Both the position numbers and the translations under genes were made by a program. DNA of 42,001 nucleotides, from assembly GCA_030610765.1 (NCBI GenBank), contig JAUWRD010000004.1, forward strand, positions 1 through 42,001, read 5' to 3'. This document shows, piece by piece, positions 1 to 42,001 of this stretch (the first letter of the stretch is position 1; each line of letters opens with the position of its first letter). The notes beneath the pieces are model-generated. The model was not told where the DNA came from. It saw only the letters and a list, made by a program, of their open reading frames with translations, and did not search any database. The DNA is from Actinomycetes bacterium. Its GTDB lineage: Bacteria > Actinomycetota > Aquicultoria > CAJVYJ01 > JAUVQD01.

Positions 1-492
1 TTAATAAGCACCATTGAAAACGAAAAACTTACAAAATATAAAAATAAACGCGATTTTGCTACTACTCCGGAGCCGGAAGAAGGGTCCGGGCCGCAAGCCC
101 ATACCTTTGTTGTCCAACGCCACCAGGCCTCTCATCTCCATTTTGATTTCCGCCTGGAAATGGGCGGGACTTTAAAGTCGTGGGCTGTGCCGAAGGGGCC
201 TCCGTCTCAACCGAAGGAAAAAAGGTTGGCGCTGGCTGTTGAGGATCATCCTTTAGCCTATGCGAGCTTCGAGGGGGTCATCCCCGTTGGTCAATATGGA
301 GCCGGGACCGTTGAAATCTGGGATAAAGGGACATATGAAGCAGTTAGACCAGATAATCCGGAAGCGCAACTTGAGTCAGGTAAATTTAGTTTTGTATTGA
401 AAGGCGAGCGACTGAAGGGTCTTTTTGCCTTGGTGAAGACAGCATACAGCTCAAAAAGCTGGCTTCTGATTATGAAAGAACAAGCTCGTTGA
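1..492 (+). CDS. LigD-type DNA 3'-phosphoesterase domain protein (5'-truncated by window edge)
   Basis: Frame 1 is open from base 1 (LISTIENEKLTKYKNKRDFATTPEPEEG...), so the ORF-track start at 160 is internal. Motifs KRDFxxTPEP, HLHFDFRLE, WAVPKGP and GQYGAGTVEIWDKGTYE are typical of the LigD PE domain. Confidence 0.9.
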   Translation, partial: LISTIENEKLTKYKNKRDFATTPEPEEGSGPQAHTFVVQRHQASHLHFDFRLEMGGTLKSWAVPKGPPSQPKEKRLALAVEDHPLAYASFEGVIPVGQYGAGTVEIWDKGTYEAVRPDNPEAQLESGKFSFVLKGERLKGLFALVKTAYSSKSWLLIMKEQAR

Positions 493-497
493 TTTCC

Positions 498-674
498 CTA
501 TTCGTAGAGAGGAAAGGGGCCTAAATACACTGAGCTGGGTGCTCCCGAGTCGTCGGAATATTCATTGGTGCGACGAGGAAAGCCGCTGCTTATTTTGATA
601 AATGCCTCGTCACTATTGATATCTCGCAGCATGAGTTTTTTAATTTCCTCAATTTCAAGAGTTACGACCATCAT
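498..674 (-). CDS. Small hypothetical protein, 58 aa (MMVVTLEIEEIKKLMLRDINSDEAFIKISSGFPRRTNEYSDDSGAPSSVYLGPFPLYE)
   Basis: Open minus-strand frame with a strong SD (AGGGAGG) upstream of ATG at 674. It fills the gap between the LigD-PE and SpoIID genes and falls below the ORF track's apparent length cutoff. Confidence 0.55.
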   Translation of the reverse strand: MMVVTLEIEEIKKLMLRDINSDEAFIKISSGFPRRTNEYSDDSGAPSSVYLGPFPLYE

Positions 675-857
675 CTTAAAAGCCTCCCTTTTACTCTGTC
701 CTTTGTTTTTCTATCGGTCTTTAAAGCCGCGTACTTAAGCGTTTGGAATTGTTTGAAATATCAGCTTTTTGTTGTATTTTAGTATTTTCAAACTAAAGTC
801 TGATGATTTTTGGAAAGCGAATTTTATCATAAGTTGGGTTTTTTAGGGGGAAGACCG

Positions 858-2051
858 ATGTTTTGGAAAAAAATAGGTCCTCGTAAATATATTATTCTTA
901 TAAGTGCCTTACTGGCGTTGGTTGTGTTGTCGACGAATTCAACTTTGGCCGCAAATTTAAAGAAAAGTGCCCAAAAGTCATCATTTGGCAGGCTCATCCC
1001 AAAATTAAAAAAGACCACGAAACGTTTTAAGGAAATCGTTGTTAGTCGTCAGCCGAAACGTCGGCCGGCACAAAAACCGGTAATAGCGGTATCCAAATCG
1101 ACATCAGAGATGACTGAAACTGCTCAGGAGTCACAGCCAAAAAACCCGACTGCCACGCTACCATCTGAGGCTACGCGCTTGTCTGTCTCCGCCTCAGGCT
1201 CTTTCAGCGCTGACATTCCCGGGGCTGGTACGGCGACATTTAGTAAGGGCGAGGTCGTGAAAGTTGCCTACTCAAACGGAACCTATTTCTTGGTTCAGGA
1301 TAATCACGCCGCCGCTACCTCGGAGGAGCCAATTAAGTTCACTCCTGGAGCCGGGTCGATTCTAAATTTACCGGACTTCACCGACATGAATTGGAACCAG
1401 ACAACTAATCTAAACGCGTTTCGCGGCAACATTGAAATAGTTTTTTCAAACAAATCAAAGACCCTGTGGGCGGTAAATGAGCTTGGACTAGAAGATTACC
1501 AGCGCGGCATAGCCGAGGCCTCGCATGATTCACCAGAAGAGCACCTGAAAGTTATGGCTATTGTCTCCCGCAGCTACGCCGTACACCATCTGGCCAATGG
1601 CGGCAGGCACGCTGGTGAGCCGTTTCATCTCAAGAATAGCCGGAACGGTAACGGCGATGACCAAGTTTACCGCGGGTATACGGCCGAAACTCGGCTGCCG
1701 CGAATCGCTAAGGCGGCGGGTGATACTCAGGGCACGGTCGTAACATACCAGGACAAACCAGTAATCACGCCTTATAGCACTCGAGCCAGCGGCCAAACTA
1801 GAACCCCGGCTGAGGCCGGCTGGAGCTATGAATGGCCATGGGTCAAATCTGTTCCGGATCCCGACACCGCCGGGATGGAACGATTAGGACATGGGGTTGG
1901 CTTGAGCGGGCATGGTTCTAAAAAGCGGGCTGAAAGGGGCGATTCCGCCGCCACGATCCTCGGGTACTATTTTCCGGGAACCGTCCTTGGTCAGGTTGAT
2001 ACATCAGGACAGACCGTTAGAGTTTCAATCTACGGACAATCTATAAAGTAG
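858..2051 (+). CDS. SpoIID/LytB domain-containing secreted protein
   Basis: N-terminal signal/TM (YIILISALLALVVLSTNSTLA). SpoIID-like core EDYQRGIAEASHDSPEEHLKVMAIVSRSYA and C-terminal GHGVGLSGHGSKKRAERG...ILGYYFPGTVL. ATG 858 has AGGGGG upstream and is preferred over TTG 810. Confidence 0.85.
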   Translation: MFWKKIGPRKYIILISALLALVVLSTNSTLAANLKKSAQKSSFGRLIPKLKKTTKRFKEIVVSRQPKRRPAQKPVIAVSKSTSEMTETAQESQPKNPTATLPSEATRLSVSASGSFSADIPGAGTATFSKGEVVKVAYSNGTYFLVQDNHAAATSEEPIKFTPGAGSILNLPDFTDMNWNQTTNLNAFRGNIEIVFSNKSKTLWAVNELGLEDYQRGIAEASHDSPEEHLKVMAIVSRSYAVHHLANGGRHAGEPFHLKNSRNGNGDDQVYRGYTAETRLPRIAKAAGDTQGTVVTYQDKPVITPYSTRASGQTRTPAEAGWSYEWPWVKSVPDPDTAGMERLGHGVGLSGHGSKKRAERGDSAATILGYYFPGTVLGQVDTSGQTVRVSIYGQSIK

Positions 2052-2117
2052 TTTTAGGCCGTGCAGACGAACTTTTAGGTCGCGTTTCTTGTGCTAGTAT
2101 TATTTTGGTGAAGATCC

Positions 2118-4745
2118 TTGAGTCGTAAACTAATCTTAATTGACGGCAATAGCCTGGTTTATCGGGCTTTTTACGCTTTGCCCACAACGCTGGCCTTATC
2201 AAGCGGTGAGGTGACAAACGCCGTATACGGTTTCACCGCTATGTTGATTCGCCTACTCATTGACGAAGAACCCGATGTTGTTTCCGTAGCTTTCGATAGT
2301 CGCGGGCCGACTTTTAGACATCTCCAATATAAAGAATATAAGGCACACAGGAAGCCGGCCCCTGATGAGTTGCACGCACAGTTTCCGTTGGTCAAAGAGG
2401 TGCTAGGCGCCTTGGCGATTCCAATTTTTGAACTCAAGGGCTATGAGGGTGACGATATACTGGCAACTTTGGCGGCGTCGGGAGTGGCCGCGGGAGATGA
2501 CGTGATTGTGGTCACTGGTGATCGAGACGCATTTCAAATGATTTCCGACGACAATGTGCGCATCATGACAACCAGAAAAGGAATTACCGACATTGTTATC
2601 TACGATCGCGAAAAAGTTATTGAGCGATACGGTGTAACCCCTGAGCAAATACCCGACTTCCTGGCCCTTAAGGGTGATCCTTCCGATAACATCCCCGGGG
2701 TGCCCGGCATCGGAGATAAAACAGCGGCCAAGCTGATTCAAGAATATGGGACGATAGAGGCTATTTACGAGCAGGTTGAAGATATAAGTCGAGACAAGCT
2801 TCGTGAATCTTTGGTGGCCAACAAAGAAGACGCTGAGATAAGCAAGAAGTTGGCGATCTTAGATACCAAAGTTCCGCTTGACGGTGATTTAAAAGACGCG
2901 CGCGTAGGTGAGTGGGATATTGCGAATGTTCGGAAAGTCTTTTTAAAGTTGGAATTTCGCACACTTCTGGATCGTTTCGAAACTAACTTGGCTTCCGGAT
3001 CAAAAGATATCCAACCGCTGACAGTAAAAATAATTGATTTGCCTGCTGATCGTTTAGCGAGCTGGCTGAAAGAGCATAGCGGCACGAAGGAAATCGGCGT
3101 TGAGACAGTAGATGACGCGGCTGGACAAACGGTTGGTTTAGCCATCGGGGTTATTAGCAAAGATGGCCCAAAGGCAATCACCCTTAAAACCTCTGAGTTG
3201 AGTGAGTCGCAACGATCGGAGTTACGGCTTTGGCTTCGGGAGAAGGATAGAGTTAAGTCTGTCCACAATTTAAAGAGTAAATTCAGCTCGGCACTAACCC
3301 TGGGACTGCCGTTTGAGGGAGCTTTATTTGATCCGTTTTTAGCCGCGCATCTGGTTGAGCCAACAGGCGCGGGATACGAACTTGAAGAGCTAGTCACCCT
3401 CTATCTGGAAGAACAAATACCGGAAGATAGCAGTCTGGCGCAGATGGCCGCGGTCAAAGCGGCTGCTAGTTTGTTAATAATGAAGCCTCTTAAAGCGGCT
3501 TTAAAAGCAGGTGAGCTTGTCGATGTTTTCAATAAGATCGAGCTGCCACTCTCGAAAGTTTTAGCGCGGATGGAAGCTTGCGGTGTCGGTCTCGACAGGC
3601 AAGTTTTGTCGCAGCTCTCAAAAGAGATGAAGCAGAACCTCGACAAAGCCGCGGCCCAAATATATGAACTTGCGGGCGCTGAATTCAATATTAAGTCCCC
3701 TCGCCAAGTTTCGGACGTTCTCTTTGAAAAGCTTGGCTTGACTCCGGGTCGCAAGACAAAAACAAAAGCCGGATACTCAACAGACGCGGCGACTTTGGCT
3801 AAACTGGCTAGCGAGCACGCAATTGTGCCGTTGATAACTGAATACCGGGAAAACGCAAAGCTAAAATCAACCTATGTTGACGCTCTTCCTAAACTATTAG
3901 ATCAAAAGACTGGTCGTTTACACACTTCCTTTAATCAGACCGTAACAGCGACAGGGCGTTTAAGTAGCAGCAATCCCAATCTCCAAAACATTCCGGTCAG
4001 AAGCAAACTAGGGCGAAAGATCAGGAAAGCGTTTATTCCAACGCATAAGGATGAAAAATTGCTGGCGATTGATTATTCGCAAATAGAGCTCAGGCTCCTC
4101 GCTCACTTCAGCAATGACAAAACCCTGAAGCAAGCTTTTAAAGAGAATAAAGATATTCATACGGCTACAGCTGCCGAAGTCTTTGGTCTTTCACTAGAAG
4201 ATGTGACGCAGGAGCGGCGGCGCCACGCCAAGGCAATTAATTTTGGCATTATCTATGGTATCAGCGCGTTTGGACTCGCTGAGCAGACAGGGATTTCGCC
4301 GGAGGAAGCAAAAAAATATATCGAAGAATATCTTGGCCGCTATCCAGGAGTACGTCGGTACCTGGAAGAAACGGTCAAGGAGGCCTACCAGCGGGGATAT
4401 GTGACGACCATCTCCGGGCGAAAACGATATATTAGAGAGCTCAAAAGCGCCAATTTTAACCAGCGTTCATTTGGAGAACGAGTGGCGACAAACGCACCCC
4501 TTCAAGGTAGCGCCGCTGACATAATTAAGTTGGCCATGATAAATATAGACGCATTTCTAGCTGAATCCGGATTGCAGACCCGAATGATTTTGCAAGTCCA
4601 TGATGAGCTTGTTTTTGAGGTTCCCCCAATGGAGGAAAGCATCGTTACGCCAAGAATTGTCGAGTTTATGGAAGATGCTTATAAGCTAAGTGTTCCGCTC
4701 GAAGTTAAAGTGTGTTTTGGAAGAAACTGGGACGAAGCCAAGTAA
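2118..4745 (+). CDS. polA: DNA polymerase I
   Basis: 875 aa, TTG start. 5' nuclease domain (LIDGNSLVYRAFYALP, GDPSDNIPGVPGIGDKTAAKL) and family A polymerase motifs DYSQIELRLLAHFS, RRHAKAINFGIIYGIS, QVHDELVFEV. Confidence 0.98.
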   Translation: MSRKLILIDGNSLVYRAFYALPTTLALSSGEVTNAVYGFTAMLIRLLIDEEPDVVSVAFDSRGPTFRHLQYKEYKAHRKPAPDELHAQFPLVKEVLGALAIPIFELKGYEGDDILATLAASGVAAGDDVIVVTGDRDAFQMISDDNVRIMTTRKGITDIVIYDREKVIERYGVTPEQIPDFLALKGDPSDNIPGVPGIGDKTAAKLIQEYGTIEAIYEQVEDISRDKLRESLVANKEDAEISKKLAILDTKVPLDGDLKDARVGEWDIANVRKVFLKLEFRTLLDRFETNLASGSKDIQPLTVKIIDLPADRLASWLKEHSGTKEIGVETVDDAAGQTVGLAIGVISKDGPKAITLKTSELSESQRSELRLWLREKDRVKSVHNLKSKFSSALTLGLPFEGALFDPFLAAHLVEPTGAGYELEELVTLYLEEQIPEDSSLAQMAAVKAAASLLIMKPLKAALKAGELVDVFNKIELPLSKVLARMEACGVGLDRQVLSQLSKEMKQNLDKAAAQIYELAGAEFNIKSPRQVSDVLFEKLGLTPGRKTKTKAGYSTDAATLAKLASEHAIVPLITEYRENAKLKSTYVDALPKLLDQKTGRLHTSFNQTVTATGRLSSSNPNLQNIPVRSKLGRKIRKAFIPTHKDEKLLAIDYSQIELRLLAHFSNDKTLKQAFKENKDIHTATAAEVFGLSLEDVTQERRRHAKAINFGIIYGISAFGLAEQTGISPEEAKKYIEEYLGRYPGVRRYLEETVKEAYQRGYVTTISGRKRYIRELKSANFNQRSFGERVATNAPLQGSAADIIKLAMINIDAFLAESGLQTRMILQVHDELVFEVPPMEESIVTPRIVEFMEDAYKLSVPLEVKVCFGRNWDEAK

Positions 4746-4754
4746 AATATTTAG

Positions 4755-5126
4755 TTATTTCGACTCGACCGGCGTTGCCTTCGTTTTTACCAACTCTACT
4801 AAATTACCAAAACCCTGCTCGTCGTGGACGGCCATATCTGCCAGCACTTTGCGATCAATCTCAATATCGGCGCCCTTGAGGCCGTTCATAAACCGGCTGT
4901 AGGAGAGGCCATTTTTTCTGGCGGCGGCGTTAATACGGATAATCCATAATTTTCTAAAATCCCGCCTCCGCTGACGGCGATCTCGATAGGCATATGAAAG
5001 TGACGTTAAAACTTGTTCATTAGCCCGCTTGAAAACTCGGCTCTTGGCACCGCGGTAGCCTTTAGCAAGCTCTAAAATTTTCTTATGTTTTTTCTTATTT
5101 ATAGTGCCGCGTTTGATCCTAGGCAT
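4755..5126 (-). CDS. rplT: 50S ribosomal protein L20
   Basis: [68 protein letters not shown], a typical L20 sequence. Confidence 0.98.
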
Positions 5127-5140
5127 TTTTTACTCCCGAC

Positions 5141-5338
5141 TTAACTACCGCCGAGTAGACGGTTGACGACTTTTTTATTTGCTTCACTTACAAGTGTTGA
5201 TTTGCCGAGCTTTCTTTTTCTCTTCGCTGATTTTTTCTCCAGGATATGGCTATGAAAAGCTTTTCCTCTGACAATTTTACCGGTACCGGTTCGTCTAAAT
5301 CTTTTCGCGGCTCCCCGGTGCGTTTTCATTTTCGGCAT
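5141..5338 (-). CDS. rpmI: 50S ribosomal protein L35
   Basis: [44 protein letters not shown]. Lies between infC and rplT as expected. Confidence 0.98.
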
Positions 5339-5340
5339 TA

Positions 5341-5883
5341 TTACTCCTTCTTTATGGCCGCGAGAACTGACGGAAGCGGCCCGAGCACCATAATCATATT
5401 TCTACCGTCAATCTTTGGTTTGGATTCAACCGTCGCCAGGTCTTCACAATCATTAGCCAGTCTTTCCAATATTCCCCGACCAATTTCAGCGTGCGTTGTC
5501 TCCCGTCCTCGAAACATGATCGTAATTTTTACCTTCGACCCGGCCCCTAAGAACCGTCTGACATGTTTCTTTTTAGTTTCAAAATCATGTCCCTCGATCT
5601 TTGGTCGAAACTTCATTTCTTTAATAGTTACTTGTGATTGGTGCTTTTTGGCTCTTTTATTTTTCTGCGTTTGCTCATATTTATATTTGCCGTAGTCCAT
5701 AATTCGACAGACAGGCGGTTCAGCCTGCGGCGCAACCTCGACCAGGTCTAAGACTAGGTCATCGGCAATGGTTTGCGCTTCGGAAAGCGTTTTTATCCCC
5801 AATTGTTCGCCGGTTGCTGATATGAGCCGTACCTTTGGCGTTCGGATGTTTTTATTCACACGAACACGCAAATTTTGTACCAA
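5341..5883 (-). CDS. infC: Translation initiation factor IF-3
   Basis: [22 protein letters not shown]...[14 protein letters not shown]...[21 protein letters not shown] at 5883 follows GGAGG by 5 nt; the ORF-track start at 5895 would overlap the SD itself. Confidence 0.95.
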
Positions 5884-5930
5884 AACCACCTCCAAGTAGA
5901 ACTATCTTATGAACTGTCTTTGTGTTCTTT

Positions 5931-5961
5931 CCCAATAAAAAAGGGCGGCAAAATAGCCGCC
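5931..5961 (-). terminator. Intrinsic terminator/attenuator in the infC leader
   Basis: Minus strand GGCGGC-TATTTT-GCCGCC followed by CTTTTTTATT, located between thrS and infC upstream of the IF-3 SD. Confidence 0.75.
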
Positions 5962-6035
5962 TACTAAACCTTTCAGCTGCTCTTTACTGCGCCCAAAGGT
6001 GAGAAGTTTGACGTCCCCTACTTTAACCTGCTATG

Positions 6036-6041
6036 AGTATA
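6036..6041 (-). promoter_or_regulatory. Putative -10 element (TATACT) for the infC-rpmI-rplT leader transcript
   Basis: Minus strand ...TGGAATcgctttcttgattttgaTATACT, about 150 nt upstream of the IF-3 start. The -35 is weak. Confidence 0.4.
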
Positions 6042-6097
6042 TCAAAATCAAGAAAGCGATTCCACTATTTCTAAAAAGTATCTCAAGAGCCGGGCTG

Positions 6098-8041
6098 TTA
6101 TTTCCAATCACTCTGAAGTTTTTTTGATTCCAGCTCTTCTTTAAGGTGCTCAACAATAACATCTAACTCTTTGTCTCCGAGGTCGGTTCCATCTCTTAAT
6201 CTAACCGCCGCCGTGCCGGTCTCGGCTTCTCTGTCACCAACAACCAGCATGTAGGGAATTTTTTGGACTTGATTATCTCTAATTTTGCGATTCATAGACT
6301 CAGAACGGCTGTCGATAAAAACCTTTAGTCCAGCCTTGGTCAAACGAGTTTTAACTTGTTTGGCATAATCAAAATGCCTGTCGGCAATCGGGATTATCGC
6401 TATTTGTGACGGTGCCAGCCATAATGGAAAAGCCCCAGCGTAGTGCTCAATTAAGCAGCCCACAAATCTTTCTAACGATCCCAGAAGGGCCCGGTGGATC
6501 ATAATCGGTTGATGGTCTTTGTTGTCTTCGCCCTTGTATGTAATTTCGAATCTCTCGGGCAGATTAAAATCAACTTGAATAGTGGTGCATTGCCACGAGC
6601 GCCCAAGAGCGTCTTTTATTTTTATATCAATTTTTGGCCCGTAAAAGACACCTTCACCGGGGTCAATTTGATAGTCAAGCGCACATTCTGTTAGAGCTTT
6701 TTCCAAAGCTTCGGTCGCCAAGCTCCAATGTTCGGGAGTACCGACGAATTTTTTTGGTTGCGTCGATACGTAGATATCGAATTCCGAGAACCCGAATGCC
6801 GGCAGCATTTTTTGGACCATTTTGATAACGTCTTTGATTTCATCAAGAAGTTGCTCGGGTCGGCAGAAGATATGAGCGTCATCTTGTGTGAATCCTCTTA
6901 CTCTGAGCAAACCATGCAGAACGCCGGAGCGCTCGTATCGGTAGACGGTACCCAGCTCGGCCCAGCGTATTGGCAAATCTCGATAGCTGCGTGGGCGGGA
7001 TCTATATATTTGCATGTGCATGGGACAGTTCATCGGCTTGACGATATATTGTTGGGTGTCTACTTCCATCGGGGAATACATGTTTTCCCGGTAAAAATCC
7101 CAATGACCGCTAGTCTTCCAAAGATCCGTTTTAGCAATATGAGGTGTCAGTACTAGATCATAACCGTTGGCGAGGTGCTCTGAGCGCCAATAATCTTCGA
7201 TGGTTTGTCGCAAGCGCGCTCCTTTAGGATGCCAAAGCGGCAGGCCCGCGCCTAGAGCATCGTCAATGTGAAAGAGATCTAATTGCTGTCCCAAGACTCG
7301 GTGATCACGGCGGGAGGCTTCTTCAAGTCGGTGAAGATAGTCCTTCAGATCGGCTTTTTTCGCGAAGGCCGTGCCGTAAATTCGCTGAAGCATTGGCCGA
7401 TTTTCATCACCCCTCCAGTAAGCGCCGGCCACTTTTAGTAGCTTAAAGTTTTTTATTCGATTTACAGAAGGCACATGTGGTCCCCGGCAGAGGTCACGAA
7501 AGCCGTCTAAATCATATGTGCTGATAGAGTCGGTTTCAACGTCCTCGATCAGTTCTGCTTTGTATGGTTGATCAGCATCTTTAAAAAGTTTGAGCGCGTC
7601 AGAGCGAGATAATTCGGCCCGCGAGAGCTTCGGCCCGCGGGAGGCGATCTCAGACATCTTGGCCTCAATTTTCGGTAAGTCATCGGCGCTTAAGCTGAGT
7701 GGTAAATCAAAATCATAGTAAAAACCCTCTTCTATGGATGGGCCAATGCCAAACTTCGCATCGGGAAAGAGTTCGTTAACAGCTCGAGCCATTAGATGGG
7801 CTGCGCTATGGCGAATAATATCCAAGCCCTCGCTACTGTTCTCGGTAATTATTTCGATCTTATCGCCGTCGCCAACAGCGGCTGACAAATCTACCGGGAT
7901 ACCGTTTAATCTGCCGGCTATGGCCGCTTTTGCCAAGCCAGGCCCGATTATCTGCGCCACATCGGCGACCGTGCTTTTTGCGGGCGCGGTTAACCCGGTG
8001 CCGTCAGGTAATTTTACTGATATTTCTTTTTCTTCACCCAT
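6098..8041 (-). CDS. thrS: Threonyl-tRNA synthetase
   Basis: TGS domain, HSAAHLMARAV, MNCPMHMQIYRSRPRSYRDLPIRWAELGTVYRYERSGVLHGLLRVRGFTQDDAHIF, and the anticodon-binding domain. Confidence 0.98.
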   Translation of the reverse strand: MGEEKEISVKLPDGTGLTAPAKSTVADVAQIIGPGLAKAAIAGRLNGIPVDLSAAVGDGDKIEIITENSSEGLDIIRHSAAHLMARAVNELFPDAKFGIGPSIEEGFYYDFDLPLSLSADDLPKIEAKMSEIASRGPKLSRAELSRSDALKLFKDADQPYKAELIEDVETDSISTYDLDGFRDLCRGPHVPSVNRIKNFKLLKVAGAYWRGDENRPMLQRIYGTAFAKKADLKDYLHRLEEASRRDHRVLGQQLDLFHIDDALGAGLPLWHPKGARLRQTIEDYWRSEHLANGYDLVLTPHIAKTDLWKTSGHWDFYRENMYSPMEVDTQQYIVKPMNCPMHMQIYRSRPRSYRDLPIRWAELGTVYRYERSGVLHGLLRVRGFTQDDAHIFCRPEQLLDEIKDVIKMVQKMLPAFGFSEFDIYVSTQPKKFVGTPEHWSLATEALEKALTECALDYQIDPGEGVFYGPKIDIKIKDALGRSWQCTTIQVDFNLPERFEITYKGEDNKDHQPIMIHRALLGSLERFVGCLIEHYAGAFPLWLAPSQIAIIPIADRHFDYAKQVKTRLTKAGLKVFIDSRSESMNRKIRDNQVQKIPYMLVVGDREAETGTAAVRLRDGTDLGDKELDVIVEHLKEELESKKLQSDWK

Positions 8042-8142
8042 AGTCGGGTCTGATTATATAGGCTGGGTATTACCCTTAGCAAATTGCCTTGATGCGAGGC
8101 TTAAGTCAACATTTTTTAGATCAGGGGGCTTAGTTCGTGCTT

Positions 8143-9687
8143 CTAGGAGGGATCAGCCTTTGATTTGGACGACTCCAGCCGCCAAAAAGTATCCTCTTCC
8201 GCAACAGCCGGCAAAGTGACAATGAAGCTACTGCCATAACCGACTTGGCTTGTCACATTAATTGAGCCGTTATGTTTCTGGATAATGCTCTTTGCCAGAG
8301 ACAGGCCGAGACCTGTCCCGTTCTGGGGTCGGGAGGAAAAGAATGGTTCAAAGATTCGACTTAGATTCTCATCAGGGATTCCGTCGCCATTGTCTGCAAA
8401 AGTTAATTCAATGCCATCTTCGCCTCGATTAATGTAGATATCAAGACTTCCTCCGTGAGGCATTGTGTCGAGAGCGTTATTGATTATATTGACGAAGACC
8501 TGTTTGATTTGATTAGAATCCACGGAAATAAGCGGGAGCGGTCTTGATACACTCTTTTTAACTTCGATTCCGACCTGCTTAATGCGGGGCTCAAGCAAGT
8601 TGAGTATTTGGTCTATGAGACCCTCAGCGTCCACCACTTGGAATTTCAACTGGCTATGTCCGGCAAAGTCGAGTGTCTCTTTCGTGGTCTGGGCCGCCCG
8701 AGATGCTTCTTGTTGAATCATTAACAAGTCTTTGCGTCTGGCGGCCGGGATTTTTTTATCTTCTAACATAATTGTTGAATATCCGATGATAGCCATTAAG
8801 GGATTGGTAAGTTCTTCCGCTAGGCTGCTTGCCATTTCGCCTAATGACATCAGTTGGCCGGCTCGCAAAACGCGATCTTCGATCCAACGCATATCTTTTG
8901 ACAAAACCAACATTAGCGTACTGCCAATGAGGGCGAAACTAAGGCCACTATGAAAAATGCTTTGCAAGGAATGAAAAAGAGCAAAAACTGTTGTCAACTC
9001 AAAATAATCCGCTATTCTTCCCAGCCAAACAACAAGCGCTAGCAAGACTGTCCCAAAAGTTAGAAGCGGTACGATTGATACCGTGGTTGAGAAGATCGAT
9101 AAGTTCATCAGCGGGACTTTTTTCTGCTCCAAAAACATCATCATCGATCTTCTGAAAAGCAAATACGCCATGACCACTGTCGGGATCGCGGTCATTGTTA
9201 GAAATGGTAATTCCAAGGCTTTGTCGCCACTCTGGGTTGTCTGATAACCAAGTGCGATCGGCAAGGTGATTGTTGACAACACTACGAGGACAACTGTCTT
9301 GTTGTCGATCACTCGTTTTCTGGTGTGATCAAAATAGAAAGCATGGAGTTCGTTGATGGCGACCCATAGAAGGAACAAGCTTGTGGATATAGCGATCATT
9401 TGGAGGTAGCGGAAGAAATCATGGATCTGAGCAGACATAAAATATTCCGCTGCTTCACCAAGACCAATAAAACCGACAAGCAATATTGCCATCTGCAGAG
9501 CAAGCCAACCTTGATCACGCCGGCCAAATTTCACACGCAAGGCGACGATTGCCGCCAGGCTGGCCGAAAAGAGAAAAAGACCGGCTGCGACATGAATAAA
9601 GCTATGAACTAAGCTCTCGTGAACAAAGAATTCATTGCTGAGAAGATTTCGGCCTATAGCATCAAAGTTTTCGAGCAAACCAAACAT
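8143..9687 (-). CDS. Multi-TM sensor histidine-kinase-like protein (degenerate H-box)
   Basis: About 7 N-terminal hydrophobic segments, HisKA-like SLGEMASSLAEELTNPLMAIIGYS, and HATPase N/G1/F/G2 boxes (NQIKQVFVNIINNAL, DNGDGIPDEN, IFEPFFSS, GTGLGLSLAKSI). Start MFGLLENF at 9687 preferred over 9795. Confidence 0.85.
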   Translation of the reverse strand: MFGLLENFDAIGRNLLSNEFFVHESLVHSFIHVAAGLFLFSASLAAIVALRVKFGRRDQGWLALQMAILLVGFIGLGEAAEYFMSAQIHDFFRYLQMIAISTSLFLLWVAINELHAFYFDHTRKRVIDNKTVVLVVLSTITLPIALGYQTTQSGDKALELPFLTMTAIPTVVMAYLLFRRSMMMFLEQKKVPLMNLSIFSTTVSIVPLLTFGTVLLALVVWLGRIADYFELTTVFALFHSLQSIFHSGLSFALIGSTLMLVLSKDMRWIEDRVLRAGQLMSLGEMASSLAEELTNPLMAIIGYSTIMLEDKKIPAARRKDLLMIQQEASRAAQTTKETLDFAGHSQLKFQVVDAEGLIDQILNLLEPRIKQVGIEVKKSVSRPLPLISVDSNQIKQVFVNIINNALDTMPHGGSLDIYINRGEDGIELTFADNGDGIPDENLSRIFEPFFSSRPQNGTGLGLSLAKSIIQKHNGSINVTSQVGYGSSFIVTLPAVAEEDTFWRLESSKSKADPS

Positions 9688-9858
9688 AAATACCTTTAAG
9701 AAGGAACGATTAACGTCATTAATAATAATAGGCGAGAGCCAATTTGACAATGGTTTCGACCGACAATGGTCAATAACAGGCGTTTTGGGTTCCATTGGAC
9801 AGGTGAACGGCGCATCCTATTTTTTGTGTTTCAAAGAAATAACGGAATTAGCCATAAA

Positions 9859-9890
9859 ACCTTTGACAAAGGTACCTGTTCGTATATACC
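9859..9890 (+). promoter_or_regulatory. Putative sigma70-type promoter with overlapping palindrome upstream of the glutamate synthase operon
   Basis: TTGACA (9863-9868), 16 nt spacer, TATACC (9885-9890). ACCTTT-GAC-AAAGGT inverted repeat (9859-9873) overlaps the -35. Confidence 0.5.
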
Positions 9891-9943
9891 ATTTAATGTC
9901 ACATTTTACAAAAATAGTCGTATTTGTTGAGGTGAAGACAAGT

Positions 9944-11053
9944 TTGTGCCGCTTAAGCGCGATAACATCAGATAGTTACTTCTCCCCGATGGAGAATATT
10001 TTGGCACTCGAGACGATGAAAGAAGGCCACGATGGGTCGGGTCTCGGGCTTATGCTAAAAGATTTAGGGGGAGTCTTTGCCGATTTTAAAGATTACCCGA
10101 TTTTGTCTTGCATCTGTTCCGACAAAGGCCTGGATATGCTTGATGAGTATATGACTCAGCTCGGATTTGAGACAAAATTTAGCTGGTCGCCCTCGATAAA
10201 GACAGGAATCGGTATAAAGCCGCGCGATCACTATATTGCTAGAGCATATGATTACCCGAGCGCGGTGAAGGGGCTGGACTGGCGCGCCAAGGAAGAGGTG
10301 CTAACCCAAACGCGATTGGATTTGCGTCGTTTGGGTGAGGAAGATGAGTCTATTTTTGCTTTTTCTTTCTACCCCGATGTACTGGCATTAAAGGAAGTCG
10401 GAGACCCTCTTCAGCTCGGAGAATTTTTCAGCTTAGGTAATGGCCAACTTGAAGCTCGTCAGATAATCGCGCAAGGCAGGCAAAATACCAACTATGATAT
10501 TTATCTCTATGCTTGCCACCCGTTTTTTATTCAAGGCTACGCGACGATGACAAACGGTGAAAACACGGCGTTTGTGCCGATAAAAGAGTTCTTAACTGGA
10601 CTAAAAAACCCGGCCTATCGGGGTTATAACAGTGACAGTGAGGTCTTTGCGCATATTTTGCACTATGTTGACAGGACCCTAGGGTATCCACTCACATACT
10701 ATAAAGACGTGATTACTCCGCTAAGCAATGTCGAAATAGACGGGCGTGCTGACGCCAAGGCGCTAGCTCTCATCAAGCGCTCACTTCGGCCGTTATGTAT
10801 TGATGGACCAAACGCTGTTGTCGGCTTCACGCCTGACGGGACTGTTTTTATGGTTCAGGATGCAAAGAAATTGCGCCCGGGTGTTGTTGGGGGACGTTCT
10901 GGAAAGTACGGCCTCATGTCAGAAGAATGCGGGCTAGATAGTGTTTTGCCCGAACGCGACCGCGACAAGGATATCTTTCCCATGAAGTACGACATGGTGA
11001 TAGTTCCCCCGGGCGCGTCGGAGGTGATCGTATGGAATCAACTTCAGGGATAA
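9944..11053 (+). CDS. Glutamate synthase class II glutamine amidotransferase domain subunit (split GltB domain 1)
   Basis: TTG start immediately followed by TGC gives M-C-R-L-S-A, the N-terminal Cys expected of class II GATases. SD GAGGTGA lies upstream. Contains MKEGHDGSGLGLMLKDLGG and LYACHPFFIQGYATMTNGENTAF. Confidence 0.85.
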   Translation: MCRLSAITSDSYFSPMENILALETMKEGHDGSGLGLMLKDLGGVFADFKDYPILSCICSDKGLDMLDEYMTQLGFETKFSWSPSIKTGIGIKPRDHYIARAYDYPSAVKGLDWRAKEEVLTQTRLDLRRLGEEDESIFAFSFYPDVLALKEVGDPLQLGEFFSLGNGQLEARQIIAQGRQNTNYDIYLYACHPFFIQGYATMTNGENTAFVPIKEFLTGLKNPAYRGYNSDSEVFAHILHYVDRTLGYPLTYYKDVITPLSNVEIDGRADAKALALIKRSLRPLCIDGPNAVVGFTPDGTVFMVQDAKKLRPGVVGGRSGKYGLMSEECGLDSVLPERDRDKDIFPMKYDMVIVPPGASEVIVWNQLQG

Positions 11054-12690
11054 ACGAAAGCAACGAGCTTTCCCTGGCGGAATTCCCCTATATTATTCGT
11101 TGGCGCGAAGATCGCTGTACTCGCTGTGGAAAGTGTACCGCGGTATGTCCAACAAGGGCGATTGAGCCTACTGTTTTTCTCCAAAGACGAGCTTTTTCCA
11201 AGGGAGAAGGTCCAAATCCGGAAGTGACCAGAGAAGTCATGCAGGGCGTGCAGCAAATAAATGATCTTGAGAGGTATTGCACGGGCTGTGCCACGTGTTC
11301 CTTTGTTTGCCCAAACGTGGCCATAGAGCCTGAATATAACCCACACCATAAGTTTCTTTTCTTTAAAAACAAGGGCGGTGTTCCCTACAAGCGGGGAGGC
11401 CGTCGGAACGATCCCGGCGTCTCAACGGTTGATCAGCTAAAGTTTTCTAGAATCTCAATGCTGACCGACCCTGCGCTGGACGCTGCTCGTCATGAGTTTT
11501 ATGTGCGCACGCTTTTGGGCCGGGTCATGCCGGCGGAAGATTTGCCGTTAAAAACCGTTGACGACAAGCTCATGTTGTCCGGGCCAAGCACTTTTATACC
11601 GCCCGTCCGGGAAATATTTCCGATCCGTATCGGCAGCATGTCGATTGGCGCTCTCTCTCCCAATATGTGGGAAGGCCTGGCCATGGGCATCACTTATCTA
11701 AACGAGGTCGAAGGTATTCCCGTCGCTATGGCGACTGGCGAAGGCGGTATGCCGCCGAGATTACTGAAATCTCGATTTTTGAAATATTTCATACTTCAAA
11801 TAGCTTCCGGATATTTCGGTTGGGACGAGATCATTCATGCCTTGCCGCACATGCAGGAAGACCCATTGGCGATTGAAATAAAATATGGCCAGGGAGCAAA
11901 GCCTGGTGACGGGGGCCTCCTGATGGCCTACAAGGTTCTAAATCTGATTGCTGAAATTCGCGGTGTGCCCAAGTATGTTGATCTCGCGTCACCGCCTACG
12001 CATCAAACAAAATACTCAATCGAAGAAGCGGTGGCTAAGATGATTCAATCTATGTCCATGGCTTGGGGTTTTCGCGTACCTGTCTATCCGAAAATTTCCG
12101 GCACTAAAACCGCTACTGCTGTTTTAAATAACTTGGTTAGAAACCCATATGCGGCTGCTCTTTGTATAGACGGGGAAGACGGCGGCACTGGGGCCGCTTA
12201 CAATGTGTCGCTTGATAAGATGGGTCACCCCATCGTTTCAAATATTCGTGATTGTTACTTGGATTTAGTCGCTCAGGGAAAACAAAACGAGTTGCCCTTG
12301 ATTGCGGCCGGAGGCATGGGAAAAACAGGAAACTTGGCGGCTAACGCAGCCGCTATGATCATGCTTGGAGCCTCGGCGGTTGATACCGGCAAATATATTA
12401 TGCAGGCGGCGGCTGGATGCTTGGGTGACGAGTATAATCGGTGCAATATTTGTAATACGGGGCGGTGCCCTCGAGGGATCACAACGCAAGATCCTAAGCT
12501 CTATCGACGATTAGACCCTGACAAGGTTGCCGAGCGCATCGTGGATATATTTGTTTCAGCGAATGTAGAGTTAAAGAAGATTTTTGCTCCGATGGGCCGA
12601 AGCACCCAATTACCGATTGGTATGTCTGATGGTCTAAGTGTCAGCAATAAGGAAACTGCTGAGCGGCTCAAAATTACTTACGCCGTCTAG
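11032..12690 (+). CDS. Glutamate synthase FMN-binding domain protein with N-terminal 2x[4Fe-4S] ferredoxin domain
   Basis: CTRCGKCTAVCP and CTGCATCSFVCP ferredoxin motifs. FMN/synthase domain IKYGQGAKPGDGGLLM, DGEDGGTGAAYN, CNICNTGRCPRGI. Confidence 0.93.
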   Translation: MESTSGINESNELSLAEFPYIIRWREDRCTRCGKCTAVCPTRAIEPTVFLQRRAFSKGEGPNPEVTREVMQGVQQINDLERYCTGCATCSFVCPNVAIEPEYNPHHKFLFFKNKGGVPYKRGGRRNDPGVSTVDQLKFSRISMLTDPALDAARHEFYVRTLLGRVMPAEDLPLKTVDDKLMLSGPSTFIPPVREIFPIRIGSMSIGALSPNMWEGLAMGITYLNEVEGIPVAMATGEGGMPPRLLKSRFLKYFILQIASGYFGWDEIIHALPHMQEDPLAIEIKYGQGAKPGDGGLLMAYKVLNLIAEIRGVPKYVDLASPPTHQTKYSIEEAVAKMIQSMSMAWGFRVPVYPKISGTKTATAVLNNLVRNPYAAALCIDGEDGGTGAAYNVSLDKMGHPIVSNIRDCYLDLVAQGKQNELPLIAAGGMGKTGNLAANAAAMIMLGASAVDTGKYIMQAAAGCLGDEYNRCNICNTGRCPRGITTQDPKLYRRLDPDKVAERIVDIFVSANVELKKIFAPMGRSTQLPIGMSDGLSVSNKETAERLKITYAV

Positions 12691-12705
12691 TTGGAATTGT
12701 GAGTT

Positions 12706-15045
12706 ATGTCTAATAAAAAACAATTGATTATACAGGGAAAAAAGGACGGAAAAAGAGTCTCTTCGCAAGCTCTTGAAGCGCTCGTTCAGGCTGCCGTAAA
12801 GAATAATGCCGGCAATTTGAAGATCATAGCCGACGGTCAACAAGGCGTTGGCGGCCGCATATGGCCAGACCTGGGACCGGTAGATATTGAGATTGATGGG
12901 CCCATTGGCCAACGAGTCGGATGTATGGGTATGGCCGGCACTTCAATTTTAGTCAACGGCAGCGCTTCCGACGATGTCGGTTGGATAAATTGCGGGGCCA
13001 AAATCACAGTGCTTGGCGACGTTACGAACGGCGCACACAATGCTGGAGCCCAAGGTCTTTTGTATGTTCAAGGATCAGGTGGCGCGCGTTGCGACACAAT
13101 GACCAAAAGAAACCCACGCTTTGCGCCACTGCAGTCCTGGTATTTTCGAAATGTTGGTGATTCTTTCGCCGAGTTTAAAGCTGGCGGGATAGCGATTGTC
13201 TGCGGAGTCGATTCGCGAAATCCAGAAAATATTTTGGGCTACCGTCCTTGCGTCGGCATGGTCGGCGGGACGATTTATTTTCGCGGTCCAATACAAGGAT
13301 ATAGTGAAGCGGACGTCAACTTGGAAGAATTAACTTCGCAAGACTGGGAATGGCTAACCGAGAATATGAAGCCCTACCTTCGAGCTATCGATAGAGAGTC
13401 ATTTTACGAAGAGCTGACAAAAACCATTGGTGATTGGCGCAAACTGATACCCTTTACACCTGAGGAAAAAGCTGAGAGAAATGAAACAGTAGATAGGGAG
13501 TTCAGTTCTTGGCGCGAAGGGGTTTGGGAGAAAGAAGTCGGGCCGGCCGGGATTTTTGGGGAGTATCTAGACCACGACAGATCGATTGTAGAGTTTGTTC
13601 CTGCCGGTGAAAACCGGCGTTTTAAACCGGTTTGGAACAATAACCAATATTTGCCTCCATGTGCTTGGGCTTGTCCTTCTGATATCCCATCTCAGGAAAG
13701 AGCGAGCTTGATCAGGCAGGATCGATATGAAGAGGCCCTGGCCCTTGTCTTAAAATATAGCCCTTTTCCTGGTACTGTTTGTGGCACGGTCTGCCCCAAT
13801 CTTTGCATGGACGCCTGTACTCGGGGGCAACTAGATAAACCCCTGGATATCAAATCATTGGGCCGCTTGAGCCTGGAAACGCCGGCGCCAAAGAAGGCCA
13901 AGCCGACGGGGAGAAAAGTGGCGATAGTTGGAGGCGGGCCTGGTGGTCTTTCGGCCGCCTGGCAGCTGTCACTAAAGGGGCATGAGGTTGATGTGTATGA
14001 AGCGGACGGGGTCCTTGGTGGAAAGCTGGAGCTTTGTATTCCAAGAGATCGTCTCCCGCAAGAGGTTTTACACAAAGAGATCTCTCGTTTTGAGGAACTC
14101 GGGGTCGGTGTTCATTTAAATACACAGGTTGACAAGAATCTCTTCAAAAAACTATATGACGATCACGACATTGTTTTAATCGCGGTCGGCGCTCATACGC
14201 CGAGAAAACTGCCGTTTTCCGGCTCCGAAGATACTGTCGGAGGGGTCGATTTTTTAAAGGATATAAATCGAGGGCATCCACCGGACTTGGCTGGTCAAGA
14301 CATCGTGGTGATTGGCGCGGGGAACGTGGGGATGGATATATCAGCACAAGCCTTTGTTTGCGGAGCCAAGTCGGTAACAGCAGTTGACGTTCAACCTCCC
14401 GCGAGTTTTGGAGTCGAACGCGAAGCCGCTGAAGCACTGGGGACGCAAATCCTGTGGCCCAAAATCACCAAGAGTTTTAATTTGAAAAATAGAGAGGTCA
14501 ACTTTGAAGACGGGACATCTCTTCCCGCTGACAAGGTGTTTATTTCTATAGGCGAGTCGCCGGAGTTAGATTTTCTACCGCCTGAAGTGGATACCTCGCG
14601 AGGCTTGATTAAGGTTAGCATGATACAACAAACGAGCGATGTGAAGGTTTTCGCTGTTGGCGACGCTACCGGTCCTGGTCTAGTAACTCACGCAATTGGC
14701 GCCGGTCGTCGGGCGGCAGAGGTCATTCACGCTCAAATGATGGATTATGATTATGTGCCGGAAGCCAAGGCGGTTATTCCTTATGATCGAATTAAGACAG
14801 CCTACTATGAGGCCGAGGCCGTTGAGGAGTTTGATTCTACGTCCGAAGCCAATCGCTGCTTATCATGCGGCTCTTGCCGCGATTGCGGAATGTGCGTCTA
14901 TGTCTGCTATTGGGGAGCGATATCGCGGGTCGACGGGCCAGGCAACAATTGGTCCTATGTTGTCGATGAAGAAAAGTGTATTGGCTGTGGTTTCTGCGCC
15001 GGTACTTGCCCTTGTGGTGTGTGGGAAATGGATAAAAATCTTTAG
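12706..15045 (+). CDS. Fusion protein: GXGXG (GltB C-terminal) domain, GltD-like FAD/NAD(P) oxidoreductase, C-terminal ferredoxin
   Basis: N-terminal GXGXG domain (MGMAGTSILVNGSASDDVGWINCGAKITVLGDVTNGAHNAGAQG). CAWACPSDIP...CGTVCPNLCMDAC Fe-S domain. VAIVGGGPGGLSAAWQL dinucleotide fold. C-terminal CLSCGSCRDCGMCVYVC and CIGCGFCAGTCPCG. Confidence 0.93.
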   Translation: MSNKKQLIIQGKKDGKRVSSQALEALVQAAVKNNAGNLKIIADGQQGVGGRIWPDLGPVDIEIDGPIGQRVGCMGMAGTSILVNGSASDDVGWINCGAKITVLGDVTNGAHNAGAQGLLYVQGSGGARCDTMTKRNPRFAPLQSWYFRNVGDSFAEFKAGGIAIVCGVDSRNPENILGYRPCVGMVGGTIYFRGPIQGYSEADVNLEELTSQDWEWLTENMKPYLRAIDRESFYEELTKTIGDWRKLIPFTPEEKAERNETVDREFSSWREGVWEKEVGPAGIFGEYLDHDRSIVEFVPAGENRRFKPVWNNNQYLPPCAWACPSDIPSQERASLIRQDRYEEALALVLKYSPFPGTVCGTVCPNLCMDACTRGQLDKPLDIKSLGRLSLETPAPKKAKPTGRKVAIVGGGPGGLSAAWQLSLKGHEVDVYEADGVLGGKLELCIPRDRLPQEVLHKEISRFEELGVGVHLNTQVDKNLFKKLYDDHDIVLIAVGAHTPRKLPFSGSEDTVGGVDFLKDINRGHPPDLAGQDIVVIGAGNVGMDISAQAFVCGAKSVTAVDVQPPASFGVEREAAEALGTQILWPKITKSFNLKNREVNFEDGTSLPADKVFISIGESPELDFLPPEVDTSRGLIKVSMIQQTSDVKVFAVGDATGPGLVTHAIGAGRRAAEVIHAQMMDYDYVPEAKAVIPYDRIKTAYYEAEAVEEFDSTSEANRCLSCGSCRDCGMCVYVCYWGAISRVDGPGNNWSYVVDEEKCIGCGFCAGTCPCGVWEMDKNL

Positions 15046-15111
15046 TTCTTCGGAATAGGGTACAACCTCCTTAGTCTGATCAGAAGTTTCGATCATTTAA
15101 ATTGGAGGAAT

Positions 15112-17361
15112 ATGGCCAAATCCGGACCAAACCCGAAATCAAGCCCGCAACCTCTCACCCGTGATGTTGAAATGAACACATTGAGCCGAATAATGGCAAA
15201 AGTCGGGCAGCATATTGAGCTCGACAGTGTTTTTGAGACAGCCCTTAGGGAGCTTTGCTCAGCTTTTGGCCTTGACGCGGGATGCTTGTATATCTTCGAT
15301 GAGTCAGCTAGAGAATTAAAACTCAAAGCTCAGATAGGTGTCGACAGCGCTTTTCTGGAAGAGCGAAAAACTTTGAAATTTGGTGAGGGCTGTGCGGGCA
15401 CGGCGTTAGTGACCAAAGAAGTTTTTGCGCCCACAAAGACCGAAACTCGTTTTATTTGCAAAGCAGAAAAAGATTTCATGGGTCAAAGTTGCTTAGCGGC
15501 TATTCCAATCTTAAGTGAGAACAAAGTCTTAGGGGTTCTCGAGCTTTTCGGGCCTGCTTCAAGGCGTATTACCTCTCAGGAATCAGAGCTCGTTGAGATC
15601 ATAAGCAAACAATTGGCGATCGCGATAACTAATGCTTCGACCTATAGGGATTTGCGGTTTGCCCTGGAAAATACAAAGAAACTGCTCAGGGCAACCGAGA
15701 CCACAACCGCTACTCTCGAGTTTCGCACGATACTCGAATATTTAGCGAAGTTGGCTTCAGAGTTAACCCGGGTTTCCAGGACCGCTATCGCCCTTTATGA
15801 TCAAAAGACAAAGGATATCGAGCTTGCCGTAACTCCGACGCCACTGGTTGATTTTGAGAACAGACGATCGCCTGCTGGTCCGTTCCTGCAAAAGATACTT
15901 GAGATCGGACAAACTGTCGCTGTCTATGATCTATCAGATCTTTCGGATGACGATCCAATGCCGATGGATAAAGAAAGCGTTAAGTCAATTTTGATTGTGC
16001 CGCTCAGGTTTGCCGGTCAGACGCTTGGAGTGCTCTACCTCGATGAGCCAAACACAAACCATGTATTCACGGCGTTTGAAATTGAGTTGGCTGAAGGTAT
16101 TGCCAGGCATGCGGCGGGCGCGATTCAAAACACCAGAAGCCTTGAGTCAAATCAGAGAGCCTTGGCAAATGCTGAGGGACTGCTTCAAGCAGCTCAAATG
16201 ATCGCGACTATTTCAGATCCGGACCTGTTACTCAACCAGCTGGCGGGATTGGCGCCAAAGCTGATTGGGACGACCGGATCAACGATCTTATTATATGAGC
16301 ACACAACTGATGAAATACAGATTGCCGTTCCGCCGGATCGCCAGATTCCCAAAGACACAATCTGCAAAATTGGAGACGATCTTTTCGGTATGGTTTTTCA
16401 TCAGGGAAAAACAGTCGCAACAGGAGACCTCTCCACATTTCCCGAACCGCTTCGCGTATCAATGTTGCGAGATAACGTTGAGCAGGTTCTGCTCACTCCT
16501 ATGCATTACGGCGCTGAAGTTGTTGGGGCACTAATTTTATACGATGTTAATCGCCGACACGAGTTTACTCCGGAGGAGATGAGTTTGGCCGAGGCGATCG
16601 CGTACCATGCCGCTATTGGCGTAATCAATGCCCGGTCGTTTTCCGAACAGAGACGCATTGCCGAGACGCTTCAGCAAAGTTTTATCCCAACCCACCCTCC
16701 TGAAATACCTGGTCTGGAATTTGGATTTGACTATCGCGCTGCCTCAGAATACGCGTTTGTCGGTGGTGATTTTTATGACTTTCTCGAAATTGACGATCAG
16801 CTTGGGGTCTATATGGGTGATGTCTGCGGCCATGGGATAGAGGCAACTTCAATTGCGGCGATGGTGAAGAGCACACTTAGGGCTTTTGCTTTTGAACATA
16901 AAAGTACTCCCGTTTCTATCGTGAAAAAAACAAACAAAGTAGTTACCAAGCAGATACTGGACCACCAATTCATCACGCTAAACTACGGGGTCTTGGATCT
17001 GAGTAAACGTATTTACAAATACGTGAGCACCGGTCATCCGCCACCTCTTTTGATTCACCAAAAAACACGATTCCTAGATGTCATACCCCAAGTTCCACTT
17101 GGAATGGAGGAATCTACAGCTTACCGGCAGCAGACGGCCGTCTTGCCAAAAAACAGTTTTCTTCTCTTATACACAGACGGTTTGATCGAGGCGAGATTCG
17201 GCGACCAATTTTTCGGACTCCAAAGATTGCTCGAAGTAGCACGTGATTTTCGCGGCAGCGATCCTCAGGCGCTGGTCGATTTTATCTTGACGAAAGTAGA
17301 GGATTTTTCTGACTACACTTTGGCTGATGATATCGCTCTGCTAGCGATTCATGTCAAATAA
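15112..17361 (+). CDS. Multi-GAF domain SpoIIE/RsbU-type PPM serine phosphatase
   Basis: Three GAF-like repeats, then FIPTHPPEIPGLEFGFDYRAASEYAFVGGDFYDFLEIDD, MGDVCGHGIEA, STGHPPPLLI, LLLYTDGLIEAR. ATG preceded by GGAGG. Confidence 0.93.
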   Translation: MAKSGPNPKSSPQPLTRDVEMNTLSRIMAKVGQHIELDSVFETALRELCSAFGLDAGCLYIFDESARELKLKAQIGVDSAFLEERKTLKFGEGCAGTALVTKEVFAPTKTETRFICKAEKDFMGQSCLAAIPILSENKVLGVLELFGPASRRITSQESELVEIISKQLAIAITNASTYRDLRFALENTKKLLRATETTTATLEFRTILEYLAKLASELTRVSRTAIALYDQKTKDIELAVTPTPLVDFENRRSPAGPFLQKILEIGQTVAVYDLSDLSDDDPMPMDKESVKSILIVPLRFAGQTLGVLYLDEPNTNHVFTAFEIELAEGIARHAAGAIQNTRSLESNQRALANAEGLLQAAQMIATISDPDLLLNQLAGLAPKLIGTTGSTILLYEHTTDEIQIAVPPDRQIPKDTICKIGDDLFGMVFHQGKTVATGDLSTFPEPLRVSMLRDNVEQVLLTPMHYGAEVVGALILYDVNRRHEFTPEEMSLAEAIAYHAAIGVINARSFSEQRRIAETLQQSFIPTHPPEIPGLEFGFDYRAASEYAFVGGDFYDFLEIDDQLGVYMGDVCGHGIEATSIAAMVKSTLRAFAFEHKSTPVSIVKKTNKVVTKQILDHQFITLNYGVLDLSKRIYKYVSTGHPPPLLIHQKTRFLDVIPQVPLGMEESTAYRQQTAVLPKNSFLLLYTDGLIEARFGDQFFGLQRLLEVARDFRGSDPQALVDFILTKVEDFSDYTLADDIALLAIHVK

Positions 17362-17399
17362 CTGATATGAATTAAGTTCAAATCGGGTATCTATCCGTT

Positions 17400-19022
17400 A
17401 TGAGGATAGCGATTATTCATGGTTACTTGCTCTCTGGCACTGGTAGCAATATTTATGTGGCCAACCTGGCATCTAGTCTGGCTGAGCGCGGGCACGAAGT
17501 ATTTTTGTTCTGCCAGGAACCTGAACCGCAAAATTTTGATTTCATAAATGATTGCTATGATTTTGACGCCGACAACGCTCATTTCTTCAGGGTCTTTAAT
17601 TGTGATCAATGTGGAACCGGGAGAGTACATCTTTTTCGACCGCGCATAGGCGAATTGTTGCCGGTCTACGTTCTAGATGACTATGTTGGCTTCACGACCC
17701 GGGAGTTTCATCAGCTAGACGAAACAGAGCTGGCCAACTATGTTGATCGAACCTCCGCCGCGGTTTTGGCGGTCTATCGGTCTTTTCTTTTCGATCTCGT
17801 CCAAGCGCACCACCTAATTGCCTCGCCGGCGGTGGCGAGGAATGTTTCGGAGGAGGTCGGGGTGGCGTATCATGTCACTATTCATGGAAGTGCTCTAAAC
17901 TACAGCGTCAGACGATCGCAGAAACTCAAGGACCTCTCCATTTATGGTCTTGATCGCGCTGTTTCAGTCTCGGCTTCTAGCCATTTTCTCGGTAATCAGC
18001 TAAACGATTACTTAGTGGAGGCTGGCCATGAAAAAGTAGACGTAAACGTTGTCTATCCCGGCGTTGAGTTATCAATTTTTCGCCCTGAAAACAATAACAT
18101 CAACCATTTGCGGGACGATCTAAAAGAGCGCAAGGTATTTGGTAAAAGCGCGGGGTTAAAAGAAGCGTTAAATGCTGTCGTTTCCACTGGCAATCGCAAG
18201 CTCCTTGATGAAGAGCTGAGTTCACTTGCCGTTTATGAACGTCGAGCGCCTGATGGCGACTTGATAGACGTTTTGACTAAGATAGATTGGCGGAATGATC
18301 AAATAGTGGCGTTTGTCGGAAAATATTTGGCGGGAAAAGGACTTCACGCCTTAATATTGGCGGCCCCGATAATATTGAAAGAAGCACCAAATGCTCGTTT
18401 CCTGGCCTTAGGTTTCAGTGATCAAAGAGAAGTATTTGAGGCTCTATTGGCAGCGCTCGCGACTAACCAAGGGGATATAGTCGTTGATCTTGTGGAACGC
18501 CTGGAAAAAAGCATCTCACCCCAGGTCGGGCGATCCTTCATCGCCAACCTGATAAAAGAAGGTAATTTTGCAAACTATCTTGAGGGCGCAGCCGCTCAAA
18601 ACCTTGAAGAAAGATTTATTTTTACAGGCCCGCTAGATCACTTTGAGTTAGCAAAAATATTGGCGGCATCCAGTCTTTTTGTGGCTCCATCTATCTTTCC
18701 TGAGGCTTTTGGCATGGTGGCCGTTGAGGCCCTCGCCTCCGGGATCTATCCGATTGTTACGAATGCTTTTGGAATGGCCGAGATCGATCAAGAGATCAGG
18801 AAAAAGATGAGTGGTTACTTTATCAACCAGCCCAACCTAGGTCTCAATGACAGATTCGTTGTTTCCCTTGCGCAAAGTATCTTCGACACTCTGGCAAATG
18901 TGGACATCAAAGGGACGAAGTTTCGAGCGGCAGCGCATCAAATGGCGACTGACTTGTTTAGCTGGGACAGAGTCGCCGAAGACTACATTGAGATCTTCGA
19001 CCACGGACGAAAAACTGCTTAA
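17400..19022 (+). CDS. GT4-family glycosyltransferase (GT-B fold) with a long inter-domain insertion
   Basis: N-terminal HGYLLSGTGSNIYVANLASSLAERGHEV. C-terminal VGKYLAGKGLHALILAAPIIL and FVAPSIFPEAFGMVAVEALASGIYPIVTNAFGMAE. Confidence 0.88.
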   Translation: MRIAIIHGYLLSGTGSNIYVANLASSLAERGHEVFLFCQEPEPQNFDFINDCYDFDADNAHFFRVFNCDQCGTGRVHLFRPRIGELLPVYVLDDYVGFTTREFHQLDETELANYVDRTSAAVLAVYRSFLFDLVQAHHLIASPAVARNVSEEVGVAYHVTIHGSALNYSVRRSQKLKDLSIYGLDRAVSVSASSHFLGNQLNDYLVEAGHEKVDVNVVYPGVELSIFRPENNNINHLRDDLKERKVFGKSAGLKEALNAVVSTGNRKLLDEELSSLAVYERRAPDGDLIDVLTKIDWRNDQIVAFVGKYLAGKGLHALILAAPIILKEAPNARFLALGFSDQREVFEALLAALATNQGDIVVDLVERLEKSISPQVGRSFIANLIKEGNFANYLEGAAAQNLEERFIFTGPLDHFELAKILAASSLFVAPSIFPEAFGMVAVEALASGIYPIVTNAFGMAEIDQEIRKKMSGYFINQPNLGLNDRFVVSLAQSIFDTLANVDIKGTKFRAAAHQMATDLFSWDRVAEDYIEIFDHGRKTA

Positions 19023-19092
19023 GGATACTAAACTTTTCCTTTTCTCCTAAAATGAGCTAATCTTTGGTAGGCGAGTACTCGAGGTTCATAAA

Positions 19093-20835
19093 ATGGAGAC
19101 AGCGACTCTTCTACTGGAACGATATAAAATTATTGAGTCTTTGGGCGAAGGCGGTTTCTCCAAAGTAGTAAAAGCTTTTGATACTAAGATGGAGCGCGTA
19201 GTCGCTATAAAGACCATCCCTGCCGGGCGTCAACGAGCCGTTCGCGCGCTGCGCGAAGCGAAGACAGTCGCTCTTCTTAATCATCCGAATATAGTAACCC
19301 TCTTTGAATTTGAGCAAAAAGATGACTCCTACTATTTGATTATGGAGTTTATAGAAGGACAGAATTTAGCCGCACTATTGGATAGATATCAAAAACTTCC
19401 TAACGACCTGGCACTAGCTGCTACGATTCAGATTTGCGAGGCACTTTCTTTTGCTCATAAAAACGATGTCATTCACCGTGACATTAAACCGGCAAACTTA
19501 CGTGTTTTGGATGATGGTCGAATTAAGGTCATGGATTTTGGCATTGCCAGGCTGCGCAGTGCCGCTAAAACCAGCGGGTTAACGGCGGAGGGGGAAGTAG
19601 TTGGGACTTTTGCTTATATGTCACCCGAACAGGCCAGCGGAGAAATGGTTGATGAGCGCTCAGATATTTTCTCTCTTGGCATTCTCCTCTATGAGATGGT
19701 CACAGGCAGACTACCGTTTTTTGCCGACACGCCTGCCGGGACAATTTACAAAATTCTCAATGACGCACCCGTACCTGCTGAAGAGTTAGAAAGAAGCGTA
19801 CCCTCTGCTTTAGGCCAGGTAATTAACCAAGCGATATCGAAAGATCCGCAGGACCGTTTTCAGAATACGAGTGAGATGAAAACGAGGCTGGAGGGGCTCC
19901 TGCAAACCGACGGACACATGCCCGATATAGTAGCAGACCTGGTCGAGCACCTTGAAGAACCGATCGAGACTTCAGACGATGGTTTGCTTTTTAGTCTCAG
20001 AAGAACTTCAAATTCTTGGGTTCGAAAACATCAAGATACGGCGATTGCGACCACTTTTGCTGTCGGCTCAAGCCTAGTGGCATCATGGGCGAATGTCTAT
20101 ATGACGTCTCCCTTGATACCGTTACAGGCCTTTTTACCAGTTGCGATTTTCTTTCTAGCTCTTTTTCTGCCACCGGCTGGTCTGGCAGCGCTTTTTGCTC
20201 TGATTTCCGCTGGCGTTTGGCAAATCTCACCTTTTCTGGGCGCCGTGAGCGCTGTGATTTTTATTCTCTTATTCTTGACTCTCGGGCGGTCGTTCCCTCA
20301 TATCGCCATAGTTCCATTTCTTGTTCCGGCGCTCGCCTGGCTTGGGATACCCTTTGTTTTCCCCCTGATCGCTGGTCTGGTGTTTGGACCGGTTTTGGCT
20401 GCTTTCCTTGCCGCGGCTGGAGCCCTAGTGCTGGCATTAGCGGAAATACTAGGTCAAACAAGCTATGTATGGTCTATCAATTCGACTCCGGAAATAGTGC
20501 CGGCAGTCGTCAAGTTTAAGGGTCAGGTAGCGGATCTATCGAGTTTAACCACATTCTTCACATCTCATCCCTTTATTTTGGCGCAGGTAGCTATATGGGC
20601 GATAGCAGGTTGGATCACCGCATTCATTCGAGGCTTAAGTTCCGCAATGAGTCATTGGTTCGCTTTGATAATTGGTTTCGCTTCTTTGGTTTTGGGATAT
20701 CGCTTGGTGCCGGAATACCTTAATATCGAATATGATTTTGAACACGTATTTCTGCAACCACTGACTTTTTCACTTATAGTTCTTTTGGTCATCACAATAT
20801 TCTTTTTCCACTTTGCTAAGCGTCCGCGAGCTTAA
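19093..20835 (+). CDS. Serine/threonine protein kinase with C-terminal polytopic membrane domain
   Basis: GEGGFSKVVKAFD, VAIKTI, VIHRDIKPANL, MDFGIARL, SDIFSLGILLYEM; then many hydrophobic segments. Confidence 0.93.
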   Translation: METATLLLERYKIIESLGEGGFSKVVKAFDTKMERVVAIKTIPAGRQRAVRALREAKTVALLNHPNIVTLFEFEQKDDSYYLIMEFIEGQNLAALLDRYQKLPNDLALAATIQICEALSFAHKNDVIHRDIKPANLRVLDDGRIKVMDFGIARLRSAAKTSGLTAEGEVVGTFAYMSPEQASGEMVDERSDIFSLGILLYEMVTGRLPFFADTPAGTIYKILNDAPVPAEELERSVPSALGQVINQAISKDPQDRFQNTSEMKTRLEGLLQTDGHMPDIVADLVEHLEEPIETSDDGLLFSLRRTSNSWVRKHQDTAIATTFAVGSSLVASWANVYMTSPLIPLQAFLPVAIFFLALFLPPAGLAALFALISAGVWQISPFLGAVSAVIFILLFLTLGRSFPHIAIVPFLVPALAWLGIPFVFPLIAGLVFGPVLAAFLAAAGALVLALAEILGQTSYVWSINSTPEIVPAVVKFKGQVADLSSLTTFFTSHPFILAQVAIWAIAGWITAFIRGLSSAMSHWFALIIGFASLVLGYRLVPEYLNIEYDFEHVFLQPLTFSLIVLLVITIFFFHFAKRPRA

Positions 20836-20838
20836 ACT

Positions 20839-21564
20839 ATGGCGATTTTTAAGGATATCGAGACAAGATTAGAAAATCTCTTTGAGGGGTTTTTCAATAA
20901 AAAATTCAGCTCAGCTCTGGAGCCTGTTGAACTAGCTCACAAATTGACGGCCGAAATGGATAGAAAGAGACAAGTAAGCGTGGCTCATGTCTATGCGCCC
21001 AACATTTTCTCCGTCACCTTGGCGGCCACCGATTTCGCCCAAGTCGAAGGTTTTAAAGCAGCTCTTCTAAATGAGCTGAAGGATTACTTGGCAGCCCATG
21101 TCAAAGAAAAGAACTATTCGCTCACCGGGGAAATTAAAATACTTTTAACTTCTGAACCGGAGCTTCGGAGTGGCGAGTGTCAGGTCGTCGGCCGTCTTGA
21201 GGAAGACATTGCCAGCTTTGCCGCAAACAACACCCAGGCAATTTCTTTAGAAGAAGTTCAGTCTTTAATGGAAACTTCGCTTAAGGCTCGGCTTTATAGC
21301 TCTAGCTTGGATCTTAGTGTTCAACTCAGAGAGAAGGTCATAACAATAGGCAGACGGTCTGATAACGATATTGTCTTGAATAAGCCCGGCGTCTCGCGAT
21401 ATCACGCTAGACTAGAACGCTGTGAAGGGACTTATCGATTGCATGATTTGGATAGCACTAATGGAACCCTCGTAAACGGCAAGGAGATCGGCCAAATAAA
21501 TTTGTTCGGCGGCGATGAGATAGTTTTTGGTGATGTCAGCCTTGAGTATCAGGTTGAAGATTGA
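20839..21564 (+). CDS. fhaA: FhaA-like protein (DUF3662-type N-terminal domain plus FHA domain)
   Basis: IFKDIETRLENLFEGFFNKKFSSALEPVELAHKL N-terminus, C-terminal FHA VITIGRRSDNDIVLNKPGVSRYHARLE...DLDSTNGTLVNG. Confidence 0.9.
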   Translation: MAIFKDIETRLENLFEGFFNKKFSSALEPVELAHKLTAEMDRKRQVSVAHVYAPNIFSVTLAATDFAQVEGFKAALLNELKDYLAAHVKEKNYSLTGEIKILLTSEPELRSGECQVVGRLEEDIASFAANNTQAISLEEVQSLMETSLKARLYSSSLDLSVQLREKVITIGRRSDNDIVLNKPGVSRYHARLERCEGTYRLHDLDSTNGTLVNGKEIGQINLFGGDEIVFGDVSLEYQVED

Positions 21565-21971
21565 TAAATCTCTGGCTGCTCATAGCTAAGTTTGGCTTCT
21601 TGGGCCTCTTATACACTTTTGCCATCTGGGTCTTTGTAGTAATAGCTAGAGAAAAAGCGCAAAGCGATATCCAGGCTTTGCCCGGTTATAAGATTAGGCT
21701 TGTCTCCGACAAAGCTGACCCAAAAGAATATATTCTATCCGGGGTGGTCTCGATCGGGCGATCGCGGGATAATGAGGTTTGGTTAAGCGATGACACAATA
21801 TCAAATCACCACGCTCGCATTTCTTTCTCGGAAGGCTTCTGGGTGATCGAGGATTTAGAGAGCAAAAATGGCACCTACGTGAATCGGGAAAAGCTCCATG
21901 GTAATCATAAGCTTTCCGCCGGCGACTCCATAAAGATAGGTCGCAACGAATTGGAGATAATTGAGGAATAG
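21561..21971 (+). CDS. fhaB: FhaB-like membrane-anchored FHA domain protein
   Basis: N-terminal TM (LWLLIAKFGFLGLLYTFAIWVFVVIAR), FHA VVSIGRSRDNEVWLSDDTISNHHARI...DLESKNGTYVN. TTG start overlaps the fhaA stop. Confidence 0.87.
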   Translation: MINLWLLIAKFGFLGLLYTFAIWVFVVIAREKAQSDIQALPGYKIRLVSDKADPKEYILSGVVSIGRSRDNEVWLSDDTISNHHARISFSEGFWVIEDLESKNGTYVNREKLHGNHKLSAGDSIKIGRNELEIIEE

Positions 21972-21974
21972 AAT

Positions 21975-22757
21975 GTGAAATACGCGGCTCTAAGCGACAA
22001 GGGATTGGTCAGGCCAAATAACGAGGATGCTTTTCTGGCGACAGCCGCCGCTATCGGCGTTGCCGATGGTATGGGCGGTCACGTTGGTGGCGAGTTGGCC
22101 AGTCAAATCGCGTTGGAGGAAGCGTCCAAAGCAATAACGCTAATGGAGCGTCGACCAAAATCTACATTGGCTAAGATATTTGCTAACGCGAATTCAGCGG
22201 TTTTGAGAATGGCAAGGGAATCACAACAAACCGGAATGGGCGCAACTCTGACGATCGCCATTTTGAAGAAGCAGCGTATCTGGATTGGCCACATAGGTGA
22301 CAGCCGCGCTTATTTGCTAAGAGGCGGCAACCTAGAGCAGCTAACAGAGGATCATTCGCTCGTTGGTGATCTTGTTCGAAGCGGCGAATTAAGCCAAGAC
22401 GAAGCTAGAACTCATCCGAAAAGACACGTGATTACAAAAGCTGTCGGAACCCAAAAGTTGATTCAGCCAGATATATTTTCACTTTCCTTTGAAGAGGGTG
22501 ATCGATTAATAATATGTACGGACGGTCTGACAAACCATGTCGAGCCCGATAGTCTCCGCAAATTAGCTGTTGGAGGCAGTCCGGAGTCCGCCTGTCAGCG
22601 ATTGGTTGAAGCTGCTAAAGAGCGAGGCGGCTCCGATAATATTACCGTTGTTATTGGAGATATTAATGTCGAGAGCGAATCGAAGCCGAATGGTGGTTCG
22701 TCCACAGTTCGGCGAAGCGTGCTTTCCAGGCTTTTTGGCAAGAATGGTGTGAATTGA
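21975..22757 (+). CDS. pstP: PP2C-family Ser/Thr phosphatase (PstP-like)
   Basis: DKGLVRPNNEDAFL, GVADGMGGHVGGELAS, IGHIGDSRAYLLR, GGSDNITVVI. GTG start. Confidence 0.92.
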   Translation: MKYAALSDKGLVRPNNEDAFLATAAAIGVADGMGGHVGGELASQIALEEASKAITLMERRPKSTLAKIFANANSAVLRMARESQQTGMGATLTIAILKKQRIWIGHIGDSRAYLLRGGNLEQLTEDHSLVGDLVRSGELSQDEARTHPKRHVITKAVGTQKLIQPDIFSLSFEEGDRLIICTDGLTNHVEPDSLRKLAVGGSPESACQRLVEAAKERGGSDNITVVIGDINVESESKPNGGSSTVRRSVLSRLFGKNGVN

Positions 22758-24037
22758 TAACCACGGCTCGTCGAAACACCGAATTATGGGGCCTGATTCT
22801 GGTTTCATTGATCTTCTATGCCGGCACCGCCATTGTTCGGGCCACTCAAGCGGGGTTCTTTTCGTTTCTGCCAATAAACGCAGTCACCTTGCTATTCGCT
22901 TTTTTGATCGCGCATCTCTTTCTCCGTTATGGAGCAAGAGAAGCCGATTCTCTGCTTTTTCCAATATGCGCGTATTTGGCGACGCTAGGCTTGATCGAGC
23001 TGCGATCTCTCGAGAATCCAAGCGCGGAAACGCAGCAGCTGTGGTTTTTAATCGGGATTTCCTTAATTGTTTTAATCGGTTTCTTTATTCGCCGTCCCGC
23101 TAATCTCAGTGAGTACAAATATATTGCCGGCACAATCGGAATTCTTCTTTTATTATCGCCGATATTTTTTGGCGCTGTTCGCGGCGGCTCAAAATTATGG
23201 CTCATTGTCGGGGGCTATTCTTTTCAGCCGGCTGAGCTTGCTAAGATATTTCTGGTAGTATTTTTGGCCGCCTATTTAAGTGAGAAAAAAGAAGTGTTGG
23301 CGACAGGCCGGCGCCGCTTTATAGGACTTTATTGGCCACATATACGCCATTTCGGGCCCTTGATTTTGACCTGGTTTTTGTCATTAGCCATTTTGGTTCT
23401 AGAAAGAGATCTCGGTTCCTCATTAATATTTTTCAGTCTTTTTCTTATCCTGCTTTATATCGCGACAGGCCGAGTCGCGTATGTTTTCGTCGGTATATTT
23501 CTTTTTTTGCTGGGGGCGACTTCAGCCTATTATCTTTTTTCTCACGTTGCCGTACGCGTAAATGTTTGGTTGAATCCGCTCCCTGCCGATATTAGCGGGT
23601 CTTCTTATCAGGTCGCTCAATCGCTGTTTTCGCTGGCCGCCGGTGGGTTGTCAGGAGTTGGGCTCGGCGCGGGGTTATTGGGTCGTCAAATAAGCATGCC
23701 GGCTGTTCACACGGATTTTATCTTTTCAGCTCTGGGTGAAGAATTGGGGCTCGCGGGTTCTGCAGCCGTTGTTTTGGGCTATGTTTTCTTTTTAGCCAAA
23801 GGTTTTCAGATTTCGCTTAGCGCCAAGAACGATTTTAGCAAGCTGCTGGCAGCGGGATTAACAACGGTCATTGGTGTCCAAGTCTTTGTTATCATCGGAG
23901 GCATCATCAAGCTCATCCCGATGACGGGCGTGACGCTTCCGTTCATTAGTTATGGGGGCAGCTCCATGATCTCAAACTTCATTATTGTTGGACTTCTCAT
24001 GGCAATTTCTAGGCAAAATCATGAATACTCGAGTTAG
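22754..24037 (+). CDS. rodA: FtsW/RodA/SpoVE SEDS-family protein
   Basis: Polytopic protein. GSKLWLIVGGYSFQPAELAKI, LERDLGSSLIFF, FIFSALGEELGLAG, PFISYGGSSMISNFIIVGLLM. Confidence 0.93.
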   Translation: MITTARRNTELWGLILVSLIFYAGTAIVRATQAGFFSFLPINAVTLLFAFLIAHLFLRYGAREADSLLFPICAYLATLGLIELRSLENPSAETQQLWFLIGISLIVLIGFFIRRPANLSEYKYIAGTIGILLLLSPIFFGAVRGGSKLWLIVGGYSFQPAELAKIFLVVFLAAYLSEKKEVLATGRRRFIGLYWPHIRHFGPLILTWFLSLAILVLERDLGSSLIFFSLFLILLYIATGRVAYVFVGIFLFLLGATSAYYLFSHVAVRVNVWLNPLPADISGSSYQVAQSLFSLAAGGLSGVGLGAGLLGRQISMPAVHTDFIFSALGEELGLAGSAAVVLGYVFFLAKGFQISLSAKNDFSKLLAAGLTTVIGVQVFVIIGGIIKLIPMTGVTLPFISYGGSSMISNFIIVGLLMAISRQNHEYSS

Positions 24038-25421
24038 ACGAGGGCTAATATTTATCATCTCCTTCGTCTTTGTTTTGCTGATCGCTTTAACTTACCGGCA
24101 GGCATTTTCTGATGAGATCGCTTCGCATCCAGGCAATCATCGGGCTCTAATCGAGGAGTTTTCAATTGAGAGAGGAAAATTGCTGGCTGCCGATGGTACG
24201 ATTTTGGCCCGTAGCGAAGAAAGAAACAAAATCTACCACCGCGTTTATCCGGAAGGAAAAGTTTTCGCTTCTGTAACGGGATATTACTCACCAACCAGGG
24301 GTCGTTTTGGGCTCGAAGCGTCTTTGTCCAGGTGGTTGGCGGCCAAAGATTATTTTCGCAGTTTTGATGACTGGCGGGATTCTCTGATGAAAAGAAAGAG
24401 ACGGGGTCTCGATGTGAAATTGACGATCAGACCTGACCTGCAGATGAAATCCTGGGAGCTGCTTGAGGGTCACAGAGGAGCAATAGTTGCGCTCGATCCG
24501 CGGACGGGAGCTGTTTTAGCCCTGGCGAGCAGGCCTTCTTATGATCCAAATATGATTGACGAGAAATGGCGGGAAATTGTTTCGTCCGATGGGCTTTTAC
24601 TTAATCGTGCCACGCAGGGCCTTTACCCGCCAGGTTCAACATTTAAGATTGTGACTACCGCGGGAGCGCTGGATTCAGGAATTGCGACTCCCGATAAAAT
24701 GTATGATGGTGCGGCGTCGTTAAAAGTTTATGGCAGTCAGGTCACAAATTTTGCCAACAAAGATGTTGGAAAACTGTCTTTGGCAAAAGCATTTGCCAAA
24801 TCGACCAATACTATTTTTGCTCAAGTGGGTCTGGATCTTGGAGCTCCGCGTCTGGTGAATGCGGCAAAAAAGTTTGGCTTAGGCAAAAGCCCTCCTTTTG
24901 AATTGCCCGTTGCCAAAAGCTCGATTCCGTCCCCAGGTTCAATGGATAAAGTAATGGTGGCCTGGACAGCGGTCGGTCAAGGCAAAACTTTAGTAACGCC
25001 GCTACAGATGGCGCTTATATCGGCGGCAGTTGCCAATGAGGGTAAGGTATATCGTCCTTTTATCGTCGACACTGTCGGTGAGGAAAATGATTTGGTTTAT
25101 AGGTCGCAACGCCCGAGGCTCTGGTCTGATGCCACCACAAAAGAGACATCAAAACAGATCACGCAAATGATGGAAGATGTTGTGTTGTCCGGGACAGGAA
25201 GGGCAGCGGCGCTGACAGGTATTATGGTAGCGGGCAAGACCGGCACAGCAGAGTTCGGGAAAGAGAGTGCTCCGCATGCTTGGTTTATTGGATTCGCCCC
25301 GGCGGATGATCCAAAAATAGCGATCGCGGTATTCTTGGAGCAAGGGGGCCTTGGTGGGCAAGCGGCAGCGCCAATAGCCCGGCAGGTATTTGAAAAAGCC
25401 GTTGGCTCTGGTATTCAGTAA
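24021..25421 (+). CDS. pbpA: Class B penicillin-binding protein (transpeptidase)
   Basis: N-terminal TM. PPGSTFKIVT (SxxK), STNTIF (SxN), GKTGTAEF (KTG). ATG 24021 preferred over TTG 23985. Confidence 0.93.
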   Translation: MNTRVRRGLIFIISFVFVLLIALTYRQAFSDEIASHPGNHRALIEEFSIERGKLLAADGTILARSEERNKIYHRVYPEGKVFASVTGYYSPTRGRFGLEASLSRWLAAKDYFRSFDDWRDSLMKRKRRGLDVKLTIRPDLQMKSWELLEGHRGAIVALDPRTGAVLALASRPSYDPNMIDEKWREIVSSDGLLLNRATQGLYPPGSTFKIVTTAGALDSGIATPDKMYDGAASLKVYGSQVTNFANKDVGKLSLAKAFAKSTNTIFAQVGLDLGAPRLVNAAKKFGLGKSPPFELPVAKSSIPSPGSMDKVMVAWTAVGQGKTLVTPLQMALISAAVANEGKVYRPFIVDTVGEENDLVYRSQRPRLWSDATTKETSKQITQMMEDVVLSGTGRAAALTGIMVAGKTGTAEFGKESAPHAWFIGFAPADDPKIAIAVFLEQGGLGGQAAAPIARQVFEKAVGSGIQ

Positions 25422-25540
25422 GGCCTTTGAGCAGCAATAATTACTTGTATCTAAATAGTCGTCAAGGTATTATTGACCGAGCAAAATACAGAATTTACGC
25501 GAAGCATTTAGGAGGGAACAAAAGATTACACTTTTGAAAA

Positions 25541-27376
25541 ATGAAAGGTAAAATCTTTGGAGATCGATATAGCATAGAAGAAAAAATTGGCAGCGGCGGT
25601 ATGGCTGAAGTATATAAAGCCTTTGATCGAATCCTCAACCGGACCGTCGCGGTAAAAGTTCTGCATGCTCAATATGCGGGCGAAGAAAATTTTGTAGCTC
25701 GTTTTCGGCGCGAGGCTCAAGCAGCCGCCAATTTAAATCAACCGAACATCGTTAATATTTATGACTGGGGTGCCGAAGACGATACCTACTTTTTGGTCAT
25801 GGAATATCTGGTTGGTCGTAACCTGAAGGAAATTATTATAGATAAGGGCGCTTTGGGCCCGGATCAGATAGTGGATATAGGCAAGAAGGTCGCGTCCGCG
25901 CTTCAATCTGCTCACAAGCATCAAATTGTTCATAGGGACATAAAACCCCACAACATTGTCATTACTGATGAGGGCGAAGTAAAAGTAACTGATTTTGGAA
26001 TCGCTCGATCATCGGCGTCAAATGTTACTCAAACCGGTGCTATTTTGGGAACAGCCCATTATTTATCTCCGGAGCAGGCCAAAGGAGAAGATGTGGGCTC
26101 CGCCAGTGATATCTACTCGCTTGGCGTTGTCCTATATGAAATGGCCACCGGAAAAGTTCCTTTCAAAAGCGAAAATCCTGTGGCCGTGGCTTTAAAACAC
26201 ATACAAGACGAGCCAGTGCCACCGAGTGAGATAAATCCCCTTATACCAGCCGGGCTTGAACGCGTTGTGATGAAGGCTATGTCTAAAAACCCGGAAGATC
26301 GCTATCAGTCTGCTTTTGAGCTTCGCGATGACCTTTCTCATTATTCAGAAGGTCCGCGTGGTTACGCTGGGACGGGCGAAGAATCCGAAAGCGACAGGAC
26401 CATGGTTTTGCCAAATGCGCTGGGTGAAAGTAACTCTAAGCGTGAAAAAAAGAGCGGACCCAAGCGCGCCCGGATTATTGGCTTTATCTTGATTTTGATC
26501 CTTCTTTTCGCTGGTACCGCTTGGGCCACGAGCTTTTTTCTCGGCCGTCCGGTTCAGAATGTCGTACCCGATCTTGCCGGTAAAACAGTGCCGGAAGCAA
26601 AGAAGATTCTAGATAAAAGCGAATTGAAATATGAGATTAGCGCCAGGGTTTTTGATAGTGAAGTCGACGCGGGAAAAATAATTTCGCAGACACCTGTCAG
26701 CGGAAAAGAATTGCCTACCGGCGGCATTGTGACTCTACGAGTGAGCAAGGGGACTGAAAAGGTCGCCGTGCCCGACCTTTCGAATAGGTTTCTTAACGAC
26801 GCAATGCGAGAATTGTCGCAGCGCGATTTAAATGTCGGCAGTATTCAAAGAGATTACAATGACACGATTGCCGATGACTACGTTATCTCACATGAACCTT
26901 CAGGCGAGGCTAGGGTTGAGAAAGGCACGTCAGTGAAGTTGTTGGTCAGCAAGGGGCCGAGGCCGCTGAAAGTACCTTACCTGAAAGGTAAGTCGTTTGG
27001 TGAGGCCAAAACTATTTTGGATTCCATGGGTCTAGTTGCGGAGCGGCAAGAAGAGAGCGATGAGGAAATCGCTGTCGAGCAAGTCTTGCGTCAGGATCCC
27101 GCTCAGGGAGTTTCCATTTTGAAGGGCGAAACTGTTACCGTTTGGATAAGCAAAGGCCCCGTTCTTTTGAGTGTTCCGTCTGTCCTTGGTTTAAGTGAGA
27201 AAGCGGCCAAAGACGAGCTTGAGAGTACCGGTTTTACAGTCCAGGTGAAAGATGGCATTTCTGCAAAGGACCTCTACGGAAAAGTTGTGGAGCAAAGGCC
27301 GGAAGACGGAGCGTCGGTGCGTCGCGGAATAACCATTACGATTTGGATAGGAAAAAAAGCCGCTGACAGTGATTGA
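25541..27376 (+). CDS. pknB: PASTA-domain Ser/Thr protein kinase (PknB-like, four PASTA repeats)
   Basis: GSGGMAEVYKAFD, IVHRDIKPHNIV, TDFGIARS; one TM (IIGFILILILLFAGTAWATSFFL); four consecutive PASTA-like units. Confidence 0.95.
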   Translation: MKGKIFGDRYSIEEKIGSGGMAEVYKAFDRILNRTVAVKVLHAQYAGEENFVARFRREAQAAANLNQPNIVNIYDWGAEDDTYFLVMEYLVGRNLKEIIIDKGALGPDQIVDIGKKVASALQSAHKHQIVHRDIKPHNIVITDEGEVKVTDFGIARSSASNVTQTGAILGTAHYLSPEQAKGEDVGSASDIYSLGVVLYEMATGKVPFKSENPVAVALKHIQDEPVPPSEINPLIPAGLERVVMKAMSKNPEDRYQSAFELRDDLSHYSEGPRGYAGTGEESESDRTMVLPNALGESNSKREKKSGPKRARIIGFILILILLFAGTAWATSFFLGRPVQNVVPDLAGKTVPEAKKILDKSELKYEISARVFDSEVDAGKIISQTPVSGKELPTGGIVTLRVSKGTEKVAVPDLSNRFLNDAMRELSQRDLNVGSIQRDYNDTIADDYVISHEPSGEARVEKGTSVKLLVSKGPRPLKVPYLKGKSFGEAKTILDSMGLVAERQEESDEEIAVEQVLRQDPAQGVSILKGETVTVWISKGPVLLSVPSVLGLSEKAAKDELESTGFTVQVKDGISAKDLYGKVVEQRPEDGASVRRGITITIWIGKKAADSD

Positions 27377-27436
27377 AGCGGTATGGTTTGATCCCGGTCA
27401 GCTATGGAAAGAAATAAAGGTACAAGCGCCTGTGAT

Positions 27437-27796
27437 ATGATGGAAATGAAAAACATGTCGACAAATAAAAAATCTTTCTCCGAACTTATCATCGAGCTTA
27501 TTGAATTGACTCAAACCTTCTTTAGGCAAGAGCTTAAATCGACTATTGATAACATCGTCGTCGGGCCGCTAAAGAAGGTTGGTTTCTGGCTGGCCCTAAC
27601 ACTTGTGGCAGCGACGCTTTTCTCTTTGGCTCTGATCTTTCTGGCAGTAGGAGCTTTCCAGCTTCTGGCGACTTTGGTTGGCGCGACATGGATGGCCTAT
27701 CTAATAATCGGAGTGGTCTTATTTCTTGTGGCGGGCTTGCTGCTTATTCTTCGACCCGGTGGTGGTGTCCGTGGAAAAAAACGAAGTGACGCTTGA
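27437..27796 (+). CDS. Holin-X/holin superfamily III-like membrane protein
   Basis: Two hydrophobic helices after an amphipathic N-terminus (SFSELIIELIELTQTFFRQELKSTIDN). In-frame ATG at 27437 preferred over 27404. Confidence 0.65.
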   Translation: MMEMKNMSTNKKSFSELIIELIELTQTFFRQELKSTIDNIVVGPLKKVGFWLALTLVAATLFSLALIFLAVGAFQLLATLVGATWMAYLIIGVVLFLVAGLLLILRPGGGVRGKKRSDA

Positions 27797-27962
27797 AGAT
27801 CTTAAGAAGAAGATTGATCAAGTTAATCTGACGGTCAAGACAGTTGTAAAAAGTGAGAAGGTAAAGATCGCTCTGATCTCGGGGGCTGTTGTCTTAACGG
27901 CGATTTCCTTCAGCTATTTTCTTGGAAAAAGAAGAGGCCGGGCTCGCGTCAATCGGAACTAG
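27771..27962 (+). CDS. Small single-TM protein with basic C-terminus
   Basis: GTG at 27771 overlaps the upstream gene end. VEKNEVTLEDLKKKIDQVNLTVKTVVKSEKVKIALISGAVVLTAISFSYFLGKRRGRARVNRN. Confidence 0.6.
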   Translation: MEKNEVTLEDLKKKIDQVNLTVKTVVKSEKVKIALISGAVVLTAISFSYFLGKRRGRARVNRN

Positions 27963-28362
27963 CTTTGTAAGCGTACTTATCGACCAATGCCATCAGCTTG
28001 CTGCTCGATTCGAATTGGGGTGCTTCGCCGTCAGGCCCGACAAATCTACCTTTTAACGGCTCATCGCCCTCAAGTTCAATTGTTATTGGAACGGAGTCAT
28101 CGGGCATGTCTGCCGCGCCCAATCGTTCTTCTCCTGGTTCGCGGCTGGCACCAACTGCGTATCCGGCCTTTAAAAGCCCGATAAGCTCGTGCAGTTGATA
28201 GAAAAAGATTGGCGTTGTTCGTGTCATGTTTCGACAGTAAGTCGCACCTATCTCAAATTCAATAGGCTTATCAGATGGCCCGCTCTTTTGCTGCGCTTCC
28301 TTTTTCTTGATCTCCTCGACGTAATCTTTTTCGAATAGATATAGATCAAAAAAAACCGTCAT
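27949..28362 (-). CDS. Conserved-looking hypothetical protein, 137 aa
   Basis: Open frame that fills the gap between the small TM gene and ppiA; no domain recognised. Confidence 0.6.
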   Translation of the reverse strand: MTVFFDLYLFEKDYVEEIKKKEAQQKSGPSDKPIEFEIGATYCRNMTRTTPIFFYQLHELIGLLKAGYAVGASREPGEERLGAADMPDDSVPITIELEGDEPLKGRFVGPDGEAPQFESSSKLMALVDKYAYKASSD

Positions 28363-28377
28363 TGTCTCGGTCCGCTA

Positions 28378-29028
28378 CTATTCTGGGCTTGTTGGTTCAA
28401 GGTAGACCCTACTCATTACATCGCCAATGGCGAGCTTGTCAATGACTTCGTCTCCCTCAACGACCTGACCAAAAACTGTGTATTGTCCGTCTAGAGAGGG
28501 TTGCGGTGCTATGCAAATATAAAACTGGCTTCCGGCACTATCCGGACTACTACTGCGCGCCATGGCCACGGTGCCTCTGAGATGTTTCTTCTCATTAAAC
28601 TCTGCTTTGATTTGATAGCCTGGGCCCCCGGTTCCATCACCCTTAGGGTCGCCGCCCTGCACAACAAAGCCTGGTACAATTCGGTGAAACTTTAATCCAT
28701 TGTAGAAACCTTTCTGGATTAGTGTGACAAAATTTTCCACCGTCTTTGGCGCCACGTCTGCGTGAAGCGCGATGATCATCGTTCCTTTGTCAGTCTCAAT
28801 TATTACTCTCTGATCCTCATTTGTTGGTGTATTCGTAGCATCCTCCTCGTTGATGACTTCCTTCTCGGTTGTTACTGGTTGACTCTTGGGTTTTTTCTTT
28901 TCCACTTTTGGTCTGCTGCCGAAACCTGTTATGGTCAAGTCGATGGTTTGACTCAAAATACCAACGACCGCAACGATCGCGATAAGAAATGCACCCCCAA
29001 ATATTAACTTATTCTTATGCTTACTCAT
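28378..29028 (-). CDS. Membrane-anchored cyclophilin-type peptidyl-prolyl isomerase
   Basis: TM anchor, then GLKFHRIVPGFVVQGGDPKGDGTGGPGY, GTVAMARSSSPDSAGSQFYIC, YTVFGQVVEGDEVID. Start MSKHKNK follows AAGGAGGATCAGT. Confidence 0.93.
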   Translation of the reverse strand: MSKHKNKLIFGGAFLIAIVAVVGILSQTIDLTITGFGSRPKVEKKKPKSQPVTTEKEVINEEDATNTPTNEDQRVIIETDKGTMIIALHADVAPKTVENFVTLIQKGFYNGLKFHRIVPGFVVQGGDPKGDGTGGPGYQIKAEFNEKKHLRGTVAMARSSSPDSAGSQFYICIAPQPSLDGQYTVFGQVVEGDEVIDKLAIGDVMSRVYLEPTSPE

Positions 29029-29167
29029 ATACTGATCCTCCTTGACCTTGGCAATTTTATCACAGCTGATAGCCTTCTCCAATTCCCGGCTGCGCACTAA
29101 GCGCAAGAAATTCACGTTTTTCTAGAAAACATTTGGCGTGACCTCCAGATTTTGTTATCCTAAGGTC

Positions 29168-30463
29168 GTGCCGATCTCTAATTATCCCGCGGCAACTTTA
29201 AAAAATGTGAGCTTCAATCAACCGGACAAAAAGAACCGGCGGCGTTTTTCTACGCTATTAATTATAGTCGGTATCGCGGTTATCGCTTCCCCCTTCGTAA
29301 CTGAAATCTATGGCTATTTTGTAAAGGATCGTCTCAATCAAGAGTGGGCGAAGCAAATCACCGAACAAAAAGAGGAGGCAATTACCGCCGCCATAGACCA
29401 AGCTGATCGTCTCGGAGATAGGACAGTCGCATCGGAAGAGGACATTCTTAGGAAAGCTACCGGGATAGTTGGCGATTTGGACGGAGATGAATTTCCACTA
29501 ACTAAGATCAGGATTCCAAAAATAGATCTCGAGCAAGTTGTTCTCAAGGGAGTTAGTCCCGAAGTCCTAAAGAACGGACCCGGCCATTATACGGGCACGG
29601 CTTTACCAGGGCAAAGAGGGAATATAGGGATCGCCGGCCATCGCGTAACGTATACCCATCCGTTTAATCGGATAGACGAGTTGGATTCCGGTGACAAGGT
29701 CATTTTAGAAACGATAGACAATATATATGAATATCGAGTCACATCAAAACAACAGCTTGAACCCAATGATTTGCAGGCCCTAAAACCGACAAAAGACGCC
29801 AGAGTGACGCTAACGACGTGCGCACCAAAGTACAGCGCCAGGTATAGATTAGACGTCCAAGCTTCATTGGTGAAAATCGTTCCCACTCATCAGCCTTCGC
29901 TGGTGCGTCGTTTAGTAAACCGGCTGGCCAAGCCTGCGCCGAGGAAATTGCCTAAGAGCATATTGGATCTGGCTTTACCAAGAGGGCAAGCAGGTGTCGC
30001 AAACGATCCGGAAGATATTGACGCGCGACTATATCTCGGTATGATATATCGCAATACTGGTCAATATAAGGAAGCAGCTGAGCAGCTCAACAAGGCAATC
30101 GAGTTAGACGAAACTCGGCCGGAGCCTTACTACGAATTATCATTCGTATACGAAAAAAATAATCAAATTAATAAAGCTATTAGTGTGTTGGCAAAGGCCA
30201 TTGAGCGCGCGCCGGAATTTGAGTGGGCCTATTATCGACTGGGTACCATTTATCTCGACTCCGGAAAGATCGATAAAGCTGTTCAAGTTTTAAAAGCGAC
30301 GCTCGCGCTCAACCCACTGTCAGCGGACACTCATTTTTTCTTGGGTCAAGCTTATGAAAAACAAGGAGAGCCAGAATTAGCGTTGGCCGAATACGAAGAA
30401 TCATTAGAGTATGTTCCAGATTTCCTGGAAGCCAAAGCTGCGATAAGGCGACTTGCGAACTAA
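29168..30463 (+). CDS. Sortase fused to C-terminal TPR domain
   Basis: N-terminal TM. Sortase core FPLTKIRIPKIDLEQVVLKGVS...GNIGIAGHRVTYTHPFNRIDEL...VTLTTCAPKYSARYRLDV (catalytic H, TLTTC, R), then three to four TPR-like units. GTG at 29168 or upstream TTG 29138. Confidence 0.88.
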   Translation: MPISNYPAATLKNVSFNQPDKKNRRRFSTLLIIVGIAVIASPFVTEIYGYFVKDRLNQEWAKQITEQKEEAITAAIDQADRLGDRTVASEEDILRKATGIVGDLDGDEFPLTKIRIPKIDLEQVVLKGVSPEVLKNGPGHYTGTALPGQRGNIGIAGHRVTYTHPFNRIDELDSGDKVILETIDNIYEYRVTSKQQLEPNDLQALKPTKDARVTLTTCAPKYSARYRLDVQASLVKIVPTHQPSLVRRLVNRLAKPAPRKLPKSILDLALPRGQAGVANDPEDIDARLYLGMIYRNTGQYKEAAEQLNKAIELDETRPEPYYELSFVYEKNNQINKAISVLAKAIERAPEFEWAYYRLGTIYLDSGKIDKAVQVLKATLALNPLSADTHFFLGQAYEKQGEPELALAEYEESLEYVPDFLEAKAAIRRLAN

Positions 30464-30570
30464 TCTAAAGCCTCTGTGACTCCCGGCACGATCACCATGA
30501 TGTCAATCGCAAATGTAGCTCTCAGCCACCTCAGTCACGGCCTCATTAACCGACCCTAACGAAGTCTTTA

Positions 30571-30800
30571 AGTGAGAGAGCGTACATGTTATTTAAGTGA
30601 CTGAACTAAAGATGAGGAAAACGCTGTAGATGCGGTTTTTCGGAAAAACATTCGAACTCGACCCAAAGCTTCAGATGCCAGGCTGACAAAATCAGATGTG
30701 AGTGAGCGTATGATTATTATGTGATTCGAACAGAAGATTTTGGAGAACGCAGCAGATGGAGTTTTGCGTCGAATTCGCGTTCTATCTGCGACGGCGTAAC
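30571..30800. repeat. Pair of imperfect ~90 bp direct repeats in intergenic DNA
   Basis: Copy A ~30571-30660 (GTGAGAGAGCGTA...GAACTAAAGATGAGGAAAACGCTGTAGATGCGGTTTT). Copy B ~30699-30800 (GTGAGTGAGCGTA...GAACAGAAGATTTTGGAGAACGCAGCAGATGGAGTTTT). Confidence 0.5.
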
Positions 30801-31279
30801 CAAGTGCCACCGGAAATCAAAGCTCCGCCACTCAAAACAAGCTGCCACAACTCTACTCCTGTTTCAGCTTGCTCATCAAATGGAAGTTCTTGTGCGGGAG
30901 CTGCAGCACTCGGAGCAGCCACTGCTGGTTCCGTCTGCGTGCTTTGCGTTGGTTCCGGTTGTGCTTGTTGAACCGGGGTGGTTTGGGCGACCTCGCCTAC
31001 TCCGTAGTTTTCAGCTAACCAGCCGATTACGGCATCGCGCTCGGCATCAGTCAAACTGGCGCCTCGTTCTATTTCTTTCTTGACGAGTTTCGACCATTCA
31101 GTTTTGCTTTTTTTTGCTTCACGAATACGATCTGCCATATGACAAGCCGTACACTTACCCGTTACGACCGTTTCCGGGTCGATTGCTGCCATTGATATTG
31201 ACGGAAACAGCAATAAAATGGCTGTCGTTAATATAACGGCGATCATAAACTTACTTTTCGTCACCATGCTCCGTTCCAT
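30782..31279 (-). CDS. Secreted c-type-heme (CxxCH) protein with sortase-like C-terminal sorting signal
   Basis: Signal peptide (FMIAVILTTAILLLFPSISMAA), VVTGKCTACHMADRI, Pro/Gln/Ala-rich linker, C-terminus QAETGVELWQLVLSGGALISGGTWLRRRR. Confidence 0.75.
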   Translation of the reverse strand: MERSMVTKSKFMIAVILTTAILLLFPSISMAAIDPETVVTGKCTACHMADRIREAKKSKTEWSKLVKKEIERGASLTDAERDAVIGWLAENYGVGEVAQTTPVQQAQPEPTQSTQTEPAVAAPSAAAPAQELPFDEQAETGVELWQLVLSGGALISGGTWLRRRR

Positions 31280-31521
31280 ATTGCTTTCTCTGCCAGGCCT
31301 TTTATCGGTCATTACGCCTAACATACTTAAAAGGATAATACCATATATTCCCCATTGTCGCAATTGGCAAAAGCTAAACACCATTATTATAAGGAGAAAA
31401 ACGCGCTTTCTTGTAATTTAGTACTAAAAGTTTCTCGCGTTCGTGTCGATACTCAAAATAACAGCTGCCAATGGCACGTTTTAATACCATCGGCAGAAGG
31501 CCAAACTATCTGGAGGTTTAA

Positions 31522-32061
31522 ATGTCAAAAAAACTGGAAGTTCCCGAAATAAAAACGGGGCAAGATCAAAATGATGAGTCATTTACGTTTGAACTTCAAT
31601 ACGTAACCTTTAAGCTTGATGAGCAATCTTATGGCGTTAACGTTGATGCTGCGCTCGAGGTTATACGAATGGTTGCTCTGACCGAGTCCCCGGAGTCGCC
31701 AGATCATGTTGTCGGTGTGATAAACCTGAGGGGCCAAGTTGTTCCAATTGTTGACCTTCGAAAACGGCTGGGGCTAAAGGCGGGCATTTACACTCTCGTG
31801 ACCCCGATTCTAATTGTTACCATCAAAGATTGGACGGTTGGTCTTATTGTTGACCAGGTTTCCGAGGTAATCACAATCGCTCCCTCGCTGATTGAAAAAT
31901 CGGCAGAAACTTTTTCAGGATCTCAATGTGTAGCCGGCGTCGCCAAGCTCGATCACGGGCTGGTTTTCTTGCTTGATTTGGGATATGTATTCTCAGCTGA
32001 CGAAAGCAAGGTAATGCAAGAGGTTATCGATACCAGAATTGACGACAAGGTTCTTGCGTAA
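31522..32061 (+). CDS. cheW: CheW-like chemotaxis coupling protein
   Basis: FKLDEQSYGVNVDAALEVIRM...VVGVINLRGQVVPIVDLRKRLGL. SD CTGGAGG upstream of ATG. Confidence 0.93.
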   Translation: MSKKLEVPEIKTGQDQNDESFTFELQYVTFKLDEQSYGVNVDAALEVIRMVALTESPESPDHVVGVINLRGQVVPIVDLRKRLGLKAGIYTLVTPILIVTIKDWTVGLIVDQVSEVITIAPSLIEKSAETFSGSQCVAGVAKLDHGLVFLLDLGYVFSADESKVMQEVIDTRIDDKVLA

Positions 32062-32096
32062 AGTCCGAGCAGAACTTACGAGACAATCCTTTGGCA

Positions 32097-33557
32097 ATGG
32101 CAACTAAACATACCGAACTTGATGACGCCAGCTATGAAAAAGTAAGAGATTTCGTCCTTCAAAGAACTGGTCTTAGTTTTCCGGAAAGGAAACGTGGCGA
32201 GCTCGAGCGGGCGGTCTTCGAGGCTCTAAAGGCCACCGAATATAATTCGATGGACGACTATCTCGAAGCTTTGAGCGGGGCGGCTAACCCGGGAGAGATG
32301 GACGCGCTTGTCAATCTTCTGACGGTTGGTGAGACCTATTTCTACCGGGACGAGCGTCAATTCAAACTACTACAAAATGATATCTTGCCCAAATTGATCT
32401 CGGAGCGCGCGAGCACCACAAGGCGTCTTAGGATCTGGAGTGCCGGCTGCGCAACTGGTGAGGAACCGTATTCCATCGCCATCACTATGCGAGAGCTTGT
32501 TCCATATATGGATACATGGGAGACACTCGTGTTGGGCACCGATATTAATCGAGAATCGCTGAGGCGGGCCAAGGTGGGCCATTACGGACAGTGGTCCTTT
32601 CGAGCTATGCCGGACAATTGGCTGGATAGCTATTTTTTTGTCTCTTCTGAACGTGAGTTTCATATTTCGGAAGCGATAAAGAAAATCGTGGACTTCGACT
32701 ATCTAAACCTGAAAGAAAGCGCATTCCCTTCATGTTTTAATAATACTTGCGATATGGATTTAATCATCTGCCGCAATGTCTCGATCTATTTTGACCAGAA
32801 AACAACCGATCGGATGATGGAAGGATTTTATAATTCTTTAGTTGACGGTGGTTGGTTGCTTATGGGAGCTTCGGATCCGATACCGCCAAAAGAGATGTTA
32901 TGGGATCGCAACTATTCAGGCGTCTTTATATATCAAAAGAAATCGCCCGCTAGCGATGCTAGAAATCGCGAAAGAAAAGGCGATAACTCGGGTCGCATTA
33001 CTCTTTCCTCCACGGTTTTAGAAGGAACGGAAGAAAGACGAGGCGAAAACGTTGGGCCGACGGACGCATTAGCGGAAAGCCGGGCTTTGATCGAAGTAGG
33101 TCAACCTGTTTTAGCAGCAGACCAGCTGGCCGAGAAACTGAAAGAAGAACCTAAGTCTTGCGAAGCTCTCTTTCTAATGGCAAAAGCTGCCATAGCTCGC
33201 GGACAGTTGTCCGAAGCAAAGAAGTGGGCGCAGAAAGTGACTGAAGCGGACAAGCTAAATGTGAAAGCTTATTATTTGCTGTCGAATATTTACCAAGGCC
33301 TGGAAGATGAAGACCGGGCCATTGAGTGTCTGAAGAAAACAGTCTATATAGATAAATGCTTTATTCCCGGTCATTTTGCCTTGGGGTGTTTGTGTAAAAA
33401 GCAGAAACGTCTGGTCATGGGGCGCAAAGCTTTTAAAAACGTAGTAAGGCTAATGATCGGTCGCCAAAAGGACGAAGTAGTACCAGAGACAAATGGAACA
33501 ACATTCGGTCAGTTGCTTGAAGTTGCCGAAATGAACCTAAGGAGACAGGAGCGATAA
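32097..33557 (+). CDS. CheR methyltransferase with C-terminal TPR repeats (WspC-like)
   Basis: TVGETYFYRDERQFKLL, RIWSAGCATGEEPYSIAI, LIICRNVSIYFDQKT, then TPR-like repeats from about residue 330. Confidence 0.93.
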   Translation: MATKHTELDDASYEKVRDFVLQRTGLSFPERKRGELERAVFEALKATEYNSMDDYLEALSGAANPGEMDALVNLLTVGETYFYRDERQFKLLQNDILPKLISERASTTRRLRIWSAGCATGEEPYSIAITMRELVPYMDTWETLVLGTDINRESLRRAKVGHYGQWSFRAMPDNWLDSYFFVSSEREFHISEAIKKIVDFDYLNLKESAFPSCFNNTCDMDLIICRNVSIYFDQKTTDRMMEGFYNSLVDGGWLLMGASDPIPPKEMLWDRNYSGVFIYQKKSPASDARNRERKGDNSGRITLSSTVLEGTEERRGENVGPTDALAESRALIEVGQPVLAADQLAEKLKEEPKSCEALFLMAKAAIARGQLSEAKKWAQKVTEADKLNVKAYYLLSNIYQGLEDEDRAIECLKKTVYIDKCFIPGHFALGCLCKKQKRLVMGRKAFKNVVRLMIGRQKDEVVPETNGTTFGQLLEVAEMNLRRQER

Positions 33558-34145
33558 ATGGGATCTTCAAATGGTGGAAAAAAAGAACCAGGTGGAATTA
33601 GCGATAGGTTTGTCGCTCTGCGCCTTGACGATGACCAAATAAAAAATGTCCTGGCGGATCGAGCGGCCACTCTGGCTCAAGTGTCGGAAGAAGATTCCGA
33701 AGCAGTCAAGCCTAAACAGTTTGTCAGCTTTAAGATCGGGGCGGAGCGGTTTGGCGTTGAAGTCCAGTATATTGAAGAGGTTCAACCTCTTCGTGATCTC
33801 ACGATAATTCCCTGCACACCCGAGTTCGTTGTCGGGGCGGTAAATATTCGAGGACGAATTACTCCGGTTATCGATATAAAAGTATTTTTTGATATGCCCA
33901 GGAGCGATGTGATCAGTCAAGACAAGGTCATAGTCTTACAGGTTGGAGAGAAACACTTTGGCATCATTGCGGACAACGTGGAAGATGTCATGAACCTGGC
34001 AACTGAGGAAATCGGATCGCAACTGGCAACTCTGTCGGGGTCTCATGAAGAGTTTATTCAGGGAGTCGCCGATCCTCAAATAATAATTTTAGATATCAAG
34101 AAGTTGGCGAACGATAGACGCATGGTAGTCCATGAGAACGTCTAG
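33558..34145 (+). CDS. cheW: Second CheW-like coupling protein
   Basis: [56 protein letters not shown]. Confidence 0.93.
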
Positions 34146-34165
34146 GTCTTAAGAAGGAGAGAAAG

Positions 34166-35986
34166 ATGGTGAAAAATGTATTCGGAGGTCTGCGGACAAG
34201 GTTGATTTTCGGTTCAGTTGTTATCGCGACCATAACCTTACTAACAGCGGTATTTGCTTATTCGCAACTGAATGGCGTGATTAGCACGCTGAATGATGAG
34301 GCGATAGTTCAGCTGGAGGGGCGCGGCGTTATGGAACATGCTTCCTATGAGATTTTAAAACTCAATGAGCCCACCTTGACTTATCTTCTGTACTTTGGCG
34401 ACGAAGAGAATATGGCAAAGACAAGAGAGGTCTTTGATGAAGTAGCGATAGATGTAGTCGGTGACGTCGAAGAAGCAGCCGCGGCGATGCCCGACAAGGC
34501 CGGGGAGAAATTGCTGCTCGGTGTGGCCGAAGAAACAAAAGAATTAGTATCCAAAGCTGAAACAGTGCTAGCTCTGGCTGATCAAGAAAAGATGGTTGGT
34601 CCTAAAACAAACGCTGCCTTGACTGAGTATGGCGAAGCTAGGGACAAAACGCTTAGTGAAGTCAAAGCAGTTAGGAAAGCTAAGGTGGCATCGGCGGAAA
34701 AAAGTGTCAAAGCGGCGACAGCGAAGCAAGAATCAGCGGCTCGTCTTATCAAAATAATCGCTTTGATAGCCGTTGGTCTAGCGGCAGCTACGGGATATTT
34801 GATGGCTCGGCTCGTCCATCGCCCGGTTTCAAATCTAATCCAGGCTGTTCGTCGAATTGACGAAGGCGACTTGGAAACAAAAGCAGAAAAGAGTTCTATT
34901 AATGAATTTAATATTTTGGCTACGGCTTTTAACAAGATGACCGGCAACTTAAAGCAGATGATTGAGTCTGAGAAGACGGTCAAGGAGCATCTCCAGACAA
35001 CTGTTGGGCAATACCGGGGCTTTGTTGATCAGGTTGCCGCGGGTGACCTGGCGGTCAGACTATCGGTAAACGGCAACGAAGACGAGCTCGCCGCGCTCGG
35101 GCGGAATCTGAACAAGATGGTGGCGTCGTTGAATGATATGACCGGCAATATTTCGTTGGCAACGACCGACATCACGTCGGCGTCGTCAGAGATTTTTGCG
35201 GCCACGTCTCAGCATAATTCGGGCGCGAGCGAACAAGCGGCAGCTATTAATCAAACGACCGTTACAGTTGATGAAGTTCGCCAGACTGCCGAGCAAACCA
35301 CTGAACGAGCGCAGTTCGTGGCCCAGTCGGCGAAGAAATCAGTCGAAATCTCCGATGAAGGTATGACGGCTGTTGGTCAGACAGTGATAGGGATGAATCA
35401 AATAAAAAATAAAGTTGAGCAGATCGCGGCTAATATTATTGCGCTTTCCGAACAGACTCAGCAAATCGGCGAAATAATCTCTACCGTAAACGATATCGCC
35501 GAACAGAGTAATCTATTGGCTCTCAATGCTTCTATTGAAGCCGCTCGGGCCGGTGAGCAAGGCAAAGGCTTTGCCGTTGTCGCGTCAGAAGTGCGGAACT
35601 TAGCCGAGCAATCACAGCAGGCTACCTCACAGGTAAGAGCAATATTGGACGATATCCAGAAAGCGACGAATACCGTTGTTATGGTGACCGAGGAAGGTAC
35701 TAAGCACGTGGATTCCGGGCTGGAGAAAGCGGAGTCAGCCGGTGACACTATTAAGGCTTTAGCCGGCTCAATAAACCAGGCTTCTGAAGCCGCGCAACAG
35801 ATTGTCGCCTCAGCAGAGCAACAAGCGGCTGGGATGGATCAGATAGCCGCGGCTATGACCAATATTAATCTATCAACCAACCAATCTCTGGTTTCGACAA
35901 AGCAAACTGAGGAAGCGACCCAGAAAATGGTCGACCTTGGAGACAGACTAAAAGATATGGTTTTGACGTACAAGACGAGTGCCTAG
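34166..35986 (+). CDS. Methyl-accepting chemotaxis protein
   Basis: Two TM segments, HAMP region(s), hairpin tip [41 protein letters not shown]. Confidence 0.96.
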
Positions 35987-35995
35987 GAGCAAAAA

Positions 35996-38239
35996 ATGTC
36001 AAAAACGCAAGACACGATGTCTCAGCAATTAATGGCCACATTTAGAATTGAGGCCGATGAGCATCTTCAAAACCTCAACAGCCTCCTTTTGAAGGTGGAA
36101 AAGGGCCCAGAACCTGATGAGCTGCAAACGCTTATCGAGAATATGTTTCGAGAGGCCCACAGCCTAAAAGGGGCCGCGCGCGCGGTTGACGCGACCTTTA
36201 TGGAAGTGATCGCGCACGGGCTTGAGAATGTATTCGCTGCTGCAAAGCAAGACGAAATAATCACGACCCCTGCTCTTTTCGACACTCTCTATGAGTCGTT
36301 GGATCACATCTCTGTGAGCTTGGAAACACTGGGAAGTGCGGAAGAGGCTGACAATGATCCCGCGGAGTTGCGGGCGCGGCTCGACAAAGCAGCCAAGGGA
36401 GACCCGTCGGCTAGCCAGAAGAAAATGCCGGCAAATGCGTCAAAAAAGAAACCCAAGAGCACAACGGCTTCGGGTGGTTCAGCTAAGAAGGTCGAGGAGA
36501 CAATTAGAGTCTCTACTCGCAAGCTGGATGGTCTAATGACGCATGTTGAAGAATTGCTCGTCTCAAAAATCAGGAATGAACAGCGCTTGTCTGAGTTAAA
36601 AGAGATTAAAGGCTTTTTGGGGGGCTGGCAAAAGAGTTGGGCAAAAACCCGCATTGCCTGTGATCGTATTCGCAAACACTCAGATGGTGATCTCGAGGAG
36701 ATCGTATCTTTTCTCGGGGAGAACCAGCAGAACTTAAAGTTCATGTGGCATCTCACAAACAAATTGTTTCAAAACTATTCAAGAGACACAATGCGCATGT
36801 CACTCGTAACTGAAGACTTGCAGTCAGATATTAGAGGGGTTCGCATGTTTCCCGTCTCAATTATTTTCGATGGTTATCGTCGAATGGTGCGTGATTTAGC
36901 TCGTGAGCAAGGCAAGCAGGTGGATTTGGTCATTACCGGGTCTGACACCGAGCTCGACAAAAAGGTCGTTGAGGGCATTAAGGACCCTCTCATGCATATG
37001 TTAAGAAACTCGGTCGACCATGGAATTGAAAAGCCGGACGCGAGAATCGCAAAAGGCAAACCGCCTTGCGGGACCATTTGGCTCGAAGCTAGTCAGCGAG
37101 GTAATGGCATTGCTATCGAAGTGAAAGACGATGGTCGGGGCGTTGATATTGCACGTATCAAAAACACCGTATTAGCCCGGGGCATATTGAGTAGCCAAGA
37201 AATAAAAGCCATGAACGAAGATGACCTCCAGCAGATGATTTTTAGATCCGGATTCTCGACGTCGACAACAGTTAGCAGTCTATCCGGACGAGGGGTGGGA
37301 CTTGACGTCGTCAAGACGAACATAGAGGAACTCAATGGCTTGGTAAGCGTTTATAAGGGAGAGCCCGGCGGCACAAGGTTCTTAATTGAATTGCCGTTGA
37401 CACTATCAACGTCAAGGGTGCTTTTGATTAGTTGTCGCGGGGAGACTTATGCAATTCCAACATCCATGGTTGAGCGCATTGTTCGTGTCAACAAGAAAGA
37501 CATTTTTTCAGTCGGGACAAAAGAAACGATTACAGTTGGCGGGCGATCACTTTCCCTGGCTCGTCTCGGACCTCTGCTTGAATTACCGCGTCGCATAACA
37601 AGCGAAAGCAACGATACTCTTAACGTCATAATCGTGGGAGTCGCGGAAAAACGCGTTGCTATCGCCGTAGACTCTCTAGAGGGCGAGAATGAAATAGTCA
37701 TAAAGAGCCTTGGCAAGATGATGGCTCGTGTCCGCAATGTCTCCGGCGCGACGGTCCTTGGCACCGGTAAAGTCGTGATTATTTTAAACGTCGCTGATCT
37801 AGTTAAGTCTGCCAAGAAAAATGACGGTATTGAAGCAAAAGAGCTTGAGCTACAAAGCGACAACCGCCTGGGGCGTACAAAATCAGTTCTTGTAGTTGAT
37901 GATTCCATGACCGCGCGGATTCTTGAGAAAAACATCTTGGAGTCGGCCGGGTACGATGTCGTACTTGCCAACGATGGGGTGGAAGCTTTGCGGGCGCTTA
38001 AGTCAAACGATTGCGACCTGATAATTTCCGATATTGATATGCCAAATATGAATGGTTTTGATCTAACTCAGAAAATCAAGAATCACGACAACCATCGTGA
38101 CACGCCGGTAGTGTTGGTTACAGCCTTAGATTCACCTGCAGACCGCGAGAGAGGTCTTGATGCCGGGGCTGATGTCTTCATGACCAAGCACGGGTTCGAC
38201 CAAAAGAATTTTTTAGCCACAATTGAGCAACTGATTTAG
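35996..38239 (+). CDS. cheA: Hybrid CheA histidine kinase with C-terminal REC domain (WspE/FrzE-like)
   Basis: Hpt AHSLKGAARAV, HATPase LRNSVDHGIE and DDGRGVD, CheW-like regulatory domain, C-terminal REC SVLVVDDSMTARILEKN...LIISDIDMPNMNGFDL. Confidence 0.95.
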   Translation: MSKTQDTMSQQLMATFRIEADEHLQNLNSLLLKVEKGPEPDELQTLIENMFREAHSLKGAARAVDATFMEVIAHGLENVFAAAKQDEIITTPALFDTLYESLDHISVSLETLGSAEEADNDPAELRARLDKAAKGDPSASQKKMPANASKKKPKSTTASGGSAKKVEETIRVSTRKLDGLMTHVEELLVSKIRNEQRLSELKEIKGFLGGWQKSWAKTRIACDRIRKHSDGDLEEIVSFLGENQQNLKFMWHLTNKLFQNYSRDTMRMSLVTEDLQSDIRGVRMFPVSIIFDGYRRMVRDLAREQGKQVDLVITGSDTELDKKVVEGIKDPLMHMLRNSVDHGIEKPDARIAKGKPPCGTIWLEASQRGNGIAIEVKDDGRGVDIARIKNTVLARGILSSQEIKAMNEDDLQQMIFRSGFSTSTTVSSLSGRGVGLDVVKTNIEELNGLVSVYKGEPGGTRFLIELPLTLSTSRVLLISCRGETYAIPTSMVERIVRVNKKDIFSVGTKETITVGGRSLSLARLGPLLELPRRITSESNDTLNVIIVGVAEKRVAIAVDSLEGENEIVIKSLGKMMARVRNVSGATVLGTGKVVIILNVADLVKSAKKNDGIEAKELELQSDNRLGRTKSVLVVDDSMTARILEKNILESAGYDVVLANDGVEALRALKSNDCDLIISDIDMPNMNGFDLTQKIKNHDNHRDTPVVLVTALDSPADRERGLDAGADVFMTKHGFDQKNFLATIEQLI

Positions 38240-38253
38240 GAGAAGTTCTGATA

Positions 38254-39273
38254 ATGATAAAAGTACTGGTTGCCGAAGACTCGCCGGTTGTTAGAAAATT
38301 AATAATAAGCATTCTCCAGTCCGATCCGGGGATACGAGTAGTCGGTGTCGCAAAGAATGGTATAGAAGCGGTCGAAATGGCTGAAAGCTTGCGACCGGAC
38401 GTCATAACGATGGACATCGTCATGCCCAAGATGGACGGCGTAGAGGCGACGCAGCTAATCATGTCTCAGCGGCCGACGAGAATAGTTGTTGTTACTGCCA
38501 GCGTTAACACGGAAGAGTCTCGACCCGCGTTCCAAGCTATGAAAGCCGGGGCTCTCGTGGTCGTCGACAAACCGCGCGGTGTAAATCATAAGGATTTTCG
38601 TGATGTGAGCCAGAGGTTAATCAAGACTATAAAGATGATGGCTGAAGTTAAGGTAGTGACAAGATGGCCTGACAGAAAGAAGCCTCCGGCTAAAGATGGA
38701 CAAAAAGCATCTACAAGAATAATAGCTATTGGCGCTTCAACCGGCGGTCCGGCCGCAATTTGTCAAATACTCAATGGTTTGCCAAAGGACCTGGCGGTTC
38801 CCATTTTGATAGTGCAGCATATGACGCCCGGTTTTGGAACAGCATTTGCGACTTGGCTCGATAGTGAAAATGAAATGTCGGTTCAAATCGGTCAGATGGG
38901 GCGTAAGCTCGAGGCCGGTCAAGTCTATGTGGCGCCCGATAATTATCACACTGGAATAAGTGGTGACAATAAGATTGTTCTGACTTCAAAAAAAATATCA
39001 TTTAACCACCATAGACCATCTATCAACTTCATGTTTGACGCAGTCGCTAAGAGGTATGGATCAAAAGCCTTAGCAGTTCTTTTGACCGGCATGGGTGAGG
39101 ATGGCGCGTTAGGTTTAAGAGAAATAAAACAAGCGGGAGGAACGACAATTGCCCAAGACGAAGCCAGCTCAATTGTGTTTGGCATGCCAAAGTGTGCAAT
39201 AACAATGGGCGCCGTCGATCATATTCTTCCACCTGATAAAATAATTTCACAAATCATGCAGTTGCTTTACTAG
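38254..39273 (+). CDS. cheB: CheB protein-glutamate methylesterase
   Basis: N-terminal REC (VLVAEDSPVVRKLI, ITMDIVMPKMDGVEAT), C-terminal IGASTGGPAAI, IVQHMTPGF, LLTGMGEDGALGL. Confidence 0.96.
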   Translation: MIKVLVAEDSPVVRKLIISILQSDPGIRVVGVAKNGIEAVEMAESLRPDVITMDIVMPKMDGVEATQLIMSQRPTRIVVVTASVNTEESRPAFQAMKAGALVVVDKPRGVNHKDFRDVSQRLIKTIKMMAEVKVVTRWPDRKKPPAKDGQKASTRIIAIGASTGGPAAICQILNGLPKDLAVPILIVQHMTPGFGTAFATWLDSENEMSVQIGQMGRKLEAGQVYVAPDNYHTGISGDNKIVLTSKKISFNHHRPSINFMFDAVAKRYGSKALAVLLTGMGEDGALGLREIKQAGGTTIAQDEASSIVFGMPKCAITMGAVDHILPPDKIISQIMQLLY

Positions 39274-39301
39274 TAGATATCTTGAATAAGGAGATTAGCC
39301 A

Positions 39302-40174
39302 ATGTCAAAAAGAATATTATTAGTCGAAGATAGTCCAACTCAGGCTCAAAAAGCTCAGTTGATCCTTGAGCGCGAAGGTTACGATGTGACGCTCGCGCCT
39401 GATGGGAGCGCCGGCCTCGAAGAGACCCTCCATTATCGGCCGGATCTGGTCGTCACAGATATCGTGATGCCCAAGATGGACGGATACGATATGTGTCGGG
39501 AGATTAAGGCAAACGAAGAAACCAGAGACATCCCAGTCGTTATGTTGACGACAAAAGGGGCCGTTATGGACATCATAAAAGGCCTTGGAGTAGGGGCGGA
39601 CAACTTTATCACTAAGCCCTATGAGGGCAGTTTATTGATCGGGCGGGTCCAGGAGATATTCAATAATCTTAACCTAAGAGAAAAAGGCCTGCTCTTCGAA
39701 GATCTTGAGCTGGAAAATTTCAATGGAAAAATAAAAATGTCTACAGATCGTTTTCAAATACTTTCGCTACTTCTAGGAACGATCGGTGTCATCATTCATT
39801 GTGATGTTATGGGGTTGTTTTTGCTAAGCACAACTGCCAAGCACAGTCTCTATATGGTTTCCTTGCAACCACTGGCCGATGGCTCTTGTGGAGATCTGAC
39901 GACGAAAGTGTTGGACGCCGCAAACGTGTTAGACGACGGAGAGCTCACAGCAGAAAATGTGCATTTGACCAGAGTTGTAAAGGAAGAAGACCTTCCCCAA
40001 CTGGAAGAAAACTTCGAGTCGTTCATGAGCGTACCTTTAATAACAGAAGGAAGAGTTATCGGGATATTGACGACAGCAAATACAAAAGAGAACGCGTTTC
40101 AGCCAGATGACGTTAAGCTCCTCTATCAGCTTGGCCTACAGTCGGCGGAAGCCTTTGATCGAATAGGTCGATAA
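39302..40174 (+). CDS. Response regulator with C-terminal GAF-like domain (REC-GAF)
   Basis: REC ILLVEDSPTQAQKAQLIL, VVTDIVMPKMDGYDM, TKPYEG; C-terminal ...FMSVPLITEGRVIGILTTANTKENAFQPDDVKLLYQLGLQ (GAF-like). Confidence 0.87.
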   Translation: MSKRILLVEDSPTQAQKAQLILEREGYDVTLAPDGSAGLEETLHYRPDLVVTDIVMPKMDGYDMCREIKANEETRDIPVVMLTTKGAVMDIIKGLGVGADNFITKPYEGSLLIGRVQEIFNNLNLREKGLLFEDLELENFNGKIKMSTDRFQILSLLLGTIGVIIHCDVMGLFLLSTTAKHSLYMVSLQPLADGSCGDLTTKVLDAANVLDDGELTAENVHLTRVVKEEDLPQLEENFESFMSVPLITEGRVIGILTTANTKENAFQPDDVKLLYQLGLQSAEAFDRIGR

Positions 40175-40203
40175 CTGAAAAAGGGTCCAGAGGAGGAATA
40201 AAC

Positions 40204-40593
40204 ATGTCTGAACACATACAACAAGACTCAGAAACGCAAGCCACACAAAACAAGACTGTTCAAGAGGATGTCTTAGATATTTACGAAGATCTTCTTCGAA
40301 CCGTTTGGACAAAAATTGTACCGACGCTTGGCACCGTAACCGTAGCGACCATAATGCAAAGGTCAATTAACCGAAGCTCAGCAAAACATTCTTTTCTTAA
40401 GCATTTAACCGTCTCTGACACGGGGTTTGATTTTGCTGACGTGGTTGCCAATATAAATGATGTCAACGTCGCAGAGATGAAAGAGGGCTTCAAGGGATTA
40501 GTGGCCAGTTTATTTGATATTTTGGCCAAGTTGACAGGAAATATCTTGATACGGCAGCTAGAGAGAGAAGTCGAAGGATTCGAAGTCCTGTAA
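40204..40593 (+). CDS. Hypothetical protein, 129 aa, inside chemosensory operon
   Basis: ATG preceded by GGAGGAATAAAC. Lies between the REC-GAF and GGDEF genes on the same strand. Confidence 0.75.
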   Translation: MSEHIQQDSETQATQNKTVQEDVLDIYEDLLRTVWTKIVPTLGTVTVATIMQRSINRSSAKHSFLKHLTVSDTGFDFADVVANINDVNVAEMKEGFKGLVASLFDILAKLTGNILIRQLEREVEGFEVL

Positions 40594-40603
40594 GAAAGAG
40601 GTC

Positions 40604-42001
40604 ATGAATAAGATAATTAACATTTCAATATATTTTGCGGCAATTGCCGGCTTGGCGGGTCTGGCGGTAAGCTATTGGCTAATGAGACAAAAGGCCAACC
40701 GACGCAGCAAGCAGCTAAAAGAAGCTGGTCAAAAGCTTGCTGAAGCTGATGATTCTTATGATAAATTGCTGGCGGAAATGAATGACGGAGTTGTCATCGT
40801 TGATCATGCCGGCAAGATAATCAAGGCTAATAATGCGTTCGTCGGGCTGCTCGGACCAGCAGAAGGGGAGCTGTCCGGTCATTTTCTACCTGACTTGGCT
40901 CCGCCGACCGAAAAAAAACGTATGGTTGAACTTGTCGCGCGAACCTTGGAAGAAGGAAGAATCACTGTCGACGACCTGATGCTCAATAATGACGAGGGTG
41001 ACTCATTCTGGTTTGACGCCAAAGCGAGTACATTAAGCAATCAGGATGACACCCATGTTCAGGTTGTCCTGAAAGATATTACAGAGAGAAAACGGCAGTA
41101 TATATTGACGGAAAAAGAAATATCCTTTCTTCACGAATTAAGCCGGACCTTGCCCTTGACGCAAGACTTTGATCAGATGCTCGACCGTATCCTTGGACTG
41201 CTATGTGAAACTCTACCATTCCATGGATTTGCCTTGATATTGGCTGAGCCCGATGACGCTATAGCCACAATCTGCGTTAGCGATAAGGTGGAAGAAGGTT
41301 TTTTAGCTGATATTCAAGGGTGTGTTACGGATGTTATCTCCGAACTTGGTGGAAACATTGATCCGTCGTCGGTTGAATACATTATCGAGCGTAAGACCAA
41401 CATTGAAACGGCTCGATCGCAAAGCGTGGGCTCGCAGATATTATTGCCCTTAGCGGTCGTCAATGGCATTGCCGGTCTTTTTAGCTCAGAAGAAAGTGCC
41501 TTTAAGAAAGAGGATTTGTCACTATTTTCAACCATGGTGAGCGGAATATCCTCACTGTACATAGCCTATAAGTCTTATCAGAAGGTCCAGGCGCTTTCAG
41601 AGACGGATTCTTTAACCGGGCTCGCTAACAGGCGAAAATTCTTTGCGGAGCTGCACCGCGAAATTGAACGAGTTAGCCGGTATGATTCTCCGCTGACATT
41701 GATAATGCTTGATATCGATCATTTTAAAAAAATAAACGATTCCTATGGTCATCAGATGGGCGATGAAGTCTTAAGGACGCTCTCAGAAATACTGCTTGAA
41801 AATACGCGCAAAACCGATATTGTTGCTCGCTATGGAGGCGAGGAATTCATTATCATGCTTACCGAGACGGCGCTGGAAGGGGCTTCAGGAGTTGCGAACC
41901 GCATCAAGACAGCGATCGAAAAAGCGACTGTTTTAGGCGCCGGCATTGATGTTAAGTTTACCGCTAGTCTTGGCCTGACCGCCTATCAGCTTCAAGCTAC
42001 G
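40604..42001 (+). CDS. Membrane-anchored PAS-GAF-GGDEF diguanylate cyclase (3'-truncated by window edge)
   Basis: Missing from the ORF track because no stop lies in the window. ATG 40604, N-terminal TM (IYFAAIAGLAGLAVSYWLM), PAS-like and GAF-like regions, GGDEF core TDSLTGLANRRKFF...LDIDHFKKINDSYGHQMGDEVL...RKTDIVARYGGEEFI. Confidence 0.92.
   Translation, partial: MNKIINISIYFAAIAGLAGLAVSYWLMRQKANRRSKQLKEAGQKLAEADDSYDKLLAEMNDGVVIVDHAGKIIKANNAFVGLLGPAEGELSGHFLPDLAPPTEKKRMVELVARTLEEGRITVDDLMLNNDEGDSFWFDAKASTLSNQDDTHVQVVLKDITERKRQYILTEKEISFLHELSRTLPLTQDFDQMLDRILGLLCETLPFHGFALILAEPDDAIATICVSDKVEEGFLADIQGCVTDVISELGGNIDPSSVEYIIERKTNIETARSQSVGSQILLPLAVVNGIAGLFSSEESAFKKEDLSLFSTMVSGISSLYIAYKSYQKVQALSETDSLTGLANRRKFFAELHREIERVSRYDSPLTLIMLDIDHFKKINDSYGHQMGDEVLRTLSEILLENTRKTDIVARYGGEEFIIMLTETALEGASGVANRIKTAIEKATVLGAGIDVKFTASLGLTAYQLQAT

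Follow-up and report, generated by a model that had tools for sequence, protein, structure and literature searches.

The window analysed here, a stretch of 42,001 nucleotides that forms part of a 1.82-Mb draft genome (97% complete), encodes a small secreted protein with a c-type heme motif and, next to it, a sortase. This arrangement raises the question of whether the heme protein is a substrate of the sortase and ends up on the cell wall. Comparative genomics, from which the functional pairing of cytochrome and sortase is argued throughout, makes it very likely that the two genes form a module mounting a monoheme c-type cytochrome on the wall. The features of both genes are compiled in Table 1.

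Table 1 Features of the cytochrome and sortase-TPR genes. Positions are those of the window.
Feature	Position	Strand	Basis
Monoheme c-type cytochrome with C-terminal sorting signal	30785..31279	-	ORF and translation, 165 aa from the 31279 ATG; PF09098; homologs
Predicted Sec signal peptide, residues 1-31 (SISMA/A)	31187..31279	-	Sequence reading, hydropathy (hydrophobic segment); Ala31 invariant
Heme c domain related to those of quinohemoprotein amine dehydrogenase alpha and SorB	30950..31174	-	Pfam, residues 36-110; profile matches
CTACH heme attachment motif (C43, C46, H47)	31139..31153	-	Sequence; both Cys and His invariant in 12-member alignment
Glu69, seven residues past invariant Trp62, at the position of the probable distal-ligand Met	31073..31075	-	Alignment
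Low-complexity linker rich in P, Q, A, T, E (residues 101-136)	30872..30979	-	Sequence; length and composition differ among relatives
QAETG sorting motif, predicted sortase cleavage between T140 and G141	30857..30871	-	Q, A, T, G invariant
Hydrophobic segment VELWQLVLSGGALISGGTWL and RRRR tail	30785..30856	-	Sequence; G038 homolog above curated LPXTG_anchor cut-off
Dedicated sortase-TPR protein, 441 aa, one N-terminal TM (about residues 35-62)	29138..30463	+	PF04203, TPR families, hydropathy, adjacency in 15 genomes
Sortase domain with His168, Cys228 (TLTTC), Arg237	29507..29872	+	Residues invariant among module sortases
Tyr151 in GPGHY, probable equivalent of SrtE1 Tyr229 contacting P3 Ala	29588..29590	+	Alignment; PMC5148588
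C-terminal TPR domain, at least four repeats	30026..30460	+	Pfam; helical repeats in single-sequence model

An earlier note on this DNA had described an open reading frame with a CTACH motif, a low-complexity spacer and a QAETG-VELWQLVLSGGALISGGTWL-RRRR end, all of which are present on the minus strand where it had placed them. Its call of a c-type heme protein is borne out by the PF09098 heme c domain, which passes the Pfam cut-off (E-value 7.8e-7; 29.3 bits against 25.2); heme loading is predicted. A profile of the cytochrome family matches two PDB entries, 1JJU (6.6e-10) and 2BLF, the SorB cytochrome (2.7e-4). With 30.7 bits against 274 for TIGR03908, the protein is not a member of the full-length quinohemoprotein amine dehydrogenase alpha family. 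The start codon is uncertain: the ATG at 31279 (MERSMVTKSK) corresponds to Ile in a relative of the same genus, so that MVTKSK at 31267 may be the true start. Homologs were found in 21 of 149 relatives; a single-protein scan of contigs returned the same-genus relative L029 only, and whole-genome searches recovered the wider family. CxxCH is present in every tailed cytochrome except that of G033 (L016/L129, G033:C221:26768-27322), an otherwise normal family member whose heme site reads CSDTQSGCH with six residues between the cysteines; this is either a real variant or an assembly error. A single-sequence AlphaFold model of the cytochrome, computed with no alignment, was poor (mean pLDDT 61), and in the cytochrome tree the sequences are too short to settle whether the tailed forms are one clade.

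Following the linker rich in P, Q, A, T and E, the cytochrome C-terminus reads QAETGVELWQLVLSGGALISGGTWLRRRR and contains all three elements of a sorting signal, namely a T-G motif, a hydrophobic segment and a basic end. Hydropathy analysis indicates that the segment, which is rich in Gly and Ser, is weakly hydrophobic. The tailed homologs, spread across four families within the class plus a single genome from another class, share the consensus QA[E/D/K/Q/N/H]TG[V/I/A]E-hydrophobic-R. The 12 aligned tails all have Q, A, T, G, E, two Gly and one Arg in common, while the linker varies, and tail codons compared within one genus differ mainly by silent changes. Conservation of the tail in orthologs, on which the earlier note had staked its reading, is evident from these invariant residues, and the proposed sorting-signal layout stands. 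The motif, however, is QAxTG family-wide and not a degenerate form of the LAxTG to which it had been likened.

A profile of the tail matched the cytochrome once in each of 15 of the 40 related genomes (E-values from 1e-16 to 1e-21) and no other protein in these genomes below 0.02. Extended to 397 genomes across the phylum, the search returned the same 15 and four weak matches on other proteins (in G062, G214, G229 and G255), which were rejected as short LPxTG-like ends of non-cytochrome proteins. The scan for similar tails that the note had suggested gave 37 in-silico sites for the back-translated QAxTG motif in the window's genome, one of which lies in a C-terminal motif-hydrophobic-basic tail, that of the cytochrome. 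The curated LPXTG_anchor model (TIGR01167) matches five of 12 family members at E<1; the window tail scores 13.4 against a cut-off of 15.9 and the G038 homolog 20.2. A search of the window's genome with this model found no LPXTG-type tail elsewhere.

As the neighbouring protein has a single N-terminal transmembrane segment, its sortase and TPR parts are predicted to be extracytoplasmic. The sortase domain passes the PF04203 cut-off (E-value 1.4e-32; 112.5 bits against 26.6). With the class E model NF033747 it reaches 127.8 bits against a cut-off of 160, yet this is its best score among the sortase class models; the enzyme is class-E-like and by curated score not a member of class E. In a single-sequence AlphaFold model (mean pLDDT 50), the TPR part alone is confident, with values of about 81-97 for residues 291-420. 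The module sortase of G035 (L131, G035:C64:6227-7478) is split over two overlapping frames, reflecting a frameshift either in the organism or in the assembly.

In the window, the sortase-TPR gene on the plus strand and the cytochrome gene on the minus strand converge with a gap of 318 bp, in agreement with the roughly 320 bp reported before, and the intergenic region contains no repeat or terminator of note. A tailed cytochrome is encoded in 15 of 40 related genomes, each time next to a sortase-TPR gene. In thirteen of these pairs the genes converge with their coding sequences 23-324 bp apart; in a further convergent pair, 2.8 kb and other genes intervene, and in the remaining pair both genes share one direction, with a gap of 76 bp. 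Where complete, the sortase-TPR homologs of the module genomes have E-values of at most 5e-74; two further genomes, G001 and G005, contain only sortase fragments at contig ends, and the sortase of G003 is cut by a contig end. The co-occurrence of tail and sortase among the 40 genomes corresponds to a Fisher p of about 3e-9 with kinship ignored. Because the flanking genes vary by family (chemotaxis and ftsW/pknB in the window, CNNM-like in f6, cysS/gltX in f13, lon in f16) and both genes are missing from G029 but present in its genus-mates G021 and G031, the linkage is specific to the cytochrome-sortase pair. No conserved third gene accompanies it across families. In a tree of the sortases from these genomes, those of the module group together as one clade (97/97 support), and that of the other-class genome nests inside this clade, adjoining family f6, which suggests transfer of the pair between lineages.

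We then compared the predicted specificity of the enzyme with its candidate substrate. A beta3/beta4-loop tyrosine of S. coelicolor SrtE1 has been proposed to bind the P3 backbone and to favour Ala over Pro, and C. perfringens SrtD, which has Phe at this position, does not process LAETG (PMC5148588). The equivalence of Tyr151 to Tyr229 of SrtE1 was judged from alignments to class E structures and to CpSrtD, the site being GHY/GHF. All 13 module sortases that cover the region read GPGHY here, and Met, Ile or Leu takes the place of Tyr in most of the remaining sortases of these genomes. Every module tail has Ala at P3 and Gln, not Leu, at P4. The conserved GHY tyrosine and the P3 Ala indicate that, as read from the alignments, enzyme and substrate agree at the one position where class E differs. 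Gln at P4 has a parallel in non-LPXTG signals, as the string QVPTG occurs in sortase papers (PMC3019223, PMC3208642). No LAxTG substrate was found for the module sortase, and its sole candidate substrate is the QAxTG protein. The partnership envisaged in the earlier note thereby gains support, with a neighbouring sortase in every tail-bearing genome and a predicted P3 specificity that fits QA-x-TG. Its idea of wall display holds for cytochrome and sortase as a pair; since searches for this tail found no protein besides the cytochrome, they appear to be a dedicated pair and not a general display system.

Other sortases are encoded in these genomes as well. The window's genome (G000) has two more sortase genes, one on contig C80 and a fragment on C184, neither with a recognisable tail protein adjacent. 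G037 contains a second convergent sortase-substrate pair, in which the sortase (G037:C5:32981-33343) faces L045 (G037:C5:33510-33581), a 160-aa secreted protein ending AYTGAQ-hydrophobic-VKRQQ. G032 and G025 also hold ordinary LPxTG-type systems, as secreted proteins with QLPYTGG tails (L165, G032:C93:17222; L167, G025:C27:3437) lie about 4 kb from a different sortase. In the window, a chemotaxis cluster (31522-40174, plus strand; CheW, CheR-TPR, CheW-like, MCP, CheA, CheB, response regulator) starts right after the cytochrome; among the relatives, only G001 and G003 retain it at this place.

The residue at the probable distal-ligand position differs within the family. SorU, a cytochrome of sulfite oxidation, has His/Met ligation (PMC4760952). 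Seven residues past the invariant Trp, where the alignment places the probable distal ligand, all other alignment members and the aligned PDB relatives have Met, whereas the four members of the window's order (G000, G001, G003 and G006) have Glu and no other conserved Met or His after CxxCH. Glu69 may ligate the iron or may leave it five-coordinate. For maturation, the window's genome has PF01578 and PF05140 matches, both being families of cytochrome c assembly, and two of these matches are neighbours on contig C20. Because PF01578 also matches in genomes without the module, this machinery is permissive for the module and not specific to it. In G038, the genome from the other class, a CcsA/CcmF-like gene for heme handling is found at a distance of about 5 kb from the module, together with an overlapping gene for a membrane protein (C13; L132:2446-3378, 3219-4022). 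The heme-copper oxidase subunit COX1 was not detected in the window's genome and occurs in only three of the 15 module genomes, in one of them below the family cut-off; a general role of the cytochrome as oxidase donor was rejected on account of this absence from its own and most module genomes. No electron partner of the cytochrome was identified. With a single heme in each protein, a relay or a sensor is more plausible than a wire.

We propose that the cytochrome precursor would be exported by Sec and that the Ccs/Ccm machinery of the genome would attach heme to CTACH outside the membrane. The hydrophobic segment and the arginines would hold the protein at the membrane, where the adjacent class-E-like sortase, its TPR arm pointing outward, would recognise QAxTG, cleave between T and G and transfer the cytochrome to a cell-envelope nucleophile, most likely a peptidoglycan precursor. 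The heme domain would then sit in the wall on a flexible linker, and electrons would probably be passed between the outside and a partner in the membrane or wall. The data directly show how the two genes are built and conserved, their one-to-one linkage in the genomes, the residues for catalysis and specificity, and the maturation genes; cleavage, nucleophile, heme loading and redox role are inferred. For the wall cytochrome a redox role is somewhat favoured, and a sensory or catalytic one seems rather unlikely. Several points speak against the module as such: tail and sortase of the window score below curated cut-offs, P4 is Gln and not Leu, and the hydrophobic segment is weak. Moreover, a protein with one heme, acting by itself, is unable to move electrons through a thick wall. 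It may be speculated, with little confidence in the combination as a whole, that an undescribed one-sortase one-substrate module, maybe passed between lineages as a unit, builds a redox-active wall, that its TPR arm recruits the heme-loaded cytochrome or an electron partner, so that only holo-protein is attached and electrons are exchanged through the wall, and that the open or Glu-ligated heme of the window's order is a wall-mounted sensor or catalyst.

How far could the data be explained otherwise? QAxTG is short, and 37 in-silico sites leave room for a secreted protein whose end merely resembles a sorting signal; the chance of this is nevertheless negligible, as the single site within a C-terminal motif-hydrophobic-basic tail shows conservation across several families. 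Gram-positive bacteria commonly have cytochromes c anchored in the membrane, and redox proteins with C-tail anchors are known, which offers a precedent for a segment that is a membrane tail anchor only and for a cytochrome that is an electron carrier on the outer face of the membrane, not a sortase substrate. LPXTG-annotated proteins have also been found to integrate as C-tail proteins (PMC10924467). A tail anchor, however, needs neither invariant Q, A, T, G and E nor a dedicated sortase kept adjacent in 15 genomes, and the Gly/Ser-rich segment is only weakly hydrophobic, so that we consider this explanation highly improbable.

Class C sortases polymerise pilins, and the sortase of the module might similarly ligate the cytochrome to an amine of another protein, pilus-like or recruited by the TPR arm, to give a surface fibre or complex in place of a peptidoglycan linkage. 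The TPR arm is a protein-binding fold and Gln at P4 is known from the QVPTG signals mentioned above, but no conserved third gene accompanies the pair across families and the sortase scores 127.8 bits with the class E model as opposed to 95.0 with class C; we regard this outcome as unlikely, though it deserves some weight. A similarly low probability is given to the idea that the wall protein is a heme-based sensor or small-molecule binder and not an electron carrier. It would apply especially to the window's order, where Glu69 in four of four members and the lack of another conserved Met or His past the heme motif suggest a weak or absent sixth ligand, which favours ligand binding; in family f1 the chemotaxis cluster follows the cytochrome. 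Outside f1 this neighbourhood is not conserved, however, and the Met retained in the other members means that the module overall fits electron transfer.

The wall-mounted cytochrome preferred here shares features with several known systems. With the class E enzymes SrtE1/SrtE2 and their LAxTG proteins (Streptomyces chaplins), the module has in common P3 Ala, the P3-reading Tyr, catalytic His-Cys-Arg, the motif-hydrophobic-basic C-terminus and the actinobacterial setting. It differs in having Gln for Leu at P4, a C-terminal TPR domain on the sortase, one adjacently encoded substrate per sortase, a c-type cytochrome as cargo and a score below the NCBIfam class E cut-off. By profile, the cytochrome resembles the PF09098 heme domain and the SorB sulfite dehydrogenase cytochrome in its single-heme CxxCH...W-x6-M...G stretch, but it is stand-alone and wall-tagged, has no catalytic partner gene nearby and shows Met replaced by Glu in the window's order. 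Isd-type sortase-anchored NEAT proteins bind exchangeable heme b for iron uptake; the module would likewise display heme on the wall by means of a sortase, but its protein has a motif for covalent c-heme and lacks a NEAT domain. Gram-positive surface cytochromes such as Thermincola OcwA and its relatives are multiheme (PMC6703420, PMC7911101). Like these, the module protein would be a c-type heme protein outside the membrane of a Gram-positive-type cell, but with one heme and a predicted covalent linkage to the wall.

While sortases, sorting signals and monoheme cytochromes c are individually known, the one-to-one pairing, the TPR arm, QAxTG and the cytochrome cargo appear new: in the openly accessible literature we found no precedent for a sortase-anchored c-type cytochrome, a TPR sortase or a QAxTG signal. 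The combination of QAxTG with a class-E-like enzyme represents a testable change of P4 specificity. How redox proteins are placed beyond the membrane in thick-walled bacteria is poorly understood; a sortase devoted to a single cytochrome would, if true, be a direct answer, and a redox protein with covalent heme would join the cargo of sortases.
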